Of a DNA stretch of 64,000 bases, positions 1-64,000 are shown one piece after another. Source of the DNA: a virus; the IMG/VR virus record IMGVR_UViG_3300009506_000008, positions 1-64,000 of that record; one strand, written 5' to 3'. The notes below the pieces were generated by a model. That model saw only the letters and a program-made list of their open reading frames with translations. It was not told where the DNA came from and did not search any database. Within the stretch, counting starts at the first letter, position 1. Each line of letters opens with the position of its first letter. The position numbers and the translations under genes are program-made.

Positions 1-2
1 TT

Positions 3-482
3 GAAACTTACCCGATCCCGGCTTTCAGATCTACACCTGGACTGAAGAGAAGGTATGCAGGTCAATACTGGTGGCCTTTCTCGATTCCTGTCGATGGAGC
101 TGGCGAGGTGACAGTCTCCTTCGATATGTTTGGTTCGGAGACCATGCCTCCCACCGGGCCAACCTGCGTGTTCGGATACGCGGCTGGAGCGGGAGTTTAT
201 CAACGACAGCTGGCATCGAATGTCAGTATAGCCTACGGGGAAGCTCATTCGTTCAGCATAACGATGGAGCCTACCAAAGCGGGGATCATCTTCTTGATGG
301 TAGGGACACCAGATTTCCACGTCATAGACAATCTGGAAGTCACCGGGGACTGTCTGCCTAGTTTGGTAGCAAACTTTGATTCCCTTCGATATCAGTTTGA
401 ACCGTTCCCCGAGCTATCGGACACCAGCCCAACAGGTAGTAGCAGCACGGGCCCAGGTATCGTCTACGGATTCTCGTACTAG
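3..482 (+). CDS. structural/tail-associated protein, 3' part
   Basis: The reading frame is open from the left edge (first full codon at base 3) to TAG at 480-482, so the gene starts outside the window. The visible 159 residues are rich in Gly, Ser, Thr and aromatic residues, have no hydrophobic segment, and end in a short Ser/Gly/Pro-rich tail. That composition suits a beta-rich virion protein. It lies just before another structural-looking gene on the same strand. I do not recognise a family; the structural role is inferred from context. Confidence 0.6.
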   Translation, partial: ETYPIPAFRSTPGLKRRYAGQYWWPFSIPVDGAGEVTVSFDMFGSETMPPTGPTCVFGYAAGAGVYQRQLASNVSIAYGEAHSFSITMEPTKAGIIFLMVGTPDFHVIDNLEVTGDCLPSLVANFDSLRYQFEPFPELSDTSPTGSSSTGPGIVYGFSY

Positions 483-494
483 GAGGTAATCCAT

Positions 495-1652
495 ATGTCG
501 TTCAGCGCACTACTTGAACTCGTTGAAGACGGTACCAATACGGTCACAGTTCAGAACTGGGAACCGGAGGATGCCGACTTCCGCAAGTTCCTCAACTTCA
601 TCACAGGGTTCTGGAACGTCGCAGAGAGCACCCAGACGAAGCAGTTAGTGAACACACCAGAGGCTGGCGACAGTTACAGTACCATCGTAGACGTTTCAGC
701 TGCGGTGTCTGGAGAGACTGCCCTTCGATTGATATACCGCGATTCTGGAGGGCAGTGTATCGGTACGGAGTACGTCAGGGTCGATGATGCGGGCGATCTG
801 TTCCCTGTCGATGCAGAGACGCTAGCGGGAGTTGAAGCGTTGACAGAGCAGTCTGCCAACTTTACAGAGAATGAAAAGGCAGAGCTCATCGACATCCTCG
901 GGATTACCGGAACGGGAACGCCTGAGAATCCTCGGGCCGGATTCTTCGATGCCATGACAGAGGAAGATACCGACGGGAATCTCATGTTCACGTCGAAGGC
1001 GTTGGAGAAGACATACAGAATCCCAGCAGAGTTGGACGTCGTCCAGAGTATTGCTGACGATGCGCAGGTCACCGTTCTCTACCGGATCACGAAGACGTTG
1101 GCCTATGTACCAGACGAAGCTGACAACATCGTTGCCACCAACATCTACAGGACACTTGACCCGACCGACGATCCGTCCACATGGGAGCTTCATCGAACGG
1201 TTGCTTATACACAGGGCGACGAAGAGGTGGTGTTTGACACGCAGTACACGGGCTTCTTCAAGATGGCCTTCGTGGATGGCGAGGGCGAGGTCGGTCAGAT
1301 GTCCGAGACGTTCAGTGTGCATACGGCACTGGCTGATGTGGACTTGAAGTTCAAGCTGGAGAAGGATAGCAAAACCTGGATCGTAGGGGACCAGAGATAC
1401 CTAACCATCGAGGCAATCGACCGCGAGGATACTATCACGACACTTCCAGCGGCTCGGATGTCTGTAATGGCCCCGGATGGAACATACGTCGTCAACGATG
1501 TCCTTGCCCTTGTGGATGGAATGTACGTCAAGCACATGCTCGTGACGGACAGCCTTACTCCTGGTACATACAAGTGCCGTTGCAAGGTGTTGACGAACTT
1601 CGAGGTGATCCAGAGCACCTGGTTTGAATTTGCACTGAGCGCGGCAGCGTAA
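495..1652 (+). CDS. phage structural protein, unrecognised family
   Basis: 385 residues with ATG preceded by a perfect AGGAGGT (481-487). The protein has no membrane segment. The N-terminal half is acidic and mixed; the C-terminal 120 residues read like an Ig-like or beta-sandwich domain of alternating hydrophobics (SVMAPDGTYVVND and following). It sits in the late + strand block with virion and lysis genes, so a tail or baseplate accessory role is the best guess. The family is not identified. Confidence 0.65.
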   Translation: MSFSALLELVEDGTNTVTVQNWEPEDADFRKFLNFITGFWNVAESTQTKQLVNTPEAGDSYSTIVDVSAAVSGETALRLIYRDSGGQCIGTEYVRVDDAGDLFPVDAETLAGVEALTEQSANFTENEKAELIDILGITGTGTPENPRAGFFDAMTEEDTDGNLMFTSKALEKTYRIPAELDVVQSIADDAQVTVLYRITKTLAYVPDEADNIVATNIYRTLDPTDDPSTWELHRTVAYTQGDEEVVFDTQYTGFFKMAFVDGEGEVGQMSETFSVHTALADVDLKFKLEKDSKTWIVGDQRYLTIEAIDREDTITTLPAARMSVMAPDGTYVVNDVLALVDGMYVKHMLVTDSLTPGTYKCRCKVLTNFEVIQSTWFEFALSAAA

Positions 1653-1663
1653 GGAGAACGACA

Positions 1664-1816
1664 ATGGCGAACCCCGCAGGAATGATCACGGCAGCGGACA
1701 TCAAGAAGTACCGTTGTGTGAACTGTGGAGAACAGTTCAACAGTCAGCGTCCGCTGAGGGAGATTCGGTGTCCCGCTTGCAAGCGACGGGAGATTGAGCC
1801 GAAAGGAACGAACTGA
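1664..1816 (+). CDS. small zinc-ribbon protein
   Basis: 50 codons, ATG preceded by AAGGAGAACGAC. The protein has two CxxC pairs (CVNCGE and CPACKR) separated by 16 residues, a typical zinc-ribbon knuckle of the rubredoxin type. The stop TGA overlaps the next ATG (TGATG), indicating translational coupling. The partner and function are unknown. Its position between a structural gene and the lysis cassette gives no clear role. Confidence 0.7.
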   Translation: MANPAGMITAADIKKYRCVNCGEQFNSQRPLREIRCPACKRREIEPKGTN

Positions 1817-2145
1817 TGGGAACCGTTCATCAATTCAAGGGGAAGAAGAACCCCAAGAAACGCCCTATCCAAACGTGTACTCGAAAGGGGTGCGGGGAGA
1901 AGGCGAGATGGAGAGCCGCGTTGGTTCTCCATCCTTTTGTAATCTACATGGATCAGAGGGCTGTCAGGTTTGCCGTACGATCTGTGGTGTGTGACAAGTG
2001 CCGAGAAGAGATCGGCAATGACTGGACCAAACACATTGCGGTGGACTTGGAGTTCATCCGCATGAGACAAGTCGCAGGGATGCGCGGATTCTCACCCATG
2101 GACCCGAATAGAACAGAGGTGGAGTACACACTACACGGTTCATAG
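1816..2145 (+). CDS. hypothetical protein with Cys pairs
   Basis: 109 residues, coupled to the preceding zinc-ribbon gene by a 1-base overlap. The first 25 residues are strongly basic (KGKKNPKKRP). Four cysteines are arranged as CTRKGC and, about 40 residues later, CDKC, which could bind one zinc. The rest is a mixed alpha/beta sequence. No family is recognised. Confidence 0.6.
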   Translation: MGTVHQFKGKKNPKKRPIQTCTRKGCGEKARWRAALVLHPFVIYMDQRAVRFAVRSVVCDKCREEIGNDWTKHIAVDLEFIRMRQVAGMRGFSPMDPNRTEVEYTLHGS

Positions 2146-2214
2146 GGATACCCTATTATGGCCGCCGGACAGGAAGATCAAATAGGAACCAAACCTCAGG
2201 GAGGAGAGAAAATC

Positions 2215-2931
2215 GTGAGTGGCGACGTTCTTATTGGCGGGACGCCGTTTGTGAAGTCTGGGGATTGTGCTGACCCCGAGATCCGAGATAATCATGCCAG
2301 AGCTTTGGTCACCGCACTGGAGTTGGGATCGAAGTCCACCCAGATGCTTGCCAGGCTAGATGAAAACATGCGGCAACATCAGGATCAAGTATGTCGCAAG
2401 TTGGAAGATATACGGATAGATCTCAAGGACGTCACGCAACGGTTGATAAAAGGAGACCAGCAGCTGGCTCTAATGGCTAGAGACGTTGAGGAATCCAAGA
2501 AGGATATCAATGGACTAGGAACCAAAGTTCGCGACCATGTGGAAAATCACGCAGACTGTACTACAGTCGAAAACAACTTCAAGAAGCTGGAAAAGCATTT
2601 AGATTGGCATGAGCATCAGCGAGAGCTGGCAGAAGAGCGCAGACATCAACTATTCAGGGACATCAGAACGCCCGTGTTCCGATGGGTGTTGGTGGGATCG
2701 CTAGGACTGGCGGTGCTCGGGGCCATGATTTCGACGGGGATGATGATTATCAAAGTAGTACCTGTATTGAATATGTTGGAACATATTGCGGAGTATAGTG
2801 TTGCCCCAGTAGCCCCGGAGGTAAAAATTGGCAAAGTCCCAAAAAACACCCATCACGGCTTTCAGGGAGGCACTACACAAGACAGCGAATCAAGCCCAAG
2901 TAATGGTAGCGATAGCGGAACAACTCCCTAA
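2215..2931 (+). CDS. coiled-coil protein with one membrane segment (XhlA-like architecture)
   Basis: The ORF is open from ATG 2158, but GTG 2215 is the better start because GGAGGAGAG lies 6 bases before it. The 238-residue product has long heptad-rich helices with many Glu/Lys/Arg, then a hydrophobic span (WVLVGSLGLAVLGAMIS) near residue 155-180, then a Ser/Gly/Thr-rich tail. One TM behind a coiled coil resembles phage hemolysin XhlA-type and some spanin-like lysis accessory proteins. It precedes the DUF5675 and holin genes. The last 104 bases overlap the next gene in another frame. Confidence 0.55.
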   Translation: MSGDVLIGGTPFVKSGDCADPEIRDNHARALVTALELGSKSTQMLARLDENMRQHQDQVCRKLEDIRIDLKDVTQRLIKGDQQLALMARDVEESKKDINGLGTKVRDHVENHADCTTVENNFKKLEKHLDWHEHQRELAEERRHQLFRDIRTPVFRWVLVGSLGLAVLGAMISTGMMIIKVVPVLNMLEHIAEYSVAPVAPEVKIGKVPKNTHHGFQGGTTQDSESSPSNGSDSGTTP

Positions 2932-3181
2932 GCCTATCAGCGTTGTGTCTGGAGCTTTAGTGGATGTGCTAGTGAACACGATGAAACAACTACACTTCGT
3001 GACCTCTAACTTGGATGTTGAACTTCAGATCGAGGGTCTGTTGGACAACATCAGGGACAGTCAATATCATGAGGTACTCAATGGCATCGAAGGGAGATTA
3101 GCCAACGGAGTGGAATCAGATGACGTGTCGCTACCATTTGATCTCGACAGCATTGGACGCGATAATTCGGGAGGAGCCTGA
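2828..3181 (+). CDS. hypothetical protein, overlaps the upstream gene
   Basis: 117 residues from TTG at 2828, chosen because GGAGGT (2817-2822) lies just upstream. The N-terminal 104 bases overlap the 3' end of the coiled-coil membrane gene. The protein looks helical and soluble (KTANQAQVMVAIAEQ) with an acidic C-terminus. It lies between lysis-type genes and its function is unknown. Confidence 0.5.
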   Translation: MAKSQKTPITAFREALHKTANQAQVMVAIAEQLPKPISVVSGALVDVLVNTMKQLHFVTSNLDVELQIEGLLDNIRDSQYHEVLNGIEGRLANGVESDDVSLPFDLDSIGRDNSGGA

Positions 3182-3191
3182 GATAGACGAA

Positions 3192-3326
3192 GTGACAGTG
3201 GAGAGAGCCGGTAGAGGCTTGAAGTCGATGTTGTGCGTTTGCTTTGAAATATGTGAACGACCTTTCTTCAGATCGAGCGAGAGTGGCTATGACGGAGTTT
3301 GCTCTGACGAGACTAAGGAAGAGTAA
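3192..3326 (+). CDS. possible small Cys-rich protein
   Basis: An open frame with a GTG at 3192 encodes about 44 residues with four cysteines (CVCFEIC and a later Cys) and ends inside the next gene. A GGAGGAG at 3170-3176 is rather far upstream. It would fill the 107-base gap between the flanking genes. The coding signal is weak and it may be spurious. Confidence 0.25.
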   Translation: MTVERAGRGLKSMLCVCFEICERPFFRSSESGYDGVCSDETKEE

Positions 3327-3708
3327 CCACGGAACCTTCGGGGTGTTCGCGGGTCCGGGGTTCTGGTGTTTCTCCTTAGAGTTACCATGGAGGGACAACG
3401 AATGCAATTACTCATGTATACCACCAGGCTCATACGACGTGTCGTGTTCCTGGTCTAATGCTTTCAAGCGAAGACTTTACCTGGTGGAAGGTGTGCCTGA
3501 TCGTAGTGGGGTTCGCATTCATCCAGGTAATTGGGCTGGGGATACTCGATTGGGTTTGCGGACGCATAGCCTTGGCTGTATCTTACTTGGTACGAAGGTT
3601 GGAGAATTCAAAGGACAAAAGGCACTAATCTTGAGTGAGCCCAAGGTTAGCTTGCTTCAACGTACCCTACGAGAGCAGCCATTTCGGTTGCACATCATCG
3701 ACTTCTAA
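3289..3708 (+). CDS. DUF5675 family protein (lysis-region)
   Basis: 139 residues. The frame opens at TTG 3244, but ATG 3289 matches the usual start of this family. The sequence shows the DUF5675 pattern: a tested-hydrophobic start, TFGVF...FSLELPWRDNE, then SCIPPGSYDV, a VPDRSGVRIHPGNW block and LGCILLG. This family is common beside phage holins and is suspected of acting on the cell wall, but no reaction is established. It is followed directly by a holin-type gene, so it could be the lysin of this phage. The family call is firm; the function is not. Confidence 0.75.
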   Translation: MTEFALTRLRKSNHGTFGVFAGPGFWCFSLELPWRDNECNYSCIPPGSYDVSCSWSNAFKRRLYLVEGVPDRSGVRIHPGNWAGDTRLGLRTHSLGCILLGTKVGEFKGQKALILSEPKVSLLQRTLREQPFRLHIIDF

Positions 3709-3719
3709 GGAGGAAAGTT

Positions 3720-4334
3720 ATGATCGGTCTAATCACGAGTCTGCTAGGAGGGAGTATCACGGGGATCTTGGGCAACGTTCTGAACGGCGTTTTCGACTTC
3801 TTCAAGGAGAAGCGCCGGATGGAGAACGAGATCGCGCTCAAGAGAATGGACATCGAGATGCTCCAAGCCGAGACGGCAGCGGCTATCAAGCGGGAGCAAG
3901 TGGTCCAGGAGGGACAGATTCTTCAAGCGGAGATTGTAGCGGCTGGAGAGGCTCGGGTACAGGCGTTCCAGTACGACAAGCGCACCTTTAGCGAAGGGCT
4001 AATCGAGTCTTGGGAGCCGACCAATTTCTTCACCAAAGCGATGCGGGGCTTCCTCATCTTCCTTCTCGTTACCGTCGATCTCATGCGTGGGTACACACGT
4101 CCGGTGGTTACTTGGTTCTCTTGCGGAGTGACGGCATACTTCAGCTTGTACATCTTCAAACTCTGGGATTCTCGGGGAGGGTTCGAGCTACTGGAGACGA
4201 ATCAGGTTTACTCTCTCATTGAATACATCGTTTACTTCACGTTCTACATCACGAGCATGGTCCTGTCGTTCTGGTTCTGTGAACGGAACAGAGTTAAACC
4301 GCCGGAACGTCCAGCCATTAGAACCGAGGGGTAA
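3720..4334 (+). CDS. 3TM-type holin (GTA_holin_3TM-like)
   Basis: 204 residues, ATG after TAAGGAGGAAAGTT. An amphipathic, Glu/Lys-rich helical N-terminal half (about residues 25-80) is followed by three hydrophobic spans: FLIFLLVTVDL near 115, VTWFSCGVTAYFSLYIF near 130, and YIVYFTFYITSMVLSFWF near 175. A cytoplasmic coiled helix followed by 2-3 TMs is the layout of the 3TM phage holins found in Proteobacterial phages and gene transfer agents. It would permeabilise the inner membrane at lysis. Neighbouring genes support a lysis cassette. Confidence 0.75.
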   Translation: MIGLITSLLGGSITGILGNVLNGVFDFFKEKRRMENEIALKRMDIEMLQAETAAAIKREQVVQEGQILQAEIVAAGEARVQAFQYDKRTFSEGLIESWEPTNFFTKAMRGFLIFLLVTVDLMRGYTRPVVTWFSCGVTAYFSLYIFKLWDSRGGFELLETNQVYSLIEYIVYFTFYITSMVLSFWFCERNRVKPPERPAIRTEG

Positions 4335-4340
4335 TGAACA

Positions 4341-4562
4341 ATGGCCGCCGCCAAGAAGACCTCGAAACCCCGCAGGAAACCGAGGGCCAAAAAAGCACAG
4401 ATCACCGCTCCAGTGACCAAGAGCGGTTCGGAGAAGACGATCACCGTACGCAAGATTTCCAACGGGTACGTTATCAGGGAAGAGACGTACGACAAGAAGG
4501 GGACGTTCAACATCAAGGAGACGTTCACCAAGACGGCTCCAGAACTCAAGATCAACGTCTGA
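4341..4562 (+). CDS. small basic hypothetical protein
   Basis: 73 residues with a strongly basic, Lys/Arg/Pro/Ala-rich start (KKTSKPRRKPRAKKAQ) and a beta-rich second half (EKTITVRKISNGYVIREETY). A second ATG in another frame lies 7 bases upstream (4334); this frame has the phage-like composition. It could be a nucleic-acid or virion-associated protein. No family is recognised. Confidence 0.6.
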   Translation: MAAAKKTSKPRRKPRAKKAQITAPVTKSGSEKTITVRKISNGYVIREETYDKKGTFNIKETFTKTAPELKINV

Positions 4563-4603
4563 ACCTGCCCGACATTCTGCGCCCTGAAATTGCTCGTTGC
4601 TGT

Positions 4604-4807
4604 ATGTGCGGTTGGTCCGGTGTTGAGTTCTGGCACAGTTACTGTCACACAGAATCCGTTCACTTGCGGTGCATGGAACGCTTCCTGAAGACGATGTTGC
4701 GCCGAGGGCCAGATCGTAGGAAGAATCAAAGGGCTTACAGGGGAGTTGATAGAAGGCGGGGGGAGAGAAGAGGGGACGATGCCGTTGATGCGCTGCCAGA
4801 GGAATAA
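4604..4807 (+). CDS. possible small Cys/His protein
   Basis: The frame from 4334 becomes protein-like only after the preceding gene ends. It encodes RCCMCGWSGVEFWHSYC and further His/Cys residues, then a very basic Arg-rich tail. ATG 4604 is the first ATG there, but no ribosome binding site is evident and a longer product cannot be excluded. The Cys/His spacing would suit a treble-clef zinc finger. Confidence 0.35.
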   Translation: MCGWSGVEFWHSYCHTESVHLRCMERFLKTMLRRGPDRRKNQRAYRGVDRRRGERRGDDAVDALPEE

Positions 4808-4922
4808 GAAACCGGGTTGGAAGTGGGGAAAGAACGGTAAGTGATACACCGGCAAGAGCGCCCGTGCTAAGGCGCTGAGACAAAAGAAAGCCATCCTAAG
4901 CACCGGATGGCGCGAAAAGTAG
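4779..4922 (+). CDS. short conserved phage protein with an in-frame TGA at the family Cys
   Basis: ATG 4779 follows GAAGAGGGGACG. Codons 1-21 read MPLMRCQRNKKPGWKWGKNGK, codon 22 is TGA (4842-4844), and the same frame continues with YTGKSARAKALRQKKAI up to TAG 4920-4922. I recall a widespread family of about 45-55-residue phage proteins with the pattern PGxKWGxxGKCYT...ARAKA..QGRAI; there the TGA position is Cys. Either this is a nonsense mutation leaving a 21-residue peptide, or the TGA is read through (for example as selenocysteine). Many other genes here end in TGA, so the phage does not use a globally altered code. Confidence 0.6.
4857..4876 (+). promoter_or_regulatory. hairpin 12 nt after the TGA (SECIS-like candidate)
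   Basis: AGCGCC (4857-4862) pairs perfectly with GGCGCT (4871-4876) around the loop CGTGCTAA. The stem begins 12 bases after the in-frame TGA, and a G is the second loop base, about 20 bases after the TGA. This fits the loose bacterial SECIS description as I recall it. It also lies in a stretch coding SARAKAL, so the pairing may be a by-product of the coding sequence. Confidence 0.3.
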
Positions 4923-4959
4923 CCTGTGGGGTGGGGAGGTGGCGACCTCTCTACCTTTT

Positions 4960-4996
4960 GGCGGCTGTGGGGTCCCTCCTTTCCCCCACAGCCGCC
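4960..4996. terminator. bidirectional rho-independent terminator
   Basis: GGCGGCTGTGGGG (4960-4972) pairs with CCCCACAGCCGCC (4984-4996), followed by TTTTT on the + strand and preceded by AAAAGG when read on the - strand. It separates the rightward lysis block from the leftward replication block, as expected for a two-way terminator between convergent operons. A second small inverted repeat (GGAGGT...ACCTCT) lies at about 4935-4950. Confidence 0.85.
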
Positions 4997-4999
4997 TTT

Positions 5000-5194
5000 T
5001 TAGTCAAACGATGTGAGGAGGCTAGACACCTCCCAAATCTTCTCCAACAGGTAAGCTACGGCTAATGAGTAGGCTTCTTTTTCATCGGAGGCTCTCACCG
5101 GGATCTGTCCGTAGTCGCTGCTGGTTTCCCAAGTCACACAATATGAACCCTTTTCTACCTCCATCACACCGATTTTGACATTACCTGGACTCAT
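5000..5194 (-). CDS. hypothetical protein
   Basis: 64 residues, ATG after AAAGGATCTGTA and overlapping the upstream stop (TAATG). It looks like a small alpha/beta protein (SYCVTWETSSDYGQIPVRA), last in the long leftward operon. The family is unknown. Confidence 0.55.
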   Translation of the reverse strand: MSPGNVKIGVMEVEKGSYCVTWETSSDYGQIPVRASDEKEAYSLAVAYLLEKIWEVSSLLTSFD

Positions 5195-5403
5195 TACAGA
5201 TCCTTTTCAATAGCAAGCCAATCAGGAATTTCGACCTCGATGATCTCTCCTTTGGCACAGTCTTCGTCGTAGTCGATTTGACTCTTCGGCAGCCAGATCA
5301 AATCGTCATCGTCGTCTTCCTCCGTTGTCCTTTTCACTGCAATGGCCTTTTCCGTGTCTCGGATGTACACCAACTCGTATGTGTCGGAATCAATCCTTGC
5401 CAT
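5194..5403 (-). CDS. acidic hypothetical protein
   Basis: 69 residues starting MARIDSDTYE after AAAGGAGTAACGGAA. It has an acidic run of five Asp (EEDDDDDLIW) and is acidic overall. No family is recognised. The gene overlaps both neighbours. Confidence 0.6.
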   Translation of the reverse strand: MARIDSDTYELVYIRDTEKAIAVKRTTEEDDDDDLIWLPKSQIDYDEDCAKGEIIEVEIPDWLAIEKDL

Positions 5404-5605
5404 TTCCGTTACTCCTTTTCTGGGTTGTTCCTCCTAGCATGGGGACTGCTTCCTCATTGAGTGTTTTCCAAGCATCGATCAGTATGTGTCGGATCTCCTT
5501 GAGGGGTGCTTGCTCCCCGCTCAATTCCAGGTGCATTATGGCGTACTTGATATTCGTCATTGCCTTATGCACGTTCCTCAACTTAGTACCGTCACGAGGG
5601 CGCAA
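5390..5605 (-). CDS. small helical hypothetical protein
   Basis: 71 residues if TTG 5605 is used (AGGAG about 9 bases upstream); an internal ATG at about 5560 is an alternative. It reads as an all-helical protein with a Lys/Asn/Gly-rich tail. It overlaps the Rad50 C-half gene by 14 bases, so it is probably co-translated with the recombination genes. Confidence 0.5.
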   Translation of the reverse strand: MRPRDGTKLRNVHKAMTNIKYAIMHLELSGEQAPLKEIRHILIDAWKTLNEEAVPMLGGTTQKRSNGNGKD

Positions 5606-6203
5606 CGATACTTACTCCTTTCTTTTGAGAGACAAGGAACGTTTTGTCAGCAGCATCGGTGAGTTCCTCCGAGTGTGTAATCATAATGATCTGAAGACCC
5701 AGTTTGTCGCTCAATCCCTTCAAAAGTTCGGATGCCTTGGGTAGCAGATCGGTGCTCAAGAAACGGAAGGGCTCGTCAAGGATCAACGTGTTTCGGGTTT
5801 TCGGGGACTGAAGTCGCCAGAGAGCTATCCGCAAGGCAAACGCCGCAACGTCTACAGCCCCTCCCCCCGAGGCAGTAAGGGGATGAATACGCTCGTCATC
5901 CCGGCAAAACCAGATGTCAGCTTCTGTCTTGTTCCGTCGTTCTACGAAGTCGAGTTGGAACGTGTAGGGATCGCTGAATATGCTTTCCAGCGCGAGAGTA
6001 ACCGTTTCGCTGATGTGGAATTCCAGTTCTTTCTGGGTAAGTTGGGCGACTCGTTGGAGGATTGTTTGAGCTAGTTGCGTGTTGTCCAATCTCTTCTCGG
6101 CTTCCTTGAGGGAGACTCGCAGTTGTTTCTGGCGCTTGAGCAACTCGTCTCTGGCTCCCTTCCGTTGTTCTATCGCTTGCCGGAGCCCATACACGGTTTT
6201 CAT
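5592..6203 (-). CDS. Rad50/SbcC-type ATPase, C-terminal half (split gene)
   Basis: 203 residues. A short coiled-coil (residues 5-60) leads into the C-terminal lobe of an SMC/Rad50 ABC ATPase: signature ASGGG at 111-115, Walker B LILDEPF at 140-146 and H-loop ITHSEE at 175-180. It lacks the Walker A lobe, which is encoded 1.7 kb upstream in the operon by 7899-8948. With the SbcD/Mre11-like nuclease between them, the two halves would form a double-strand-break end-processing complex of the T4 gp46/gp47 or SbcCD type. Family assignment is sure; assembly of the split ATPase is inferred. Confidence 0.88.
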   Translation of the reverse strand: MKTVYGLRQAIEQRKGARDELLKRQKQLRVSLKEAEKRLDNTQLAQTILQRVAQLTQKELEFHISETVTLALESIFSDPYTFQLDFVERRNKTEADIWFCRDDERIHPLTASGGGAVDVAAFALRIALWRLQSPKTRNTLILDEPFRFLSTDLLPKASELLKGLSDKLGLQIIMITHSEELTDAADKTFLVSQKKGVSIVAPS

Positions 6204-6385
6204 TTGGTTCCCTTTCCGTTCCTAAGCCTTTCGAGGTTCTCACAAGTGTAGCAGAACGAAGCGCGGAGCCTAGCCACAGCCTTGATCCTGTTCTCCTTGC
6301 TACCCCGAATCAAGATTCTGACAGCACACCCGCACGATCGAACGATGAGATACTTACGACCTCCAGGAAGATCCGAGTGGTCCAC
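6200..6385 (-). CDS. small basic hypothetical protein
   Basis: 61 residues from GTG 6385, which overlaps the stop of the preceding gene. It is basic and contains several Cys (SCGC and FCYTCENL), possibly a zinc site. It lies between a coiled-coil gene and the Rad50 C-half, so a role in the same complex is possible but unproven. Confidence 0.5.
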   Translation of the reverse strand: MDHSDLPGGRKYLIVRSCGCAVRILIRGSKENRIKAVARLRASFCYTCENLERLRNGKGTK

Positions 6386-6624
6386 TACTCAGCCAGGCGT
6401 TCTTCCAGTGCTTCTAGGCCGTCTTCCAACTCCGAGCGTAGGTCTTCACCCTGCTCAGTTAATTCCTTGAGTACCTTGCGGGCCTGCTTGACTGTCGTGC
6501 AATCGAACTCTTCCTTCAATCGGGTCATGAGTTCCTGGAGGCGTCCTTCGTACTGTGCTTTCTTGGTACGGGCTGTTTCCATTTCCTCCTTCAGACTTAG
6601 CAATCTTTCGGCTACCGAGGCCAT
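6385..6624 (-). CDS. short coiled-coil protein in the Rad50/Mre11 operon
   Basis: 79 residues from ATG 6624, chosen because AGAGGAC lies 5 bases upstream; the frame is open to 6654. Almost the whole protein is charged heptad repeats (Leu/Glu/Lys/Arg-rich), with one Cys in EEFDCTTVKQARKVLKE. It lies between the nuclease and the Rad50 C-half. It may provide coiled-coil mass missing from the short C-half, or be an independent accessory subunit. Confidence 0.7.
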   Translation of the reverse strand: MASVAERLLSLKEEMETARTKKAQYEGRLQELMTRLKEEFDCTTVKQARKVLKELTEQGEDLRSELEDGLEALEERLAE

Positions 6625-6635
6625 GTCGAGTCCTC

Positions 6636-7664
6636 TCATTCCACTGTAGACCAAACGATGCTTTGTACCTCTTTTGACACATCGTTCAGTTCCATGTAAG
6701 TACGCAAGTTGTGACGGAAGTCAAGTCCAATCTCTACGTCATCAGACATCCGGCTTATGAAAGCCTCTATGCGATCATCCCGTTCCTCCGCTGCCTCAAT
6801 GTGTTCTCTGGATACAACTCCTTTCTCGTGAGGGAGGACTACTCGTTCCACTGTGTTATCGTCAGCGGACCACAGGAAGACGCACGGTTCATGATTCGCT
6901 TGCCTCGCGGTGGTTCGCATTATGGAACCTGGATTCACCAGCAATCGGTATCCGGGTTTGTCAGGGAACCGTTCCTTCATGGCGAATGCCGTCTTGGGAT
7001 CTTCCTCGGGATCCACCCAAAGTTTCTGTCCGTTCCCGGTGGCGTACACAAATGTCTGGTGGTTGTCGCCCGTTACTACCAGGTCGAAGCCCTTCATCTT
7101 CCTGAGCATCGTTGCGGCAGTGTTTCCCACCGCTTCCGCGCCGGGATAGATGGGGTGTGTCGAGTACACAAGATGGTGTACTAGAGCAACGGATTTGATG
7201 TCTGGGTCTAGTTCGTACCTCCCGAGGAAGGTGAAATCCGCTCCCCAGGGGTATCCGATGATTTCGGCTCCGCTGTTCCAACACACCGGCAAAACATCCT
7301 CATTTCGAAGGACTTCGATACACCCAGCGGCTTCAAGGACTCCGAGGCCCGATTTCTCATAGAGGCTAAGGGAATGTTGTGGAAGGTCGTGTTGACCTGG
7401 AATGACGATCCATCCAGAGATTCGATGAATTGCCCAGCGCAACAGGGCTGGAGAAGGTTTCCAATGATCGAATACATCTCCTGCCACATAGACAGGGCAC
7501 TCTCCGTTGTCGGACTGCAAATCACGAATGGCCGACAGCTTCCTGTCCATCGCCACTCGAAAATCATCCGTACGACAAACCGGTGCAGTTTCTCTGAGGT
7601 GGATGTCGGCTGCCAATATCGCGGTGGCATGGTTTGAGCTCCTTGGGGGTTTCGTCCTAGCCAT
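6636..7664 (-). CDS. sbcD: SbcD/Mre11-like nuclease (gp47-type)
   Basis: 342 residues from the ATG of MARTKPPRSS; the longer frame to 7838 overlaps the next gene and lacks coding character. Calcineurin-like phosphoesterase motifs are clear: LAADIHLRE (D20, H22), VYVAGDVFDHW (GD 62-63), VIPGQHD (usually GNHD; here Gln replaces Asn), an LVHH block and VVTGDNHQT. It would be the Mn-dependent nuclease partner of the split Rad50/SbcC ATPase, acting on DNA ends and hairpins during phage recombination. Confidence 0.9.
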   Translation of the reverse strand: MARTKPPRSSNHATAILAADIHLRETAPVCRTDDFRVAMDRKLSAIRDLQSDNGECPVYVAGDVFDHWKPSPALLRWAIHRISGWIVIPGQHDLPQHSLSLYEKSGLGVLEAAGCIEVLRNEDVLPVCWNSGAEIIGYPWGADFTFLGRYELDPDIKSVALVHHLVYSTHPIYPGAEAVGNTAATMLRKMKGFDLVVTGDNHQTFVYATGNGQKLWVDPEEDPKTAFAMKERFPDKPGYRLLVNPGSIMRTTARQANHEPCVFLWSADDNTVERVVLPHEKGVVSREHIEAAEERDDRIEAFISRMSDDVEIGLDFRHNLRTYMELNDVSKEVQSIVWSTVE

Positions 7665-7911
7665 CTCGTCGTTCTCCCTGTCTTCTATTCTGCAACGGCT
7701 CTCCGGCCAGGCAACAATCGGGATGATGCACTCGCTCGCAGTTGGGGTAGTGCATATCCCGACATTCCCCTCTTTCATCTCTAGGCCAACGCTTGCAAAT
7801 CGGACACTCAGGATCGGGCACGCCCCCGGCTCCGTCACATACCAGACACTTCTGGTCCGGGCCGCTCTCCCCCGATCCTTGACAACTTTCGCAGATTATC
7901 ATTTCGGCCAC
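7657..7911 (-). CDS. Cys-rich zinc protein (DnaJ-type CxxCxGxG)
   Basis: 84 residues with repeated Cys pairs: CESCQGSGE, CLVCDGAGG, CPICKRW and a C/H-rich CERVHHPDCC. The first two resemble DnaJ zinc-finger repeats. It overlaps the genes on both sides (13 bases with Rad50-N, 8 with SbcD), so it is translated with them. The function is unknown. Confidence 0.7.
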   Translation of the reverse strand: MAEMIICESCQGSGESGPDQKCLVCDGAGGVPDPECPICKRWPRDERGECRDMHYPNCERVHHPDCCLAGEPLQNRRQGERRDG

Positions 7912-8948
7912 TCCTGTTCACACACCGGGCAAACATCTGGCTTGATGTGCTCGAACTCTTGAGTCTTTTCCTGAAGCAGGGTTTCCTGCGTGTTCACATA
8001 GCCCGTTACTGTTTCTAGCTGAGCTATGAGAGCCTTGAGTTTCCCGGCCTTCAGTTCCACTGCTTCTATGGTCAACTGCTTGTCCATCAGCACGTCTACA
8101 TCTTTTTCAGAGGTCAACAAGCTGGATACTTCGTCCAGGTTCCGAGACACTTCGCACGTCTGTTGTATCAACTTGCGAAGCTCTGCCAAGCGAACTCCCT
8201 GTTCCTGGAGATCCTCGTGTATCTTCTCCAGCTTTTTCAACCTACCGGCATGAACCAGTACCCTCTTGAAGCTGTCGAGGTCTTGAGAGACTCCCTCTAT
8301 GAGGGTGACTTGCGCCTCTCCCCAAATTCTCTTCTTGTCAATGTCTTGCACACGGGCGTTGAGGATTTCTAGCCTTTCAAGCTCTGCCTCCTGATCCGGC
8401 AGATTTTTGTACGCCTCCAATGCCGCGTCATTCTCTTCCATCTGCGAGGTAACGTGTACGATCTCCCCCCGAGCACTACGTATCATCGAGTTCACTGCCG
8501 ACATACTGGAGTCGATCTCGTCCAAGTGCGCGATCTTGTTCAAAAGGCGAGCTACTTCAGCGGCGTTGGAGGCAAGGAGGAAGGGAGCATCGTGTTGGGA
8601 CTGGATGTTGAGTTCGCCGAGATTCAACACGTTCTCTACAACTTCGGGAACATCCGTGCCGAATCCTTCCAATACTTCATCGTTCAGTATGTACGCATTG
8701 AGATTGGACTTTCTTTCTCTCGATAGCAGAGTCGAGTCATCCAATCCCATCGTTACGGCAGTATCCCCTCCCCAATTAGATCTGAACGACTCCCCCGAGG
8801 GGCGATTGGTTGTTACCCAAATAGCCCCTCTGATTATTGCCGACTTGCCGGAATCGGACGGGCCAACAATGACGTTGACTCCCGGCGAGAACACCAGTTC
8901 GGTATCCTTGTGGGATTGAAAGTTCTGAAGGTGTAGGTAAGGGATCAT
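7899..8948 (-). CDS. Rad50/SbcC-type ATPase, N-terminal half with terminal zinc hook
   Basis: 349 residues. The Walker A motif GPSDSGKS is at 29-36, the ABC N-lobe covers about residues 1-135, and a coiled coil runs from 140 to 335. The protein ends at CPVC (340-343), the Rad50 zinc-hook motif. Signature, Walker B and D-loop are absent and occur in the separate gene 5592-6203. So the break falls exactly at the hook apex, where a normal Rad50 chain turns back. It overlaps the RuvC-like gene by 4 bases. Confidence 0.88.
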   Translation of the reverse strand: MIPYLHLQNFQSHKDTELVFSPGVNVIVGPSDSGKSAIIRGAIWVTTNRPSGESFRSNWGGDTAVTMGLDDSTLLSRERKSNLNAYILNDEVLEGFGTDVPEVVENVLNLGELNIQSQHDAPFLLASNAAEVARLLNKIAHLDEIDSSMSAVNSMIRSARGEIVHVTSQMEENDAALEAYKNLPDQEAELERLEILNARVQDIDKKRIWGEAQVTLIEGVSQDLDSFKRVLVHAGRLKKLEKIHEDLQEQGVRLAELRKLIQQTCEVSRNLDEVSSLLTSEKDVDVLMDKQLTIEAVELKAGKLKALIAQLETVTGYVNTQETLLQEKTQEFEHIKPDVCPVCEQEWPK

Positions 8949-9502
8949 GCTCTTCCTGCCAATCTCTCAATCACCCCGTATCGGGCCATGTGCAAGGCAT
9001 CGGCTTTTCCATTGTCTACCTTATACTGAAGGTCGATGTTTGGATAAAGTCGGCGGGCAAGTGCTAGGGAAAGTTCCTTGGTATCCACCTTCCCCCGACC
9101 TTTGTGGGAATCGAATGTAGCCTTCATCCATTTTCCTGGGGTAATCAAAACATACGGGACGTTGCAGAAAGCCAAAGCCATCCTCCACATCCCGTAGCCC
9201 TCTCCGAATGTGAACAAACCTTTCTTGGCGTCCCGAGGCATCGCACCGACTTTCTCCAGCACGCACAAGCGAATATCGTGATACTTGATTAGCTTCTGCA
9301 TCAGATCCCGCATCCCGTACTCGTCCTTGGGGGTACGGGATGCAGCCATGTCCTGGAAGTCGTGTCGCATGATGGCAATGCCCCCGGTCTTGCCGGGGTC
9401 GATGCCCATGCAGTACCAGCCGTCGGCCTTTCCCAAGACAGGTCTTTCCTCCGGTAACGCGAGCACGGACCTGACGAGAGGAGATTTCTTGGTACGGGCC
9501 AT
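8945..9502 (-). CDS. RuvC-like Holliday junction resolvase
   Basis: 185 residues, beginning MARTKKSP. RNase H-fold motifs: MGIDPGKTGGIA (first Asp), CVLEKVGAMP (Glu), and near the C-terminus GKADALHMARYG (Asp). This matches phage RuvC-like crossover junction endonucleases. It would resolve recombination intermediates or debranch DNA for packaging. It is embedded between the RecA-like and Rad50-like genes. Confidence 0.85.
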   Translation of the reverse strand: MARTKKSPLVRSVLALPEERPVLGKADGWYCMGIDPGKTGGIAIMRHDFQDMAASRTPKDEYGMRDLMQKLIKYHDIRLCVLEKVGAMPRDAKKGLFTFGEGYGMWRMALAFCNVPYVLITPGKWMKATFDSHKGRGKVDTKELSLALARRLYPNIDLQYKVDNGKADALHMARYGVIERLAGRA

Positions 9503-9807
9503 TACATCCTCTCTTTGGTAGGAGGAACGTGGGTAGCGAGAGTGATCCCGCTACGTATTTGGGTTTGAACCTTCTCATACTCCTTAGCCAGCGGAGCATT
9601 GGAAGCTATGTGTTGGACAACGAGGTTCTGAGGAAAGATGATCTCTAGCCGGTCGTCCTGCCCTTTGGCGAATCCCTTGCCGGGAACGATGAACAGAGCA
9701 TCGTCCATGATGAGCCTTGTAGGATCCATCGACTTCACCCTGCCGATGATCTGCTGGGCTCCGGGGGGAATGGTCGCGATGATCAGTTTGCCTTCGAAGT
9801 CATTCAT
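9502..9807 (-). CDS. hypothetical beta-rich protein
   Basis: 101 residues, ATG after GGAGGAAACGTAGAT. The first 70 residues alternate hydrophobic strands (GKLIIATIPPGAQQIIGRV, LIMDDALFIV) in a pattern reminiscent of small beta-barrels, but I cannot assign a family. It overlaps the RecA-like gene by 8 bases and the RuvC-like gene by 1 base. Confidence 0.6.
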   Translation of the reverse strand: MNDFEGKLIIATIPPGAQQIIGRVKSMDPTRLIMDDALFIVPGKGFAKGQDDRLEIIFPQNLVVQHIASNAPLAKEYEKVQTQIRSGITLATHVPPTKERM

Positions 9808-10891
9808 ATCTACGTTTCCTCCTTAGTTTGAGGGATTCCTCGATCTCGGTCCACTTATTAGCCACTAGCCGCCTGAGCTTGCGTTCCAGGTTTTTGTCCT
9901 CGATGTACTCAATCAACTTCGCCCTGGATAGAGGGGAGCTGGAGATGCCGGGGCACCGGATAGACTGTTTGGTCTTCGTCCAGAACTTCTCTTTCACCAT
10001 CCAGTCGATCATGCTGCCGATGTCGTCAATGCCATAATCATAGTAGATCGAGAATTCCACGTTGCGTCGCTTGCCTGTGGTCTTGTTCTTCGACACCCTG
10101 GCTATGACATTCGCCCCGATGATCCTCTCCCTAGATTTGATCGGACCCTTCGACGCCAGCCAGATCACGTGCGTACAGTAGAACTCAAGAGCCTGTCCGC
10201 CACTCCGTTTCTTTTTCTGGAATGACATGGGGTCGATGTTGTCTCGGGTCTGGGAGATTATTGCCAGGAGGGATTCTGCCGAGGAGATTTTCTTGGTCAG
10301 AGTACGGAACAACTCTGACATCTTCTTGGCCTTCTCCATTTTGTAACTGCCCTTGGGCACCTTCCCTTCCGTGATAGCTTTGGCTTCTGTTTCCACTCGT
10401 TCCATCTCGTCCATAGAGGAGATGCTGTCCAACGAGTCGAGAACGTAGATGAAAGGCCGACCTCCCTGTACGGTTTGGTGAACATAGGCTTGCAAGTGTT
10501 CTACCGTCTCGGAGTAGATGGGTTCTTCATCTTCGTCATAGGCCGGTGCCTCGATCCGTTCGTCTGTCGCGGACCCGAACAGGTATTGCATATTGAAACT
10601 GTTGGCTGCCTCTGCATCATCGTAGATGAGCCGGTAGTCCTCCAGATCCTCCTTGTCCGAGTTGGCGATCTCCGCTAGCAGGGTCAAGGCCAGAATAGTC
10701 TTGCCGGTGTGGGAGTCCCCAACGATGTTGATAATCTTTCCCTTTGGAAATCCCCCGTAGGGCTTGTCGCACAGCGCCAAATTGAGTAACGTGGAACCGG
10801 TAGAGAAGAACCCTCTGAGATTGGGATCAGCCTTCTCCACCGGTTTGCGAGCTGATTTCTTGATGTCTTCTATCAACTTAGTCCTGCCCAT
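9800..10891 (-). CDS. RecA/UvsX-like recombinase
   Basis: 363 residues beginning MGRTKLIEDI. Walker A GDSHTGKT at 58-65, Walker B FIYVLDSLDS, and the LLAIISQTRDNID segment typical of phage RecA/UvsX proteins; a Lys/Arg-rich C-terminus (LKLRRKRRYE). It would form filaments on ssDNA and carry out strand exchange for recombination-dependent replication and repair. Neighbours (RuvC-like, Rad50/Mre11, SSB, UvsY-like) form a complete recombination module. Confidence 0.9.
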   Translation of the reverse strand: MGRTKLIEDIKKSARKPVEKADPNLRGFFSTGSTLLNLALCDKPYGGFPKGKIINIVGDSHTGKTILALTLLAEIANSDKEDLEDYRLIYDDAEAANSFNMQYLFGSATDERIEAPAYDEDEEPIYSETVEHLQAYVHQTVQGGRPFIYVLDSLDSISSMDEMERVETEAKAITEGKVPKGSYKMEKAKKMSELFRTLTKKISSAESLLAIISQTRDNIDPMSFQKKKRSGGQALEFYCTHVIWLASKGPIKSRERIIGANVIARVSKNKTTGKRRNVEFSIYYDYGIDDIGSMIDWMVKEKFWTKTKQSIRCPGISSSPLSRAKLIEYIEDKNLERKLRRLVANKWTEIEESLKLRRKRRYE

Positions 10892-11180
10892 TGAAAAACC
10901 TTTCCCATTTGTAGCGGTCGATAAGCCATTCCCTGCCTAGCTTCCTTCCTAGCTTGTGCTGGATAGCCCATCTTCGTATGGTTTGCAGGCTTTTGTAGAC
11001 TCCCCTTTCTTTCAGGAACTTCTGAATATCCAATATGGTTATGTACTTGATCTTGTGAATAGCCTCGTCGATGGTGTCGTCATCGTCAAAGGAGACTCTT
11101 CTTCTGAAGTACCTACTTCTGGTAGGTCCCGGTGGTTGCTTCGTTGGATGCTTCATGCTTTTGGTTCTTTGTTTAGCCAC
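10878..11180 (-). CDS. helix-turn-helix DNA-binding protein (excisionase/MerR-like)
   Basis: 100 residues from GTG 11180 with GGGAGG upstream. A basic N-terminal arm (MAKQRTKSMKHPTKQ) precedes an HTH region, ITILDIQKFLKERGVYKSLQTIR and GREWLIDRYKWERF, that resembles the winged HTH of excisionase/HTH_17 proteins. It could regulate transcription or bind DNA architecturally. It overlaps the RecA-like gene by 14 bases. Confidence 0.7.
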   Translation of the reverse strand: MAKQRTKSMKHPTKQPPGPTRSRYFRRRVSFDDDDTIDEAIHKIKYITILDIQKFLKERGVYKSLQTIRRWAIQHKLGRKLGREWLIDRYKWERFFNGQD

Positions 11181-11199
11181 CGGAAACCTCCCAAAATGA

Positions 11200-11221
11200 G
11201 GAGGAGGGTTGCCCCTCCTCC
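11200..11221 (-). terminator. hairpin terminator downstream of ssb
   Basis: GGAGGAGGG and CCCTCCTCC pair perfectly around the loop TTGC. In the leftward transcript it follows the stop of the ssDNA-binding protein gene and is followed by TCATTTTGGG, a weak T-tract. It probably attenuates transcription before the HTH and recA-like genes. Confidence 0.6.
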
Positions 11222-11241
11222 CCGAGTTCTACATTGGATGA

Positions 11242-12492
11242 CTATTCTTCGTGGGCTTCGCTACACTCGTCCCACAGGTCACAGTCGTCGCACTCGTCCA
11301 GGGTGTCGCAGTCCTCGCCGAACGTGCCACCATGCGGACATTTGTTCTTGGACTTCTTGCCCTTCTTGCGTTTCTTGGGAGGAGGTGTTTCGTCCTCATC
11401 CTCATCGTCATCTTCTTCGGGCTCGGGTGCTTTCTTCTTGGGTTTGCGTTTCTTGGGAGGAGGCGCTTCGTCCTCGTCTTCATCCTCCTCTTCATCTTCA
11501 TCTTCGTCCTCATCCTCCTCTTCTTCAGGAGGCGGGGCCTTCTTCTTGGGCTTGGACTTCTTCTTGGGAGGAGGCGTTTCTTCATCCTCATCCTCATCCT
11601 CATCGTCGTCTTCCTCGCCCTCGTCTTCATCTTCATCTTCTTCGGGCTCGGGTTTGCGACGTTTGGACTTGGGTTTCCGACGGCGCGGGGTTTCTTCCTC
11701 ATCCTCCTCGCCCTCGTCTTCATCCTCGTCCTCTTCATCCTTGCCGTTTTCCCCGGTATCCTGCTCCAGGTAGATCGCATTCAGCTTGTCGTAGGAATGA
11801 CGGATCGGCAAGGAGTCGAGGTCGATCTCAGCCGCTTTCTCCAGCAACTCTTCGTCCAGAGGCTCTCCCCTGGGTACGAACTCGATCTTGCTGGCGGTGT
11901 AAAACTTGTTGCCCGCCCAAGTATCCTCTTTGAACCGGACCTTGAGGCTGGCACCGTTTTCGGAGGGATCACCGGGAAACGGATCGCTCTCGTCAGAGTC
12001 CTCGATCTCTTCGTCAAACGACTTCCCGAAGAGATGACAGGATATGTCCCAGAGCTTGAGTTCGCCGGACTTGGGATCCTCGACCAGGTACAGTTCCCGG
12101 TCGGAGGCTTTCATCGCCTTCGTCAGATCGTGATCCCACCCGTACTCCTTCTTCAGCACTCCGTACTGTTCGCAATACGGACACCGTTTGCCCCACGTCT
12201 TGAGACAGACGTAGGCTTGCTCCTCAGCGCCGATGTTGCGGTGGACGGAGAACTTGGTGCGGAACCACTCTTCGCCCGGTTCGCACCCCTCTGGATGCGT
12301 CTCGGTTTTGACCACGTACGGGACCAGGTTGAAGGTGATTGTACCGGACTTCTCGATCTTGAACAGTTCCAATCCTTTGGGAAGATTGAGGGTGGTTAAA
12401 CCACCCTTCTTGTCCTTGCGTTCCTTGACGCGCTCTTTGGCCTTCTTGCGCATCGCGGCCCAACGGCTAGTTCCCTTTCGCTTCTTTGCCAT
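11242..12492 (-). CDS. ssDNA-binding protein with long charged repeat tail
   Basis: 416 residues from ATG 12492 (AAAGGAG 6 bases upstream; the frame is open to 12507). Residues 1-235 resemble phage gp32-like ssDNA-binding proteins: a basic start, FNLVPYVVKTETHPEG, and a zinc site CPYCEQYG. From about residue 245 to 385 there are four alternations of Asp/Glu runs (up to about 20) with Pro-Lys-Arg blocks (PPPKKRKPKKKAPEPEE type), then a Cys-rich end (CPHG, CDTLDECDDCDLWDEC). Acidic tails are normal for SSBs and recruit partners; alternating basic blocks are unusual. Confidence 0.8.
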   Translation of the reverse strand: MAKKRKGTSRWAAMRKKAKERVKERKDKKGGLTTLNLPKGLELFKIEKSGTITFNLVPYVVKTETHPEGCEPGEEWFRTKFSVHRNIGAEEQAYVCLKTWGKRCPYCEQYGVLKKEYGWDHDLTKAMKASDRELYLVEDPKSGELKLWDISCHLFGKSFDEEIEDSDESDPFPGDPSENGASLKVRFKEDTWAGNKFYTASKIEFVPRGEPLDEELLEKAAEIDLDSLPIRHSYDKLNAIYLEQDTGENGKDEEDEDEDEGEEDEEETPRRRKPKSKRRKPEPEEDEDEDEGEEDDDEDEDEDEETPPPKKKSKPKKKAPPPEEEEDEDEDEDEEEDEDEDEAPPPKKRKPKKKAPEPEEDDDEDEDETPPPKKRKKGKKSKNKCPHGGTFGEDCDTLDECDDCDLWDECSEAHEE

Positions 12493-12607
12493 TGCTTCTC
12501 CTTTCATGCTCTTCTTTGGAGCGGTAGTATGCTGCCGTCGCCAGACGGACAGCTAGGTAAACGCCAAGTAATCCCAGAAGGGACACCACAACGATTTTCC
12601 ATGTCAT
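12467..12607 (-). CDS. 46-residue single-span membrane protein
   Basis: ATG 12607 follows AGGAG at good spacing and overlaps the previous stop (ATGA). The product begins MTWKIVVVSLLGLLGVYLAV, a clear membrane anchor, followed by a charged KEEHERRSNGKEAKGN tail. It overlaps the ssb start by 26 bases. The function is unknown; it could tether replication or recombination proteins to the membrane. Confidence 0.75.
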   Translation of the reverse strand: MTWKIVVVSLLGLLGVYLAVRLATAAYYRSKEEHERRSNGKEAKGN

Positions 12608-13113
12608 TTCGTTCTCCTGCGTGTCCTTGCCTCCCTCATCTTAGTGCGAGCCTTTGAAGCTACCCGTTTTCCCTTCGCCTCAGCGATGAAATCGGGAGTG
12701 AGTTCCCGTGGGGTGGACGGGCCTGCAAAGTACGAGGCTCCGTGAAGTCGCACTAGGTTTTCCAGCGCCACCTTTCGTTGCTCGAATGCCTTGACGGCAG
12801 CACTGAGTATCGCGCTCTCGTGCTTGACATCATTGTAATCCGACAGAGCTTGTTGGTACCGGGGATCTTGCATAACCATACCGAGGATGGCTGCTTCTGT
12901 TGGTTTCTTGTCTCCTTTCTTGGTCTTCTGACGGATGTCAGAATCCACTTCGGCTTTCGTTACTTCCAACAGTTCCTTTGCTTTGTCAACCTCCCGTGCT
13001 GCCTCAGCCGACGCTTCCGCATACCGCATGAAGACGGACGCCTGCTCCAGCCATTCGATGTCCAACGCATTGGGATCAATCCTCAAGTCTTTCTCGTAAT
13101 TCAGTTCCGACAT
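12604..13113 (-). CDS. UvsY-like recombination mediator candidate
   Basis: 169 residues, ATG after AAGGAGGACTGCC. An all-helical protein with the conserved phage pattern YEKDLRIDPNALDIEWLEQ at the start and YFAGPSTPRELT near the C-terminus. Relatives next to phage SSB and RecA genes are often annotated as UvsY-like mediators that load recombinase on SSB-coated DNA. The very basic C-terminus (ASKARTKMREARTRRRTK) should bind DNA. The mediator role is inferred from family habit and context. Confidence 0.65.
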   Translation of the reverse strand: MSELNYEKDLRIDPNALDIEWLEQASVFMRYAEASAEAAREVDKAKELLEVTKAEVDSDIRQKTKKGDKKPTEAAILGMVMQDPRYQQALSDYNDVKHESAILSAAVKAFEQRKVALENLVRLHGASYFAGPSTPRELTPDFIAEAKGKRVASKARTKMREARTRRRTK

Positions 13114-13153
13114 GGCAGTCCTCCTTCATGATACGCGGCGCAAGTGACACGGG

Positions 13154-13159
13154 ATTATA
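13154..13159 (-). promoter_or_regulatory. candidate -10 box (TATAAT), leftward
   Basis: On the - strand CCTGTGTATAATCCCG contains a perfect TATAAT 41 bases upstream of the UvsY-like start, in an 80-base intergenic gap. No good TTGACA is seen at 16-18 bases, so it would need an activator, an altered sigma factor or an extended element. Confidence 0.3.
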
Positions 13160-13193
13160 CACAGGATTGTGGGATGGTACGGAGGAAAAAGTG

Positions 13194-14108
13194 CTACCCG
13201 TTGACAGCCCTGTATGATGCGAGTACCAAACCCGCGTACCCGGTGTTGAAAAGAGGTTCCTCGAATGCTTCCATGACCATGTACGCTCGGGAGTTGTTCG
13301 ACTTGACAAGAATCGAGGCGAAGTATCCCAACACCATCCTGCGTGCCCCCTCCGGGTCCTGTTCCTTGAGTCCTTGGAGAATAGTACCGATCTCTTTCCA
13401 ATCCTTCCCGGCGATCAGAGCCCGGCACAAGTCTATGACTTGGTTCTCCTCGGATGCTGCTGACTCGATCATCTTCTCCATCTTTTCCGGGTCTAGGTCG
13501 ATGACCTTGTCGAGCATTACGAGAGCGGCCCGTGGAGAGCCGAGAGCATCGGTGGCTAGGCGATTCAACGCCCCTTTCGGGATCTTCTTACCCTCGGCCT
13601 CGCACACGCGCTTGATAAGTCTCTTCAGCGTTATGTCGGATTGCTCTGCTACCTGGAACGGCATACACCGAGAACGGATAGTTGGGAGTAGCTTGACGGG
13701 TTCCGTTGTACACAGCATGAAGTATGCGTGCCTCGGGGCATCCTCCAGAATCTTGAGTAAAGCGTTCTGAGCTTCCCGAGTCAGCATGTGCGCTTCGTCC
13801 ATGATCCAGACTCGAACGTCCCCGTCCATAGGGCGGAGCCTTGCCTGGCGACGGATCTCCCTGACGGTGTCGATCCCTCGGTAATCGCCGATGTCAACCT
13901 CTCTCAGGTCTTTGTCCCCGCAGTTGAGTTCCGCTGCGAGGATGCGAGCCAGGGTAGTCTTCCCGCATCCAGACGGACCCGAGAAGAGGAACGAGTGAGG
14001 AATCTCCTCCATGTCCCGTTCTGTGAGGGATCTGAGTGAATCGACGGTGCCCTTGTTTCCAATGACATCATCGAGTTCTTGGGGACGGTACTTCAGAGCA
14101 AGAGACAT
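13194..14108 (-). CDS. clamp loader subunit, DnaX (gamma/tau)-like AAA+ ATPase
   Basis: 304 residues: LKYRPQELDDVIGN start, Walker A GPSGCGKTT, Walker B VWIMDEAHML, and the SRC motif TIRSRCMPF, with helical domains to residue 304. Several Cys found in cellular DnaX zinc modules are missing and the protein is shorter, as in phage versions. It would load the beta-like clamp encoded at 20523-21554. Confidence 0.9.
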   Translation of the reverse strand: MSLALKYRPQELDDVIGNKGTVDSLRSLTERDMEEIPHSFLFSGPSGCGKTTLARILAAELNCGDKDLREVDIGDYRGIDTVREIRRQARLRPMDGDVRVWIMDEAHMLTREAQNALLKILEDAPRHAYFMLCTTEPVKLLPTIRSRCMPFQVAEQSDITLKRLIKRVCEAEGKKIPKGALNRLATDALGSPRAALVMLDKVIDLDPEKMEKMIESAASEENQVIDLCRALIAGKDWKEIGTILQGLKEQDPEGARRMVLGYFASILVKSNNSRAYMVMEAFEEPLFNTGYAGLVLASYRAVNG

Positions 14109-14362
14109 CAGTCCTCTCCTTTCACCATTTCAGGTTTGTTCACATCCAACAGTTGCGGTTGGAGGGGGTGGTCAAACGTTAGAACCTGATGCCACACTTT
14201 CCCGGTAAGCAGCACCTTGAAACGTTCTTTCCACGACAGTCCCCAACAGAATGCAATGCGGCCTTGAGGATCGTTTGGGAACTTGTGCGCCGGGAGAGGT
14301 CTGTACTCTGGTTGGTTCTCGGCATACACGACAGTCTGTTCAGGAAACTCCATCAGGTCCAT
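14108..14362 (-). CDS. hypothetical protein
   Basis: 84 residues, 1-base overlap with the clamp loader gene. It contains a compact hydrophobic core, CWGLSWKERFKVLLTGKVWHQ, seen in small phage proteins next to replication genes. No function is known. The start MDLMEFPEQT follows AGGAGGACTG. Confidence 0.6.
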   Translation of the reverse strand: MDLMEFPEQTVVYAENQPEYRPLPAHKFPNDPQGRIAFCWGLSWKERFKVLLTGKVWHQVLTFDHPLQPQLLDVNKPEMVKGED

Positions 14363-14565
14363 CAGTCCTCCTCCTCTCCTATAATGAGACCTATCGTTAG
14401 TCTGAGCGGGAACACGTTATCGCAACTTGGACAATGGAAGATTATCAAATCCCGTGTTTCGCTGTCTAGGTTCCATTCTACGTGGAATGTGTTGCACCCG
14501 CACTCACAGACCACGTGCGTGTAGTTCAACCCTCCCCCCGGATCGAGTCTGATTATATCTCCCAC
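14362..14565 (-). CDS. zinc-ribbon protein
   Basis: 67 residues with CECGC and CPSC pairs about 26 residues apart, an arrangement typical of zinc ribbons that bind nucleic acid or act as adaptors. It has an acidic C-terminus. It abuts thyX and the upstream hypothetical gene with 1-base overlaps. Confidence 0.65.
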   Translation of the reverse strand: MGDIIRLDPGGGLNYTHVVCECGCNTFHVEWNLDSETRDLIIFHCPSCDNVFPLRLTIGLIIGEEED

Positions 14566-15260
14566 TATTCCATCCCCTTTGCATGTTTGGCGTAGACGGT
14601 GCTGAACACTTCTGGTAGGTAATCAAACAACTCATACAGCAACGGCAGCATGAGCTCTCTGATCTGTGGATGCGCCGACGGGGCACACCGGAGGTTGAGG
14701 ACGTGTCGCCACTCCCGTAGATTCGCCGTCATGACGATGTCTGTCTTGAGAGAGTTGGGAAGAACCGTTCGCGCCTGTTGCGGAGACCAAGCCGGGTCAC
14801 CGTCATCTCCCTGCGTTCTCATGTCTTTGTATGCCTCTTCTATGTACCTCATGGTCGCAATCCAAGCTAGTTCGTTACGGAGCACTCCCTTGAGACCGGG
14901 AGTATTGTACCATTCAGCCGGATGCTTGAACCACACGGGACGGATGAAGACCATGTCTTCCCCACCGTAATCACAGTATCGGGTGGACTCTTGGGAGTAG
15001 GCAGCAAGACGATGCCGAACCAGTTCGTGTGTGACGCCTCGGTCTGTAATGAAACGGACAGTGATGCTCCCGTGCTCGATCACTGACTCGTGCCCCCGCT
15101 TGACGATGTTGTAGACAAACTTGGCCGGATCTCCCTCGGGGTCAGATTGGTAACACGTTCGCCCGGCTTCCTCTACCAACTCTCGCATTGCTTGCCAGGG
15201 ATCGACAAGCTCGTTGGGCTCCGGCCAAATGATTCTGTGGGATTGTTCCGTGACGATCAT
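14565..15260 (-). CDS. thyX: flavin-dependent thymidylate synthase ThyX
   Basis: 231 residues, ATG after AAGGAGGGAATC. The ThyX signature appears as RHRLAAYSQESTRY (82-95), where the usual RHRxxSxxxxSxRY has Ala in place of the first Ser; upstream SVIEHGSITVRF is also typical. It converts dUMP to dTMP with methylene-tetrahydrofolate, FAD and NADPH. With the dUTPase and Nudix genes nearby it forms a pyrimidine nucleotide supply set. Confidence 0.92.
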   Translation of the reverse strand: MIVTEQSHRIIWPEPNELVDPWQAMRELVEEAGRTCYQSDPEGDPAKFVYNIVKRGHESVIEHGSITVRFITDRGVTHELVRHRLAAYSQESTRYCDYGGEDMVFIRPVWFKHPAEWYNTPGLKGVLRNELAWIATMRYIEEAYKDMRTQGDDGDPAWSPQQARTVLPNSLKTDIVMTANLREWRHVLNLRCAPSAHPQIRELMLPLLYELFDYLPEVFSTVYAKHAKGME

Positions 15261-15463
15261 GATTCCCTCCTTATGTCGGTTTCAGTGCGACGTTCTTCAT
15301 GCCAGTGACCAAAGAAGTACACGGCACCACAGGTATTGCACTTTTCAGGCGACCAAGATCCGCCGGTCCAGGTGTCTTTGCTATGACAGATGCCACATTC
15401 CTGCGTATTATCAGTTTCGACGCTACGTGGTCTTATTGGTTTGCGAAGCGTGCATGTTATCAT
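15257..15463 (-). CDS. zinc-ribbon protein
   Basis: 68 residues; ATG after GGGAGGCACAAG. Two pairs, CGICHSKD and CNTCGAVYF, with an intervening Trp-rich loop make a clear zinc ribbon. The C-terminus is charged. It overlaps thyX by 4 bases. Confidence 0.65.
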   Translation of the reverse strand: MITCTLRKPIRPRSVETDNTQECGICHSKDTWTGGSWSPEKCNTCGAVYFFGHWHEERRTETDIRRES

Positions 15464-15803
15464 CTTGTGCCTCCCAATGTCTGTTCGGATGATCCCCTAC
15501 CCGGAACTCTTTCATACATAGATTGGCAGCATCTACAAGGTGTTCCATGTTGCCTGTCTTTTGGTACTCGCTGAGCCGGTCGATTGCCGATTGTACATTA
15601 TCAAAGCCGTTGAATCCTACCGCTTCGTGTTCTGCGAAGGTGCCGTATCGGAAGGCTCCCATGATAAGACGGTTGCGCATTAACTGTTCAAATTCATAGC
15701 ACCATTCTGTCTGGACTAATTCTTCGTAGGGCGGCATTCGTCTCGGAGGATCACCTAGCCCGAGTCTCTGGAGAATGTGTTGCCTGATGGCGTCGTGCGT
15801 CAT
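15423..15803 (-). CDS. hypothetical protein
   Basis: 126 residues from ATG 15803, preferred over 15824 because GGAGGAAGGAAAG lies between them. The middle resembles small phage proteins with RLIMGAFRYGTFAEHEA and a helical core that I associate with dATP/dGTP pyrophosphohydrolase-like phage families, but the similarity is too faint to name. It overlaps the next gene start and the previous stop. Confidence 0.55.
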   Translation of the reverse strand: MTHDAIRQHILQRLGLGDPPRRMPPYEELVQTEWCYEFEQLMRNRLIMGAFRYGTFAEHEAVGFNGFDNVQSAIDRLSEYQKTGNMEHLVDAANLCMKEFRVGDHPNRHWEAQDDNMHASQTNKTT

Positions 15804-15973
15804 TGTTTGCTTTCCTTCCTCCATCTATTCATTACTTTATCTTCACATTCTTTGGAACAGAAACACGGCTCCGTTGGTAATCCTCTACAGTTACAGTCGA
15901 GCCCAGAACAGCAATACTCTGGTACGTAATCAGGGACTTCCTTCCCACAACCTTCGCATTTCCATTTACTCAT
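15800..15973 (-). CDS. small Cys-rich zinc-finger protein
   Basis: 57 residues; ATG 15973 after GAGGAAGCGTG, stop overlapping the next ATG (ATGA). It begins MSKWKCEGCGKEV and has nine Cys, including CCSGLDCNC and CFCSKEC. It probably binds two zinc ions. The function is unknown. Confidence 0.75.
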   Translation of the reverse strand: MSKWKCEGCGKEVPDYVPEYCCSGLDCNCRGLPTEPCFCSKECEDKVMNRWRKESKQ

Positions 15974-15982
15974 CACGCTTCC

Positions 15983-16465
15983 TCACGGTCGTCGTTCTGT
16001 TGTCTTCGCTATGAGGTCTTGTGTCACCTCGTTGTGATTCCATGCCGCCCAAGCTATAGGGATCCACCAACGCAGATTGTCACAGCATCCGGTGAATTTG
16101 GTTCCGTAGAGTTCGTCCATAGAGAACCATCTCAGTTGTTCCCCGGCATCATTGGTGAACGGTACGAGAGCCACTGTAGATCTGGACGACATGACTCCAG
16201 AAAACATGGTACACACATTCTCGGAACCGTCAGACTTGGCAATGTGTATCGAACCGATATGGCGCATGGCGTAGTGTGTGCCAGCATGTACTCTCACTTC
16301 TTCTGTGACTTCCCTGAGTATGCAGGCTGTAGGTGTTTCACCCTTTTCTGTCTTTCCTCCGATGCCGTTCCAAAATCCCTTCACTCCCTCCGGTCCGCTG
16401 GTTTTTTCGACAAGTAACACGTCTTCAAAGTCTGGCGAGAACAGAAAGGCCACTGTCCATTTCAT
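15983..16465 (-). CDS. Nudix hydrolase
   Basis: 160 residues from ATG 16465 (MKWTVAFLFS); the frame is open to 16555 but there it overlaps the dUTPase. The Nudix box is complete: GKTEKGE, then seven residues, then REVTEEVRV. It would hydrolyse a nucleoside diphosphate derivative; the substrate cannot be told. The surrounding genes (dUTPase, ThyX) suggest nucleotide pool sanitation. Confidence 0.88.
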   Translation of the reverse strand: MKWTVAFLFSPDFEDVLLVEKTSGPEGVKGFWNGIGGKTEKGETPTACILREVTEEVRVHAGTHYAMRHIGSIHIAKSDGSENVCTMFSGVMSSRSTVALVPFTNDAGEQLRWFSMDELYGTKFTGCCDNLRWWIPIAWAAWNHNEVTQDLIAKTTERRP

Positions 16466-16467
16466 GT

Positions 16468-16911
16468 CTATTTCCCCGTGCTTCCGAACCCATTGGTTCC
16501 TCTGTCCGTTTCGGGAAGATATGGAGCGGCGCGGATCTCGGTTGGCATAAAGCATGGGAAGATGCCCAACTGCGCGATCCGTTCCGTTGCTTCGAACTTG
16601 AACGGAATCCCTTCCTTGTTGAAGTTGTGGAGGAGCACATGAACTTCCCCTCGGTAGTCGGAGTCGATGACACCGGCTCCAACCTCGATACCGCTCTTGA
16701 CAGCAAGGCCGGATCGAGCCTTGATAATGCCTACGTACCCCGGAGGAATCTCCACAGCCAAACCTGTGCGGACCACCGATCGTTCCAGCGGCCAGACAGA
16801 TCCTGGTTCTAGTGCATGAAGATCCAATCCCGCCGCTCCCTCTGAGTGGTAGGTGGGGACCTTGGCCCTACTGTCAAGCATCTTCACATACAGGGTGGAC
16901 TTTTTTCTCAT
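16468..16911 (-). CDS. dut: deoxyuridine triphosphatase (trimeric dUTPase)
   Basis: 147 residues with all five motifs: AAGLDLHA, RSGLAVKSGIEV, GAGVIDSDYRGEV, ERIAQLGI and the C-terminal DRGTNGFGSTGK arm that closes the active site. It hydrolyses dUTP to dUMP, feeding ThyX and keeping uracil out of DNA. This is notable beside a uracil-DNA glycosylase domain at 19296-20522. Confidence 0.93.
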   Translation of the reverse strand: MRKKSTLYVKMLDSRAKVPTYHSEGAAGLDLHALEPGSVWPLERSVVRTGLAVEIPPGYVGIIKARSGLAVKSGIEVGAGVIDSDYRGEVHVLLHNFNKEGIPFKFEATERIAQLGIFPCFMPTEIRAAPYLPETDRGTNGFGSTGK

Positions 16912-17101
16912 CGGACTTCTCCAATTTCTCTATCTGTTGAATGTACATGACCCCTTTGTGTTTGACTACCGTTATCGCGACTGATATGTCTCCCGGAGAT
17001 GAGGCTGGATCCGTGTGGACTTCCCACTTTCCCCGGAGTTTTACCCACCACCGCTTGTGAATAGGCAGATTATGCAGCCAGTTTGAAAGATTCTTTTTCA
17101 T
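16874..17101 (-). CDS. hypothetical protein
   Basis: 75 residues from ATG 17101 (MKKNLSNW; GGAAG upstream), overlapping the polymerase 3' end by 32 bases and the dUTPase start by 38. The protein is basic and Trp-rich at the start (HKRWWVKLRGKWEV), with beta-strands after it. No family is recognised. Confidence 0.55.
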   Translation of the reverse strand: MKKNLSNWLHNLPIHKRWWVKLRGKWEVHTDPASSPGDISVAITVVKHKGVMYIQQIEKLEKSDEKKVHPVCEDA

Positions 17102-18455
17102 GCCAGCTTCCATCTACGGGTGCGAGGTCGGCTTCGACTTCAAGCGGAGTAACGATCCAGTCCCAATGTTTTCGGAGTCGGACAGTAGTTATATCGACAA
17201 TCAGCTTGGACAGCAAGGGAATTTCTTCTTCCACTACGTCCAAGACAATCGAGTCGTGGATCTGTCCGATGATGACAGACTTCATGTTCCTTTCTTTCAT
17301 CTCTCTGTGTAGCTCTGTCAGGCTCCACAGGAGACAATGGAACGCGGCACCTTGAACCGGGTAGTTAATGACTTGGTTCTTCTGCATGAATCCCGAGCAT
17401 CGAAACCCGGTGAAGGTGTCAAAGAACCCTCGCAGCTCATACGCTTTGTACCAATCTTCCTTCCACTGCGTGTAGACCGGGAACCGTACATTCCAGAAAC
17501 CGTTCTCAACTCCTTTGACGTGCTTCTCGAACGCTCCATAGTCTATAACGCCCTTCGATGCTAGATGTTCCCTGAGAGGCACACCATCTGCCGTTTCGAG
17601 GTTGGAGACGGCTATCTCGTTCCATAGTGCCCTCGCACACGAAGCGTAGTAGTCTCCATAGAATTCAGGGAACACGAACTTGTTCTTGGCTGCGTGTCGG
17701 ACAGGTTTCATGACCTGTCGCAGCTTCAGGAAGAACAACTCCATGGCCGTGTCCCGGTGCATGTCAGACTTGGGATCGTTGATGTATTCCAGCATCGTTG
17801 GATCGAGATGGTAGCAAGCGGCAATCCTGACCTCGATACCGGAGTAGTCAACTTCCAATATGCGGCGACCGGGACGGGGAATGAACGCGGATCTGACTAG
17901 CTTTCCGATGGCGGGATCTCGTACGGGGATGTTCTGGAAGTTGGGATCTGAGGAAGATCCCCGGTAGGTTTGCACTGTGTGAAGATGGAAGAAAGGTCTG
18001 AGCAATCCGTCTTCGTTGGTCTCTCGTATGATCCCTTTGATGTACGTGTCTCGGGCCTTCTTCCACTTCTTGTAGTCCAGAACATATTGGAGCTCGGGGA
18101 TCTCTGGAATAAAGGCATCCAGAGCTTCTGCGTTGACCTGTCCTTTTCCGGTGTCCGTTGTGGACGGAGGATTCAGTCCTAGTTCATCGTAGAGGATGGT
18201 TGCTAGCTGTGAATCGGCGCCCAGCTTTGTGTTGCGCCGGTGAACTTTTCTCCAGAGAGCCCCGAACTCCGAGTCATCCAGCTTCTGTAGGGAATGGTCC
18301 ATGCGTTTGCCAAGACGCTTGAATTGCCTGCGGCAGTAGTCCAAGTCCACACGCATACCGGTTTGTTCGATATCAGCCAGAGCTAGCGTAGCTTTGTGAA
18401 GGAACCGGTAGCCTTCACTTGTTATCGGTTGGATTTCGAACGCAGCTTCACCCAT
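17070..18455 (-). CDS. DNA polymerase I family, polymerase domain only
   Basis: 461 residues from ATG 18455 (GGAGGAAACG upstream). Family A motifs: YRGSSSDPNFQNIP, motif A LEVDYSGIEVRI (about 203), motif B RHAAKNKFVFPEFYG, and motif C IIGQIHDSIVLDV. No 3'-5' exonuclease is present; that domain is encoded separately at 19296-20522. It is the probable replicative polymerase of the phage. Two small genes lie between the two parts, so the polymerase is split rather than fused. Confidence 0.92.
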   Translation of the reverse strand: MGEAAFEIQPITSEGYRFLHKATLALADIEQTGMRVDLDYCRRQFKRLGKRMDHSLQKLDDSEFGALWRKVHRRNTKLGADSQLATILYDELGLNPPSTTDTGKGQVNAEALDAFIPEIPELQYVLDYKKWKKARDTYIKGIIRETNEDGLLRPFFHLHTVQTYRGSSSDPNFQNIPVRDPAIGKLVRSAFIPRPGRRILEVDYSGIEVRIAACYHLDPTMLEYINDPKSDMHRDTAMELFFLKLRQVMKPVRHAAKNKFVFPEFYGDYYASCARALWNEIAVSNLETADGVPLREHLASKGVIDYGAFEKHVKGVENGFWNVRFPVYTQWKEDWYKAYELRGFFDTFTGFRCSGFMQKNQVINYPVQGAAFHCLLWSLTELHREMKERNMKSVIIGQIHDSIVLDVVEEEIPLLSKLIVDITTVRLRKHWDWIVTPLEVEADLAPVDGSWHEKESFKLAA

Positions 18456-18712
18456 CGTTTCCTCCGTGGGCTCCATCTGAAAGGTTTGTCCACGTAGCGT
18501 TTACCGTGGTATCTGTAAATGAAGAACTTCTCGTTGCCCTTTAACCAATCAGAAGGCCACTCCTCCGATGGGGTACTTTTCCTTTGGGCTTGGGAAAGCG
18601 TGTACGTCTTGGAGAGGTACGTTGCGGCTCCACGTCGGAACCCGATGTGGTAGTAGTATGGCGGGGAGGTACCACCACCTTTCCTTTCTCCTGGCCTAAT
18701 AGTCCGACCCAT
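18422..18712 (-). CDS. repeat-module protein (third copy), unknown function
   Basis: 96 residues from ATG 18712 with AAAGGAGGG upstream, in a different frame from the upstream gene. It starts MGRTIRPGERKGGG and ends FRWSPRRKRWVKLRSKSNR. The body (YYYHIGFRRG ... FFIYRYHGKRY) matches the layout of the two modules in 18541-19314. It overlaps the polymerase start by 34 bases. The shared ending R-W-S-x-x-R-R-x-x-W-V-x-L is the best family marker. The function is unknown. Confidence 0.65.
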   Translation of the reverse strand: MGRTIRPGERKGGGTSPPYYYHIGFRRGAATYLSKTYTLSQAQRKSTPSEEWPSDWLKGNEKFFIYRYHGKRYVDKPFRWSPRRKRWVKLRSKSNR

Positions 18713-19314
18713 CCATCCCTCCTTTGACTCCAGCGATACACGGCAACCCGTTGGAAGTGCTCGCCCCCGCTCTCGATCCGTTCTATGGTGCAGCGGTGGG
18801 TTTTGCTGAACTCGTCCGGTGGCCTGTACGCTAGACACTCTCTGAGTTTCTCACTGTGAACGCACGCACCTTGACCCCCGTTTACATGGTATGTCGCGCT
18901 GAACGACACCCTGGTTCCTTTCTTCTTGGTGCGAGACATAGCTTTCCACTCCTCTCTTTTGTAGCTCCATCGGTGTGTCTTGACGTGCGTACCGTCATCG
19001 TTTCCATGCAGTTCTACTATGAACATCGGGCGACCTAGAACACGCAAGGACTCGTCTGGAGTCTGGAGGATCGACTGGAGCTTGCTCGCCGGTCCAGAAA
19101 ACAACGCCTCCGCGCCCTCGAAACGATACACACCAGCATACTCTGGTTTATCTAAGCATCTTTGAAATGCAGCGTCAAGGTCCTCCTCTTGCCTGTCGGA
19201 GGGATGCTTGGAGATCGGTGTTCGTGATGGGAACGCTTCCTTGATGCGTTCCATCAGTCCCCCGGTCTTCCTCCTGTAGATGCGCTCTTTGGCTTTTACG
19301 AGTCCCAAGGCCAT
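18541..19314 (-). CDS. two-module repeat protein between exonuclease and polymerase genes
   Basis: 257 residues if read as one frame. Module 1 (about 45-125) ends THRWSYKREEWKAM, module 2 (about 127-212) ends VYRWSQRRDGWVGLLGQ. ATG 18939 (MSRTKKKGTR) lies exactly between them with AGGAG about 9 bases upstream and could start a separate gene. The last 45 residues are low-complexity and overlap the next gene in another frame, so the true stop may have been lost. The start at 19314 overlaps the UDG-exonuclease stop. No known family is recognised. Confidence 0.6.
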   Translation of the reverse strand: MALGLVKAKERIYRRKTGGLMERIKEAFPSRTPISKHPSDRQEEDLDAAFQRCLDKPEYAGVYRFEGAEALFSGPASKLQSILQTPDESLRVLGRPMFIVELHGNDDGTHVKTHRWSYKREEWKAMSRTKKKGTRVSFSATYHVNGGQGACVHSEKLRECLAYRPPDEFSKTHRCTIERIESGGEHFQRVAVYRWSQRRDGWVGLLGQEKGKVVVPPRHTTTTSGSDVEPQRTSPRRTRFPKPKGKVPHRRSGLLIG

Positions 19315-20522
19315 GTTCCCAACTCTTCCATCTGTAGCATCGCCAGCTTGTGTTCTAGCAACGCATCCATTCCGTTGTAGATCAATAGCTCATTGAGGGG
19401 AGCTTGGCGAATCCTGTTGAATCCGTTCGCTCCGTCTTTCTTGGGAGCTTCCAGATAGGGTTGGATGTGGGAGGCGTAATCTCTGATCCCGAACCGGACA
19501 TAGGCTTGAAACTTTAGTCCGGTGATATCCGGTCTGTTGTCCAAGACGTGTGCCGCGAGCATCGAATCCCAAGCCCAGTTCTCCACCGAGCAACCCAAGC
19601 GCACTTTTGTCCATACGTCCTCGAACTTCATATTGTGCGCGGCCTTCCTTGTCTTCGGGTTCGAGAGTAGCTTTGCCAACGACGCCATCGCCCCTGTCAC
19701 GAGAGGAAAGGCAAAGGTCCGCTTCCCGTCCGAGACTGCGCATGAAAAGATGGCATGTCCCTTGTTGTATGGCTTAAGACCGGTCGTCTCATAATCGAAC
19801 GAGAAGAAGTCTGGCCGGAATCCTCTCAGCGCCTTTCGGATCTTCGACGGTTCCCTGATGACCTCGATCTGTGACCTTTCGTTGATGTTCGGGGGAGGCA
19901 GTTCATTCAACAGGGAGATGGCAGCGGCGAGGTCTTGTTCAAATATCGTCTTGACTACGACTTCTGGGTGTTTGTTCTTGGGAGAGATACTGCGTTGAAC
20001 GTAACTAGGATGGAAGGTGGGCGCTATCCAACAGTTGAGATCCCTGTCGGGAATCTTCCATCCCCTCCATTTGGAGATCGGGCCGGGGGACTCCGTCAAA
20101 TGGTACAGGAACAGGGAACGGATCGCTGTTCCTCCCATGGGCATGATGAGCTTAGGTTTGAACCTCTCAATCTCTGCCCATACCTTGGGATGACAATACA
20201 TGATCTCCTTATCGGTAGGCTTGCGGTTATCTGGCGGTCTGCAACAGATCGCGTTGATTTTCCTACAGTCCCGATTCAGGTCTATCCCGCAGTCCTTGAG
20301 AGCCCTTCGGAGGTAGCGACCGGCCTTGCCAACGAACTGCTGACCTAGCTTGTCCTCTTCTTCTCCCTGAGCTTCCCCTAGAATCAAGATTCCTTTCTCG
20401 CCATCTCCCGTTGCGTCCATCTTCGGGATGTTGCATTCCTTCCAAAGACCGCATCCCCCGCATCCTGGGGCCCGTCTTTGGGGTTTTGTTGCTCGAACCT
20501 CGTCAGCGGCGAATAGTCCCAT
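19296..20522 (-). CDS. uracil-DNA glycosylase fused to 3'-5' exonuclease domain
   Basis: 408 residues. Residues 15-200 are a family-4-type UDG: four Cys at the start (CGGCGLWKEC), ILILGEAQGEEEDKLGQQF, INAICCRPPDNRKPT and FHPSYV. Residues 220-400 are a DnaQ-like proofreading domain as in Pol I: FSFDYETTGLKP (ExoI), AAHNMKFEDVW (ExoII) and YNGMDALLEH (ExoIII). The polymerase domain is a separate gene downstream (17070-18455). N-terminal UDG-type domains on family A polymerases are known in some phages; a stand-alone UDG-exonuclease chain is rarer. Confidence 0.88.
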   Translation of the reverse strand: MGLFAADEVRATKPQRRAPGCGGCGLWKECNIPKMDATGDGEKGILILGEAQGEEEDKLGQQFVGKAGRYLRRALKDCGIDLNRDCRKINAICCRPPDNRKPTDKEIMYCHPKVWAEIERFKPKLIMPMGGTAIRSLFLYHLTESPGPISKWRGWKIPDRDLNCWIAPTFHPSYVQRSISPKNKHPEVVVKTIFEQDLAAAISLLNELPPPNINERSQIEVIREPSKIRKALRGFRPDFFSFDYETTGLKPYNKGHAIFSCAVSDGKRTFAFPLVTGAMASLAKLLSNPKTRKAAHNMKFEDVWTKVRLGCSVENWAWDSMLAAHVLDNRPDITGLKFQAYVRFGIRDYASHIQPYLEAPKKDGANGFNRIRQAPLNELLIYNGMDALLEHKLAMLQMEELGTWPWDS

Positions 20523-21554
20523 CTAGTCCTCCTGACGCTCCGCAGCTTTCGTCATAACGTGAGTGAAGTTCTCCCCCTCGAACTTGAGAAGGTCGTCGCC
20601 CACGATCACATCCTGCAACCGTACCATGATCTGGGCGAGGAAGTCGGGGGACACGTCGAACTCCAAAGTGCTGCTGAGTTCGGACTTCGACTTGACCTTC
20701 TCCTCCAGCCATCCCGTGTCCCCTTCCCCTCGAACCTGGATGAACTTCGAGGCTACTCGGATGGTGACCCGTTCGTCGTAAGCGAAGTCTGTGGCCTTGG
20801 AGAAAATCTTCGCCCTCTCGATGACGTCGATCAGTTCCTTCGGTAGAGTGATCCTCTCGCCCTCTACTTGCAGAACCTTGGACATATCAGGGTACGTTTC
20901 GTCCATCGTTCGGCACGAGAAGATGGTATCCTCGTCTGTCTTGAAGTGCGCCCAACCGAACGTGACAGCGTAGGATGTGGGCTTGTACTTGGTGATCTCC
21001 CTCGCCGCTCCGATGGGTAGCAGGATCGGTTGGTCGAACTCTCCGTCATCCGCAAAGGCATACTCGGTGACGCGGAGGTCGTCGCTGGATTGCGCAACTC
21101 CCCCGGTCAGGAAGATGCACATCAGCACAGGCTTCGTCATGTCCGTACCGCAAGAGAACAGGCAGAACTTGACACCCTCCACGAAGTCGCCGGGCAGTTC
21201 CTTCCAATCCTTCTTCTTGGGCAGGTCGATCTCAGTGAGAGGCAGTTTGATCTCTGCTTCCAACCGGATTCCTGCTTTCATGCGTTTCCCTTTGATCTGG
21301 AACTCCGATGCCGTCGCGGAGATGTCCAGTTCCTCGTCCTTCGACTTGGACAGCGTTGAGAACAGTTCCTCAGCTTGCACGGCGCCAGATGCTACGACTT
21401 CAGTGGGATGCGAGATACTGATCTCGTCATTGTAGGTGTACACTCTGCCGTTCTGGAACGCGAAGCATACGGACTGCTCCACTACTTCCTTGGTAGCGAG
21501 TCCCGGCTTTACCATCCTCAGGACTTCCAGCAACTTCTTTCGTTTGACGATCAT
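20523..21554 (-). CDS. DNA polymerase sliding clamp, beta/DnaN-like
   Basis: 343 residues from ATG 21554 (AAAGGAG upstream); the frame is open to 21641. Weakly conserved DnaN-type repeats are visible: VKPGLATKEVVEQSVCFAF, GAVQAEELFSTLSKSKDEE, and a C-terminal LLKFEGENFTHVMTKAA matching the clamp end. Three similar subdomains of about 115 residues fit a dimeric clamp. It works with the DnaX-like loader and the split polymerase. Confidence 0.8.
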   Translation of the reverse strand: MIVKRKKLLEVLRMVKPGLATKEVVEQSVCFAFQNGRVYTYNDEISISHPTEVVASGAVQAEELFSTLSKSKDEELDISATASEFQIKGKRMKAGIRLEAEIKLPLTEIDLPKKKDWKELPGDFVEGVKFCLFSCGTDMTKPVLMCIFLTGGVAQSSDDLRVTEYAFADDGEFDQPILLPIGAAREITKYKPTSYAVTFGWAHFKTDEDTIFSCRTMDETYPDMSKVLQVEGERITLPKELIDVIERAKIFSKATDFAYDERVTIRVASKFIQVRGEGDTGWLEEKVKSKSELSSTLEFDVSPDFLAQIMVRLQDVIVGDDLLKFEGENFTHVMTKAAERQED

Positions 21555-22273
21555 GTGCTCTCCTTTGCCATTTGACGGAATCCCTCGGAGGCGATCACCA
21601 CGTCCTCGGGAGTAAGGGCAGTCAGTACGCCGCGACTCCACCGGAACTTCACCTGGCCTTCCATCACCTGTATGATCTCGACCATCTTGAACTCGATCCG
21701 GTTGACGGCTTTCTGATCTTCGGCTAGCTTCTTCTGCTTGGACTTCTTGTCCAACTTAGGGTTGCTCGTGATGACGCACTCTTCTCCGTCATCGTTGATG
21801 TAGAACGCCTTGAATCCCGAACTCTTGACCTTCAGGTGCCCTTCTCCTAGCACCGGCTCGTTGAGAATGATCTGTATGTCTGGTCGGGCTTCCTTCAACT
21901 GTTCTATGTCCAAGTTGATGCTAGCTTGAAGATGCCCGACGAATTTCCACTGCTCCATCATCCATACGTTCTTCCCCTTCATCGCGAGGGATTTGGGAGG
22001 GGGTGGAGGAGGCTTGCGCCGCTTCGCGATGATGTCTTCCAATCGAGGAGCCATGTGAACGTTTCGTTTTTCCTCCATGACCACGGTTGCCGTCGGTTTG
22101 TGTATCACGAGACAGTGATTGTTGGAGAGGTGCGAGGTCACTGCTACGTAGTCAGGACCCAGGGCTTCGTTTACCAATTCGTGGATACGCATTGCCGGAA
22201 CCGGCTTGGATTTCTTCTTCTTCAGTTCCACCACAGGAACGTCTGTCAGTCTTCCTTTCTCTCTTTCGGCCAT
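21551..22273 (-). CDS. hypothetical protein
   Basis: 240 residues. The N-terminal third is basic, a run of six Pro lies near residue 88, and a beta-rich C-terminal half follows (QASINLDIEQLKEARPD, HLKVKSSGFKAFYINDDGE). The 4-base overlap with the clamp gene suggests co-translation. It may be a replication accessory protein, but no family is recognised. Confidence 0.65.
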   Translation of the reverse strand: MAEREKGRLTDVPVVELKKKKSKPVPAMRIHELVNEALGPDYVAVTSHLSNNHCLVIHKPTATVVMEEKRNVHMAPRLEDIIAKRRKPPPPPPKSLAMKGKNVWMMEQWKFVGHLQASINLDIEQLKEARPDIQIILNEPVLGEGHLKVKSSGFKAFYINDDGEECVITSNPKLDKKSKQKKLAEDQKAVNRIEFKMVEIIQVMEGQVKFRWSRGVLTALTPEDVVIASEGFRQMAKEST

Positions 22274-22437
22274 TTGGTCCTCCTGCTGGGCTGCGCTGCC
22301 TCTTTCTTGAACTCGAACTTCAGTACCTCTTTGGGTGCCCTGTCATAGAATGTGTGGAGCGTTCCAAATTCGTACTGGTCGAGTCGCGGATCTGAAGCGC
22401 ATTTGTCAGCAATGCTTCCGGCGAGATAGATGATCAT
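22246..22437 (-). CDS. small hypothetical protein next to DpdA-like gene
   Basis: 63 residues from ATG 22437, overlapping the DpdA-like stop (ATGA). It begins MIIYLAGSIADKCASD, similar in style to the first strand of nucleotide-processing and DpdA-type N-termini, and ends in a basic tail. Because the DpdA-like protein itself starts directly at its barrel, this could be a detached N-terminal piece; that is speculation. Confidence 0.55.
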   Translation of the reverse strand: MIIYLAGSIADKCASDPRLDQYEFGTLHTFYDRAPKEVLKFEFKKEAAQPSRRTKWPKERKED

Positions 22438-23360
22438 ACCAGTCTCAGGCTCCTCCTCACCGGCGGTTTCGAGCGAAAGAAAGGCCACGGCCACGTCGGC
22501 AGTGTCCTAGCAAACTCCAGGTAAAAACGAGCATTGAGAGAACCACGAATGTAATGATCATTGAACACTCCTTTCTCCACGACTTCCTCGTGTTTTGTAT
22601 TGGTTAGTTTATCGTAGGAGGTATGAGAAACGCCCTTTTGGAATCCTGTGTCCGCGAGGTATTGGTCCACGAGTTTGTGGTACTGAACCTTGGCGAGATG
22701 CTCCCCTCCGATATGGCCGCTTGGATTTCTCTTTCGATGCGCAACTTGAATAAAGTGAGGACTCTCTGAATAATTCCAGCTCTCTCCTCGGCGCTGAGGG
22801 ACGAGCAAGGTTCCTCTAACCGTATGGAGAAGCCAACTTGTTGAATCGACACTGTACCAAGGGTAACGTTGCATGATTGGGAAGGAGGTGATTGCAAAGC
22901 CGTGTACTCTAGCTTTGGGGAGATGGTCTCTCCCGCCGCAAATGATGTGAAACGCGCCATCGGCCCATTCTGTGTACTGGTTTCTATGAACCTCTTGGCC
23001 AAGTCCTCCAAGTGCAATGTATTCGTAGCCACGATTGATATACCTCCGTAGGTACTTGAGTGGAGTGCCGTAGTGAATGACAGGTATCGGTCGGACCCCG
23101 TACCTCCTTTCCAAGTAGCGTTGAGCCTTGTGTGACAGCTTCGGATCGAATATCACATCAACGTTCGCATAGACTGTGACCTCGGGATGCTGTTGGATAA
23201 ATTCTCCGTACGCATCCAAGTAGAGGTAGAACTCCCGAGTGGTATAGAAATCATACCCATGTTTGTGCTGTTGCTCAATGACGAAGCGGGAATACAGTCC
23301 ATGGGCGCCGGAGTCCAAGAAGAGTAGCTTTCCTGGAACTCCCATCCGTTTCTTGCTCAC
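22434..23360 (-). CDS. dpdA: DpdA-like DNA 7-deazaguanine transglycosylase (TGT superfamily)
   Basis: 308 residues from GTG 23360 (GGAGG 7 bases upstream). TGT-like barrel motifs in order: LLFLDSGAHGLYS, VTVYANVDVIFD, RPIPVIHYGTPLKYLRRY, YEYIALGGLGQE, ARVHGFAITSF and RYPWYSVDSTSWLL, where the Asp in VDS would be the catalytic nucleophile. Phage proteins with this pattern exchange guanine in DNA for a 7-deazaguanine. FolE, QueE and QueD genes lie 4-7 kb upstream in the same operon direction. The family call is firm; DNA as substrate is inferred. Confidence 0.82.
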   Translation of the reverse strand: MSKKRMGVPGKLLFLDSGAHGLYSRFVIEQQHKHGYDFYTTREFYLYLDAYGEFIQQHPEVTVYANVDVIFDPKLSHKAQRYLERRYGVRPIPVIHYGTPLKYLRRYINRGYEYIALGGLGQEVHRNQYTEWADGAFHIICGGRDHLPKARVHGFAITSFPIMQRYPWYSVDSTSWLLHTVRGTLLVPQRRGESWNYSESPHFIQVAHRKRNPSGHIGGEHLAKVQYHKLVDQYLADTGFQKGVSHTSYDKLTNTKHEEVVEKGVFNDHYIRGSLNARFYLEFARTLPTWPWPFFRSKPPVRRSLRLV

Positions 23361-23590
23361 GAGAAATCCTCCACCAGAACAGTCTTGCCGTTGGGTAGCT
23401 TCGATTCCCGCATCTTGAGGATGACAAGAAGGCCCTCCAGTCCTGCATCATTGCCTATGTCTACTTCATATAGGGAGTGTGGAATCATGTCTCTCCCTGT
23501 GAAGTAGGCTTGGGCAATTCTCCTGGAGGAAGCAGCCACGATCCCGAGGCAGTGCCCGTCGAAGTCAAGCGCCTTGTAGACTTTCTTCAT
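23357..23590 (-). CDS. hypothetical protein
   Basis: 77 residues, overlapping the DpdA-like gene by 4 bases at the 3' end and the QueD-like gene by 4 at the 5' end. Mixed alpha/beta (VYKALDFDGHCLGIVAASS). Its position inside the modification cluster suggests an accessory role. No family is known. Confidence 0.6.
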   Translation of the reverse strand: MKKVYKALDFDGHCLGIVAASSRRIAQAYFTGRDMIPHSLYEVDIGNDAGLEGLLVILKMRESKLPNGKTVLVEDFS

Positions 23591-23970
23591 GTCAGGTCTT
23601 CCATTCCGTCCAGGAGAACATCATCAAATCCGTTCGCCCAGACGATGGCTCCGTTTTCCCCGTCCTCGAACACCGACACCCTGTTGGCACAGAACTTGTT
23701 GATGATGCAGTTCGCCATCATCTCACAAGACAAAGCTCCCAAGTCCTTCCTGTCCCAGGTATTCTGAAGCCAGTCGTCTAAGAGTTCCTTCTGGCGGATG
23801 AACTCGATGTCCCGATTGTTGTGCGTGACGTGGAACCACGCTTCGACGTGGAACTCGTGTCGGTGTGGATGTTTGAGGTACTCTTTCCCCTCGATGTCGC
23901 AATCCGGCCAATGATGGATTGCCGCGAACCTCGTTCTCACTACCACGTAAGCCGTTCGTGTCCTATTCAT
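23587..23970 (-). CDS. QueD/PTPS-like protein
   Basis: 127 residues starting MNRTRTAYVV. Zinc-ligand histidines of the 6-pyruvoyl-tetrahydropterin synthase fold are visible as FAAIHHW and HPHRHEFHVEA, followed by RDIEFIRQKELLDDW, LGALSCEMMAN and RVSVFEDGENGAIVW. This pattern is a recurrent phage branch of the PTPS family distinct from true QueD (29491-29889). The substrate is unknown. It lies next to the DpdA-like gene, so a pterin or deazapurine step is possible. Confidence 0.7.
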   Translation of the reverse strand: MNRTRTAYVVVRTRFAAIHHWPDCDIEGKEYLKHPHRHEFHVEAWFHVTHNNRDIEFIRQKELLDDWLQNTWDRKDLGALSCEMMANCIINKFCANRVSVFEDGENGAIVWANGFDDVLLDGMEDLT

Positions 23971-24503
23971 GAGTATCTATCCTTGTTGAGTACGATGAAC
24001 TTTGCAATCGTTTGGAGGTCTACCGGGCGATACCCCCAACAGTCTACTCCCACATCCATCGAGAGCCCGTAGGGACGGTTGACAAAGGACCCGTGAACGT
24101 GTCCGTACAAATGCCAACTGCCGTACCCTTTACTCGGCCAAGCCCGATGGGGGTAGTGAGAGAGGAAAATGTGTGCCTTCAGGTCCTCCTCTTTGATCTT
24201 AACCATCGAGGTATCTTTCACCCAGACTACTCTTCCACCGGCTCTGAACAAGGACCTCTTCCACCTGTGATCGTGGTTACCTAGAATCAGATGGAGCCGC
24301 CCGTTGAGCTCCCGAAGATACCGCACGGGATGCTTCCAAGCGAAGTCTCCCAAAATGTACACGTTGTCTTCGGGCTTGACTAGCCGGTTGTGATTCTCCA
24401 GCAGAGCGGCGTCCATTTCCTCGACGGTGCTGAACGGTCTGTTCGCATACTCAAGGATGTTCGCGTGCCCGAAGTGGTGGTCTGCCGAGAACCAGTATTT
24501 CAT
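23967..24503 (-). CDS. calcineurin-like metallophosphoesterase
   Basis: 178 residues: YWFSADHHFGHANIL (D-x-H plus H), NVYILGDFAWK (GD), LHLILGNHDHRWK (GNHD), FLSHYPHRAWP (H) and HLYGHVHGS (GHxH) give a complete metallophosphoesterase active site. The substrate is unknown; nucleotides or RNA/DNA ends are typical for phage members. It is tightly coupled to the glycosyltransferase and QueD-like genes (4-base overlaps). Confidence 0.88.
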   Translation of the reverse strand: MKYWFSADHHFGHANILEYANRPFSTVEEMDAALLENHNRLVKPEDNVYILGDFAWKHPVRYLRELNGRLHLILGNHDHRWKRSLFRAGGRVVWVKDTSMVKIKEEDLKAHIFLSHYPHRAWPSKGYGSWHLYGHVHGSFVNRPYGLSMDVGVDCWGYRPVDLQTIAKFIVLNKDRYS

Positions 24504-25711
24504 AGGAATCCTACGCCAGGTTCTCCCGTAAAGAGAGGGTCATAATCGGGAACGAGTCTGTCATCGTCATGTCGCATGACTTGCAGCATCCGCTCCCAGG
24601 AGCGGTCAAATGGTTCGTAGACCCATCTGAATGTGTCTACGGTGAAGTCCTCGGGCCGCGCATCCCTCTTGTCGATCCATTGAATGATCCGGTTCGCCGC
24701 TCCGTAGACATCCCCCTTTGGATACATCAACGTCGAAAACTTGAGAACCTCGGGAAACGACAACCAGTAGGGGTAGACCGGGATACACCCCATCGTAGTT
24801 GCTTCCAACAACGTCCATGATACAAAGTCCTGGTGGGCGCAGTTGAATTGTACCGATGACTCCAACAAGTTCTCGTAGTATTGCTCCTTGGTCTGTCCTA
24901 CCCTGACGTCGATGACATCCTTGCCGTACACTTTGAGCGCAGTATCCAGCAAGTACAAAAGCCTCGGATTGTTTGACCGCATCTGGGAAGCGGAAGTGGT
25001 AATGACGAACTTGATATCGTCCCGTCCTCGGCTTGATACGATCTCTCCGATCACGTTCAGGAAGAAACCGGGGTCTTTCTCCTTGTCCCAGCGAGACGAC
25101 CAGATCACCTGTTTCTTCCTCTTGGTAGGACGAACCGCCCTAGTATCCACGTGAGTCATGACTTCCTTGGAATTGTAGGGCAGTCCTGTCAAATGGACTG
25201 TATCCTCGTCGCCAATTCCCGCGTAGACACACAGGTCACGGAGGCACGTTGACGTGACGAAGATGCCGGACAGGCACTTGGCGTTACCTAGCTCGAAGTG
25301 CCGCATCCAATGTCGCATCGGGTACGTGAAATCGTGGATATCGACACTCTGCGCGTGGAGCATCGCGTACATGCGCGGGTGGACGTGCATAAGATCGAAA
25401 GCGTACTGCAACGCCTCGATCCCAGGGTGCCAAAAGTCATCGAAGTAAAACACGTCGTTGGAACTGATCTCTCCGTCGTTCAGGAGTCGCAGTGCTTCTT
25501 GGACCTGGGATAGCGCCCAGTAGCCACGCCCGCAGGCGTCAAGTACAGAACCAACCGTGATCTCCTTGTTGAGAGAAGATCCCTCAATGCGTCGGTAATC
25601 GACTCCATGTTCTCTCCAGTTGCGTTCGAGCCACCCGTCCTCGGCTTTGCTGAGTTGGACGGTGTATCGCTCTGGATAGGGCTCAAGGGGAAAATACCAA
25701 AGTCGTCGCAT
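24500..25711 (-). CDS. GT-B fold glycosyltransferase
   Basis: 403 residues from ATG 25711 (GGAGGAGG about 9 bases upstream); the frame is open to 25771. The N-terminal half has VFYFDDFWHPGIEALQYAF; the linker VIWSSRWDKEKDPGFFLNV and the C-terminal SVQFNCAHQDFVSWTLLEAT with GCIPVYP are typical of group-1/4 glycosyltransferases that use nucleotide sugars. The acceptor is unknown. Its place in the DNA-modification cluster raises the idea of sugar addition to modified bases; a cell-surface acceptor is the alternative. Confidence 0.8.
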   Translation of the reverse strand: MRRLWYFPLEPYPERYTVQLSKAEDGWLERNWREHGVDYRRIEGSSLNKEITVGSVLDACGRGYWALSQVQEALRLLNDGEISSNDVFYFDDFWHPGIEALQYAFDLMHVHPRMYAMLHAQSVDIHDFTYPMRHWMRHFELGNAKCLSGIFVTSTCLRDLCVYAGIGDEDTVHLTGLPYNSKEVMTHVDTRAVRPTKRKKQVIWSSRWDKEKDPGFFLNVIGEIVSSRGRDDIKFVITTSASQMRSNNPRLLYLLDTALKVYGKDVIDVRVGQTKEQYYENLLESSVQFNCAHQDFVSWTLLEATTMGCIPVYPYWLSFPEVLKFSTLMYPKGDVYGAANRIIQWIDKRDARPEDFTVDTFRWVYEPFDRSWERMLQVMRHDDDRLVPDYDPLFTGEPGVGFL

Positions 25712-25712
25712 G

Positions 25713-26060
25713 TCATTCGTCCTCCTCCAGTTGCATCTTGAAGATGCGCAGTTGAAGTGCCTCAATTTCACTCCGGTAGCGTTCCGCTTCCTCCGAGACG
25801 TTCTTGAATGCCCTCGTCAGTTTATCCGTAGTGGCTGTGAAATCTGTCGTTACCTTTTTGAGTCTCTCCGCAATGGTCGCCTCCTTTTCTCTCCAATAGG
25901 AGACACAGGTGACGGGGTAGCCTTGACACAGATACCGGATCTTCATGCTGAATTCGGAGCGGACTTGTGACGCGTTCGGTTTGCCACACAGTTCGCACGG
26001 TTCGTTGGTAACCTCTCTCAGCAGATCGTACACTTCGGGTGGAACTTCCTGTTTGGCCAT
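25713..26060 (-). CDS. coiled-coil protein with zinc knuckle
   Basis: 115 residues. An N-terminal CELCGKPN pair plus two later Cys could bind zinc; residues 55-112 form a charged helix with heptad character. It abuts its neighbours (ends 2 bases from the GT start and shares 1 base with the upstream gene). The function is unknown. Confidence 0.6.
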   Translation of the reverse strand: MAKQEVPPEVYDLLREVTNEPCELCGKPNASQVRSEFSMKIRYLCQGYPVTCVSYWREKEATIAERLKKVTTDFTATTDKLTRAFKNVSEEAERYRSEIEALQLRIFKMQLEEDE

Positions 26061-26482
26061 CAGAACAACTCCTCAGGATCGCACCCGCCGTTGAGAGGAT
26101 CGTTGTCCAACAACGGCAAAAGCATCCCCAAGTTGCGCAAGGCGTCGATAGCAAACTTGAACTGGGACCGACAGTTCGCCAACTGTTGGCTTAGTTCCTC
26201 CCGTTCCTTCTCGACCACCTGAATCTCCCGTCCCCTGTCCACCATCGGTAGTACCTGGTCGACGAGTTCCTCTAGTGATTCTTTTTGCCCAAGCCGGTCG
26301 TCATGCGGAAACCGGCGGGCTTCCCAATCGGGAATCGGGCCATGAACCGCGAGGCGTAACCGTTCCCACTGTGCTCTGAGATCCCGTTCATCCTCCTTGA
26401 TTTTCTTGTCGAGGTCAAGAATCCGACCCCTCAACCTCGTGATCTCTTCCTGTAGTTCCTTCTTGGTCTGCTCTTTGCTCAT
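26060..26482 (-). CDS. coiled-coil hypothetical protein
   Basis: 140 residues from ATG 26482 (MSKEQTKKEL). Two long Glu/Lys/Arg-rich helices flank a Pro/Trp-containing linker (HGPIPDWEARRFPHDD). The acidic end is GGCDPEELF. No family is recognised; it overlaps by 1 base with the next gene. Confidence 0.6.
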   Translation of the reverse strand: MSKEQTKKELQEEITRLRGRILDLDKKIKEDERDLRAQWERLRLAVHGPIPDWEARRFPHDDRLGQKESLEELVDQVLPMVDRGREIQVVEKEREELSQQLANCRSQFKFAIDALRNLGMLLPLLDNDPLNGGCDPEELF

Positions 26483-26483
26483 G

Positions 26484-27116
26484 TCACAATTCCTCGTCCC
26501 CGTCGTACATGGGATCACTCAGAAAGTTATGGTACCTCTTGCCGGTAGCAATGTCGTACCAGTCCATGTCCTGTTGTGCCACTATCTTGAACCCGTCGAT
26601 GTAGACTCCTTGCATTGGCTTGGCGTCGGTGTAGGACGTATGAACGATGTACGCACTGCGTTTCAGGAAGTCCGGGGCGTGCTCGATCTCCATCACGTCG
26701 ATTATCTCGATCACGATGCGGTAGTTCATGCGTATGAGAGTGACCGCAACGTCGCAGTGTGCGGGGTTGAGGCCTGTCTCATATCCGGCACCAAAATACA
26801 CACGCCGAATATCAGGATTCTCTCTCAAATGGCTCCTGATTTCTCGCGGGTTAATGGCAGGTGAACCGGAGGGAACGAACAGGGTGACGGTGCCCCGTTC
26901 TGGACCTTCTACTTCATGTCCGATGAACAGACTGTGCTTCTTCTCTACCAAGGGATTATTCCGTATCCCTTGGAAGAACCCGGACAGGGTTTTCCAGCAC
27001 TCGTCACAGTCCTCCGTTGACATAGGATCGAGCCCGGAATTCAATCGGTTAGGGTTGATGTGCTGATCTACGTAGTCATACCACTCTTCCTTGGAACAGA
27101 AAGGATCTTTGCTCAT
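26484..27116 (-). CDS. hypothetical protein in the modification cluster
   Basis: 210 residues. The N-terminal 45 residues share a pattern with the small upstream protein (EEWYDYVDQHINPNRLNSGL). The middle is an alpha/beta region (GTVTLFVPSGSPAINPREIR, RVYFGAGYETGLNPAHCD). It could be an enzyme, but I cannot assign a fold. It lies between FolE and the glycosyltransferase. Confidence 0.6.
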   Translation of the reverse strand: MSKDPFCSKEEWYDYVDQHINPNRLNSGLDPMSTEDCDECWKTLSGFFQGIRNNPLVEKKHSLFIGHEVEGPERGTVTLFVPSGSPAINPREIRSHLRENPDIRRVYFGAGYETGLNPAHCDVAVTLIRMNYRIVIEIIDVMEIEHAPDFLKRSAYIVHTSYTDAKPMQGVYIDGFKIVAQQDMDWYDIATGKRYHNFLSDPMYDGDEEL

Positions 27117-27292
27117 CTCGGCCTCCTGTTGATCTCCTCTCGTGACCTTCGGAAGATGTTGTTCAAGGTAGAACGGAACTCTTCGCTTTGCTCAGGCGTC
27201 AATGGAGACAGTCCCCTCCTTTCTCGTTCCGGGTTGACGCAGTTCGCTATGTACCTGTCCCAGCTCTCCTTGGGATACATTTCCTCGCTCAT
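27113..27292 (-). CDS. 59-residue hypothetical protein
   Basis: ATG 27292 overlaps the folE stop (ATGA) and the gene's own TGA overlaps the next ATG. The sequence ESWDRYIANCVNPERERRGL followed by SPLTPEQ mirrors the N-terminus of the downstream 210-residue protein (W, Y, NP, R, GL, P conserved), so the two appear to share an N-terminal module. Confidence 0.75.
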   Translation of the reverse strand: MSEEMYPKESWDRYIANCVNPERERRGLSPLTPEQSEEFRSTLNNIFRRSREEINRRPR

Positions 27293-27843
27293 CGTATCGC
27301 CTGCATCAACTCCGCTCGGGCAGCGGGATCTGTCTTGAATGATCCCCGAAGATGGTTAGACACCATGATGGAGTGTTGCTTACTGACTCCTCTCATCCTC
27401 ATGCAAAAATGCTCTGCCTCAATTATACACGCGGCAGCGATTGGCGTTAGGTGCTGCATGAGAGTGTCTACCACTTGGTTCCCTAGTCTCTCCTGGACCT
27501 GTAGCCTGCGGGCGAATATCTCCAAGAGCCTAGCGAGCTTGGATACCCCTATGATTTTCCCCTCAACAGGGATGTAGGCAATGTGAGCCTTCCCGACGAA
27601 GGGGAGCATATGATGCTCGCACATCGAGTACAGCTCAACGTTCTTGAGAAGGACCATCTCGTCATGTCCCTCCCCGTCAAACGTCTTGAACACATCTGCG
27701 GGGTTCTTGTTGTAGCCAGAGAACAGTTCATCCCATGACCGTACGACACGGGAAGGCGTTTCTATCAACCCATCTCTGTTCGGGTCTTCGCCTATGTGGA
27801 TCAAAAGTTCACGCACGCACGTCTTCTTGTGGTCTATTTCCAT
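27289..27843 (-). CDS. folE: GTP cyclohydrolase I
   Basis: 184 residues from ATG 27843; GAGAAGGA lies upstream and the frame is open to a TTG at 27861. Motifs: DGLIETPSRVVRSWDELFSG, SMCEHHMLPFVGKAHIAYIP, IGVSKLARLLEIFARRLQVQERL and CIIEAEHFCMRMRGV, with zinc Cys and His ligands intact. It makes dihydroneopterin triphosphate, the precursor for the QueD-QueE 7-deazaguanine route. Its linkage with queE, queD and a DpdA-like gene supports that route over folate synthesis. Confidence 0.93.
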   Translation of the reverse strand: MEIDHKKTCVRELLIHIGEDPNRDGLIETPSRVVRSWDELFSGYNKNPADVFKTFDGEGHDEMVLLKNVELYSMCEHHMLPFVGKAHIAYIPVEGKIIGVSKLARLLEIFARRLQVQERLGNQVVDTLMQHLTPIAAACIIEAEHFCMRMRGVSKQHSIMVSNHLRGSFKTDPAARAELMQAIR

Positions 27844-27864
27844 GACCCGTATCCTTCTCAAAGT

Positions 27865-27931
27865 GGCACCCCCAGTCCGCGAGGGAGCTGGGGGTGCCGG
27901 GTTGGACGGGAGTCGGGGGATGCTCCCGTCC
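27865..27931 (-). terminator. two strong hairpins between acidic-protein gene and folE
   Basis: GGACGGGAG pairs with CTCCCGTCC (27904-27931) just at the stop of the acidic-protein gene, and GGCACCCCCAG pairs with CTGGGGGTGCC (27865-27898) just before the folE ribosome binding site. They lie in tandem in the leftward transcript. No T-tract follows, so they may attenuate transcription, block RNases or shape the folE leader rather than terminate fully. Confidence 0.6.
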
Positions 27932-28698
27932 TACTTGATGGAGAGGTGGCCCTTCTTGTCCTTGACCACGATGTCTTTCTTCTCTTCGAGGTGCTTGATG
28001 TGCGCCTTGACTCGCGCCTTGCTCTGCGAGGTCACGCGCCCGAACTCCTTGCCGACTTTCTCGGCGATTTCATCGAGCGTTCCGCCCTTGACGAGGAGGT
28101 CGTCGATGAACGCGGCCTGCGATCCGACAAAGTGACCGAACTTGTTCTTCGTGCCGGACTTGATGAGGTTGCTCTCGCCGGTGCCCTTGGCCTTGCCCTT
28201 CTTGGCGGGTTTCTCTTTGCCCTTCGCTTTGCCCTTGCCCTTCTTGGCCGGGGGAGCTTCCTCTTCCTCATCCTCGTCATCGTCCTCCGACTCATCTTCG
28301 TCGGAGTCCTCATCCTCGTCTTCCTCTTCCTCTTCCTTGGCGGGCTTCGCTTTGGGCTTCGCCTTTTCCTTGCCCTTCGCTTTGCCCTTCTTGGCGGGAG
28401 GCGCTTCCTCCTCCTCCTCCTCCTCATCCTCGTCCTCGGTGCCCTCGTCCTCATCTTCGCCTTCGTCCTCGTCCTCGTCCTCGTCATCGGACTCGGCACC
28501 GGGTCGCTCGTACCCGAGGTCTTCCAGGGTAGCCCAGGTCGCTTCCTTGAAATCGTCGCCTTCCTCGATCTCTTCCGCGTTCGCGAGGATCGCGTCCACG
28601 AGTTTCTGCCCTTTCAGGCTCGTGTCGATGGGGGGCTCCAGGCCCATGGAGTCGTTCATGTCCTTCGCCGCTTTCACGAGTGCGCTTCTTGTTGCCAT
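27931..28698 (-). CDS. acidic/basic repeat protein with C-terminal winged-helix-like domain
   Basis: 255 residues, ATG after AGAGGAGGAAATATC. Residues 1-65 are a small helical domain (ATRSALVKAAKDMND). Residues 68-175 alternate Asp/Glu runs with APPAKKGKAKGKEK-type blocks (two copies). Residues 180-255 form a compact domain (NKFGHFVGSQAAFIDDLLVKG ending in GHLSIK), paralogous to the protein at 48413-48751. The layout suggests a nucleoid-type or regulatory DNA-binding protein. No function is established. Confidence 0.7.
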   Translation of the reverse strand: MATRSALVKAAKDMNDSMGLEPPIDTSLKGQKLVDAILANAEEIEEGDDFKEATWATLEDLGYERPGAESDDEDEDEDEGEDEDEGTEDEDEEEEEEEAPPAKKGKAKGKEKAKPKAKPAKEEEEEDEDEDSDEDESEDDDEDEEEEAPPAKKGKGKAKGKEKPAKKGKAKGTGESNLIKSGTKNKFGHFVGSQAAFIDDLLVKGGTLDEIAEKVGKEFGRVTSQSKARVKAHIKHLEEKKDIVVKDKKGHLSIK

Positions 28699-28805
28699 GA
28701 TATTTCCTCCTCTGTGGGGTGGAGAGACAGGCTCTCCGGGGTTTTGGGGCTGCGTCGCCCTGCGTCGTCGGGTAATTATACATGGTTACCCGGCATCCGT
28801 TGACT
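28699..28805 (-). promoter_or_regulatory. structured leader of the acidic-protein gene, with TATAAT
   Basis: In the leftward direction: GGGTAA pairs with TTACCC around a loop holding TATAAT (about 28770-28791), then a CGACGCAG/CCCC-rich stretch, then hairpin GGAGAG-CCTGT-CTCTCC (28731-28747), then ACCCCACAGAGGAGG and ATG. This is one of the repeated hairpin-before-SD leaders of this phage. The TATAAT may be a promoter -10, although no clear -35 is seen. Confidence 0.5.
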
Positions 28806-28849
28806 GGAAAAAATGCACTTCCACAAAAAAAGTTTTCCGCCCAGTCTCT

Positions 28850-29632
28850 TTAGCGATCCGAGTCTTCCACGAGTCCGATGATCTTATGGAGTTGGAGGTT
28901 CAATACTCCGTCCGTAGTAAACTCGGACATGAGGCCCGCCAATTCGGCGGGGTCCATCACTCCGTACATGGGTGAGAATGCAAAGGTAGCACAACACCGA
29001 TCACTCTGCAACTGATTTTTTATTGCCAGCGCAGAAAAGAAATCGTTGCGGTCACGGATGACGAACTTTACAAAGTCGGCAGGACTCAGATTCATGAAGA
29101 CTGCCGAGTCCATATGACGTTCCATTCCAGACGAGTTCAGCTTCCAATCCACCACGAAGTTCGCGTATTGTGTCAGAACATCCGAGATTGGGATGGAGCC
29201 GTTCGTCTCAATCGTTGTTCGATACCCGTGATGGTACAAGACCGCTACCAACTCCTCCAAAGACTTCGTTTGCAGTAGAGGTTCACCGCCGGTGATTGTT
29301 ACCTTGAAGGAGTCAAAGTGTAGCACTCGACGGAGAATGGCTGCGGTGTCCATGAGACCGCCTTTTCCATACGAGTACGTTGTGTCACAGTACGAGCACC
29401 TGAGATTACATCCCGCGAGACGGATGAAGGTAGTCACCCTCCCTTGGTGACAAGCGTTGACTTCACCATCTATGGAGCGGAAGATGCTGGTTACCCGGAA
29501 TGTCGCCAGGTGGCCCAACTGTCGCAAGTCTCTGTCAGACGGACACTTTTCACATAGTTCTGTTCCGGCAGGTTCGCCATCACTTCGAAGGCAATCCACT
29601 CCACAAGTCTTTCCGCAGTCGGTCTGCTCCAT
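28850..29632 (-). CDS. queE: 7-carboxy-7-deazaguanine synthase QueE (radical SAM)
   Basis: 260 residues if ATG 29632 is used (GAGGT upstream). The QueE core is clear: FRSIDGEVNACHQGRVTTF, the radical SAM CNLRCSYC (Cx3CxxC), KVTITGGEPLLQ and TTIETNGSIPI. The first 40 residues, with CGKTCGVDC and CEKC, overlap queD by 142 bases, so a later TTG start near 29527 is possible. It converts carboxy-tetrahydropterin to 7-carboxy-7-deazaguanine. Confidence 0.92.
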   Translation of the reverse strand: MEQTDCGKTCGVDCLRSDGEPAGTELCEKCPSDRDLRQLGHLATFRVTSIFRSIDGEVNACHQGRVTTFIRLAGCNLRCSYCDTTYSYGKGGLMDTAAILRRVLHFDSFKVTITGGEPLLQTKSLEELVAVLYHHGYRTTIETNGSIPISDVLTQYANFVVDWKLNSSGMERHMDSAVFMNLSPADFVKFVIRDRNDFFSALAIKNQLQSDRCCATFAFSPMYGVMDPAELAGLMSEFTTDGVLNLQLHKIIGLVEDSDR

Positions 29633-29889
29633 TTCAGTACCTCATTAAGCATTTGGTGATCAAGACGTTCAACGATGGGACCGACGATCTTCTTCAGATC
29701 GCCGAAGTCGATGACCATGTCCGGGTAGTCGGTGTTGGCATAGGCTTCCTTCAATCCTACCTCAACCTCCAACCGGGCGTTATGGCCGTGGACGTTCTTG
29801 CACTTCCCAGGATGCCCTTCCAGGTAGTGCCCATAGCAGAAATCAAACGCTTTGGTTACGGTGATCTCGCACGACTTGGCTACTGCCAT
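29491..29889 (-). CDS. queD: 6-carboxytetrahydropterin synthase QueD
   Basis: 132 residues, ATG after AAGGAGGTAAGCA. FDFCYGHYLEGHPGKCKNVHGHN carries the zinc histidines and catalytic Cys of the family in the expected order; DYPDMVIDFGDLKKIV and LDHQMLNEV follow, and the C-terminal VRLTET contains the usual Glu. It catalyses the second step (dihydroneopterin triphosphate to carboxy-tetrahydropterin) between FolE and QueE. Confidence 0.92.
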   Translation of the reverse strand: MAVAKSCEITVTKAFDFCYGHYLEGHPGKCKNVHGHNARLEVEVGLKEAYANTDYPDMVIDFGDLKKIVGPIVERLDHQMLNEVLKWSRPTAERLVEWIAFEVMANLPEQNYVKSVRLTETCDSWATWRHSG

Positions 29890-29902
29890 TGCTTACCTCC
29901 TT

Positions 29903-31513
29903 TCAGAAACTCGCTAGGTTGGCGCGACAGATAAACGGTGCTTGGAGCACCGTCACGGTAGCCTCGGAATCAAAGTCGTCGTCCCGAGCCAGCAGGACTC
30001 CAATTCTCATTATCCCTTCACGCTTCTCTTTGGGTGTCTGGTTCAACGTGAGCATGGCCGTGACGTGTCCATACTTCCGTTTGTCCTCGCTGAAGTTCTT
30101 CAGCCCTAGCGTCGTCGTATCATACGACTCGGCGTCAGCCTGTGTGGCGGTAATCACGCACGCCTTCCGACGCTGAGACAACCGACGTAGTGCCTTCCAC
30201 TTGTTGTTTTCTTGGTGTCTGAACTCGTTCGGTGACCCTTGCTCTGGGATGAGGATGTCCGCGTAGTCAACTAGAATGACATCTGGTACGAACCCCTCTT
30301 TCTCCCAAATATCCAACTGCTGATCTATCCACGTTACGCTTACCGTGTCGTTGGGTTGGCATTCGAGACGTATCTCTCCAGCCTTCATCTTCTGTCGTTT
30401 GAACTTCTTGCTGATGTTGATCGCTTCTGTTATGGATAGTTGCTTGACTGTTCTTCTCTCGTAATGGACGACTGGCTCCCATGTCTCGGGTTTGGTGAAT
30501 GGAAGTCGTCTTGTTGTCTTGCAAGCCGTACATGGCTTGTATCCAACTTTCTCCGCTTGCTGGCATATCTCATTCGGCGTTGGATTACGACGTTTCTTCT
30601 TCTTCTTGGAGTCGCCATCACCGTTCTCCTCGTCATCGAAGAAGTCCAACCCTAATGCTACTCTGTTCTCCCTGTGTTTCAAACCACATTCGTCGCCTCG
30701 GTTGTAGAAACAATCCAACACAGGGAAAAGTTTGTCACCGCAATACCTGGCTCGGAAGTTCCTTCTCGCCACATAGATCTGAATGCGGCGGATCATTTGG
30801 TTCTTGGACATGTCTCCCACGCCGAAGAAAGCCACCCGACACTTCTGAGTTACTGCTTTCATAGCGAACTCTATCAGCCATGTCGTCTTGCCTCTCTTCT
30901 CAGGTCCAAGTATCCCGATGAACGATTCACGGTACAGTTGCGGGTCGATAAGAGCGCCCAATGCCCCTCGCATACGGAACAGAGGTTCTTGGGTGTCCTC
31001 GAAAGCCTCTGTGATTGCTAGTTCATCCCCTATAGGGTCCACAAAGGTACGCGACCCGAGCCCTGCGGGGCTGAACGAGGCGATCATGTGCTCTGCATCG
31101 TCCAGTGCCCCGTGTGAGATAGCAGCGGCGATGTCTTCACTGATGTGTTTCAAGGATTGCTTGCGGAGTCTCTTGACTGTTCTGTCTATGAGGTAATCTG
31201 AGTTGAACTTAGATTGGTCGTGCTCGCTTGAGATGTCTGCTAGCAGTTCTCGTATCAGATCCGCTCGTTGCGGATCCAACGAGTCCCGCTCATGGGAAGC
31301 GAAGATGTCTTGGATGTCTTCACCGGGTGCCTTTTCAAACTGTTCATAGTAGTCTAGGCACCATTGAGCTACCGTTCTGACCGCCGGAACCTCTATCAGC
31401 TCATCGTCATACAGAGGCGCGATGGCTCTCAAGAAGTGGTCCGACACTATCATTCCAGCAACAATTCTACGTTCTATGTCATTATCAACCTTACGTTTCT
31501 TCCATTTAGCCAC
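29903..31513 (-). CDS. DnaB-like replicative helicase with zinc-finger insertion
   Basis: 536 residues from GTG 31513 (AGGAGG 8 bases upstream); the frame is open to 31549. The N-terminal domain is DnaB-like (DIERRIVAGMIVSD). The RecA-like core has Walker A GILGPEKRGKTTW and Walker B VILVDYADIL, with VITATQADAES after it. Between A and B lies an insertion of about 110 residues with CFYNRGDEC and CTACKTTRR, a probable zinc module, and a Lys run. It should unwind DNA at the fork together with the primase upstream. Confidence 0.82.
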   Translation of the reverse strand: MAKWKKRKVDNDIERRIVAGMIVSDHFLRAIAPLYDDELIEVPAVRTVAQWCLDYYEQFEKAPGEDIQDIFASHERDSLDPQRADLIRELLADISSEHDQSKFNSDYLIDRTVKRLRKQSLKHISEDIAAAISHGALDDAEHMIASFSPAGLGSRTFVDPIGDELAITEAFEDTQEPLFRMRGALGALIDPQLYRESFIGILGPEKRGKTTWLIEFAMKAVTQKCRVAFFGVGDMSKNQMIRRIQIYVARRNFRARYCGDKLFPVLDCFYNRGDECGLKHRENRVALGLDFFDDEENGDGDSKKKKKRRNPTPNEICQQAEKVGYKPCTACKTTRRLPFTKPETWEPVVHYERRTVKQLSITEAINISKKFKRQKMKAGEIRLECQPNDTVSVTWIDQQLDIWEKEGFVPDVILVDYADILIPEQGSPNEFRHQENNKWKALRRLSQRRKACVITATQADAESYDTTTLGLKNFSEDKRKYGHVTAMLTLNQTPKEKREGIMRIGVLLARDDDFDSEATVTVLQAPFICRANLASF

Positions 31514-31551
31514 AGAAGAACCCTCCTGCCCCCGACGCGAGCCTACCAACT

Positions 31552-32763
31552 TCAGTTGGTTCGGTCGCCCGTCACGAAGCTAAAGTTGAATCGTTTCGAT
31601 TCGTGTTGAAGGAATTGGCGGAAGATGGGAGATGATACGCTAGCCATCTTGATCGAACGGGATTGGATCCAGCGTTGCTTCTCCAGCCACTCAATGTAGG
31701 AATCGCATACAGAATATACATCAGGGTACTCTTGGATGAACAACTTCCTGTGTTGTGGTAACTCTATATCGTCCTTGAGTCTCTCGTACCAGAGTACAAT
31801 CTGATCTACTTGACTGGAGAGAGCGAATGCTTTCCCGTTGATCCTAGATTCCGGCCCGAGGAAGTCTTGGAAGAGTCCTACTGTGGCTTTATCTTTGGTA
31901 GGAAGTTGATCTGGAGTTACAGGTTTGAGATACTTACTACGGGTTTCTTCAGTATCGAATGGAGTATCACCATTTGACGGGAATGGAGATTTCTCTCCTT
32001 GACTTATAGCCCAACAAAGTCTAGTCATTGCTAGTTGAGGTGTTTCTCTAACCAATTGACCTGCTAGCCTATCCTTTTGACTGGGTGTAAGTGGACGTCC
32101 CAATTCACTACGATACTTCAGAAAGTCTCTCCATGCTTCTTGAAACTTTGTATCGTTCTGAAATATGGCAGGAAACAGATGTCTGTTGGCAGGTGGTTTT
32201 GTTCTCTTACTACGCTTCGCGTGCGCGTTTTCACTACTATGAGTATTACTGTGTCTGTTTTTTATGGATAAGGTTTCTTGTAAAGGATATGCACCTTGAA
32301 AAACCTGTTTAGGATTTTCCGGTTTAGGTGATTTGGTTCTCTTTGACTTGATGGGTTTGTCCACCGTGTCCGGAAAATCCGGTTTAGGTGAGTTTTTCCT
32401 TGATGTAGCCTTTTTCGTTTTTGGTTGTATCCCCTCGGGGATTTGATCTTCTGAAGCAGGATGTGCAAAGCACCAGAACTCGATACCTTTGAGCGTTCCA
32501 TCCTTGTGTCGTACTCGTTTCCTGAACACATACCGAAGGACTTCCAACTCTTCAAGTCCCGCTGTTACAGCATCGAGACCATCTTTCGACCTGGCAACTA
32601 TATCCTGCATTCTCCATTCCCAACCGTCCGGTCTGGTTAGGAAGTATGTCAGAATGCCTTTGGCTTTCCAGGTTAGGTTGGGATCTTTTTCGATTGCGTA
32701 GGTATTGATTGCGCGGAGGTACGGATGGGATGGATCGCCTAGACGATTGATGTTCATTGTCAT
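31552..32763 (-). CDS. replication initiator / helicase-loader-like protein
   Basis: 403 residues. The N-terminal 100 residues form a winged-helix typical of phage replisome organisers (AINTYAIEKDPNLTWKAKG, LTYFLTRPDGWEWRMQDIVA). A basic, Pro/Ser/Asn-rich linker (105-200) leads to a helical C-terminal half of DnaD-like style. Codons in the linker are clearly AT-richer than the flanks. Position upstream of the helicase and downstream of the primase supports a loading role. Confidence 0.65.
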   Translation of the reverse strand: MTMNINRLGDPSHPYLRAINTYAIEKDPNLTWKAKGILTYFLTRPDGWEWRMQDIVARSKDGLDAVTAGLEELEVLRYVFRKRVRHKDGTLKGIEFWCFAHPASEDQIPEGIQPKTKKATSRKNSPKPDFPDTVDKPIKSKRTKSPKPENPKQVFQGAYPLQETLSIKNRHSNTHSSENAHAKRSKRTKPPANRHLFPAIFQNDTKFQEAWRDFLKYRSELGRPLTPSQKDRLAGQLVRETPQLAMTRLCWAISQGEKSPFPSNGDTPFDTEETRSKYLKPVTPDQLPTKDKATVGLFQDFLGPESRINGKAFALSSQVDQIVLWYERLKDDIELPQHRKLFIQEYPDVYSVCDSYIEWLEKQRWIQSRSIKMASVSSPIFRQFLQHESKRFNFSFVTGDRTN

Positions 32764-32793
32764 TGTTTACGACTCCTGAAGTGTTTCCCCTTT

Positions 32794-32860
32794 GTTCGCA
32801 TGTACCGCGAACATCAGATGAAAAAGGGTGGGAAAAGGCGACTGGGAGTCAACAGTCGCC
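32794..32860 (-). promoter_or_regulatory. terminator hairpin plus leader hairpin before the initiator gene
   Basis: In leftward order: GGCGACTG pairs with CAGTCGCC (32837-32860) followed by TTTTCCC, a convincing terminator after the primase operon; then GTTCGC pairs with GCGAAC (32794-32812); then AAAGGGGAAACACTTCAGGAG and the initiator start. It has the same order of elements as the other repeated leaders. Confidence 0.65.
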
Positions 32861-32967
32861 TTGGGTCGCCCGTTGAACCCTCCAACTTGGCCGAGTTGGA
32901 TCCCGACAGGGCAAAAGGATACCACTATGCACCTAGATTATACGATGGCCCCGTCGGTGGCCACAAG
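32861..32967 (-). other. intergenic gap with candidate TATAAT
   Basis: No convincing gene lies here; a + strand frame (32800-32994) has no ribosome binding site and no protein-like pattern. On the - strand CATCGTATAATCTAGG (TATAAT at about 32938-32943) is a possible -10 box, with no clear -35. Confidence 0.3.
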
Positions 32968-33894
32968 CTATCGTATTCCCTGCGACACCATTAGCTTTTC
33001 AGCTTCCTCGTCGGGCATCTCTGCCGGATCTTTCCACTCATTCAGTTCGATGATCTCTGTCGAACCGGGCTTTTGAGATAAGATTCTAGCCAGCTTCTCC
33101 GCTTCGATACCTGCTTGAGGATCTATACTGGGATTGTCGAACATGACGATACGCCTCGGGTAGCGGAGCATCATCTTCACTTGCTGAATCGTAGTGCTCA
33201 CTCCAAACGTTGCAACGGCACCTGGACCTAGTCTCCAAACATCAAACAGTCCCTCTACGATTATGATCGTATCAAAGGGAACCTCGTCAATGCCGTACAG
33301 GATGTGCTTATGATGGATGGTCTCCTTCTCCATCTCACAGGCTTTGTACTTCAACGGCGCCTTGTCAGTTATGTCTCTCCCTTGAAACGAGACAAGAACA
33401 CCTCCAAGATAGACGGGAGCAATGATTCTGTGCTTGTATGAACCGATTGGTCCTGTCCCTTGCAGCTTCCATTTCTTTGTCAATGCTACGGGTCCGAACC
33501 CTCGACCTTTCAAGTAGAGCTTATGGCGCCTCGAAAGGGGACCGGAACCGGAGGGGAGACTAGCCTCTATTCCAGCCTGTGCGTGTTGGTAAGGGGTTAA
33601 ATTTCGACTTTTCGGGCGTCCCGAATATCTTTTAAGGGTAACGCCCGGAGATTGCTGGGAATCGGCTGACAACATCTCGATTACTTCATACGGATGATGC
33701 CACCCGCATCTCCAACAATGCCAGAAGTTCTCTTCGAGATTGAAACCTAAATGCCAGCCGGGGTTTCCCGAACAGAATGGGCATACTGTTTGGATCCACC
33801 CCGACTGGCAGTGTTTGTGACCCTCCGTCAGGAAGGGAATTCCATTGTCTACCAGGAAGTCCTGGACGGAGAAGACACGGGGAGCGCGTTTCAT
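32968..33894 (-). CDS. DnaG-type primase with zinc finger and TOPRIM domain
   Basis: 308 residues. An N-terminal zinc finger, VCPFCSGNPGWHLGFN with HCWRCGWHH (residues about 38-65), precedes a TOPRIM region: TIIIVEGLFDVWRLG, VATFGVSTT and RIVMFDNPSIDPQAG. It is shorter than cellular DnaG and lacks a helicase-binding C-terminus, as in many phages. It would make primers for the adjacent DnaB-like helicase and the split polymerase. Confidence 0.85.
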   Translation of the reverse strand: MKRAPRVFSVQDFLVDNGIPFLTEGHKHCQSGWIQTVCPFCSGNPGWHLGFNLEENFWHCWRCGWHHPYEVIEMLSADSQQSPGVTLKRYSGRPKSRNLTPYQHAQAGIEASLPSGSGPLSRRHKLYLKGRGFGPVALTKKWKLQGTGPIGSYKHRIIAPVYLGGVLVSFQGRDITDKAPLKYKACEMEKETIHHKHILYGIDEVPFDTIIIVEGLFDVWRLGPGAVATFGVSTTIQQVKMMLRYPRRIVMFDNPSIDPQAGIEAEKLARILSQKPGSTEIIELNEWKDPAEMPDEEAEKLMVSQGIR

Positions 33895-34337
33895 TCTTTA
33901 TCCCAGTCAGGATTCGATGCGAGGTGAATGCTGACAGCTTTGCCGTCTCTGCATGGCTTGCAGTCCTCGCACTTGATTCTCTTGTGACGATGAGCGCACG
34001 CTTCAGCATACATGAAACAAGCTCTATCGTGACAGTAGAAAATCTTGGATATGTCGTACTGGGAACAACTCAAATCCAAAGGAGTGATTGTCTGCCCGGT
34101 GGAGGCGCACCGTCTCTGGGCAGAGAGAGGGTTCTTGAAGTCGTAAGAAATGGACATTCCCTTTCTCCAACCGATGCACGTTCGGCAGGAGGGAGTGAAC
34201 TTGGGCCGCTTGGTTCTAGTAGAGGCTTTCTTCAATGGCTGTTTGGTCCTCCGTTTCTTGGCAGGAGGAGGAGGAGGCTTGGTCCTCCTCCTCTTTGGAG
34301 CGGGTTCTGTCGATGCCGCGTGTTTGGTTCTTGGCAT
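33891..34337 (-). CDS. basic RTK-repeat protein with C-terminal zinc cluster
   Basis: 148 residues from ATG 34337 (AAGGAGG upstream). The first 50 residues are Lys/Arg/Pro-rich and contain R-T-K four times (MPRTKHA, RRRTKPP, RRTKQP, TRTKRP). The remainder has about 10 Cys (SCRTCIGW, RCASTG, YCHDRACF, KCEDCKPC), likely two or more zinc sites. It probably binds nucleic acid. It overlaps the primase start by 4 bases. Confidence 0.7.
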   Translation of the reverse strand: MPRTKHAASTEPAPKRRRTKPPPPPAKKRRTKQPLKKASTRTKRPKFTPSCRTCIGWRKGMSISYDFKNPLSAQRRCASTGQTITPLDLSCSQYDISKIFYCHDRACFMYAEACAHRHKRIKCEDCKPCRDGKAVSIHLASNPDWDKE

Positions 34338-34339
34338 GT

Positions 34340-34549
34340 CTATGCCTCCTTGGCTGCTCTGACGCCTTCTGCAAAGGCGTCCAACCAATCCCACAGGGTT
34401 GCCTTGGTACCGAAAGGAGATTTGGTGCATCCCATAATGTGGATCTTGTACCCGATGCACGGGTAATGATCGATCTCGACATTGGCATGCACCATTTCTC
34501 CTACCATGTGCGCTTTCTTCCTGAGCATATCCATCGAGACTTTATTCAT
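34340..34549 (-). CDS. hypothetical protein
   Basis: 69 residues, ATG after GGAGGAGGGG. It is compact alpha/beta with YPCIGYKIHIMGCTKSPFGTK. It overlaps the upstream gene by 8 bases. No family is recognised. Confidence 0.55.
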   Translation of the reverse strand: MNKVSMDMLRKKAHMVGEMVHANVEIDHYPCIGYKIHIMGCTKSPFGTKATLWDWLDAFAEGVRAAKEA

Positions 34550-34868
34550 CCCCCTCCTCCATTAAGACTTCCCCCGTGGCTGGGTGCTCGATTCGCACGT
34601 CCAAAGCCTCTTTGTAGGGAACGATCCCGACGAAGTCCACAGGATCGCAGTCCATCGGCTCTCCGTCAGAGAGCCGGAACATCCTGATCTCGCGTTCGTT
34701 GTCGATTGCCGTGAACAGCATGAAGTCCTGGGACTCGACGACGTACATCAGCTTCCAGAGTTTGTTGCTTCTGTCAGCGAGGATTGGATACAGGTCATAC
34801 TGCGCTTGCTTGTGCGCCTCCTTGTACCCTTCACGATTGTCTCGATACCACCGCAACGTCTTGTTCAT
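34542..34868 (-). CDS. hypothetical protein
   Basis: 108 residues. The first 35 residues form a charged helix, followed by beta strands (LWKLMYVVESQDFMLFTAI). It overlaps the SNF2 helicase stop by 4 bases and the next start by 8, so it is part of the same translated chain. Its function is unknown. Confidence 0.55.
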   Translation of the reverse strand: MNKTLRWYRDNREGYKEAHKQAQYDLYPILADRSNKLWKLMYVVESQDFMLFTAIDNEREIRMFRLSDGEPMDCDPVDFVGIVPYKEALDVRIEHPATGEVLMEEGDE

Positions 34869-36889
34869 ATTCCCTCCCTTTCCTTGAACATAGACAGGAG
34901 CATCGACAGCATGGCTCCCTGTCCAGGTGCCTTCCCGTCCAGTACCCTGGAGAAGACATCACGTTTCGCATCCAATAGGTAAGCGATGTCCTCTTCAATC
35001 GTACCGGCAGCCAACAAGTAGTACGCAGAGATGGAGTCAGACTCCTGACCGATTCTGTTTACCCGGTCCTCTGCTTGATCGTGATCCCCCGGAGTCCACC
35101 ATAACTCGGTGAACACGGTAGAGTCAGCAGCGGTGAGGTCTATGCCTTCCTTTGCTGCCTTGGTGCCGACGAACAACTTGATTTCTGGGTCTTTCTGAAA
35201 CCGATCTACTATATTCTGCCGATTGGACGGAGCCGTCCCACCGTCGATCTTGACCGCGATCTCTCCGTAGCGATCCATGAAGTAGCTGACAGCTTCCTTG
35301 TGATGACAGAACAGAACCAACTTCTTGTCGGTATCCAAGTAGTTGTCTATCCAGTCTGCCAATCCGTTCACCTTCCCCGCGAAGGCGAGACGTTTGAGTG
35401 TGTTGATCTTGACTAACGCCTCTGCCCTCTTGGCTCTCTCGTACTTCTTGAGGTCTATCGACTTGAGGAACCCGAGGAAGTCTTGCTCAGCTTTGCGGTA
35501 TGTCACGGCGTTCTCAATGTCCAATGGAACTACGATCCTCCTCTTGGGAGGAAGGTCCTTCAGGACATCTCGCTTCATACGTCGGATCATAACCGACTCG
35601 GTCAGGATCTTGTGTAGCTCAGCAGTGTTCGAGGCACCCCGCATGTTCCAACCGTAGCCGTCGTGATGTCCCTCACAGTATCGTTCACAGAACCGCATGT
35701 AGTTGGGGAACAGACCGGGCTCGATTAGGTTCACTGCATTGTAGATCTCAACCGGCCTGTTCAAGAAGGGCGTTCCCGATAGAGCTATGAAGTGCGGGAC
35801 TCCTCTTGATAGGTGCTTGATATTCCTCGTCCGCTGAGCTTTGTTCGTCTTGATGTAATGAGCTTCGTCGAGGATGATCGTCATCAGCTTCGCTGCCTTG
35901 AGGGTATCCATCCACCCTCCCAAGACATCGTAGTTGATGATGTTGATGTCGCTGCTTGGGCGTTTATTCCCAGGCTTCTTGCCGCTCAGAACGCGAACAC
36001 GCGGACGATCCATCCACTTCCTTGCTTCCCGTGCCCATTTGAGCTTTACTGAGGATGGGCAGACGATCAATACAGGTCTTGCTTCGGGATGCAACTGGAG
36101 CCATGCTAGGGCTTGCATCGTCTTCCCAAGGCCCATATCATCCCCTACCAGGGCACGACCCTTGCGACTCTCGATCCATGCAACCCCGTCTTTCTGGAAC
36201 GGCATCAATTCTCCGCCCAGTCCTGGGATGTCCTCCACTAAGTCATAGATGTCATCGTCAGGGGGTTGCGTGAGACGTCTCTCCCAATCGAGAACCTCTT
36301 CATCGAACCTGAAATCTGCGTCCCGTAGGATCTCCATGGACTCAAGAGACAACGTAGCTGTCCAGAATCCCCTGCCCGGTCCTGTAGGATTCCAGCGGCG
36401 ACCCGACAATCTCTTGACGTTCGCTACTGTGACAGGATCGAATGGGAAGGTGACGTGAAGCTTGCCGTCCTTCAGTTCACAGAATTTCTCTTGGGGAGCG
36501 TCGAGCACGGGTTGGGAGAACTTCTTGGTTATCTTCTCCGGTATGTCGATGGCCTCGTCCGATGGTTCCCGTGCTCTGATCATAGAGATGGGCATCCATC
36601 CCTCGAATCGGATGTCTTCAATCTGCCTCTTCAACCACTCGATGTTCTCTTCCGTGAGGGGGACGTTCCAGTAGTGCTTGCCGCACTCTGGCCCGATCCC
36701 GAGAACCCTACTGACAGGGTGGGTGAGGGTTCGTCCGCAGTGCCAGCAGACGATGTGACGTTCGGTGGTTCCCCGTCCATAGACGTACAACGCCTTGGGA
36801 GTAGACTTGAGCACCGTGCCGACAAAGGTTGCCGGCCAGTTCTTCTTCCTGGCTATGTACGGGGAGATGGTAAAGCGTTCGGCTTTCAT
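34865..36889 (-). CDS. SNF2-family helicase, SMARCAL1-like
   Basis: 674 residues from ATG 36889 (AAGAAGGAGG upstream; the frame is open to 37018). An N-terminal Cys module (VCWHCGRTLTHPVSRVLGIG with ECGKH) is followed by a HARP-like segment (RLSGRRWNPTGPGRGFWTA), then SNF2 motifs: DDMGLGKTMQALAWL (I), IILDEAHYIK (II), ALSGTPFLN (III), LFCHHKEAVSYF (IV), VGTKAAKEGIDLTAAD (V) and QAEDRVNRIGQ (VI). It likely remodels or anneals DNA at forks. Confidence 0.9.
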   Translation of the reverse strand: MKAERFTISPYIARKKNWPATFVGTVLKSTPKALYVYGRGTTERHIVCWHCGRTLTHPVSRVLGIGPECGKHYWNVPLTEENIEWLKRQIEDIRFEGWMPISMIRAREPSDEAIDIPEKITKKFSQPVLDAPQEKFCELKDGKLHVTFPFDPVTVANVKRLSGRRWNPTGPGRGFWTATLSLESMEILRDADFRFDEEVLDWERRLTQPPDDDIYDLVEDIPGLGGELMPFQKDGVAWIESRKGRALVGDDMGLGKTMQALAWLQLHPEARPVLIVCPSSVKLKWAREARKWMDRPRVRVLSGKKPGNKRPSSDINIINYDVLGGWMDTLKAAKLMTIILDEAHYIKTNKAQRTRNIKHLSRGVPHFIALSGTPFLNRPVEIYNAVNLIEPGLFPNYMRFCERYCEGHHDGYGWNMRGASNTAELHKILTESVMIRRMKRDVLKDLPPKRRIVVPLDIENAVTYRKAEQDFLGFLKSIDLKKYERAKRAEALVKINTLKRLAFAGKVNGLADWIDNYLDTDKKLVLFCHHKEAVSYFMDRYGEIAVKIDGGTAPSNRQNIVDRFQKDPEIKLFVGTKAAKEGIDLTAADSTVFTELWWTPGDHDQAEDRVNRIGQESDSISAYYLLAAGTIEEDIAYLLDAKRDVFSRVLDGKAPGQGAMLSMLLSMFKEREGI

Positions 36890-36910
36890 GCCAATGTTTT
36901 CCTCCTTCTT

Positions 36911-37025
36911 CCTGGCAGCCCCAGGACGGTGAGGGTTTCCCTCTATTATACACCTCAGAGGGTTTGATCGGAAGGCCGATGCTGCCTCCGACACCAGGTC
37001 GGAGGCAGGACTGCCCATCGATCAA
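36911..37025 (-). promoter_or_regulatory. structured leader of the SNF2 gene (repeat-family element)
   Basis: Leftward order: TTGATCG (37019-37025) pairs with CGATCAA (36964-36970) as an outer stem enclosing CTGCCTCCGA/TCGGAGGCAG (36982-37008). Next comes CCCTCT...AGAGGG with TATAAT in its loop, then CCTGG-GGCTG-CCAGG (36911-36925) directly before AAGAAGGAGG. This is the clearest example of the outer stem, inner hairpin and pre-SD hairpin design. Confidence 0.7.
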
Positions 37026-37028
37026 GTG

Positions 37029-37229
37029 CTACAGTGTACCTCGGGCACCACAGTCGAGGCAACGCCACTTGAACTCTTGGTCTCCGTTCCTGTACACCAC
37101 GTTCTCATGTGCCCACTTGCCTTTGGCTTCAGGAGGTTTCGGATTGTTTTTGGAGCAGACGTTCCAGCCTGCATCCCCGGCTCGATCCCAGAACTTGGGT
37201 GCAATGTTCCCCGCTTGCTTCGTTCTCAT
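37029..37229 (-). CDS. small zinc-knuckle protein
   Basis: 66 residues from ATG 37229 (MRTKQAGN), which has AGGAG at proper spacing; ATG 37235 is only 2 bases from it. It ends in WRCLDCGARGTL, with another Cys earlier (WNVCSK). The function is unknown. Confidence 0.6.
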   Translation of the reverse strand: MRTKQAGNIAPKFWDRAGDAGWNVCSKNNPKPPEAKGKWAHENVVYRNGDQEFKWRCLDCGARGTL

Positions 37230-37528
37230 AGCCATATCTCCTGTGGCAGATCCTTGACAGCCAGGCGCAATTCATGCAACGCGCGACGACGGCAGTAGTC
37301 AGGACTCGTGAATGCTTCCCCTCCCATGGCGGGCATCCTGACGTAAATGCCGGTCCCGCCGTGAACGATGTGCGCAAGTGTGCCCTTGCGATTGACGAGC
37401 ATCTTCCACTCGTTCGTCTTGATGAGTGGCAGTTTCTCGTTGAGCAACGAAGCTCGCAGGTCACAGCCCTCCCTGACAGTGAAGTTATCCTTCCAATCTC
37501 CGGTGTTCCTTCCTCCGAGTGGAATCAT
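37226..37528 (-). CDS. hypothetical protein
   Basis: 100 residues from ATG 37528 (AGGGAGGTGGAATA upstream). Beta-rich (IVHGGTGIYVRMPAMGG), with a helical end. Overlaps both neighbours. No family is recognised. Confidence 0.55.
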   Translation of the reverse strand: MIPLGGRNTGDWKDNFTVREGCDLRASLLNEKLPLIKTNEWKMLVNRKGTLAHIVHGGTGIYVRMPAMGGEAFTSPDYCRRRALHELRLAVKDLPQEIWL

Positions 37529-37845
37529 TATTCCACCTCCCTTATGTCCCAGAACTCGCATTTGATGTGATGTCCTAGTTGGATGGTCGCGCCGCACGCA
37601 AGGCAGGTTCCCTCTTCATCGGCGCACAGGTTCGGGGCGTCCAACTCGTACACGGTCTTCCAAGTGCCGTCTCCCATGCGCTTGTCAACGCGGAGCCCCT
37701 TACTCATGTCTCCAGTCCTGACTACCGACACTCTGTAAGGCCCGTGATCGAGTTTCAAGTTGCTGTCGTGGCCTTGTGTTAGGGTCGGGAGCATCGTGAT
37801 TGCATCGATCAAATGCCACGGCCCAAGGTCTTGTATCTCTGTCAT
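37528..37845 (-). CDS. hypothetical protein with CxxC
   Basis: 105 residues from ATG 37845 (MTEIQDLGPW; GAGGAG upstream). Beta-rich (GPYRVSVVRTGD), with Cys at CADEEGTCLACG near the C-terminus that may bind metal. Unknown function. Confidence 0.55.
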   Translation of the reverse strand: MTEIQDLGPWHLIDAITMLPTLTQGHDSNLKLDHGPYRVSVVRTGDMSKGLRVDKRMGDGTWKTVYELDAPNLCADEEGTCLACGATIQLGHHIKCEFWDIREVE

Positions 37846-38447
37846 GGCAGCAACTCCTCGGGCACCGTGTCTGGCCTCACGATAGCGATCCACCTCGAAC
37901 CGATGATCTGGTCGTACGTTGCCGAGATGAGGACTTGTGTTTCATCGTCTCTGAAGATCGCCTTGAAGTGGATATCGGACAGGTGAAACATCATCAGCTT
38001 AATACGGTTGAGGACTTCCTCCGTGGGCTGGACGTACCCGTAGCAGTAACCACGGCCCCCGGAGATCGAGATCATGGGACCGATCCGCACCACACGCCCC
38101 TCCGAGTTCTTCCACAAATGAGCTGGAAGCGTTTCCTCTTTCCCCGAGCGGATCCACTTGGTGAAGACTTCCTTGAAGTCGGTGTACTGAGGAAACAGGA
38201 GGGGACGATCACCGAAGAGTTCGATGTCGCCGTTTTCCAACCCGATGCCGTAGGTCAAGGCTACTCTATCCCACTCGTCATCGTCGCCGCTGGGTACGAT
38301 GAACCACTTGATCCTGTGACCTTCTGGCATGTTGTCTGCTGGAGTGACACACAACTGATGTCCCTTGGGAATGAGTTTTGGTTCTCCTCCTTCCCAAGGC
38401 AGGCGTGTGTCGATGTCCCGAGTGGCCCTTCCGTAGAATCTATCCAT
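37842..38447 (-). CDS. hypothetical protein
   Basis: 201 residues, ATG after AGAGGAGGAGAAGC. Beta-rich throughout (RIKWFIVPSGDDDEWDRVAL, RIGPMISISGGRGYCYGYV). It is the largest unknown of the small-gene region. No motif is recognised. Confidence 0.6.
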   Translation of the reverse strand: MDRFYGRATRDIDTRLPWEGGEPKLIPKGHQLCVTPADNMPEGHRIKWFIVPSGDDDEWDRVALTYGIGLENGDIELFGDRPLLFPQYTDFKEVFTKWIRSGKEETLPAHLWKNSEGRVVRIGPMISISGGRGYCYGYVQPTEEVLNRIKLMMFHLSDIHFKAIFRDDETQVLISATYDQIIGSRWIAIVRPDTVPEELLP

Positions 38448-38667
38448 GCTTCTCCTCCTCTGAGGACACCTCTTGGCGGCGTTTCAACTGCTCGAAAGTT
38501 ACTCCGCGAAGGGGTCCGTAGTCATGTCGCAATGGATTGTCTGGTTCGAGGAATCCGGTCTGGAGAACTGTTCGGCTCTGGCGGAGTCTCGCCACGTACT
38601 TGCTTCTGGCGTACCTGGAGACACGTTCCGCTTTCTTCGAGAGCCAGTACCAGAATGTTTCTCTCAT
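38440..38667 (-). CDS. small basic hypothetical protein
   Basis: 75 residues from ATG 38667 (MRETFWYWLSKK; GGAGGG upstream). Arg/Lys-rich helix at the start, acidic end (EVSSEEEKHG). It overlaps neighbours by 4-8 bases. Confidence 0.5.
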   Translation of the reverse strand: MRETFWYWLSKKAERVSRYARSKYVARLRQSRTVLQTGFLEPDNPLRHDYGPLRGVTFEQLKRRQEVSSEEEKHG

Positions 38668-39065
38668 TCCAAACCCTCCTCCAACTTCGACGTTCTCGGG
38701 TTTCTCCCCAGCCAAGCCGTAGCCGCCACGACCCAGGCTCCGCTGAAGTTCTTCTGGATGTACTCCCAGACATCGTGTTTGGAAATGTCCGGGTTGGCAG
38801 AGTGTGTCCAGTGGATGCGGTCACCGGCGAGGTCGCGAATGAAAGCGGCGTCGTTGATGAGCTCGTCGGCGTACCATCCAGACAGGTCCGTCACTCCGTC
38901 ACGGCGGGCCTTGCGAAGTTTCTTGGTAGCTTCCTCGGAGAATGCGTGTCCATCCTCAAGGAACTCCTCAGCCTCCGTGGAGGCTGTCTCAAAGGCAGCG
39001 TCTTCCAATGCTCCTTTGATGGCGTGTGCAACGTCTTCCGCTGACTTATACTTCTCACCGTACAT
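38664..39065 (-). CDS. helical hypothetical protein
   Basis: 133 residues from ATG 39065 (AGAAAGGAGTAGGTCC upstream). All-helical, with EDVAHAIKGALEDAAFE and ISKHDVWEYIQKNFSGAWVV; it may be a compact helical adaptor. It is preceded by one of the repeated structured leaders. Confidence 0.6.
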   Translation of the reverse strand: MYGEKYKSAEDVAHAIKGALEDAAFETASTEAEEFLEDGHAFSEEATKKLRKARRDGVTDLSGWYADELINDAAFIRDLAGDRIHWTHSANPDISKHDVWEYIQKNFSGAWVVAATAWLGRNPRTSKLEEGLE

Positions 39066-39081
39066 GGACCTACTCCTTTCT

Positions 39082-39160
39082 CCCTGCTTCAGCAGGGCTG
39101 TGGGGTTGAACATCCTATGCTGCCCCCCTCCTGAGAGGGGGACAGGAAGAAGGCTCAACC
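39082..39160 (-). promoter_or_regulatory. structured leader element
   Basis: Outer stem GGTTGAG (39154-39160) with TTCAACC (39104-39110); inner hairpin CCCCCTC-tcag-GAGGGGG (39124-39141); ACCCCACAG; then CCCTGC-TGAA-GCAGGG (39082-39097) and AGAAAGGAG before the start at 39065. One of the repeated leaders. Confidence 0.7.
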
Positions 39161-39164
39161 AGAA

Positions 39165-39839
39165 CTACTTGTCTTTCCAGAGCACCCGAGCTTCGACCGG
39201 CACCACCCTCATTTCTGTAGGGAACAGGCGGATCTGACCCGTCGCGAGAAGCACTCCCTTGGAAGTGTTGACTCCCAACATCTGACGCTTCTTGATGGTA
39301 ACGTATACCTGGCACGTTTCCATCTTCATGTACACGTCATTTCTGTCGGGTTCCCGAAAGCACTGTCCATACTCGATGGAGTCGATGCACTCCGTCTCGA
39401 TCAGTACATTTTCGCACTCGACTTTCATTCTTTTGGTCTCCTCCCCCGAGGTGTTTATCCCATCTTCACAATGAGCGTCTCGGATTCGTTCGGTGTTGAG
39501 TTTGTTGACCGAGTCCATGTTGCAGAAATGAATCCCGCGAGGTCGGAACCCGGTGATCGTGTGACCGGATGCTGGCATGAGCATGTACACCTCAGGATCT
39601 ACGGTGATCTTGCTCTCGCTGAGAGTCCTCCGGTAGTAGTCCTCCCAACTTGCCATAGAGGAGGGGCTCTGGCGTATGGCTCGTTCCATCTCCGTCGTTT
39701 CTCTGTGAAGATGATGTGCCAAGAGGTCTACCCAGTTGGGCTTGTCGATCCTGGACAGCATCTTGGCTGTGTTGGAGATGCGGCAGAAGCCATACCCCGT
39801 GAGCCTTTCGGCATCGAGGTTGGGGAATTTAGAGCTCAT
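39165..39839 (-). CDS. hypothetical protein
   Basis: 224 residues from ATG 39839 (MSSKFPNLDAERLTG). The frame stays open to 40283, but that extension is low-complexity and antiparallel to a better gene. The middle has YMLMPASGHTITGFRPRGIH; the end is beta-rich. No family is recognised. It overlaps the upstream gene by 11 bases. Confidence 0.6.
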   Translation of the reverse strand: MSSKFPNLDAERLTGYGFCRISNTAKMLSRIDKPNWVDLLAHHLHRETTEMERAIRQSPSSMASWEDYYRRTLSESKITVDPEVYMLMPASGHTITGFRPRGIHFCNMDSVNKLNTERIRDAHCEDGINTSGEETKRMKVECENVLIETECIDSIEYGQCFREPDRNDVYMKMETCQVYVTIKKRQMLGVNTSKGVLLATGQIRLFPTEMRVVPVEARVLWKDK

Positions 39840-40224
39840 CGAACTCGCTCGCTGCCACTTCGTTGGTCTTGACGGTGTACTCAACCGACCGTTCGCAGTG
39901 GACGCACTTGACGTCGATGCTCGCCTCCAACCAGAAGAGGCGCTTGGCGTACCTGCCGCCGCCCTTCTCCATGACCTCGAACTCGGGTTCGTCCACTTCC
40001 TCGAACTCTTGGTCTTCCTCGTCGCAGTCAGGGCACTCGAAGTCCTCGCTGATGGAGAAGAACGCTTCCTTCTTCTCTTCAGCACAGCACTCCGACAACC
40101 TAGCCAGCCGGATCTCCGCTTCCAGGTGGCCCCCCTCTGTCTCGAAGTCCCAACTCTGAACTTCGGGTTCGCCCTCTTCCAGTGAGCAGAATGTGTTGCA
40201 GTTGTCACATCTCGTTGCGGCCAT
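39829..40224 (-). CDS. acidic zinc-ribbon protein
   Basis: 131 residues, ATG after AGAGGAGGTACAC. Three Cys pairs: CDNCNTFC, CPDCDEEDQ and CVHCERS; Glu/Asp-rich between. It resembles other phage zinc-ribbon proteins of unknown role. Strong ribosome binding site. Confidence 0.65.
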   Translation of the reverse strand: MAATRCDNCNTFCSLEEGEPEVQSWDFETEGGHLEAEIRLARLSECCAEEKKEAFFSISEDFECPDCDEEDQEFEEVDEPEFEVMEKGGGRYAKRLFWLEASIDVKCVHCERSVEYTVKTNEVAASEFDEL

Positions 40225-40236
40225 GTGTACCTCCTC

Positions 40237-40728
40237 TCAGGTTTGTGGCAAGACACCCTTGCCGTGGTAGGAATAGTAATCATCGGTGCCGTCGCCGATG
40301 ATCACGTGGTCCAGCAACCGCAGTCCCAGCAGGAAGCACCCCTGTTGGAGGCGTGTCGTTAGCTGGTTGTCCTCGTCGCTGGGATCTGCATGACCGGTGG
40401 GATGGTTGTGGATCAGGACAATGCCGTGTGCTTTGAGCACAAGAGCGGGACCAAACACTTCCCTGGGGTGTACCAAAGTTCCGCTCAGTGTCCCTACCGA
40501 TGTGGTGTAGATGCCGATGGCATGGTTGCGTGCATCGACAGCAATGACAGCGAACTGTTCACATCCGTTGTCTTGGAGATGCTGCCGTGCGATCTGCACC
40601 ACAACGCTACTGTGATTGATCTTCGGTAAGGACAGGGCTGGCGGTCCCTCTCGTACCATGCTGATCCTGTACGAGGGAATTTCAATGTACTTCGGGGACA
40701 TCTTTGGAGCCGGTTTTGTCCTCGCCAT
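40237..40728 (-). CDS. RadC-like JAB/MPN domain protein
   Basis: 163 residues from ATG 40728 (MARTKPAPKM); the frame is open to 40770. The JAMM metal motif is complete: IVLIHNHPTGHADPSDED, with the upstream Glu in the GTLVHPREVFGPALV strand typical of RadC. RadC-family proteins carry a zinc-metalloprotease-like domain of uncertain function; phage copies often lack the N-terminal HhH, as here. Confidence 0.85.
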   Translation of the reverse strand: MARTKPAPKMSPKYIEIPSYRISMVREGPPALSLPKINHSSVVVQIARQHLQDNGCEQFAVIAVDARNHAIGIYTTSVGTLSGTLVHPREVFGPALVLKAHGIVLIHNHPTGHADPSDEDNQLTTRLQQGCFLLGLRLLDHVIIGDGTDDYYSYHGKGVLPQT

Positions 40729-41240
40729 CAGCGCATCGCCTCCTTGAGTTCGTTCGTTACCTTCCAGCACTTATGCCATCCCCATCCCAGTGCCGTCTGC
40801 ATGTGGAATCGCAGTCGGGACCGGATGGCGCCAGGTTTCTTCTCTTCCAGAAGCCCGACGACTTCCTCTGGTGCTTGAAGGATGATCCGAACGATCTCTT
40901 GAGCCTCCGCTGACAGGCTCGCTATCGTTTCCTTGAACGCTAGCTCTGCGAACGGGCTGGGCCCGTTCTCCCTGTCAGGGATCTCGTCCACCAACTCCTC
41001 GTGGAAGTTCCTCACGTGCTCGTTCTGTGCCCAGGTAATCAGCGCGTTCTCCACACACTTGTACACCCAGGTGTTGATCGAGGACTTCTCATCGTCGTAG
41101 CTGCCCAACGCTACGGCAAAGGCGACCAGGGCTTCCGACTCCAACTCGTCGTAGGGCAACCCTGTGGTTTGAGCAAAGGACCGAGCCCTGGCTCTAACCA
41201 ATCCGATTAACTCTGGCGTCACTACAATCCCTTCACTCAT
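40728..41240 (-). CDS. sigma-70-like small transcription factor
   Basis: 170 residues from ATG 41240 (MSEGIVVTPEL; AGAGAGGAGTAGC upstream). Residues 25-70 look like sigma region 2 (LPYDELESEALVAFAVALGSYDDEKSS, NTWVYKCVENALITW). The C-terminal helices could be a degenerate region 4. It overlaps the radC-like stop by 1 base. It may redirect host RNA polymerase to phage promoters; alternatively it is a sigma-like fold with another role. Confidence 0.6.
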   Translation of the reverse strand: MSEGIVVTPELIGLVRARARSFAQTTGLPYDELESEALVAFAVALGSYDDEKSSINTWVYKCVENALITWAQNEHVRNFHEELVDEIPDRENGPSPFAELAFKETIASLSAEAQEIVRIILQAPEEVVGLLEEKKPGAIRSRLRFHMQTALGWGWHKCWKVTNELKEAMR

Positions 41241-41253
41241 GCTACTCCTCTCT

Positions 41254-41331
41254 CCCAGGTTCTCCTGGGCTGTGGGGTGAGACTTTATCAGAAGGGACGA
41301 AGTCACCCTCGTCCCCTCTGGAATGCCTCAC
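41254..41331 (-). promoter_or_regulatory. structured leader element
   Basis: Outer stem GTGAG (41327-41331) with CTCAC (41277-41281); inner hairpin GGGACGA-gggtgact-TCGTCCC (41294-41315); CCCCACAG; then CCCAGG-AGAA-CCTGGG (41254-41269) and AGAGAGGAG before the sigma-like gene. Same order as the other leaders. Confidence 0.7.
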
Positions 41332-41540
41332 ATAAGGGTGAACTGCATTGTGCAATTGACACACGTGAAAGAACCGTTGCCGTTGGTAGGCGGGCAGTAT
41401 CCATCCAACGGTTCGTCTATGTCCTTGGAATACTTTCGAGCTAAGTGATTCTCGTGTTCGCAGTGAGGGCAGTGTGCGTATACCAATAACATCAACTTCT
41501 TTGGAGTCGGTTTCATTTGCCTCTTGCGTGTTCTCGCCAT
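41328..41540 (-). CDS. small zinc-ribbon protein, MARTR start
   Basis: 70 residues from ATG 41540 (MARTRKRQMKPTPKK). CPHCEHEN and CVNCTMQF form a zinc ribbon. Basic N-terminal arm. It overlaps the upstream gene by 28 bases. Confidence 0.65.
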   Translation of the reverse strand: MARTRKRQMKPTPKKLMLLVYAHCPHCEHENHLARKYSKDIDEPLDGYCPPTNGNGSFTCVNCTMQFTLM

Positions 41541-41851
41541 TTCCGCCTCCATTCTTTGTTGAATCCTACCCTGATACCCTCCTCGTACACGTCCCAGACA
41601 TCATAGGGTTTGATCTGCTGTGCATCGTTGAGATCGCTGGCCGTGAACTCGAACGGGGAGAACTGGCGATTGTTCTCCTCGGCTTGCCAGCACCGGTGGA
41701 GGAAGACTACCTCCTGGTCGTTCTTGTCTTCCACGATCTTAATGTCAAGATCGTGGTCGTCAATCTCTTCCCCGATCTCAGGGAAGTCCTGGTAACTGGC
41801 AATGCTTTCTCCTCTGTCGCGGCCTTCTTCATAGATTTCTTTCTTGTTCAT
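41513..41851 (-). CDS. conserved phage hypothetical protein
   Basis: 112 residues, ATG after GAGGAGGGAAC. The C-terminal half contains QFSPFEFTASDLNDAQ and YDVWDVYEEGIRVGF, a pattern I recognise from a common short phage family without known function. Its N-terminus is very acidic. Confidence 0.65.
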   Translation of the reverse strand: MNKKEIYEEGRDRGESIASYQDFPEIGEEIDDHDLDIKIVEDKNDQEVVFLHRCWQAEENNRQFSPFEFTASDLNDAQQIKPYDVWDVYEEGIRVGFNKEWRRKWREHARGK

Positions 41852-42051
41852 GTTCCCTCCTCATGCACCATCCTGTGCGTTTCCTCCTTGTGGAAGTTGA
41901 AGTACGAGAACAACCGGAACCTGTCCCAACCCAGCGTGCGTCGGCAGTGTCTGATAGCACCGCGCACTGTCTTGAGTTGAAAGAGAACCCTGTGACTCGT
42001 TCCCAACGGTTCCTTTCCCTCATCGTTTGGAACGTAAGCGTAGAATCTCAT
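41848..42051 (-). CDS. conserved small phage protein
   Basis: 67 residues from ATG 42051 (MRFYAYVPND; GGGGGAGTGACG upstream). TLGWDRFRLFSYFNFHKEET is typical of a small phage family of unknown role. It overlaps the preceding gene by 4 bases. Confidence 0.65.
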   Translation of the reverse strand: MRFYAYVPNDEGKEPLGTSHRVLFQLKTVRGAIRHCRRTLGWDRFRLFSYFNFHKEETHRMVHEEGT

Positions 42052-42053
42052 CG

Positions 42054-42296
42054 TCACTCCCCCTTGTAACAATCATCGAGGTTGTGGTTGGCTCTGTCTG
42101 TCTCAGGGACAATCGTTACCAACCCCAAGTCCTCGATTTTGGTCGTTCCCGGCTCGAACCAATAGCCGGGACCGTCGTAGTCAGCGTCCAATGGATCGGT
42201 GCTGACCTCCATTGCTTGCATGGCATCGACACTAACCAATCTAGTGACGAGTTCTCCATGCCTGTTAGTGCCTCTGAACATTCGGTACTTGTTCAT
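42054..42296 (-). CDS. hypothetical protein
   Basis: 80 residues from ATG 42296 (MNKYRMFRGTN; AGAGGAGGATCGC upstream). Beta-rich, ending in HNLDDCYKGE. The frame is open to 42551 but only this part looks coding. It is preceded by a structured leader. Confidence 0.6.
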   Translation of the reverse strand: MNKYRMFRGTNRHGELVTRLVSVDAMQAMEVSTDPLDADYDGPGYWFEPGTTKIEDLGLVTIVPETDRANHNLDDCYKGE

Positions 42297-42315
42297 GCGA
42301 TCCTCCTCTTGACTG

Positions 42316-42388
42316 TGCTCCTTCAGGAGCAGGTTGAGAAACCGAGGAAGGGGACGAGGTGACTCGTCCCCTCGACTGCGCCTCAACC
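42316..42388 (-). promoter_or_regulatory. structured leader element
   Basis: Outer stem GGTTGAG (42382-42388) with CTCAACC (42332-42338), 7 bp perfect; inner hairpin GGGGACGAG-tcac-CTCGTCCCC (42350-42371), 9 bp; then TGCTCC-TGAA-GGAGCA (42316-42331) and AAGAGGAGG. The best textbook copy of the element. Confidence 0.75.
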
Positions 42389-42597
42389 TACTTGCTGAGC
42401 TTCTTGATAAGCGAGAGTCGCTTGGTCTTGCAGCAATTCTCACCCCCATCCTCATATCCACAGGAGAGGCACACATCCATATTGGCCGGGTTGTTCGGAC
42501 AGTTCTCCATGTGCCTGTGGAACTTGGTTGCGTCCTCCCGACCTCGTTCATCCTTGTCGCACTTGATTGTTTTGGAACAGAACACGCAGAACATCAT
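42388..42597 (-). CDS. small zinc-finger protein
   Basis: 69 residues from ATG 42597. CVFCSKTIKCD, HRHMENC and CLSCGYEDGG with CC suggest two zinc sites (C2H2-like and ribbon). Basic C-terminus. It overlaps the upstream gene by 1 base. Confidence 0.65.
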   Translation of the reverse strand: MMFCVFCSKTIKCDKDERGREDATKFHRHMENCPNNPANMDVCLSCGYEDGGENCCKTKRLSLIKKLSK

Positions 42598-43094
42598 CAG
42601 TCCTCCCACAGTATGCTGAGGTCTTTGCTGATGACCCCAAGCCGAACCTTGTCACCGCCGTGCTCCTTCATCCAGACAATGTAGTCCATGATCGACACAC
42701 GGGACAGACCTTTCCACTCCGGGTCTGTCTTGTGCTTGAGAAGCAGAGCTTGGAAAGCACCCGTTACGCCGGCCAACAGGAAGTCGTCGGGCTCTGGACA
42801 CTTGCTCTCTTGACCGTTCTCGATGAGGGGATCGGGCATTGGACAGTTGATTGCGAGTCTCCAATCTTCCTCGAACGCTGCCCTGGCGTCGATTACCGGG
42901 CACCCGACCATGTCAGGGTAGCTACCCTTCTCGCCGTTCTGGAGAGCTTTGACAAAGGATTCTGGAGAGTCATACCCGCTGATGCGGTATGTCGTACGTG
43001 GTCTGCCGTGCTGAGCTCCGTAAGAATCATCCTTGGAGCACTCTACTCCGTGCCCTCCCAACCCGAAGGACACCAAATGTGCAATGTCAGCCAT
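42597..43094 (-). CDS. hypothetical protein
   Basis: 165 residues, ATG after GAAGGAGGTAGGAG. Begins MADIAHLVSFGLGGHGVECS. Mixed alpha/beta, with several conserved-looking Cys (VGCPVIDARAAFEEDW, AINCPMPDP). No family is recognised. Confidence 0.6.
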   Translation of the reverse strand: MADIAHLVSFGLGGHGVECSKDDSYGAQHGRPRTTYRISGYDSPESFVKALQNGEKGSYPDMVGCPVIDARAAFEEDWRLAINCPMPDPLIENGQESKCPEPDDFLLAGVTGAFQALLLKHKTDPEWKGLSRVSIMDYIVWMKEHGGDKVRLGVISKDLSILWED

Positions 43095-43428
43095 CTCCTA
43101 CCTCCTTCTGAATAATGCTCCGCGTGATGCGAAGCAGTTCGTTGATCTCTTCCAGCATGGCATCGTCCATTCGCTCGGGATTTCTGTTGACGAGTTCCTC
43201 GATGCGCTTGGTAACATATTCCCAATGCCGTTGTGCCAGGAGTTTCCGGGCCGCGGCCTCCAAGATGTGGACGGGCTTGCCGAAGATACCAGCTTCGTCA
43301 TAACTCCAGACGTAGTAGCTGGTACCTATCTGCAACTTCCTCAGCTTGTCCGCCCAATCTTCTGGGACCGCGTAGTCGTAATTCTTCAGGGAGGTGTAAT
43401 TGTTGATGACGTCTAGGCTGGTTACCAT
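43087..43428 (-). CDS. helical hypothetical protein
   Basis: 113 residues, ATG after AAGGAGGAGCGC. The C-terminal two thirds are helical (HILEAAARKLLAQRHWEY). No family is recognised. A structured leader precedes it. Confidence 0.55.
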   Translation of the reverse strand: MVTSLDVINNYTSLKNYDYAVPEDWADKLRKLQIGTSYYVWSYDEAGIFGKPVHILEAAARKLLAQRHWEYVTKRIEELVNRNPERMDDAMLEEINELLRITRSIIQKEVGDG

Positions 43429-43439
43429 GCGCTCCTCCT

Positions 43440-43518
43440 TGCCTCTTCAGAGGCACTAGGGGTTGTTGGCCGAACGATCTTACCCCCAACCGAAGTTGGG
43501 GGCAAGGGCGAGGGTCAA
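43440..43518 (-). promoter_or_regulatory. structured leader element
   Basis: Inner hairpin CCCCCAAC-ttcg-GTTGGGGG (43483-43502) with a UUCG loop; a weak outer stem of 4-5 bp; then TGCCTC-TGAA-GAGGCA (43440-43455) directly before AGGAGGAG. Confidence 0.7.
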
Positions 43519-43721
43519 CGACCGTAGGCTCCGTTATCCAGCGCGAACTGGGCCGCTTCGCGGGAAGGATAGTAACCAGATTCTCTGGAGATCGGGCCGC
43601 ACTGTTCGCACCAATACCCGATGTAATAGGCATTGGAACGACAGATTTGGATCTTCAGCTTCGCGCCACACTCAATGCACGTTGTCTCCGTTCCACCTAG
43701 TGTTTCACCGGGCAGTGTCAA
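43515..43721 (-). CDS. small zinc-ribbon protein
   Basis: 68 residues from TTG 43721, chosen for GGAGG 7 bases upstream; no ATG occurs in the coding part. CIECGAKLKI and CEQCGPIS form a ribbon. Ends DNGAYGR. The stop lies in the outer arm of the next structured leader. Confidence 0.6.
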   Translation of the reverse strand: MTLPGETLGGTETTCIECGAKLKIQICRSNAYYIGYWCEQCGPISRESGYYPSREAAQFALDNGAYGR

Positions 43722-43939
43722 TGTACTACCTCCTCGTTGATGTTGATGTTGATGGTGCCTTTCTTTCCTATCAGACTGATCTCGATCTCTGTGGCTCCGA
43801 GATCCGTGAGACGTGTGATGAGCTCGTCCACGCATTGCTCGAAGGGCTGTCCCAGAGTCGGATCGGCACCAGTGCGCCCGTCCTCGAAACACCAGACGAG
43901 CCTGTTGGTGTACGATTCTTGGTAGACGTAAACGTACAT
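43718..43939 (-). CDS. hypothetical protein
   Basis: 73 residues from ATG 43939 (MYVYVYQESY; AAGGTGG upstream). Alternating strands and a helix, ending KKGTININININEEVVH-type repeats of Ile-Asn. Overlaps neighbours by 1-4 bases. Confidence 0.6.
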   Translation of the reverse strand: MYVYVYQESYTNRLVWCFEDGRTGADPTLGQPFEQCVDELITRLTDLGATEIEISLIGKKGTINININEEVVH

Positions 43940-44136
43940 CAGTCCACCTTGATCCCGTCCCACAGATCCTCCTTGATCTGCTTTTCCACTGCGTCACACA
44001 GATAACGCAGTTGGGAGACGGCCTTCTTGATGAGTCCGACGTTGCCAGATCCCCAAGACATCTTGAGATCGGCGGCCATGTTCTCCGCTAGATCCAACAG
44101 TCCCGTGATTTGTTCTCGCTTCGTTGGCTGGACCAC
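43939..44136 (-). CDS. helical hypothetical protein
   Basis: 65 residues from GTG 44136 (AAGGAGGACTAGA upstream). Two helices (TGLLDLAENMAADLKMS, AVSQLRYLCDAVEKQ). No family is recognised. Confidence 0.55.
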   Translation of the reverse strand: MVQPTKREQITGLLDLAENMAADLKMSWGSGNVGLIKKAVSQLRYLCDAVEKQIKEDLWDGIKVD

Positions 44137-44137
44137 T

Positions 44138-44293
44138 CTAGTCCTCCTTGGTTACGTTGGGAACCAGTGCGCACACAAACGCAAGCAATGCCAACAGTCC
44201 ACCTCCCACGTAGTCGAAAGAGGAAGTGACATGCTTGTACGCACTGATTGCAATGAATGCTGACAGTGCATAGAACACGATCTTGAAGATCAT
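44138..44293 (-). CDS. 51-residue two-span membrane protein
   Basis: ATG 44293 overlaps the preceding stop (ATGA). Sequence MIFKIVFYALSAFIAI and GGGLLALLAFVCALVP give two membrane spans joined by a short loop, with a charged end. Small phage membrane proteins like this may act as holin-type, exclusion or inhibitory factors; nothing specific can be said. Confidence 0.65.
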   Translation of the reverse strand: MIFKIVFYALSAFIAISAYKHVTSSFDYVGGGLLALLAFVCALVPNVTKED

Positions 44294-44427
44294 CTCGACA
44301 CGATCCAGGTGTGCTGTATGCGCTGGCGCACCGTGCCGTTTGCTGTGCTGAAGACTACCAGGTAGTCCCCAGCCGTTCTGACCGCATACGCGATCTTCTG
44401 CATGATTCTCCAGGCTTTGTCCTTCAT
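44290..44427 (-). CDS. 45-residue hypothetical protein
   Basis: ATG 44427 after AAGAGGAGGTGTATC. Sequence starts MKDKAWRIMQKIAYAVRTAG and ends HTWIVSR; basic, helical start. Stop overlaps the next ATG. It is the first gene after a structured leader, which supports it being real. Confidence 0.7.
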   Translation of the reverse strand: MKDKAWRIMQKIAYAVRTAGDYLVVFSTANGTVRQRIQHTWIVSR

Positions 44428-44447
44428 GATACACCTCCTCTTGGTTG

Positions 44448-44539
44448 TGCCCCTTCTGGGGCAGGGTGGAGAGAGATGGTCTCAATGCTGCCCTGGTTTT
44501 TCCCGGTTTAGGCGAACCGGCACCAGGGCAGGATGAAAC
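44448..44539 (-). promoter_or_regulatory. structured leader element with double inner hairpin
   Basis: Outer stem GTTTCA (44534-44539) with TGAGAC (44479-44484, one G-U); inner stem CTGCCCTGGT/ACCAGGGCAG (44488-44531) that itself encloses CCGGTT/AACCGG; then TGCCCC-AGAA-GGGGCA (44448-44463) and AAGAGGAGG. Confidence 0.7.
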
Positions 44540-44605
44540 TACCTCATCTCGTACCTCCTTTGGTTGCTTGTCGTTCTCAATGAACGCAGCCGAACTGCTT
44601 GAGCT
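44540..44605 (-). other. short intergenic gap
   Basis: Between the gene at 44606 and the leader at 44448-44539. Apart from stop-proximal TAGAGCTCAAGCAGTTCG I see no gene or clear signal. Confidence 0.4.
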
Positions 44606-44818
44606 CTACTTCTTCTTGCGGTTGACGTTGAGGGAGACGATCACGTCGGCGTGACCGGGAACCGCCGCGAAGCCCGAGGTGGTCGCGATCATGTGCGTCT
44701 TCCCAGACTTGGTGGGACCGTTGTCCTGGGACAGGTCGAACTCCAGGGTGAGCTTGTTGCCGTCCACGGTAGCGACGACGTTGGTTCCCAGCTCGGTGGT
44801 GTCTTTTGCGCGTGCCAT
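44606..44818 (-). CDS. small beta-rich protein, MARAK start
   Basis: 70 residues, ATG after AGAAAGGATCTACC. Starts MARAKDTTEL; regular beta strands (NVVATVDGNKLTLEFDLS) and ends in NRKKK. The well-separated leader and strand pattern suggest an abundant small protein. Unknown family. Confidence 0.6.
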   Translation of the reverse strand: MARAKDTTELGTNVVATVDGNKLTLEFDLSQDNGPTKSGKTHMIATTSGFAAVPGHADVIVSLNVNRKKK

Positions 44819-44832
44819 GGTAGATCCTTTCT

Positions 44833-44867
44833 GGGCATCAGCCCTTGTTTTGGGGCAACGTTGCCCC
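44833..44867 (-). promoter_or_regulatory. structured leader element
   Basis: Perfect palindrome GGGGCAACGTTGCCCC (44852-44867) followed in the leftward direction by AAAACAA, then GGGC-TGAT-GCCC (44833-44844) and AGAAAGGATC before the ATG. Shortest member of the leader family. Confidence 0.6.
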
Positions 44868-44878
44868 GGTTGGTGGAA

Positions 44879-45139
44879 CTAGCCTTTGAAGCCGAACTCT
44901 TTCTTGAGAGCCGCAAGGACGGCGGGTTTCATGACGGTCTTCCACTCCTGGTAAATCTTGTACCCGGAGCGTTCAGCGAACACGTCCTCCGCGCTGATGT
45001 TTGCACGAAGAAAGCTCTCCAGGTCCTTGTGAGGCTCGGCCAATTCGATGATCTCTTTGATCTCCAGGCACTCGTAAAGCGAAGTGCAAGGACCAAAGCA
45101 ATCCTTGACCTTCAGCGCCGTCTGTTCCGTCATGTCCAT
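44879..45139 (-). CDS. hypothetical protein
   Basis: 86 residues from ATG 45139 (or 45133). Helical, with Cys in KDCFGPCTSLYECLEI. C-terminal KKEFGFKG is basic. Overlaps the next upstream gene by 1 base. Confidence 0.55.
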   Translation of the reverse strand: MDMTEQTALKVKDCFGPCTSLYECLEIKEIIELAEPHKDLESFLRANISAEDVFAERSGYKIYQEWKTVMKPAVLAALKKEFGFKG

Positions 45140-45519
45140 CAGTCTTCCTCCGCTTTGGAGCCCCGCTGCTTGGCTCGTTCTGCCCTGGTCTCCCGTGCTC
45201 GGGCGATGAGTTCCATCATCTTCTGGAGGAGTTCCCCGCCATCTTCGGCAGACATCTCCAGCAGAACACAGTTGAGATTGAGTCCGTAGTACAGCTCATG
45301 TCCCAACTCGGCGGTCATCTTGCACACGCGACCGACCATGTCATCGAGTCCAGCAGGAATCGGGAGCTCCAACGTCTTCGTTTCCGCCAGAGCGATGTTC
45401 CGTTCTGTACCACATGCGCCCGATCCGTACTGGTGAGGGCAGCGCATGATACGAACGTTTACCCAACGCTTGCATTTTGGACACTTCCACAAGTCTACCT
45501 TTGTGGGCCTTCCCATCAT
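45139..45519 (-). CDS. zinc-finger protein
   Basis: 126 residues from ATG 45519 (MMGRPTKVDLW; AAAGGAGG upstream). CPKCKRWVNVRIMRCPH binds a likely zinc; a helical C-terminal half ends with a basic ARETRAERAKQRGS. The frame is open to 45642 but there it overlaps a lipoprotein gene. Unknown function. Confidence 0.65.
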   Translation of the reverse strand: MMGRPTKVDLWKCPKCKRWVNVRIMRCPHQYGSGACGTERNIALAETKTLELPIPAGLDDMVGRVCKMTAELGHELYYGLNLNCVLLEMSAEDGGELLQKMMELIARARETRAERAKQRGSKAEED

Positions 45520-45533
45520 TATACTGCCCTCCT

Positions 45534-45689
45534 TTACTTGGCAGAGATACAGACTCTTTCCCCATCCGGCGAGGTCAGAATCATGTACTCTCCCTGTTGG
45601 AACGAGCAGGCGCGCTCGTTCTTTGTGGGTGTCGTCGCGCATCCTGCCAACAACAGGACGAACGCCAACGCGCTAATCATCGTTCGCAT
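45534..45689 (-). CDS. 51-residue predicted lipoprotein
   Basis: ATG 45689 after GGAGGTGAGTCCT. A lipoprotein signal peptide is clear: basic MRTMISALAFVLLLAGC with lipobox LLAGC (Cys 17), then TTPTKNERACSFQQG. Mature part about 35 residues with two Cys. Small phage lipoproteins can act as outer-membrane spanins (Rz1) or superinfection exclusion factors (as in T5 Llp); its place among early genes favours exclusion over lysis. Confidence 0.8.
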   Translation of the reverse strand: MRTMISALAFVLLLAGCATTPTKNERACSFQQGEYMILTSPDGERVCISAK

Positions 45690-45694
45690 AGGAC

Positions 45695-45775
45695 TCACCT
45701 CCATTCTCCTACGGGTTGCGGGTTGAAGTACCGCAGAGAGGCGCGACCAAAGTCGTGCCCCTCGACGATGTTCAA
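45695..45775 (-). CDS. possible 26-residue protein
   Basis: TTG 45775 overlaps the preceding stop (TTGA) and the frame reads NIVEGHDFGRASLRYFNPQP and on to GEWR. No separate ribosome binding site. The stop-start overlap is the usual style here, but it is too short for certainty. Confidence 0.35.
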   Translation of the reverse strand: MNIVEGHDFGRASLRYFNPQPVGEWR

Positions 45776-46056
45776 CCGAGCTGGCTTTCCAACACAGACT
45801 TGAGGATGTGGGACGTTCCGGTCAATTCCTCCGTGGACAATCCCTCGGACATTACCAACTCCAGCTTGTCGAGTTCCAGGATGCAATCGTCCAGGCTATA
45901 CCTCCCGCAGTTCAACGCCGCGAGGAAGTTCCTGAAGGTGTTCACAATCTGCGCCGGTGTCATGGATATCTTCTCCACAGGATTCTCCACAGGGCACTGT
46001 TCAAACTCGGTGCCGCACAGTGAAGCGTTCGCATTCGGACAGTTTTCACAGAGCAT
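45772..46056 (-). CDS. hypothetical protein with N-terminal Cys cluster
   Basis: 94 residues, ATG after AGGAGGTACCA. Begins MLCENCPNANASLCG with another Cys at EQCPVEN, a possible zinc or Fe-S-like site; helical after residue 35. No family is recognised. Confidence 0.6.
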   Translation of the reverse strand: MLCENCPNANASLCGTEFEQCPVENPVEKISMTPAQIVNTFRNFLAALNCGRYSLDDCILELDKLELVMSEGLSTEELTGTSHILKSVLESQLG

Positions 46057-46065
46057 TGGTACCTC

Positions 46066-46263
46066 CTAGATGCGTGTCAATGTTGGTCTAGGCCAAGCGG
46101 TTGGACGCCACTCGTACAGGTCACCGTCCTTGGTTAAGATATGCCAAGTTCCCATGTGAGGACCATTGTACTCGACAACCTCCATGCAGGACTTGTCCAG
46201 CATCTTGAACAAAATGTGTGAGTACAAACTGCCCTCCAAGTTCCGCATGTTCTTTGCTGCCAT
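46066..46263 (-). CDS. hypothetical protein
   Basis: 65 residues, ATG after GGGAGGAGTGGA. Short alpha/beta protein (GTWHILTKDGDLYEWRP). Unknown. Confidence 0.6.
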   Translation of the reverse strand: MAAKNMRNLEGSLYSHILFKMLDKSCMEVVEYNGPHMGTWHILTKDGDLYEWRPTAWPRPTLTRI

Positions 46264-46274
46264 TCCACTCCTCC

Positions 46275-46460
46275 CTACCGGCTGACGTGGATTCCCCCAG
46301 GGGTAACCCAGTCGGCCTTGTTGTAGGCCAGCGCGAAGTCGCTTTGGACGTCTCGGAAGCAGATGAAGTAGTTCCAGCCCTGCTTCGCCAACATCGCTAT
46401 GGCCCGCTTGCGGTCAGCCGCGTTTGCGTAGCCTCTGGTGTGTTCAATGATGCGCTTCAT
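46275..46460 (-). CDS. hypothetical protein
   Basis: 61 residues from ATG 46460 (MKRIIEHTRG; AAGAGGTAGAG upstream). ADRKRAIAMLAKQGWNYFIC suggests a helix then strands. Ends GGIHVSR. Unknown. Confidence 0.6.
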   Translation of the reverse strand: MKRIIEHTRGYANAADRKRAIAMLAKQGWNYFICFRDVQSDFALAYNKADWVTPGGIHVSR

Positions 46461-46462
46461 CT

Positions 46463-46666
46463 CTACCTCTTCTTTGACGACGTTACGTGAACTGTAACGT
46501 CTCCTCGGTGGTCGATGATGTCCTTCATTGCCTCTTTGGAGATTTCGTCCCCTGGCAACCACTCGATGCTGTTCGTGATCTTGGTGACCACGTACACAAT
46601 CTTGGTCGGCTGGGGAATGTGGCGCTCGTGCGCCTCCACATGGAGAGTGACCGGCTTGTGCCTCAC
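46463..46666 (-). CDS. hypothetical protein
   Basis: 67 residues from GTG 46666 (GGAGGAAAAA upstream). Beta-rich first half (TKIVYVVTKITNSIEWLPG) and a basic end. Overlaps the upstream gene by 4 bases. Confidence 0.55.
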   Translation of the reverse strand: MRHKPVTLHVEAHERHIPQPTKIVYVVTKITNSIEWLPGDEISKEAMKDIIDHRGDVTVHVTSSKKR

Positions 46667-46830
46667 TTTTTCCTCCTGTTGAACCACTCCCCGCACTGGT
46701 TACACTTTCTGACAGTGTCGGACAGTGGTTTCACGTTGCGGGACTTGCACTTGGGGCACTGACCCCACCCCGTGTCAACTCCCTTGTTGTAGTGGACTCC
46801 TGCACGCTCGAAATTGGTCGAAAACGGCAT
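46663..46830 (-). CDS. small zinc-ribbon protein
   Basis: 55 residues from ATG 46830 (MPFSTNFERAG; AGAGGAGGATCAAGA upstream). CPKCKSRNV and CNQCGEWF form a clear ribbon. Ends NRRKK. Confidence 0.65.
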   Translation of the reverse strand: MPFSTNFERAGVHYNKGVDTGWGQCPKCKSRNVKPLSDTVRKCNQCGEWFNRRKK

Positions 46831-46851
46831 TTCTTGATCCTCCTCTGCTAG

Positions 46852-46907
46852 GGTTGACTGCCTGGGCCTGCCCTCGTCCAGAGACAAGGACAGGAACAGA
46901 GGTCAAC
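46852..46907 (-). promoter_or_regulatory. structured leader element, no pre-SD hairpin
   Basis: Outer stem GTTGAC (46902-46907) with GTCAAC (46853-46858); inner stem CCTGTCCT/AGGGCAGG (46867-46894, with one G-U). The segment between it and AGAGGAGG lacks the short UGAA-capped hairpin seen elsewhere. Confidence 0.55.
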
Positions 46908-47115
46908 GAGAGTGGTCGAGAGGAACCGGGACCATTGCCGATCCCAGCCAGTACAGGTAGCAGTTCAGCCCGTGTTGGGCAATAATGGCCTCGATCACCT
47001 TTTTGGCGCTCTTGGACGACGTCGAACGGTGAATCGTGGCAAGGGCACGAGCCTTGCTGGCATCATCCGGCATGGACAACGCCGTTCTGATTCGGGACGG
47101 GATGGTTTCGGCCAT
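46903..47115 (-). CDS. helical hypothetical protein
   Basis: 70 residues from ATG 47115 (MAETIPSRIRTALS; AAGGAGTGAAGTA upstream). Basic helices, then HGLNCYLYWLGSAMVPVP. Unknown. Confidence 0.55.
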   Translation of the reverse strand: MAETIPSRIRTALSMPDDASKARALATIHRSTSSKSAKKVIEAIIAQHGLNCYLYWLGSAMVPVPLDHSR

Positions 47116-47282
47116 TACTTCACTCCTTGAACTGAGAGTTTGCACTTCTCACAGACCAGTTTCCGGGGATCGCTTGGAACGCCCTTTGCGGGATTCCAAA
47201 CCATCACCTGTCGAGAGTCTCCAAAGGCCCATCCGCATTCAGTTGTACCCTTACCGTTTACGAGGTGAATTTTGTGCTTCAT
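47115..47282 (-). CDS. small zinc-ribbon protein
   Basis: 55 residues from ATG 47282 (MKHKIHLVNG; AGAGGAGGATTCTA upstream). Cys in TTECGWAFG and CEKCKLSV. Resembles short phage proteins that begin with His-rich strands. Unknown. Confidence 0.6.
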   Translation of the reverse strand: MKHKIHLVNGKGTTECGWAFGDSRQVMVWNPAKGVPSDPRKLVCEKCKLSVQGVK

Positions 47283-47389
47283 TAGAATCCTCCTCTCAGG
47301 GACAGCTGGTTCATGACGGGAGCCAAGTAGTACGCGGCCCCAACAGCGAGTGCTCCGAGCCAACCGATTGCCAGCCATACGACATTCAT
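47282..47389 (-). CDS. 35-residue membrane protein
   Basis: ATG 47389 after AGAAGGAGGTTCAA. MNVVWLAIGWLGALAVGA is one membrane span. The stop is coupled to the next ATG. Unknown role. Confidence 0.65.
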   Translation of the reverse strand: MNVVWLAIGWLGALAVGAAYYLAPVMNQLSLRGGF

Positions 47390-47407
47390 TTGAACCTCCT
47401 TCTGTTG

Positions 47408-47452
47408 TACCGCTTCAGCGGTAGTTGGCGGGCACCGAACTGGTCGATGCCC
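47408..47452 (-). promoter_or_regulatory. structured leader element
   Basis: Inner hairpin GGGCA...TGCCC (47430-47452) with CGACCAGTTCG inside; then TACCGC-TGAA-GCGGTA (47408-47423) and ACAACAGAAGGAGG. Second element of the family with a UGAA loop on a CCGC/GCGG stem. Confidence 0.65.
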
Positions 47453-47462
47453 TACGGATGAC

Positions 47463-47597
47463 CTAACCAACAGCTTCGTCGTATTCACGCCATGCTGCAC
47501 AGTGTGAATCACATCCGGGGCAGCTATCGTGGTCGCAATCCATGCAGGGATCGTCAATCTCGACAATCGTACCATCCGCCATAGTCGTCTCTCGCAT
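47463..47597 (-). CDS. 44-residue Cys-rich protein
   Basis: ATG 47597 after AGAAAGGAAAAGTG, overlapping the preceding stop. DPCMDCDHDSCPGCDSHC carries five Cys with Asp/His, likely a metal site. Ends YDEAVG. Unknown. Confidence 0.6.
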   Translation of the reverse strand: MRETTMADGTIVEIDDPCMDCDHDSCPGCDSHCAAWREYDEAVG

Positions 47598-47890
47598 CAC
47601 TTTTCCTTTCTCCGTCGGATAACCTTGGCCCCGTTCGCCAAGGCTTTCTCTTTGGCCTTCTCCAAAGCATGGTCGGCAAACGCCTTTCCGAAGGGATTCA
47701 TCTGGTCGTAGCCGATCAATTGGTCGCGCTCCTCTGCGCGATCCGCTTTGGCGATCAAACCCCGCAACTGCTTGGCGTCGTAGGTATATGGGTGGTACCG
47801 CTTCTCTTTCTTGATTCGGGGTTTGATCGGACTCTGCATCACCGGGTCTCTGCCGTTCCTTGGAGACCCCACACCAAATCTCTTCGACAT
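47597..47890 (-). CDS. basic hypothetical protein
   Basis: 97 residues from ATG 47890 (MSKRFGVGSP; AAGGAGGTTCAAGA upstream). Lys/Arg-rich (RIKKEKRYHPYTYDAK, ending AKVIRRRKEK). It may bind nucleic acid. It is the first gene of the leftward block before a gap of about 520 bases. Confidence 0.6.
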   Translation of the reverse strand: MSKRFGVGSPRNGRDPVMQSPIKPRIKKEKRYHPYTYDAKQLRGLIAKADRAEERDQLIGYDQMNPFGKAFADHALEKAKEKALANGAKVIRRRKEK

Positions 47891-48412
47891 TCTTGAACCT
47901 CCTTGCAGCAATTGAACAGAACGGGATACAGCTGAATTTTTCCGGGTAGGAACGGACATTGGAAAAGTCCATCTGAATCCTGTTCTACTCTTGGTCGTAT
48001 AGGGGAGAAGCGTCGCGCACGTGAGCTGGTCGTCCGATCCTCGCGGGTACGGCTAACGTCACCCCCCACCTAGCCCGTTGACCCCGCCGCTCCGCTCCAG
48101 GTGGGTTGCACCTATCTTGGCAGAGCTCCAACCCCGTGCGGCCTAGCTTGAACAGATGGCGTCGGCGCGGTATTGGAGAGGTGGCCTGCGTGGACTTCCG
48201 ATACTCTTGGTGGCCCGTATCGGGCGCAGGCTCGTTGGGTTAGGAAGTGAGCATATTTCGCCCAAATCCCGCGTGCTGCGACTCCCGTTGTCAAAGACCG
48301 ATCCTGCGGTTGACCCCCCCTGACAGGGCGCTCCCGTGGCCGGAAGCGGCCTGTCAGGGGAAGGGTCGGCCTGGGCGGCCGATCCTTCCTGGATCCCGAC
48401 TTGCGCGGTAGG
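47891..48412 (-). other. 520-base gap, no convincing gene
   Basis: GC-rich stretch without a ribosome-bound ORF on either strand. It holds two GTTGACCCC motifs, a - strand TTTGACA at about 48288-48295 (possible -35, poor -10), and the hairpins at 48317-48385. It probably carries leftward promoters and a leader. Confidence 0.4.
48317..48385 (-). terminator. double hairpin after gene 48413-48751
   Basis: CCCCTGACAGG (48317-48327) pairs with CCTGTCAGGGG (48350-48360), and GGTCGGCC (48364-48371) pairs imperfectly with GGCCGATCC (48377-48385). In the leftward transcript both follow the stop of the 112-residue gene. No T-tract follows, so efficiency is uncertain. Confidence 0.55.
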
Positions 48413-48751
48413 CTAACTGGCGCGGTATTCTCCCGCTTTTTCGGCCGCTTGCATGGTCGCCTGGTTGAAGCTGAGGCTACCGTCGGCCGCTTCGATAACG
48501 ATGGAACCGAATCTTTTCGCGAGGTGGCGAAGGTGGCACTTCACGCGGCCGATGAGCGCCTTATGGGCTTCTTGTCCGTGGCCGCCACGGCCGCTGTTTT
48601 TCCTTTGCGCTTGTGGGTACTCGCCACCGGCTTTGCCGATGTGGAGCTCATCGGCAATACCGCGAATGTCACGGCCGCCAAACAGGATAAGGGAATCAAT
48701 CCTGGCCGCCTGGGAGTCTACATTGTGACCGAGAAAGTTTTTCTGTGACAT
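48413..48751 (-). CDS. winged-helix-like protein, paralogue of the acidic protein's C-terminus
   Basis: 112 residues, ATG after AAAGGTAGAACACC. NFLGHNVDSQAARIDSLI and LIGRVKCHLRHLAKRFGSIVI, with IEAADGSLSF at the end, match the C-terminal domain of 27931-28698 (FGH-VGSQAA-ID-L, then RVKxHxxHL, then GxLS). A 30-residue basic Gly/Gln/His loop is inserted in the middle. Probably DNA-binding. It lies next to the repeat-rich switch region, so a regulatory or origin-binding role is plausible. Confidence 0.65.
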   Translation of the reverse strand: MSQKNFLGHNVDSQAARIDSLILFGGRDIRGIADELHIGKAGGEYPQAQRKNSGRGGHGQEAHKALIGRVKCHLRHLAKRFGSIVIEAADGSLSFNQATMQAAEKAGEYRAS

Positions 48752-48769
48752 GGTGTTCTACCTTTCTGA

Positions 48770-48781
48770 CCGCCTCAGCGG
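48770..48781 (-). promoter_or_regulatory. pre-SD hairpin
   Basis: CCGC-TGAG-GCGG directly before AGAAAGG and the start at 48751, the same position and loop type as the UGAA hairpins of the leader family. Confidence 0.5.
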
Positions 48782-48790
48782 CCGTCGGTT

Positions 48791-49180
48791 TCCGCGAATC
48801 GGGCTGATCCGCGGGGTGGAACTTTTTATTTTTTAGTTATGCGCGAAGTGTGCCGAAGAGATGAAATCGCGCTGAAAAACATTGTTTGTTTCAGTCGGAT
48901 CATCCCGCAATCAGCCGGAATCGCCCGGAAACAAAGGGAAAAATTATTTTTGCCTATGCTAAGATTTCCAACAAAAATCACGGCACATCAATTGCACAGC
49001 AAACGATGTTTTCATGAAATACTGCGCGAACACACACACCTCATGGACGCAGTTTGCTCTTACAAGTGTTACAAACCAGGGACTTTTCCGCGAGAATACA
49101 GGCTTTTTTGCACTGTGCGAAATCGCGCACCCCTACTGCGCAGAATCGCGCAGTATTCCAAGCAAAGCATGATTCGCGGT
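48791..49180. repeat. iteron-like GAATCG / AATCGCGC repeats
   Basis: At least six copies of a GAATCG(C)-type core: about 48795 (GCGAATCGGG), 48864 (AAATCGCGC), 48919 (GAATCGCCC), 49121 and 49144 (AATCGCGCA, exact 9-base repeats 23 bases apart), and 49172 inverted (TGATTCGCGG). With nearby GCGCGAA and TGCGCAG variants this looks like a cluster of protein-binding sites, perhaps an origin. Confidence 0.4.
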
Positions 49181-49558
49181 ACTAGACTGGACAGCCCATC
49201 GCTTATCTATTACATAAGGGAAAACGAGTGTCAGTTGACAAACGCCACCTTTGCAGAAACAAACATGACACTTTCAGGGGATCAAGAAAAGGGAAAACGA
49301 TACCTGAACGGGATGGGCGGGAATGTATGCAAAGGAAGTGTCAGGTTTCAGAGTAAGGGAATAGGGGAAAAGGTTCCGGCCATCCATACATACCGGCGAT
49401 CAACAAAGAGCACAATGAAATCCCTACCAACTGAAGAGACAATTGAGACGATGACACGATCAGTTCCACACTACGCTGTCAGGGGATTGATCGGCCTATT
49501 GTTGACACGGCCGATGCTGGTAGGGGTGTCCGATACCCGACCAAGGGAGGCAGGGTAA
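48839..49558 (+). CDS. doubtful 239-codon ORF
   Basis: An open frame of 239 codons starting ATG 48839 without any Shine-Dalgarno (upstream is TTTTTATTTTTTAGTT). The sequence is Cys-, Arg- and Ser-rich with no recognisable domain, and third-position composition is unlike the neighbouring genes. Length alone is unusual by chance, so it is listed, but I favour non-coding regulatory DNA. Confidence 0.2.
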   Translation: MREVCRRDEIALKNIVCFSRIIPQSAGIARKQREKLFLPMLRFPTKITAHQLHSKRCFHEILREHTHLMDAVCSYKCYKPGTFPREYRLFCTVRNRAPLLRRIAQYSKQSMIRGTRLDSPSLIYYIRENECQLTNATFAETNMTLSGDQEKGKRYLNGMGGNVCKGSVRFQSKGIGEKVPAIHTYRRSTKSTMKSLPTEETIETMTRSVPHYAVRGLIGLLLTRPMLVGVSDTRPREAG

Positions 49559-49738
49559 GCCGTTTGGGCCCCCGTAGGTAGTATCATCAGTAGGCCCCTG
49601 GTTATGAAAACCTTGGTTTAGTAAAGGAATCAGGGACATGCTAAGGTTGATACATGATTATTGAAAGAGATTAAAGAACAAAGAGTGAGGTGCCGATAAA
49701 GCCTGAAAAGGTTTTCATCAATGTAGGGGGCTGGTTAA

Positions 49739-49805
49739 GTTGACGTTGACTTTTGCACATTTTCGTTGACGAATACTCATGAAGTATTTTTTATCATGAG
49801 TATTC
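49739..49805. promoter_or_regulatory. triple GTTGAC plus perfect 12-bp inverted repeat
   Basis: GTTGAC occurs at 49739-49744, 49745-49750 and 49765-49770. It is followed at once by GAATACTCATGA (49771-49782), 11-base loop, TCATGAGTATTC (49794-49805). TTGACG 49766 with a 17-base spacer and TTTTAT 49789 would make a sigma-70-like rightward promoter lying under the palindrome, so the palindrome could be an operator. Seen directly; the role is inferred. Confidence 0.5.
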
Positions 49806-50054
49806 CGAATCTCCCCCGGTAAAAAATCTTCAAGGGAACGAAATCACCCGTTACGTCCAAGCGGTTATAGGATTTTTGGTCTCTTCCAAGGAAGGAAGGT
49901 GTTTTTGCCTGAAAAAGAGGTGTTGATTCTTCATGGAGAAAGCATCAATGATATTTTGTGTGTGTCAAATGCCGATGACATGTCCATAGTGGTATTGAAC
50001 GCTATAGTGATGTTGATATTGATACTGGTCATTGATTCGTGGAGGAGGAAATAG

Positions 50055-50127
50055 GTGGTCTTGAATTGGTTTTGGATAGAAAATATGTGGTTTTGAATTC
50101 TATGGAAGAGAAAAAAGTGGTTTACAT
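50055..50127 (+). repeat. GTGGTnTTGAATT direct repeats
   Basis: GTGGTCTTGAATT (50055-50067) and GTGGTTTTGAATT (50087-50099) differ at one base and lie 32 bases apart, about three helical turns; a partial copy GTGGTTTACAT is at 50117. Another GTTGTTTTGAAC sits at about 50173, close to the terS start. Helical phasing suggests binding sites for an activator or terminase. Confidence 0.4.
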
Positions 50128-50196
50128 GCGAGTGACATGAGGTGTACCCTTTGTGATGTGAAGGACAAAAGGTTGTTTTGAACGGAGGACGATATT

Positions 50197-50877
50197 ATGC
50201 CAAGAACCAAGAACCCGAACGGGAACAGAAGGGATCAAAAAGCCATACGGACCGAGTACGGGTACAAGTATGACTATGACGATGACAGGCATCCCCACTT
50301 GGCATACGTCGCTTGCGCCGAACATGGGCTAACAAACAGAGAGTTGGCCAAGTTGTTCGGGGTGGCGGAGAGTACCATCAAGAGCTGGATCAAGAATCAT
50401 GAGCTCTTCGGGAGGGCTGTCAGGGACGGGAAAGACGAGTTCGACCTGGAAAAGGCCGAGAATGCCTTGTTCAGAAGAGTCACGGGGTTCGAGGTTGAGG
50501 AAACCAAAGTAGTGGACAATGCCAAAAACGGCAGGACGGTGGAGGTAAGGAGGAAAACGATCCTGCCAGACGTGTTGGCTTGCATATTCTGGCTGAGAAA
50601 CAGGAACTCCGAGCGTTGGAAGGATGTCAGGAACGTCAAACAAGACGGGCATGTCAAGCACGACCACGAGCACAGTTTCAAGGAGTCCAACGAGAGACTG
50701 GATCTCGACAAACTATCGGTAGAAGAGTTGGAGAACTTGCATGGCATCCTCGCCAAGGCGGAGAACCAAATTTCCCGCAAAAGGGAGTACGACCCAAAAG
50801 ACTTCGAAGCCATCACTGCCGGACAGGATATTGGTGGAGAAGGCTCTCGCGGAAAGAGACCTCGGTCACTTCATTAG
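50197..50877 (+). CDS. terS: terminase small subunit
   Basis: 226 residues, ATG after GAACGGAGGACGATATT. Starts MPRTKNPNGNR. An HTH, HGLTNRELAKLFGVAESTIK, followed by AVRDGKDEFDLEKAENALFRR and TILPDVLACIFWLRNRNSERW, is typical of small terminase DNA-recognition subunits. Its 3' end overlaps terL. Confidence 0.88.
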   Translation: MPRTKNPNGNRRDQKAIRTEYGYKYDYDDDRHPHLAYVACAEHGLTNRELAKLFGVAESTIKSWIKNHELFGRAVRDGKDEFDLEKAENALFRRVTGFEVEETKVVDNAKNGRTVEVRRKTILPDVLACIFWLRNRNSERWKDVRNVKQDGHVKHDHEHSFKESNERLDLDKLSVEELENLHGILAKAENQISRKREYDPKDFEAITAGQDIGGEGSRGKRPRSLH

Positions 50878-52474
50878 ACAAGCCTGGCATGTGTTAGAGC
50901 CAGGAACTCCGTACATTCATGGTTGGCATATTGACGCTATAGGAGAGCATCTTCAGGCTGTTGACGAGGGGGAGATCCGCAGACTTTGCATCAACATTCC
51001 CCCTCGTCACATGAAGAGCACCGAGGTAAGTGTCTGTTGGCCTGTATGGAGTTGGATTAAGCGACCTTGGATCCGGTGGTTGTTCTCTTCATATGCGTAC
51101 AATCTGTCCATTCGAGACTCTGTCAAAGCGCGGCGTCTCATCAATTCTAGGTGGTTTCAAGACAGGTGGAGCGATAAGTTCCAGCTTGTAGGAGATCAGA
51201 ACGAGAAAACACGGTATGAGAATGACAAGTCAGGATTCAGGATAGCCACTTCTGTAGGGGGACTTGGAACGGGGGAGGGGGGTGACAGAATAGTAGTAGA
51301 CGACCCGCACAACGTCAGAGAAGCCGAATCAGACACTGTTCGAGGAGGCGTGGCGTTGTGGTGGGACGAGGTTATGAGCACTCGTATCAATAATCCCAAC
51401 ACAGGGGCCTTTGTCATCATCATGCAGAGGGTTCACGACAACGACTTAGCTGGTCACGTGTTGGCAAAAGGGGGGTACACGCATTTGTGCCTTCCGGCGA
51501 GGTATGAGCCAAGGATACAGATAGAGCTCCATGTACATCCAAGCACTGAATATCGCTTTCAAGACCCCCGTGTAGAACCGGGGGAGCTATTGTGGCCTGA
51601 GCGATTTGACGAGCGGGCTTTATCTGACATCGAAAAAGACCTCGGGGAGTATGCGGTCGCCGGCCAACTTCAACAGCGTCCCGCTCCCAGAGAAGGTGGT
51701 ATTTTCAAGAAACATTGGTGGAGATTTTGGCAGCGTCCGGGTCAGAATCTTCCCGCAGTGACCTTTCAAAGATCGGACGGCGGTGGTTGGAACTGTCCTG
51801 TAGTAACCATTCCCCATGCGTTAGACGAAGAGTCCGTGGATCCCTTGAAATACGATCAATCTTGGGATATGTCCTTCAAGGACACGTCTTCGAGCGATAT
51901 GGTCGTGGGGCAACTGTGGGCTCAGCCTATGCACCTGTGTGAAAATGGAGATGGGTTGACCTTCGGACCCGCTGATGCGTTCTTAATAGATGAGGTTCGA
52001 GGGCGCAAAAACTTTCCTGTCAGCGTGAAAGCTGTCATAGAGTTCAAACGGAAGTACCCAATGACGCGGAGGATTTGGGTAGAGGACAAAGCAAACGGTC
52101 CCGCCGTCATTGCTGTTCTCAAGTCCCAGATCCCCGGCCTCATTGCGGTTACTCCGCAGGGCGACAAAGAGGCGCGAGCTTCTGCTTGCACTTTTGCCAT
52201 TGAATCGGGTAATGTGTATCTCCCTCACCCCCACAATGCTCCTTGGATTTTGGACTGGATCGACGAGTTAGGGGGCTTTCCCAAGAAGACATTCGATGAC
52301 CGAGTCGATGCTGCAACTCAGGCTCTGCTGAAGTTAGTGGTGAAAGCGGCAGGCATCCGGCTAGGGGGTCAGCAGCACTGGATACGGTCGTTGATGAAGA
52401 AACCAAAGGGTCCGATGGGCTTTGTCGCTAAGAAACGCGGTGCTCAGATAGGAGGCATCAGTTATGGCAGATAG
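50831..52474 (+). CDS. terL: terminase large subunit
   Basis: The frame is open from 50741, but residues before 50831 repeat basic low-complexity sequence antisense to nothing and overlap terS. TTG 50831 (or GTG 50834) follows GGACAGGA and gives 547 residues. ATPase: Walker A-like PPRHMKST, Walker B RIVVDDPHN. Nuclease: YDQSWDMSFKDTSSSDMVV, RIWVEDKANGPAVI and FDDRVDAATQAL supply the acidic residues. It pumps DNA into the prohead and cuts it. Confidence 0.92.
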   Translation: MVEKALAERDLGHFIRQAWHVLEPGTPYIHGWHIDAIGEHLQAVDEGEIRRLCINIPPRHMKSTEVSVCWPVWSWIKRPWIRWLFSSYAYNLSIRDSVKARRLINSRWFQDRWSDKFQLVGDQNEKTRYENDKSGFRIATSVGGLGTGEGGDRIVVDDPHNVREAESDTVRGGVALWWDEVMSTRINNPNTGAFVIIMQRVHDNDLAGHVLAKGGYTHLCLPARYEPRIQIELHVHPSTEYRFQDPRVEPGELLWPERFDERALSDIEKDLGEYAVAGQLQQRPAPREGGIFKKHWWRFWQRPGQNLPAVTFQRSDGGGWNCPVVTIPHALDEESVDPLKYDQSWDMSFKDTSSSDMVVGQLWAQPMHLCENGDGLTFGPADAFLIDEVRGRKNFPVSVKAVIEFKRKYPMTRRIWVEDKANGPAVIAVLKSQIPGLIAVTPQGDKEARASACTFAIESGNVYLPHPHNAPWILDWIDELGGFPKKTFDDRVDAATQALLKLVVKAAGIRLGGQQHWIRSLMKKPKGPMGFVAKKRGAQIGGISYGR

Positions 52475-54044
52475 CACCAGGCAGATCGACACCACTCATA
52501 AGGAATATGAGAAGTATTCCTCTGATTGGCAACTATATCATGATTCCTATCACGGGGAGGGAGGATTCGCCGACGGGACGTATTTGGTGGCGCATCCTTT
52601 GGAATTGGATGACAACGGCACCGAGTCGGCGTCGTTCAAGAAGAGGAAGGAGGTTGCCTGGTACCTCAACTTCCCGGCTTTCATCATCGACGCCAAACAC
52701 GCTCATCTTTTCAAGCGGCCCATCGTTCGTTCAACGAAGAACAAGGAACTTCAAGCCTTCCTAGAGAACTGCGACGGGAAAGGAACCAAGTACGGGGACT
52801 TTCTCGACGACATCCAACAGGATGCCCAAGTCTTCGGTCATATGTTCATCTTTATGGACAGACCGATGGCCCCGGAACTCAAGAACAGACCCGTAGTGAC
52901 GAAGGCTGACGAGATGGCTGCGGGGCTTCGTCCCTATGTGTACGCTTGCACCCCTCAAGAGGTTATTGACTGGGCTGTTGACCGCCGCGGAAACTTTGAG
53001 TGGATCAAAGTGCGTGAAGTCCATACCGTGTATGAGGGGTATGCGTTAGGCCAGACTAATCCGATGGCGAAGCGGGAAGAGAAGACCTACATCAGGATTT
53101 GGACTCGCGTTGAGACGATTCTGTTCGATGAGCAGGGTGGTCCGGTCCCCGGTTATCGAGATGCTCATAACTTGGGCATTGTTCCTTGCGTGGTCCTGTA
53201 CAACAAGAAGGGGAAGAAGGGGGAATTGAGCGGTTCCTCGGAGATCAGCAAGATCGCTCCGGTCAACAAGCGGTTGTATAACGCTCTGAGCGAACTGGAC
53301 GAATGGCTGCGAAATCAAGCCTTCTCCATCCTTACCATTCCTCTTATGCCCGAGGACGAAATACCGAAGGACGAAGACGGAAATCCACAGATTGGCGTTG
53401 CAACCAACCGTGCTCTAACCTATAACGGGGCTTCCCCTCGTGCTCCCGGCTTCATTAGTGCCGACGCTTCTCATGGAGAATCGTACGAGAAACGGATCGC
53501 GGCGTTGATTGAAGACATCCACCGCCTCGCGCACATGAAGTTCAAGGGAGGAGTGGTACAATCGGGGACTTCCTGGGCATTCGATTGGGAGGAAGTGAAC
53601 AATTCTCTCATGGGACAAGCGAATCTCTTGCGGGATGCTGATTCCAAGATTGTTCGTATTTGGATGAAATGGCAGGGAGTCAACACCGACAAGCTGGATT
53701 ACCAAGCAGAGTACCCGGAGACGTATTCCTTCAGCGATGAGGAAACGGAACTGGCGATGCTGCGCGATTTCAGTCTTACCGAGATGCCCTCGGTGGAATT
53801 CATGCGGGAGTTCTTCAAGAACCGCATTCGCCGGATTCTGCCTAACCTGACAAAGGAACAGTTGCAGAAGATTGATAGCGAGATTGACTCCTGGGATGGT
53901 CCGGCGAAGGACGAAACCCCGGAGAGCAATTTCGACCGTTGGACACAAGGTCAAATTCAATCCGATCGCAACCGGACCATGAAGGGGGATGAAAAGCCTC
54001 CTACTGAAAGTTCAGGGAAGGACAATTCAGGTCAATCTATGTAG
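52464..54044 (+). CDS. portal protein
   Basis: 526 residues, overlapping terL by 11 bases. The portal-type order is visible: N-terminal helical wing, SFKKRKEVAWYLNFPAFIID, a beta-rich clip/wing, and HRLAHMKFKGGVVQSGTSWAF, WMKWQGVNTDKLDYQAEYP toward the C-terminal crown. Placement between TerL and a MuF-like gene is canonical. It forms the dodecameric DNA entry vertex. Confidence 0.85.
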   Translation: MADSTRQIDTTHKEYEKYSSDWQLYHDSYHGEGGFADGTYLVAHPLELDDNGTESASFKKRKEVAWYLNFPAFIIDAKHAHLFKRPIVRSTKNKELQAFLENCDGKGTKYGDFLDDIQQDAQVFGHMFIFMDRPMAPELKNRPVVTKADEMAAGLRPYVYACTPQEVIDWAVDRRGNFEWIKVREVHTVYEGYALGQTNPMAKREEKTYIRIWTRVETILFDEQGGPVPGYRDAHNLGIVPCVVLYNKKGKKGELSGSSEISKIAPVNKRLYNALSELDEWLRNQAFSILTIPLMPEDEIPKDEDGNPQIGVATNRALTYNGASPRAPGFISADASHGESYEKRIAALIEDIHRLAHMKFKGGVVQSGTSWAFDWEEVNNSLMGQANLLRDADSKIVRIWMKWQGVNTDKLDYQAEYPETYSFSDEETELAMLRDFSLTEMPSVEFMREFFKNRIRRILPNLTKEQLQKIDSEIDSWDGPAKDETPESNFDRWTQGQIQSDRNRTMKGDEKPPTESSGKDNSGQSM

Positions 54045-54053
54045 GAGGATGCC

Positions 54054-54350
54054 ATGGAACCTGCGGCTGAACCTGGAGCTGCCACTTTAGGCGCTCACGA
54101 AGAGAGGAAACGGAAACGAGCTCAACTGCGAAGAGTTGCAAAGATCATGGAAGAGAAGCGGAATAGGTACGATCAGATCCTTTTGGGTTATCAAAAGGGG
54201 ACCGGTTTGGTTTATGTGGAAGTGAAGGGGCATGACGATCCCAAGAGTAGCGTCATGTGGAAAGAGGGTGAGCGCCTGCCCCGCAAGTTCCGCATTCATC
54301 TCATAAAACAGATGTTCAGGATCATCTTCGGAAAAGGCAGCATCGGCTAG
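54054..54350 (+). CDS. basic hypothetical protein
   Basis: 98 residues, ATG after AGGAGGATGCC. A basic helix (EERKRKRAQLRRVAKIMEEK) precedes a beta-rich part (TGLVYVEVKGHDDPKSSV). It lies between portal and MuF-like genes; its stop TAG abuts the next ATG. Possibly an internal or assembly protein. Unknown family. Confidence 0.6.
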   Translation: MEPAAEPGAATLGAHEERKRKRAQLRRVAKIMEEKRNRYDQILLGYQKGTGLVYVEVKGHDDPKSSVMWKEGERLPRKFRIHLIKQMFRIIFGKGSIG

Positions 54351-55601
54351 ATGGCCTTCATTGCCAAGCTGGAGCTAGATCCCAGGGAACAGATTGCGAA
54401 GTCCATCCGCGAGTCGGATCGGACGATCCGGTCTATTCTGAATGAACTGGCTGCGGCAACTACTACCTTGGTAGTAGGTGAAAAGAACATTGGTAAGATC
54501 GAAAAGGCGATAGCAAAGGCTTTCGACACTATCGTGGAAGCGGAATCATCCCTGTTGGAGGCGGGCATCGCCACCGCTATCGAGGAAGTCAACTCTATGT
54601 ATGTGAGGGAGTTAGTGGCAACGTTCCCCCTGCCAGACCTCCTTTCTGTCAAGATCGAACTCCAGCGCCCGAACGTAGAAGCGGCAGCGTGGTTTCAAGA
54701 GATGCGTGCTGTCCAGATTCAAGGGGGAAATGAAGCAGTGTTCTCCCTTAGTCAGAAGATATGGCAATTTGGGCAGGAATCGCGGGAAGCTCTGTTAACC
54801 AGACTTCGCAACATCATCCACGACGGGACCGCCGCTCAGACTGCTGCTGAACAGATAGCGGCTCTGACAGAGATCACTCCCATCACAAACATCTACATAG
54901 AGGACCTCAAGCGCACCATTGCACGGTTGCACGGAGAACTGTCTACTCAAACTCGGGCTTCCATCCGAAATATAATCAAGGAGTACACTGCCTATGCTCA
55001 ACGTCAACTTGCCTCGGGGGCCGCCCAGGTCCTCAGAATACCTACGCAGAAGTTGGTGGAGGAGGTGTCCAAAGCAACCACCGTAGAGGCTGTTCAATCT
55101 GCAATTGACAGGTGGATGCGAGAGAAAGCCCTATATCATGCCAGAACGCTAGCGCGGACAGAACTTAACCGGGCGTTCAATGAGAACATGAGGAGGCGAG
55201 CGGAGAACTCACCGACCACGATTGGTTGGAAGGTTAGCCTGTCGCCTTCCCATCCGCGCCCGGACATTTGTGATGACTTGGTAGGCGATTTCTACTTCAG
55301 GGACGGGTTCAAAGGGATGCGATTGCCTCCCTGGCACCCCAACTGTATGTGTATCGCCCAGCCTATAATCGACACCGGCTACTTCAAGAGGATGCAGAAG
55401 CAACTTGAAACAGGGCGAGTGACTCTGGATGAGTTCACGGCAGAGGTTCTGGGGGAGAACGTAACTAAAGCAGCACTTCGCCAGGCTTTGTCGGTCAAAA
55501 CACTCATTCCCCGTCATGTGTTGAAGAACTTGCCGAAGTCGCAACTTGTAAAGTTCCTCACGATGTCGGACGAAGAGATACGAGCCTTTGTGGGACGGTA
55601 G
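54351..55601 (+). CDS. head morphogenesis protein, SPP1 gp7/MuF-like
   Basis: 416 residues. Long helical N-terminal half, then the MuF domain: ARTLARTELNRAFNENM, VSLSPSHPRPDICDDLVG and LPPWHPNCMCIAQPI, the His/Cys-containing signature of the family. Minor head protein bound to the portal. Some MuF proteins carry toxin domains; none is obvious here (C-terminal 60 residues are short and helical). Confidence 0.85.
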   Translation: MAFIAKLELDPREQIAKSIRESDRTIRSILNELAAATTTLVVGEKNIGKIEKAIAKAFDTIVEAESSLLEAGIATAIEEVNSMYVRELVATFPLPDLLSVKIELQRPNVEAAAWFQEMRAVQIQGGNEAVFSLSQKIWQFGQESREALLTRLRNIIHDGTAAQTAAEQIAALTEITPITNIYIEDLKRTIARLHGELSTQTRASIRNIIKEYTAYAQRQLASGAAQVLRIPTQKLVEEVSKATTVEAVQSAIDRWMREKALYHARTLARTELNRAFNENMRRRAENSPTTIGWKVSLSPSHPRPDICDDLVGDFYFRDGFKGMRLPPWHPNCMCIAQPIIDTGYFKRMQKQLETGRVTLDEFTAEVLGENVTKAALRQALSVKTLIPRHVLKNLPKSQLVKFLTMSDEEIRAFVGR

Positions 55602-55775
55602 GCCACAAAACTCTTTACGCGGGGCTTGTGGTCGGTTATACTAGCTGAGATCAAGTCCGGTGACGTGTCCGCCCACTGATCCGGCAAGGAAGGGCTAGAT
55701 GCCCTGGTAAAAAGTGAATAGGGGGCTTGATGCTCCCGACTCCAAGAAGGGGTTAGAAACCCCAGGAGGAAAGTG
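55602..55775 (+). promoter_or_regulatory. scaffold/capsid leader with three hairpins
   Basis: 174 bases without a gene. A weak promoter-like TATACT lies at about 55636. Three short hairpins follow: AGGGC-tagat-GCCCT (about 55691), GGGGGC-ttgat-GCTCCC (about 55722), and GGGGTT-aga-AACCCC (about 55750) directly before AGGAGG. The last mirrors the pre-SD hairpins of the leftward operons. Likely supports strong late expression. Confidence 0.55.
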
Positions 55776-56624
55776 ATGAAGAAGAAAATCGTCCGGTTCA
55801 AAGGCAAACGGCACAACCTGTACTTCAACGACGAGGGTCCTCAGCATCTCATTCCCCTCGACAAGGACGGGAAGGAAGTTCCCAACGTCAAGATCGAGGA
55901 GTTTGAGGAGTCGGACATCGAAGAACTCAAGATGTTCGATGAGGAGTACGTAGGCCAGCTGCGGGACGAGAACAAGAAGACCCGCGAGGCGCTGGAATCC
56001 CTTCAGAAGCAGTTTGAGGGGTTGGACCCGGAGCAACTTCAGGAAATGGCGAAGAAGCTCAAGGATGCCGAAGATGCCAAGGAGAAGGAGCGTCAGGAGG
56101 CGCTGAAGAAGGAAGGCAAGTGGCAGGAGCTCATGGATCAGCAAAAGGCTGACTTCGAGAAGCAGTTGGATGCTGAGAAGACCCGAGCCGACACCGCTGT
56201 CAGAGACTTGGAAAGTTATCGGGTTTCCACGGTGCTTCGAGACCATGTATCTGTGGTGGAGAACATCGTTCCCGGTGCTGTCTCTCAGGTCGTTGACCTT
56301 CTCAAGCGTTTCGTCGTCGTCCAGAAAGAGGGTACGTTCAAGATTCTGGACGACGACATGACCTCGACGCGACTGAAGCCGGACAGTGCGGACCCTGCAA
56401 CGATCACCGATCTCGTCTCCGTCTTCATGGAGAAGAATCCTTGGTTTATCAAGGGTAGTGGAGCCGGGGCCGGGAGTGGCGGGGACGGAGGGGCTGGCGA
56501 AGGAGAAGTCAACCCCTGGAAGAAAGACACGTGGAATCTTACTCAGCAAGGGCAGATTACCAAGAACGATCCCAACAAAGCCAAGCGTATGAAGGTTGCG
56601 GCGGGAATGCGGGACGCTGCCTGA
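55776..56624 (+). CDS. scaffold protein
   Basis: 282 residues from ATG 55776 (AGGAGGAAAGTG upstream). Basic start, then Glu/Lys-rich coiled coil (about 45-150), then VLRDHVSVVENIVPGAVSQV and a Gly/Ala-rich linker before NPWKKDTWNLTQQGQI, the usual end of phage scaffolds upstream of the major capsid gene. It directs prohead assembly and is then lost. Confidence 0.85.
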   Translation: MKKKIVRFKGKRHNLYFNDEGPQHLIPLDKDGKEVPNVKIEEFEESDIEELKMFDEEYVGQLRDENKKTREALESLQKQFEGLDPEQLQEMAKKLKDAEDAKEKERQEALKKEGKWQELMDQQKADFEKQLDAEKTRADTAVRDLESYRVSTVLRDHVSVVENIVPGAVSQVVDLLKRFVVVQKEGTFKILDDDMTSTRLKPDSADPATITDLVSVFMEKNPWFIKGSGAGAGSGGDGGAGEGEVNPWKKDTWNLTQQGQITKNDPNKAKRMKVAAGMRDAA

Positions 56625-56651
56625 GCACAACCGATTAGGAGGTAGTCAAGA

Positions 56652-57701
56652 ATGGCCGCTACCAAGATTGCGGACGTCATCGAACCTTCGGTGTTCAATC
56701 CGTACGTGATTGAGCGCACCGCTGAGCTGTCCGCTCTGTGGACCTCCGGGGTCGTATCCACGAACCCCGAGATCCAGGCCAGAGTGAACGGCGGCTCTCG
56801 ACTCATCAACATGCCCTTCTGGACGGACCTGACCGGCGACGATGAAGTGTTGGCGGACGATACGGCACTGACGCCCGGTGCCATCGGAACCGACATGGAT
56901 GTCGCCTGCAAGCACTTCAGAGGAAAAGCCTGGGGCGTGAACGACCTTGCCAAATCCCTCTCGGGGGATGACCCGATGGGCGCCATTGCGGATCTGGTTG
57001 CTGCGTATTGGGCCCGTCGGATGCAGGTGATGCTGATCAACACTCTCGCCGGTGTGTTCGCTGACAACATTGCGAACGATGCCGGTGACATGGTGAAAGA
57101 CATTCACGAAGCGGATGTTGACACCGACGGTGCCAAGCTGATCGGTGCGGACAGCATCATCGACACTCTCGGTACAATGGGTGACGCGTGGGAGAAGCTG
57201 GCTGCGATCATGATGCACTCGGTTCCCTTCCGAACCCTTCAAAAGGCCGACCTGATCACTTACGAAGAGATTGCTGCTGCTGACGTGAGTGGCACTGCTT
57301 CCATCGTTGCCCAGTCCGCTGGGTACACCGGGGCATCCACGAAGTCGCTCAAGATCCCGTACTACCTCGGGAAGCGGATCATCGTTGATGACGGGTGTCC
57401 CGCTGTTGCTGCCGCCACCTCCGGTATGAAGTACACCTCGTACTTCTTTGGTGCTGGGGCTGTCGGTTGGGCGGACGCTGCGCTTGACGAGGCTACCGAG
57501 ACTGACCGGGACAAGCTGGCTGGGGAGGACTACCTCATCCATCGTCGGCACTACATTCTCCATCCGCGTGGGATCAAGTGGCTGGATGACACCAAGGCTG
57601 GTGTTGGTCCGACGAATGCCGAGTGCGCCCTCGCTGCCAACTGGAACCGTGTGTATGAGCGGAAGAACATCAGGATTGCCGCTCTGATCACCAACGGCTA
57701 A
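56652..57701 (+). CDS. major capsid protein
   Basis: 349 residues, ATG after TTAGGAGGTAGTCAAG. Fits the HK97-fold coat family found with this scaffold type: IEPSVFNPYVIERTAELS, RLINMPFWTDLTGDDEVL, AYWARRMQVMLINTL, MHSVPFRTLQKADL and YIVHPRGIKW-like YILHPRGIKWL. The Ala/Gly/Asp-rich sequence and high GC codons suggest strong expression. Confidence 0.92.
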   Translation: MAATKIADVIEPSVFNPYVIERTAELSALWTSGVVSTNPEIQARVNGGSRLINMPFWTDLTGDDEVLADDTALTPGAIGTDMDVACKHFRGKAWGVNDLAKSLSGDDPMGAIADLVAAYWARRMQVMLINTLAGVFADNIANDAGDMVKDIHEADVDTDGAKLIGADSIIDTLGTMGDAWEKLAAIMMHSVPFRTLQKADLITYEEIAAADVSGTASIVAQSAGYTGASTKSLKIPYYLGKRIIVDDGCPAVAAATSGMKYTSYFFGAGAVGWADAALDEATETDRDKLAGEDYLIHRRHYILHPRGIKWLDDTKAGVGPTNAECALAANWNRVYERKNIRIAALITNG

Positions 57702-57710
57702 AGAGAGTGT

Positions 57711-57737
57711 TGAAGGGGGAGACTTTCTCCCCCTTCA
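57711..57737 (+). terminator. hairpin after the major capsid gene
   Basis: TGAAGGGGGAGA pairs with TCTCCCCCTTCA around CTT (12 bp; it can extend by GTG/CAC). No T-tract follows, so it is probably an RNA stabiliser or partial terminator that reduces expression of downstream genes. Confidence 0.6.
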
Positions 57738-57758
57738 CACTTCAAGGGAGGTCCGCAC

Positions 57759-58049
57759 ATGAAGATTTATGTAACACAGGAACTCCAGGCCGATGCAACG
57801 TTGATCAAGCGATCCGATGGAATTCCCACAATTCACGCCGCTGCCGAAGACGATGGCGTCGCCGTGAAGATCCACGTTGACGGTGTCGGTGTTCTCGTCT
57901 TGACGTGCTTGGTGAACGCGACTGCTGACGGTGTCAATTACGCGGCAACAATGGTTCCGTACACCGGAGTTGGAGGAGATTCCATCACTCCAGTCGGTGA
58001 TACGGGGGCCGCTCCGGGCGTGACCGGCGCCATCGGTTCAACAACATAA
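57759..58049 (+). CDS. small beta-rich virion protein
   Basis: 96 residues, ATG after AAGGGAGGTCCGCAC. Regular beta strands (GVAVKIHVDGVGVLVLTCLV) and a Gly/Thr-rich tail. Directly downstream of the coat gene, a position typical of head decoration or stabilisation proteins; the role is inferred. Confidence 0.6.
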   Translation: MKIYVTQELQADATLIKRSDGIPTIHAAAEDDGVAVKIHVDGVGVLVLTCLVNATADGVNYAATMVPYTGVGGDSITPVGDTGAAPGVTGAIGSTT

Positions 58050-58071
58050 CCTGCAAACATCGAGTCAGGGC

Positions 58072-58094
58072 GGGGAGGGACGGGTTCCCTCCCC
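58072..58094 (+). terminator. hairpin before gene 58121
   Basis: GGGGAGGGA and TCCCTCCCC pair around CGGGT, 17 bases before the GAGGAGG of the next gene. As with the hairpin after the coat gene, no T-tract; likely an attenuator or RNA stabiliser. Confidence 0.5.
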
Positions 58095-58120
58095 CGTTCC
58101 TCCATCCGAGGAGGTTGAGT

Positions 58121-58450
58121 ATGAGTGCAACCGGTTTTCAGAGAGTGCGCAGACTCCAGGCCCTTCGCAAGGAAATTGCGGCTTTGGAGGGAAAGAAGGG
58201 GGACGAAGTCCAGGTGCGGGCGGATGAACTCAAGCCCGTCGGGGAGTTCAAGTTGAAGGGGATGCTTGAGGAACTCAAGAGCAAGACGGCTCAAGCGGCT
58301 CAGTCGCGCAGTGTTCCTCGCTATCCTGCCAAAGCCCCGGAACCGGAAGCCAAGGTTGCGGAAGCCAAGGTTGCGGACGCCCCAGAGGCAAAGCCCGACG
58401 AACCAGTGACCGACGAAGAGAGCACCAGAAGGTCCCGGCGCACGAAGTAA
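58121..58450 (+). CDS. hypothetical Ala/Glu-rich protein
   Basis: 109 residues from ATG 58121 (GAGGAGGTTGAGT upstream). A charged helix, then Ala/Pro/Glu/Lys repeats (EAKVAEAKVADAPEAKP) and a C-terminal TRRSRRTK. Possibly a head-associated low-complexity protein. Unknown family. Confidence 0.6.
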   Translation: MSATGFQRVRRLQALRKEIAALEGKKGDEVQVRADELKPVGEFKLKGMLEELKSKTAQAAQSRSVPRYPAKAPEPEAKVAEAKVADAPEAKPDEPVTDEESTRRSRRTK

Positions 58451-58453
58451 CCC

Positions 58454-59002
58454 ATGGACATCAGCGGTAAGCTCGGGAGTCTGAACCTAGCAATTCCCCT
58501 AGCTCGGTTGTATGACCGATTGGGGGATGTTTGGTTCAAGCTCTTGGTAGATACGGGGAAGGCAGCGGGAGAGCTTGTCGTTGGTGAAGCAAAGATGACG
58601 ACTCTGTTTCAAGATAGTCAGCACCCGGAACGAGGAAGCGGCGGTCAACTGAGAGCGTCGATAACAACTCAGACCTACTCCTCCAGGCGACAAATCACAA
58701 CGATAGTTTGGCCGGGTATGGAGTATGGTAGATACGTTCACGACGGGACAGTAGACACTTCCAAAATCGCCCCCAAGAAAGCCCGGCCAATGGGTCCGGG
58801 CGATCCTCGTTTTATCTTCCCCGTAAACACGCGAGCCCTGCGGTTCTTCATAGGTGGAGAGGAAGTATTCGCCGCTTGGGCGCGAAAAGGAAGGCGCAAG
58901 GCTCGTCCGTTCCTGTACGATGCGTTGGGAAAGAAGCAGAAGGAAATCACAACGATGTTTGCTGATACAGTAAGTCTGTTGATGCAAATAGCAGGAAGGT
59001 AG
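58454..59002 (+). CDS. neck/tail-completion protein, HK97 gp10-like
   Basis: 182 residues starting MDISGKLGSL. The GQLRASITTQTYSSRR block, WPGMEYGRYVHDGT, GPGDPRFIFP and RKGRRKARPFLYDAL match the HK97 gp10 / tail-completion family. It connects head and tail or terminates the tail tube. No clear Shine-Dalgarno, so probably coupled to the preceding gene. Confidence 0.75.
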   Translation: MDISGKLGSLNLAIPLARLYDRLGDVWFKLLVDTGKAAGELVVGEAKMTTLFQDSQHPERGSGGQLRASITTQTYSSRRQITTIVWPGMEYGRYVHDGTVDTSKIAPKKARPMGPGDPRFIFPVNTRALRFFIGGEEVFAAWARKGRRKARPFLYDALGKKQKEITTMFADTVSLLMQIAGR

Positions 59003-59008
59003 GGGGTC

Positions 59009-59380
59009 ATGGCAAAAGTCTACTCGGAAACAGATGACGTCTTCGACCCTCTCATCCAAGGCATAACACAGGACGAGGACCACGAAGAGGCTGGCCGGGT
59101 AATCGAGAGGGAATTGAAGAAGCGGGGGATTGATCCCGCTCTCGTTACCTCGGAGGATGGCATCGAGTACCTGAGGCGTCTGTCAGTTCTGTACGCTTCA
59201 CTGTATCGGTGTCGGCTGTCGATGTCGGATGAAGGGGATTCTTACCATGTGCGGGTTGTAGATCTCAAGGAGCAATGGCAGGACGCCCTGGACGAAATCA
59301 CGTATGAGGGACTACTGGGAAAGATTCCCGATTCAACAGGCACGTCGCTGCTGGGATCGGTATCAGTCAAGCGAGGGTAA
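59009..59380 (+). CDS. head-tail connector candidate
   Basis: 123 residues, ATG after AAGGTAGGGGGTC. Helical (EEAGRVIERELKKRGIDP, LSVLYASLYRCRLSM), of the size of gp6/Ad1-like head-tail adaptors but without a firm signature. Placement next to the gp10-like gene supports a connector role. Confidence 0.55.
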   Translation: MAKVYSETDDVFDPLIQGITQDEDHEEAGRVIERELKKRGIDPALVTSEDGIEYLRRLSVLYASLYRCRLSMSDEGDSYHVRVVDLKEQWQDALDEITYEGLLGKIPDSTGTSLLGSVSVKRG

Positions 59381-59381
59381 A

Positions 59382-59807
59382 ATGCCACCTGCGGCAATCG
59401 TACATTGGAGCATGAAGGCCGGGAGAAGCGAAGACTTCACCCGGTTCCAGTTTCAACAGTACGACTACACTTGTCGTGCCTTCAACATTCCCTTAGTCCT
59501 AGTTGACGAGTTCGATTCGTTCGGGCTTGAAGTATTGAACGGTATCTTCCCTACCTTGGTCCAAGCAGTTTCCCTATTCCCTCGCCACATTCCTGTCTAC
59601 ATGGATAAAGAGGCTGAGCACCGCCTCCAAGATGTAGAGTTGCCTGAACAGAGTGTGTTCATTGTCGGCCCTGATTTCGGAAGTATGGAAGATAAACCGG
59701 AACACGCTTTCAGAATCAGAGTTGATTATCCTCGCATGGAGCAGGAACTGTGGTCTTGCAGTGTGTTGGCGATCTGTTTATTTGAGTGGAGTCGCCAATG
59801 GCCGTAG
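59382..59807 (+). CDS. hypothetical virion-region protein
   Basis: 141 residues from ATG 59382 (GCGAGGGTAAA upstream). Alpha/beta (NIPLVLVDEFDSFGLEVLNG, QSVFIVGPDFGSMED). It does not resemble a standard connector; it could be a non-virion protein. Overlaps the next gene by 10 bases. Confidence 0.55.
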   Translation: MPPAAIVHWSMKAGRSEDFTRFQFQQYDYTCRAFNIPLVLVDEFDSFGLEVLNGIFPTLVQAVSLFPRHIPVYMDKEAEHRLQDVELPEQSVFIVGPDFGSMEDKPEHAFRIRVDYPRMEQELWSCSVLAICLFEWSRQWP

Positions 59808-61390
59808 CAACTAATCTGACCACCGTCGATTCCTGCGAGGGGATCACTGGATGGAGCGCTCATAACATTTCAGGTGCCGTAGGCACATTGGGTGCCATCC
59901 AAGCTAGCGATGAAGAAGCCCCTCCCGTTGAGGGAACTTACTGTCTCTCGTATGATATTGACATAGAAAACGGGGGATATGTTTACGAGGTCAATGCTAG
60001 CGGGGAGGATTGGTCTGCCCAGACTGCCTACATTTGGTTGCTGTGCATGACGGCAGCATCTCTCCAGGTGCTGACTCCGGGTAGCGGACAAAGCGGAGTT
60101 TACTTCATAGCCATAGATACCAGCGGAAACGCTGGTTACTGGCATGTAGGGGGTTCAGACACATACAGTGGCGGATGGAAGTGTTTCACTTGCTACTTTG
60201 GGAACACCCCGGATACCAATAACGGTACCAATCCCACGATGTCTTCTATTCGATATGTTGGGATAGGTACGAACCACCTTTCCAAGTCTAAAGCCACTCA
60301 TAACGTCTTCTTCGATTTCTTCAGAAAGGGAAATGGAGGAATCACGGTTACTGGAGGATCTTCTGGTACTCCGTTGACGTGGGACGACATTGTATCGGGT
60401 GACGCGAGTATCGCGGCGGGCATCATCCGAAAGCAGGGAGGTGTTTACTTCGTCCAAGGTCAGATTGTCTTCGGCGATGGTACCGGATCGACTGACACAT
60501 ATTTCGATGACGAAGGTCAGACCATCGTGTTCGAGGGCAACGAGCACGTGGCCAATGATACCTATGGTTTGCAAGTCGTAGAGAACGGGGCAAGCAACCT
60601 AACCAGCTTCGTCATAGGAAACAAGACGGGTGGACAGGGGTTGCAGGGGGGCTCGATCCTCGGGGCTTTGCCGTGGGACTTCGATGCCAGTGACGAGGAC
60701 ATTACCAAACTTCTCATCTATGGAGCGGTCCTTCAGAACTTCAGGACGTTCGATCTGCCGTCCAATGCTACCGACCGCGAAGTCTTAGGATGCAATTTTC
60801 TGGACGGTGGCGAGATTACACCCAACACTATCGTTTTCCAATACTGCAATGTCATCAATGCAGACGCTAGGGGACTGAAGCTGGAGAGTACCAGTCACAA
60901 TATGTCGTATTGCAACTTCATCTCCAATCCTCACAGCATTCACATAGACACGGCAGGCACGTACACCATTAGCGGGTGCAAGTTCTTTGGATCTGACGGT
61001 TCGTCTACGTATGATTTGGAGAATAGCAGTACGGGCGCGGTTACAATCAGTGCGACAAATGACTCCGACATAGCTGACTATGAAAATACTGGAGGAGGGT
61101 CGGTAACAATTCAGAATCAGAAGTCGCTCACTATCGGGACAACATCCAATCCGTTGGTGGCGAACAGTGAGGTGAGGATCTATCGTACGAGTGACGATGC
61201 TGTGTTGGATGGGGTGGAAAATAGTGGAACCACGTTTGCGTACAGTTACAATTACACCGGTGATACTGACGTGTACGTTCACATCATTCACCCGTCCTAT
61301 GTGTGGGAACGACTAGACTTGACGTTACTAAGCACCAACCAAGCGGTTCCGGTCAAACAACGGCCAGACCGGATGTATTCTAACCCGTGA
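59798..61390 (+). CDS. large beta-rich structural protein (beta-helix-like)
   Basis: 530 residues from ATG 59798 (GGAGTCGCCA upstream). Jelly-roll-like N-terminal 180 residues (GYWHVGGSDTYSGGWKCF), then short repeated strands of right-handed beta-helix type (YCNVINADARGLKLEST, NMSYCNFISNPHSIHI, YTISGCKFFGSDGS), then an Ig-like end and a terminal PDRMYSNP. Likely a tail fibre, spike or collar protein. Confidence 0.7.
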   Translation: MAVATNLTTVDSCEGITGWSAHNISGAVGTLGAIQASDEEAPPVEGTYCLSYDIDIENGGYVYEVNASGEDWSAQTAYIWLLCMTAASLQVLTPGSGQSGVYFIAIDTSGNAGYWHVGGSDTYSGGWKCFTCYFGNTPDTNNGTNPTMSSIRYVGIGTNHLSKSKATHNVFFDFFRKGNGGITVTGGSSGTPLTWDDIVSGDASIAAGIIRKQGGVYFVQGQIVFGDGTGSTDTYFDDEGQTIVFEGNEHVANDTYGLQVVENGASNLTSFVIGNKTGGQGLQGGSILGALPWDFDASDEDITKLLIYGAVLQNFRTFDLPSNATDREVLGCNFLDGGEITPNTIVFQYCNVINADARGLKLESTSHNMSYCNFISNPHSIHIDTAGTYTISGCKFFGSDGSSTYDLENSSTGAVTISATNDSDIADYENTGGGSVTIQNQKSLTIGTTSNPLVANSEVRIYRTSDDAVLDGVENSGTTFAYSYNYTGDTDVYVHIIHPSYVWERLDLTLLSTNQAVPVKQRPDRMYSNP

Positions 61391-61405
61391 TAGGAGGTAC
61401 CAAGC

Positions 61406-63043
61406 ATGGCCAAGATTACCGACCCCGATAGCCTAACCAGATGCACCACAGGTCAGTTAGGGACGGACGGGAACTTGGAAATCGACACGACCAACCATAC
61501 TCTCGGTCTGGCTGCGTACGGGTCGCTTTCCGATTCTGGTTCGTCCGCCACAAACGGAGTCAGCCTTCAAGCGGTGTACTCCAAACTCAAGGAACTGTGG
61601 AAGTCGGAATCGGATCTCCCGGTGGAAAAGTTCCCCATCGAGGCGCTTCAACCAGACAAGTACGAAGTCAAGAACGGCTGGACGTGGAAGGATGCTAACA
61701 CGAGAACACTTCTGCGTGACGGCGGCTGGGCTGTACTAGACACTTCCGAAGTCACTCAGAATGCCGAGGAAATGTTCATGAACGTCATCTCCCTCGGTTC
61801 GTTCGATGACAGCGCGAACGACTTGGCGTACTTCCAGCGTACGGATGGAGGTGATCCGGTAGACTTCGACTTCAACGGCGAGGTTAACCAGGGCGTCCAG
61901 ATCTATCAGGACGACAATGCGGATGGCACGCCAGACAACGACTGGCGCGACTACTTCGTCATGTTCCTGCGCGAGGAACAGAAGACGTATGACCGGTACG
62001 ACCTGATCACCGAGCAGGGCATCAGCCAGCTGACATACATCACGTACAAGTTGCCGTTGTCCAACGGCACGGACCTCAAAGCGTCGGTGACGGACTTGAC
62101 CATCGACTCCAACACCGATTACGACCCTGAAGGCGACTACGCGAACATGACCATCGAGTGGTTGTACGGATCGGCTGGTCGGTTCAACATTCGGGGCAAT
62201 GCTGCGATTGACACTTACGCTGTGGATGACGTGGTCAAAGACGGCGACTCTCCGGCGCGGTGGGCGAAGTGTACGGGTGCTGGCACGATCACGGGCGGTG
62301 AAAGCGGTCCTTACGCATCCTTCACCGGTACTGCGACTTGGGCTGCTTACACCGAGGGCGAACACCAAATCGGTACCAGTTACTACGCTTTCACCGTCGA
62401 GATCGACTTCGATTCCAAGGTCATGCAGAAGGGTTACGAGTTCGTCCAATGGCGACTCCGCAACCCGGTTGGGCAGGACATTGACGACAACGCCACCGGA
62501 ACCTACGTTGGTAAGATCGCGCCCGAGCTTCTGTACTACATCGGTGACGTACTTCACACGATGCCGGAAGTTTGGATCGCCAATTACAACTCCGGTGACG
62601 TGAACAGCATCGTGTTCCACGATCACACAGACACTGGACGACAGTTCCCGTATACTGCATCCATTACCCTCAACTTCAACCAGAACTTGCAGGATGATAG
62701 TGGACCTGCTGAGTACTGGCTGTTCTTCCTCGATCCCGAGGGCGATGGCTCGACCAACATCTGGCCGGGACAGAATGCCATCGTTGTGGACGATGACACG
62801 ACAGCCAACATCGAGGGCAACATTTCCGGTCCCAGCGTCTCCAAGGGATTCGCAATCGACACCAACACTCAGGGTTCCGAGACGAACTACACCACTGCGA
62901 GCGGTCCAGTTCCTGTTGTGGCTGTAGCGGCTGGAACAGACAAAGCGCAGTACGTGTTCCAGACCGGCGTAATCGACCGTACCACAACGAACAGCATCAC
63001 GCTCAATGCCGCACTGGAGAGAAACTACTCCAACCCGGCATAA
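61406..63043 (+). CDS. large structural protein
   Basis: 545 residues, ATG after AGGAGGTACCAAGC. Asp/Asn/Thr/Gly-rich, beta throughout, no Cys but one (KCTGAGTI). VSLQAVYSKLKELWKSESDLPV at the N-terminus resembles phage proteins that wrap the tail or head surface. Ends LERNYSNPA, like the C-terminus of the preceding protein. Exact role unknown. Confidence 0.7.
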   Translation: MAKITDPDSLTRCTTGQLGTDGNLEIDTTNHTLGLAAYGSLSDSGSSATNGVSLQAVYSKLKELWKSESDLPVEKFPIEALQPDKYEVKNGWTWKDANTRTLLRDGGWAVLDTSEVTQNAEEMFMNVISLGSFDDSANDLAYFQRTDGGDPVDFDFNGEVNQGVQIYQDDNADGTPDNDWRDYFVMFLREEQKTYDRYDLITEQGISQLTYITYKLPLSNGTDLKASVTDLTIDSNTDYDPEGDYANMTIEWLYGSAGRFNIRGNAAIDTYAVDDVVKDGDSPARWAKCTGAGTITGGESGPYASFTGTATWAAYTEGEHQIGTSYYAFTVEIDFDSKVMQKGYEFVQWRLRNPVGQDIDDNATGTYVGKIAPELLYYIGDVLHTMPEVWIANYNSGDVNSIVFHDHTDTGRQFPYTASITLNFNQNLQDDSGPAEYWLFFLDPEGDGSTNIWPGQNAIVVDDDTTANIEGNISGPSVSKGFAIDTNTQGSETNYTTASGPVPVVAVAAGTDKAQYVFQTGVIDRTTTNSITLNAALERNYSNPA

Positions 63044-63066
63044 GGGCATATCCTTCAGGGTTAGTT

Positions 63067-63092
63067 GGCCGACTCCTTTCGGGGAGTCGGCC
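63067..63092 (+). terminator. hairpin after gene 61406-63043
   Basis: GGCCGACTCC (63067-63076) pairs with GGAGTCGGCC (63083-63092) around TTTCGG. No T-tract. It precedes the next ribosome binding site, as for the other inter-gene hairpins of the late operon. Confidence 0.6.
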
Positions 63093-63110
63093 ACTTGATG
63101 GGAAAGAACG

Positions 63111-64000
63111 ATGGCCGATCCCGTAACCTTCGACGGACCAGGGAACCAGATCAACGTCGATTTTGGTGTGACGGAGATCGACGTTCGCCGGGATCTGTAC
63201 AGTGCTTGGAAAAGATGGGTGATTACTGGAGAGGGGGCCAAGTACATGCCCCTCATGCGGACGGTTGCTGGTGACGATCTCGGTGGAGGGAAGAAGCTAG
63301 GTTCTGCTTACTTCATGTTGGAAGGGTGCAAGATCAAGCCTCACGAAGCTAGCCACACGTTGAATGTTACCGGTAGCTTGTTCGTGGAGAATGCGGCAAC
63401 GTACGGGGATGACCCGTTTATTCCTACCACGGGAGCTTACACAGTCAGCATCAGGTCTGCAACTTCTGAGGTCTTGTTGGCAGATGTCGAAGAGACCAAT
63501 CTCATCCCTCATCTAGGAGCCATCTACTACGACGAGAACGCCAACAATACCGGAACTGTAGTAGGGACTGATGGGGTTCCCGGCAATCCTGTTAGTTCTG
63601 AGGCAGCGATTCACGGGTTACACGATCAATCAGGTCTAAACCTTGTGCGTATTATGGGGACGCTAACGTTATCCGAGGATCATGCCGAACCGTGGATGTA
63701 CGAGGGATTGAATCCTTCGTCTATGTTGAACATGGATGGGTACAGTGTTGACGGTGGTCGTATCTCCCGAATGGGTGTTACTGGACAACAGGGCGGGAGC
63801 GGACAAGTTCAATGGGATATGGTGGTATGTTCCGGGGTAACCAACGCTTTTGTATTCGGTGACAAGGTATGGCTAAAGGGCGACTTAGAAGTCAGGGCCG
63901 GTAGCCATGTCCTAACCAACGTATTCGATTCGGTGCCTGGAGATGACGAACCTGTCCTGTCCTTCGGGAGTTCTTCTGCTACCGAAGTGAACATTCAGAA
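63111..64000 (+). CDS. structural protein, 5' part (runs off the window)
   Basis: ATG 63111 after GGGAAAGAACG; open to the right edge (at least 296 codons). The start VTFDGPGNQINVDFGV with EIDVRRDLYSAWKRWV is a pattern found at the N-terminus of large phage tail/structural proteins. The remainder is Gly/Ser/Thr-rich beta sequence (SGSGQVQWDMVV-like). Family resemblance from memory; function not assigned. Confidence 0.75.
   Translation, partial: MADPVTFDGPGNQINVDFGVTEIDVRRDLYSAWKRWVITGEGAKYMPLMRTVAGDDLGGGKKLGSAYFMLEGCKIKPHEASHTLNVTGSLFVENAATYGDDPFIPTTGAYTVSIRSATSEVLLADVEETNLIPHLGAIYYDENANNTGTVVGTDGVPGNPVSSEAAIHGLHDQSGLNLVRIMGTLTLSEDHAEPWMYEGLNPSSMLNMDGYSVDGGRISRMGVTGQQGGSGQVQWDMVVCSGVTNAFVFGDKVWLKGDLEVRAGSHVLTNVFDSVPGDDEPVLSFGSSSATEVNIQ

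Follow-up and report, generated by a model that had tools for sequence, protein, structure and literature searches.

How does a phage complete a modified DNA base if its genome encodes the route to 7-carboxy-7-deazaguanine (CDG) and a DpdA-like enzyme of the TGT superfamily, but not QueC? The question is raised by a gene block on the minus strand of the window, i.e., the first 64,000 nucleotides of the viral record IMGVR_UViG_3300009506_000008. In the phage 9g-type systems for the modification of DNA with dG+ or preQ0 (Hutinet et al. 2019, PMC6884629), DpdA1 is accompanied by FolE, QueD, QueE and either QueC or Gat-QueC. The initial annotation had placed FolE, QueD, QueE and a DpdA-like gene on one strand, at 22.4-29.9 kb, which was borne out by Pfam, PHROG and NCBIfam, and its reading of them as a CDG-making route with DpdA and without QueC holds as well. 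The features of the block are as follows:

22246..22437, minus strand: 63-aa mini-protein with homology to the first beta-alpha unit, which the DpdA core lacks
22434..23360, minus strand: DpdA core (phrog_887, E 3.7e-35, 123 bits)
23587..23970, minus strand: PTPS-L, a QueD-fold paralog (phrog_17812, E 9e-19; AlphaFold, Foldseek, hhalign)
24500..25771, minus strand: GT-B/GT4-type glycosyltransferase (family A5, Pfam Glycos_transf_1)
26484..27116, minus strand: domain X (linked by blastp to PTPS-L fusions in relatives)
27289..27843, minus strand: FolE, GTP cyclohydrolase I (Pfam GTP_cyclohydroI, E 2.1e-71)
28850..29632, minus strand: QueE, CDG synthase of the radical SAM type (phrog_2076, E 1.2e-32; CX3CX2C motif)
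29491..29889, minus strand: canonical QueD, 6-carboxytetrahydropterin synthase (Pfam PTPS, E 1.6e-31; NCBIfam TIGR03367)

PTPS-L, the glycosyltransferase and the 63-aa reading frame, all of them inside the pathway block, had not been mentioned in the initial annotation. The genes of FolE, QueD, QueE and DpdA stay clustered in the relatives whose loci were compared and, therefore, the pathway block is not a product of chance; the dpdA gene of the window is located near those of a sliding clamp and a DNA polymerase, as in phage 9g. From the gene families we infer that the block comprises the genes of a phage for exchanging guanine in DNA with a 7-deazaguanine-type base. The reading preferred here, to which a probability of about 0.55 is assigned, is that CDG is made, that PTPS-L replaces QueC, that the product is probably glycosylated, and that a two-piece DpdA inserts it.

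Judging by family membership, FolE, QueD and QueE would convert GTP to CDG. The QueD at 29491..29889 scored 91.6 bits against the QueD equivalog TIGR03367, over the cut-off, and has both the catalytic Cys and the HGH zinc motif. QueE was matched by the NCBIfam QueE models at E values of about 1e-44, yet under their cut-offs; C75, C79 and C82 of the radical SAM CX3CX2C motif are invariant in the QueE alignment, which is too divergent for use in scanning. The true QueE start is probably internal, since the reading frames of QueE and QueD as annotated share 142 nt.

QueC (PF06508) was not matched anywhere in the whole 101,020-bp viral record, while the same search found QueC in 12 of the 14 control genomes; it is a linear record, in which the genome may not be covered in full. 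The missing QueC noted in the initial annotation for the window is thereby extended to the full record, and its suggestion of a QueC elsewhere in the genome found no PF06508 match in the rest of the record. In a sample of records chosen by DpdA alone, blind to both QueC and PTPS-L, 23 carried only PTPS-L, 23 only QueC, none both and four neither (Fisher p 1.7e-10, with the relatedness ignored). On the DpdA tree, the alternation of QueC and PTPS-L requires no more than two independent switches and, therefore, the statistics within clades overstate independence. PTPS-L is absent from all 50 intact-DpdA1 loci. The substitution of QueC by PTPS-L is thus seen in gene content, and because QueC alternates in the DpdA clade with a QueD-fold paralog and a glycosyltransferase, the branch after CDG seems to be replaced by these two rather than left to the host. 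PTPS-L relatives, usually annotated as hypothetical, were confirmed at least 579 times in viral contigs.

The AlphaFold model of PTPS-L (pLDDT 91.6) has the T-fold, with E. coli QueD (4ntk) as the top Foldseek match (E 1.3e-5). The profile-profile comparison of PTPS-L with QueD by hhalign gave a probability of 97% and E 5.8e-11, whereas the PTPS-L profile did not match the single QueD sequence of the window. Ten residues were kept in 100% of the 113 sequences, namely H19, H36, H38, R53, E56, S81, C82, E83, E102 and D103, among them the retained zinc His triad and the invariant Ser-Cys-Glu and Glu-Asp motifs; the position of the QueD catalytic Cys, ahead of the HxH zinc motif, is not Cys in the PTPS-L alignment (A1). 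PTPS-L would be a QueD-derived zinc enzyme of the T-fold type, acting on CDG in the stead of QueC.

The glycosyltransferase was found in all 32 PTPS-L loci and in none of the 48 other loci of the DpdA scan, nor in any of the 50 intact-DpdA1 loci, and in the clade of the window it always accompanies PTPS-L. It also adjoins PTPS-L in the unrelated phages ACP17, X1, BUCT-ZZ01, Phosso and PA5oct. In six PTPS-L phages (phiST, Bakedbeans, MA9V-3, Roos, RHph_I1_18 and D479), such a glycosyltransferase is missing genome-wide, so PTPS-L is independent of it. No DpdA of PHROG 887 is encoded by Pseudomonas phage PA5oct, Synechococcus phage BUCT-ZZ01 or phiST. Pfam Glycos_transf_1 was matched by 17 of the 25 members of family A5 (best E 8e-12), the window protein by itself remaining below the threshold; R227, E231, K232 and the C-terminal E323 are invariant in the family alignment, and the window protein probably starts at an internal ATG at 25711. 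Its strict dependence on PTPS-L suggests that the enzyme would decorate the PTPS-L product, as a free base or after insertion, and glycosylation of the base is considered probable from this gene association. Domain X has no Pfam match; in six relatives (L151, L153, L158, L163, L177 and L178), it is the C-terminal fusion partner of PTPS-L (blastp E 1e-5 to 1e-19, alignment A10). The candidate identity of domain X as a degenerate QueE was rejected (profile probability 12%).

The initial annotation of 22434..23360 as a DpdA-like enzyme of the TGT superfamily stands as far as the sequence family is concerned. DpdA matches were obtained by tblastn in 222 phage records, 9g among them, in agreement with barrel homology; the search for close relatives with the DpdA protein alone gave one locus. 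The residues D26, S27, G28, G134, G135, H162, G163, F164, S179 and D181 are invariant in the alignment, and the catalytic and base-binding motifs DSGA, GG, HGF and VDS are all intact in the window protein. However, this chain does not join the first strand-helix unit to the catalytic core: as the alignments show, it starts at FLDSGA, i.e., strand 2 of the barrel, and the first beta-alpha unit is absent.

That unit appears to be supplied by the separate, translationally coupled mini-protein, whose ATG overlaps the dpdA stop codon as ATGA (junction GGTATGATC). The mini profile, used in its own genome, matched the 63-aa reading frame (E 8e-4 to 3e-5) and no second credible copy in the viral record. 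The iterated mini HMM is partly circular; in the non-circular test, the profile-profile comparison of the standalone minis with the N-termini of intact DpdAs, the probability was 94% (E 1.6e-7). The split between core and mini is widespread among the relatives: 49 of the 80 DpdAs are without the N-terminal unit, 39 of these 49 having a mini or a C-terminal fusion, and in 30 of the 44 nearest minis the start codon overlaps the stop codon of dpdA, as ATGA or TAATG. A reading frame with the mini motif directly follows 20 of the 46 split dpdA genes, as against 14 of the 1056 other gene ends (p 2e-21). Natural fusions of mini and DpdA are N-terminal in L206 and L196 and C-terminal in L167 and L165. 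No convincing PHROG family was found for the minis. The genomes of 25 of the 31 DpdAs with their own first unit carry minis as well, which is not explained by simple complementation. In the preferred reading, the core from strand 2 and the 63-aa strand-helix unit would assemble in trans after coupled translation, and DpdA would, as expected from its family, swap guanine in DNA for the modified base.

Several other endings of the pathway have to be weighed against this. PTPS-L may be the predicted CDG decarboxylase DpdL, with 7-deazaguanine (dDG) placed in DNA and the glycosyltransferase acting elsewhere or adding sugar to dDG; this comes close to an even chance, and it overlaps the main model, being one candidate for the reaction predicted for PTPS-L. 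The position at the CDG branch point, the QueD-type T-fold with zinc histidines, and the six phages, Cellulophaga phage phiST among them, that have PTPS-L without the glycosyltransferase are in accord with it. However, plain decarboxylation leaves the strict link to the glycosyltransferase in the clade unexplained, and neither a DpdL-type nor any other named NCBIfam family was matched by PTPS-L. The two endings proposed by the initial annotation, bare CDG and preQ0, are both rated below the PTPS-L route. The insertion of bare CDG, with other roles for PTPS-L and the glycosyltransferase, is compatible with a CDG route that is complete in a record lacking QueC, but it is distinctly unlikely, as PTPS-L takes the place of QueC in a sample blind to both genes and mere truncation would not retain domain X and the glycosyltransferase beside PTPS-L. 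Completion of preQ0 by a QueC of the host or of a missing genome part, for insertion by DpdA, might be favoured by the linear, possibly incomplete record and by the queuosine pathway encoded in many hosts of such phages (PMC6884629). It is nevertheless very unlikely, because full-length QueC was found in none of the 51 PTPS-L records examined, with sizes up to 469 kb, whereas 30 of the 31 records of intact-DpdA1 phages carry QueC.

The enzyme itself admits of other interpretations as well. A tRNA-guanine transglycosylase, with the block making a tRNA base, would fit the TGT superfamily and the label 'queuine tRNA-ribosyltransferase' of the top PHROG (887). This is the least probable of the readings, since the closest annotated relatives are phage DpdAs of the 9g type, the profile search of the PDB gave only the DNA-guanine transglycosylase 7ui4 (weakly, E 0.04), and the gene has the 9g-like position near the clamp and polymerase. 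With the AlphaFold model of the relative L167, Foldseek gave nothing but weak TIM barrels in the PDB; among viral models, it matched proteins annotated as queuine tRNA-ribosyltransferases (best 6e-10), and unnamed phage proteins ranked above these. The minis may instead be independent small proteins, such as DpdA-derived regulators or decoys, with the core working alone, as could be supposed from their presence alongside DpdAs with their own first unit, from up to six mini-profile matches per locus, and from the AlphaFold model of the C-fused L167, where the core was well modelled and the fused mini was left unplaced (pLDDT <40). This is somewhat unlikely, given that the split cores begin at strand 2 and the minis match precisely the absent part, besides the stop-to-start overlaps and the fusions at both DpdA ends.

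By the favoured model of PTPS-L in the place of QueC and a two-piece DpdA, the expected product would be a CDG-derived, probably glycosylated 7-deazaguanine, shielding the phage DNA from restriction. The missing QueC becomes a testable swap, with a widespread QueD paralog in its place, and a glycosylated 7-deazaguanine, if this is the product, would be a new class of hypermodified DNA; we know of no report of such a class of CDG-derived bases. A two-piece DpdA, if true, would be a natural barrel enzyme with a detachable and multiplied first unit that might shift target specificity. A more speculative and rather unlikely extension is a modular transglycosylase, in which a single DpdA core would combine in trans with alternative small first-strand units. 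Many relatives have several such units per genome, and at the barrel mouth these would choose the DNA targets for insertion of the glycosylated CDG-derived base.

Among the known systems, dCDG occurs in phage DNA, and the phages with dCDG or dDG, for which DpdL was reportedly predicted as CDG decarboxylase by Cui et al. in 2023, are similar in having a CDG-derived base without QueC; to our knowledge, neither a glycosyltransferase module nor a split DpdA was described there. PTPS-L shares the T-fold, the zinc His triad and the anchoring Glu with the QueD/6-pyruvoyl-tetrahydropterin synthase family, but differs by the lost catalytic Cys, a loop shortened at the LDH of QueD and the invariant Ser-Cys-Glu, and it is encoded beside a canonical QueD. 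The glycosyltransferases of phage T4 (alpha-GT and beta-GT), acting on 5hmC, are likewise encoded with a base-modification pathway, whereas the window enzyme is of the GT4 type and is tied to the 7-deazaguanine pathway, with a putative acceptor. With the phage 9g-type system, the window shares the homologs of FolE, QueD, QueE and DpdA in one block near the clamp and polymerase genes, and it is distinguished by PTPS-L, the glycosyltransferase and domain X in a block without QueC, and by a DpdA whose first beta-alpha unit is replaced in the chain by a separate mini-protein gene.

The QueC-free 7-deazaguanine locus of the viral window carries a second QueD-fold protein, PTPS-L, which takes the place of QueC in this group of phages. 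The initial annotation had put FolE, QueD, QueE and DpdA on one strand with no QueC among them; all four assignments were borne out by profile searches, and the absence of QueC in the window extends to the entire 101,020-bp record, of which the window covers the first 64 kb, the identical search having detected QueC in 12 of 14 control genomes. Reading of the other 37 kb revealed long structural-type ORFs and no pathway genes. The earlier observation stands, and with more interest than was claimed for it, on grounds that its reader had missed.

Genes of the locus in the order of transcription, from 29.9 to 22.2 kb, and downstream
(-), QueD
(-), QueE
27931-28698 (-), strongly charged, low-complexity protein of 255 aa, between QueE and FolE
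(-), FolE
26484-27116 (-), domain X
(-), two short ORFs
24500-25771 (-), glycosyltransferase
(-), metallophosphoesterase
23587-23970 (-), PTPS-L, 127 aa
(-), short ORF
22434-23360 (-), DpdA core
22246-22437 (-), 63-aa ORF (the mini)
downstream, one ORF without assignment, then a sliding clamp, then DNA polymerase-like ORFs
17070-20522 (-), DNA polymerase seemingly split into a 408-aa ORF and a 468-aa polymerase ORF, with a 257-aa ORF between

The 408-aa ORF, as judged by eye, joins a uracil-DNA-glycosylase-like start to an exonuclease-like part, and an 862-aa ORF in the related locus L032 (12751-15336) starts with the same sequence type. Low-complexity sequence was also seen near the position of the 255-aa protein in the relatives L020 and L023.

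The PTPS-L product of the window scored under the Pfam cut-off; its family model has the QueD fold (pLDDT 91.6), with E. coli QueD as the best structural matches, and profile-to-profile comparison with QueD gave 97% probability. The zinc histidines are unchanged throughout 113 relatives, and so are two motifs, Ser-Cys-Glu and Glu-Asp. That PTPS-L repeats the QueD reaction is unlikely, because a residue other than Cys occupies the catalytic-Cys position of QueD and the loop after it is shorter; a canonical QueD is present in the window alongside. Viral contigs hold at least 579 PTPS-L relatives, and most named phages with the gene have it near folE, queD or queE. In Chryseobacterium phage MA9V-3 (L008, 5425-6303) an endonuclease VII-like N-terminal domain is fused to PTPS-L, and in several relatives (L020, 10281-11651; L021, 10320-11615) a B12-binding radical SAM-like protein, not seen in the window, follows it immediately.

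For the comparison with QueC, the loci were drawn by DpdA alone (alignment A4), so that their choice was unbiased by either gene; QueC was searched in 50 records and PTPS-L scored in the flanks of DpdA. PTPS-L only was found in 23, QueC only in 23, neither in four and both in none (Fisher p 1.7e-10, the within-clade counts being not independent, because the DpdA tree requires just two QueC/PTPS-L switches). The phages with intact 9g-type DpdA had QueC in 30/31 records and PTPS-L in 0/50 loci, while full-length QueC was found in none of the 51 records chosen by PTPS-L, three of which gave weak partial matches (Vibrio phage D479, 32.8 bits; Xanthomonas phage X1, 16.2; G021, 23.5). One of the two switches appears to run in reverse, at the loci L165, L174, L162 and L206, which are nested in the PTPS-L clade, contain QueC and lack both PTPS-L and the glycosyltransferase. 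The PTPS-L phages outside this clade, mostly without this DpdA family (X1 and ACP17 have a different transglycosylase-like family, phrog_10773), add independent cases. The QueC gene of L148 (G072, record 27097-27711) contains 11 in-frame TGA codons, which suggests that this phage decodes TGA as an amino acid.

The glycosyltransferase was present in 32/32 DpdA-drawn loci with PTPS-L and 0/48 without, and lay no more than 6 kb from PTPS-L in 57 of the 80 loci drawn by PTPS-L, many of the others ending at a contig edge. It is also carried by the PTPS-L phages ACP17, X1, BUCT-ZZ01, Phosso and PA5oct, and is absent from six others. Since it never occurs without PTPS-L among the DpdA-sampled loci, while the reverse is seen elsewhere, the simplest order would be PTPS-L first and then the glycosyltransferase. 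Pfam Glycos_transf_1 matched 17 of 25 family members (best 8e-12), the Arg, Glu-Lys and Glu of GT-B/GT4 enzymes are invariant, and the better matches in the PDB, every one weak, were mostly glycosyltransferases. Domain X probably shares the pathway step of PTPS-L, because the two are fused in six relatives.

In intact phage DpdA, some 62 residues precede the DSGA motif and hold the first strand and helix; the window DpdA begins just upstream of DSGA, and the stop codon of its gene shares bases with the initiating ATG of the 63-aa ORF, whose product begins MIIYLAGS. The first unit is missing from 49/80 related DpdAs, with mini-ORFs or a fusion at 39 of these 49 loci. A profile built from 131 standalone minis, no DpdA included, matched the N-terminal end of 42 intact DpdAs, beginning at their first Met (probability 94%, E 1.6e-7), and single intact sequences matched the mini weakly at the correct position. 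Of the 44 nearest minis, 30 have a start codon that overlaps the stop of dpdA, as ATGA or TAATG. Split dpdA is followed by an ORF with the mini motif in 20/46 cases, versus 14/1056 at other gene ends. Natural fusions of the unit are N-terminal (L206) or C-terminal (L167, L165), the latter being a natural circular permutation. L206 (3823-5160) has two first-strand units in tandem at the N-terminus; the QueC-positive L165 has two DpdA copies side by side (8995-9978 and 9935-10876), one with the C-terminal unit. In the L167 model the core is confident, beginning at strand 2, and the mini is left unplaced. Mini and core are inferred to assemble in trans, the mini presumably filling out the DpdA barrel. 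Many loci have several differing minis, also where DpdA retains its own first unit, and these might, speculatively, be alternative specificity units.

Gene content, fold families, QueC exclusion, glycosyltransferase coupling and mini/core homology with gene overlap are what was observed. In the proposed route 7-carboxy-7-deazaguanine (CDG) would be the substrate of PTPS-L, the glycosyltransferase would then decorate the resulting intermediate, and the end base would be CDG-derived and probably glycosylated. A zinc together with a guanine-anchoring Glu would make CDG decarboxylation a fitting reaction for PTPS-L; DpdL has reportedly been proposed to decarboxylate CDG, and PTPS-L may be DpdL. 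A literature search, with the most relevant 2023 paper outside its reach, found no account of a QueC-replacement module with a glycosyltransferase and no description of a split DpdA. The deoxynucleoside of CDG, dCDG, is known in DNA. More generally, 7-deazaguanines as DNA constituents have already been described (PMC6884629).
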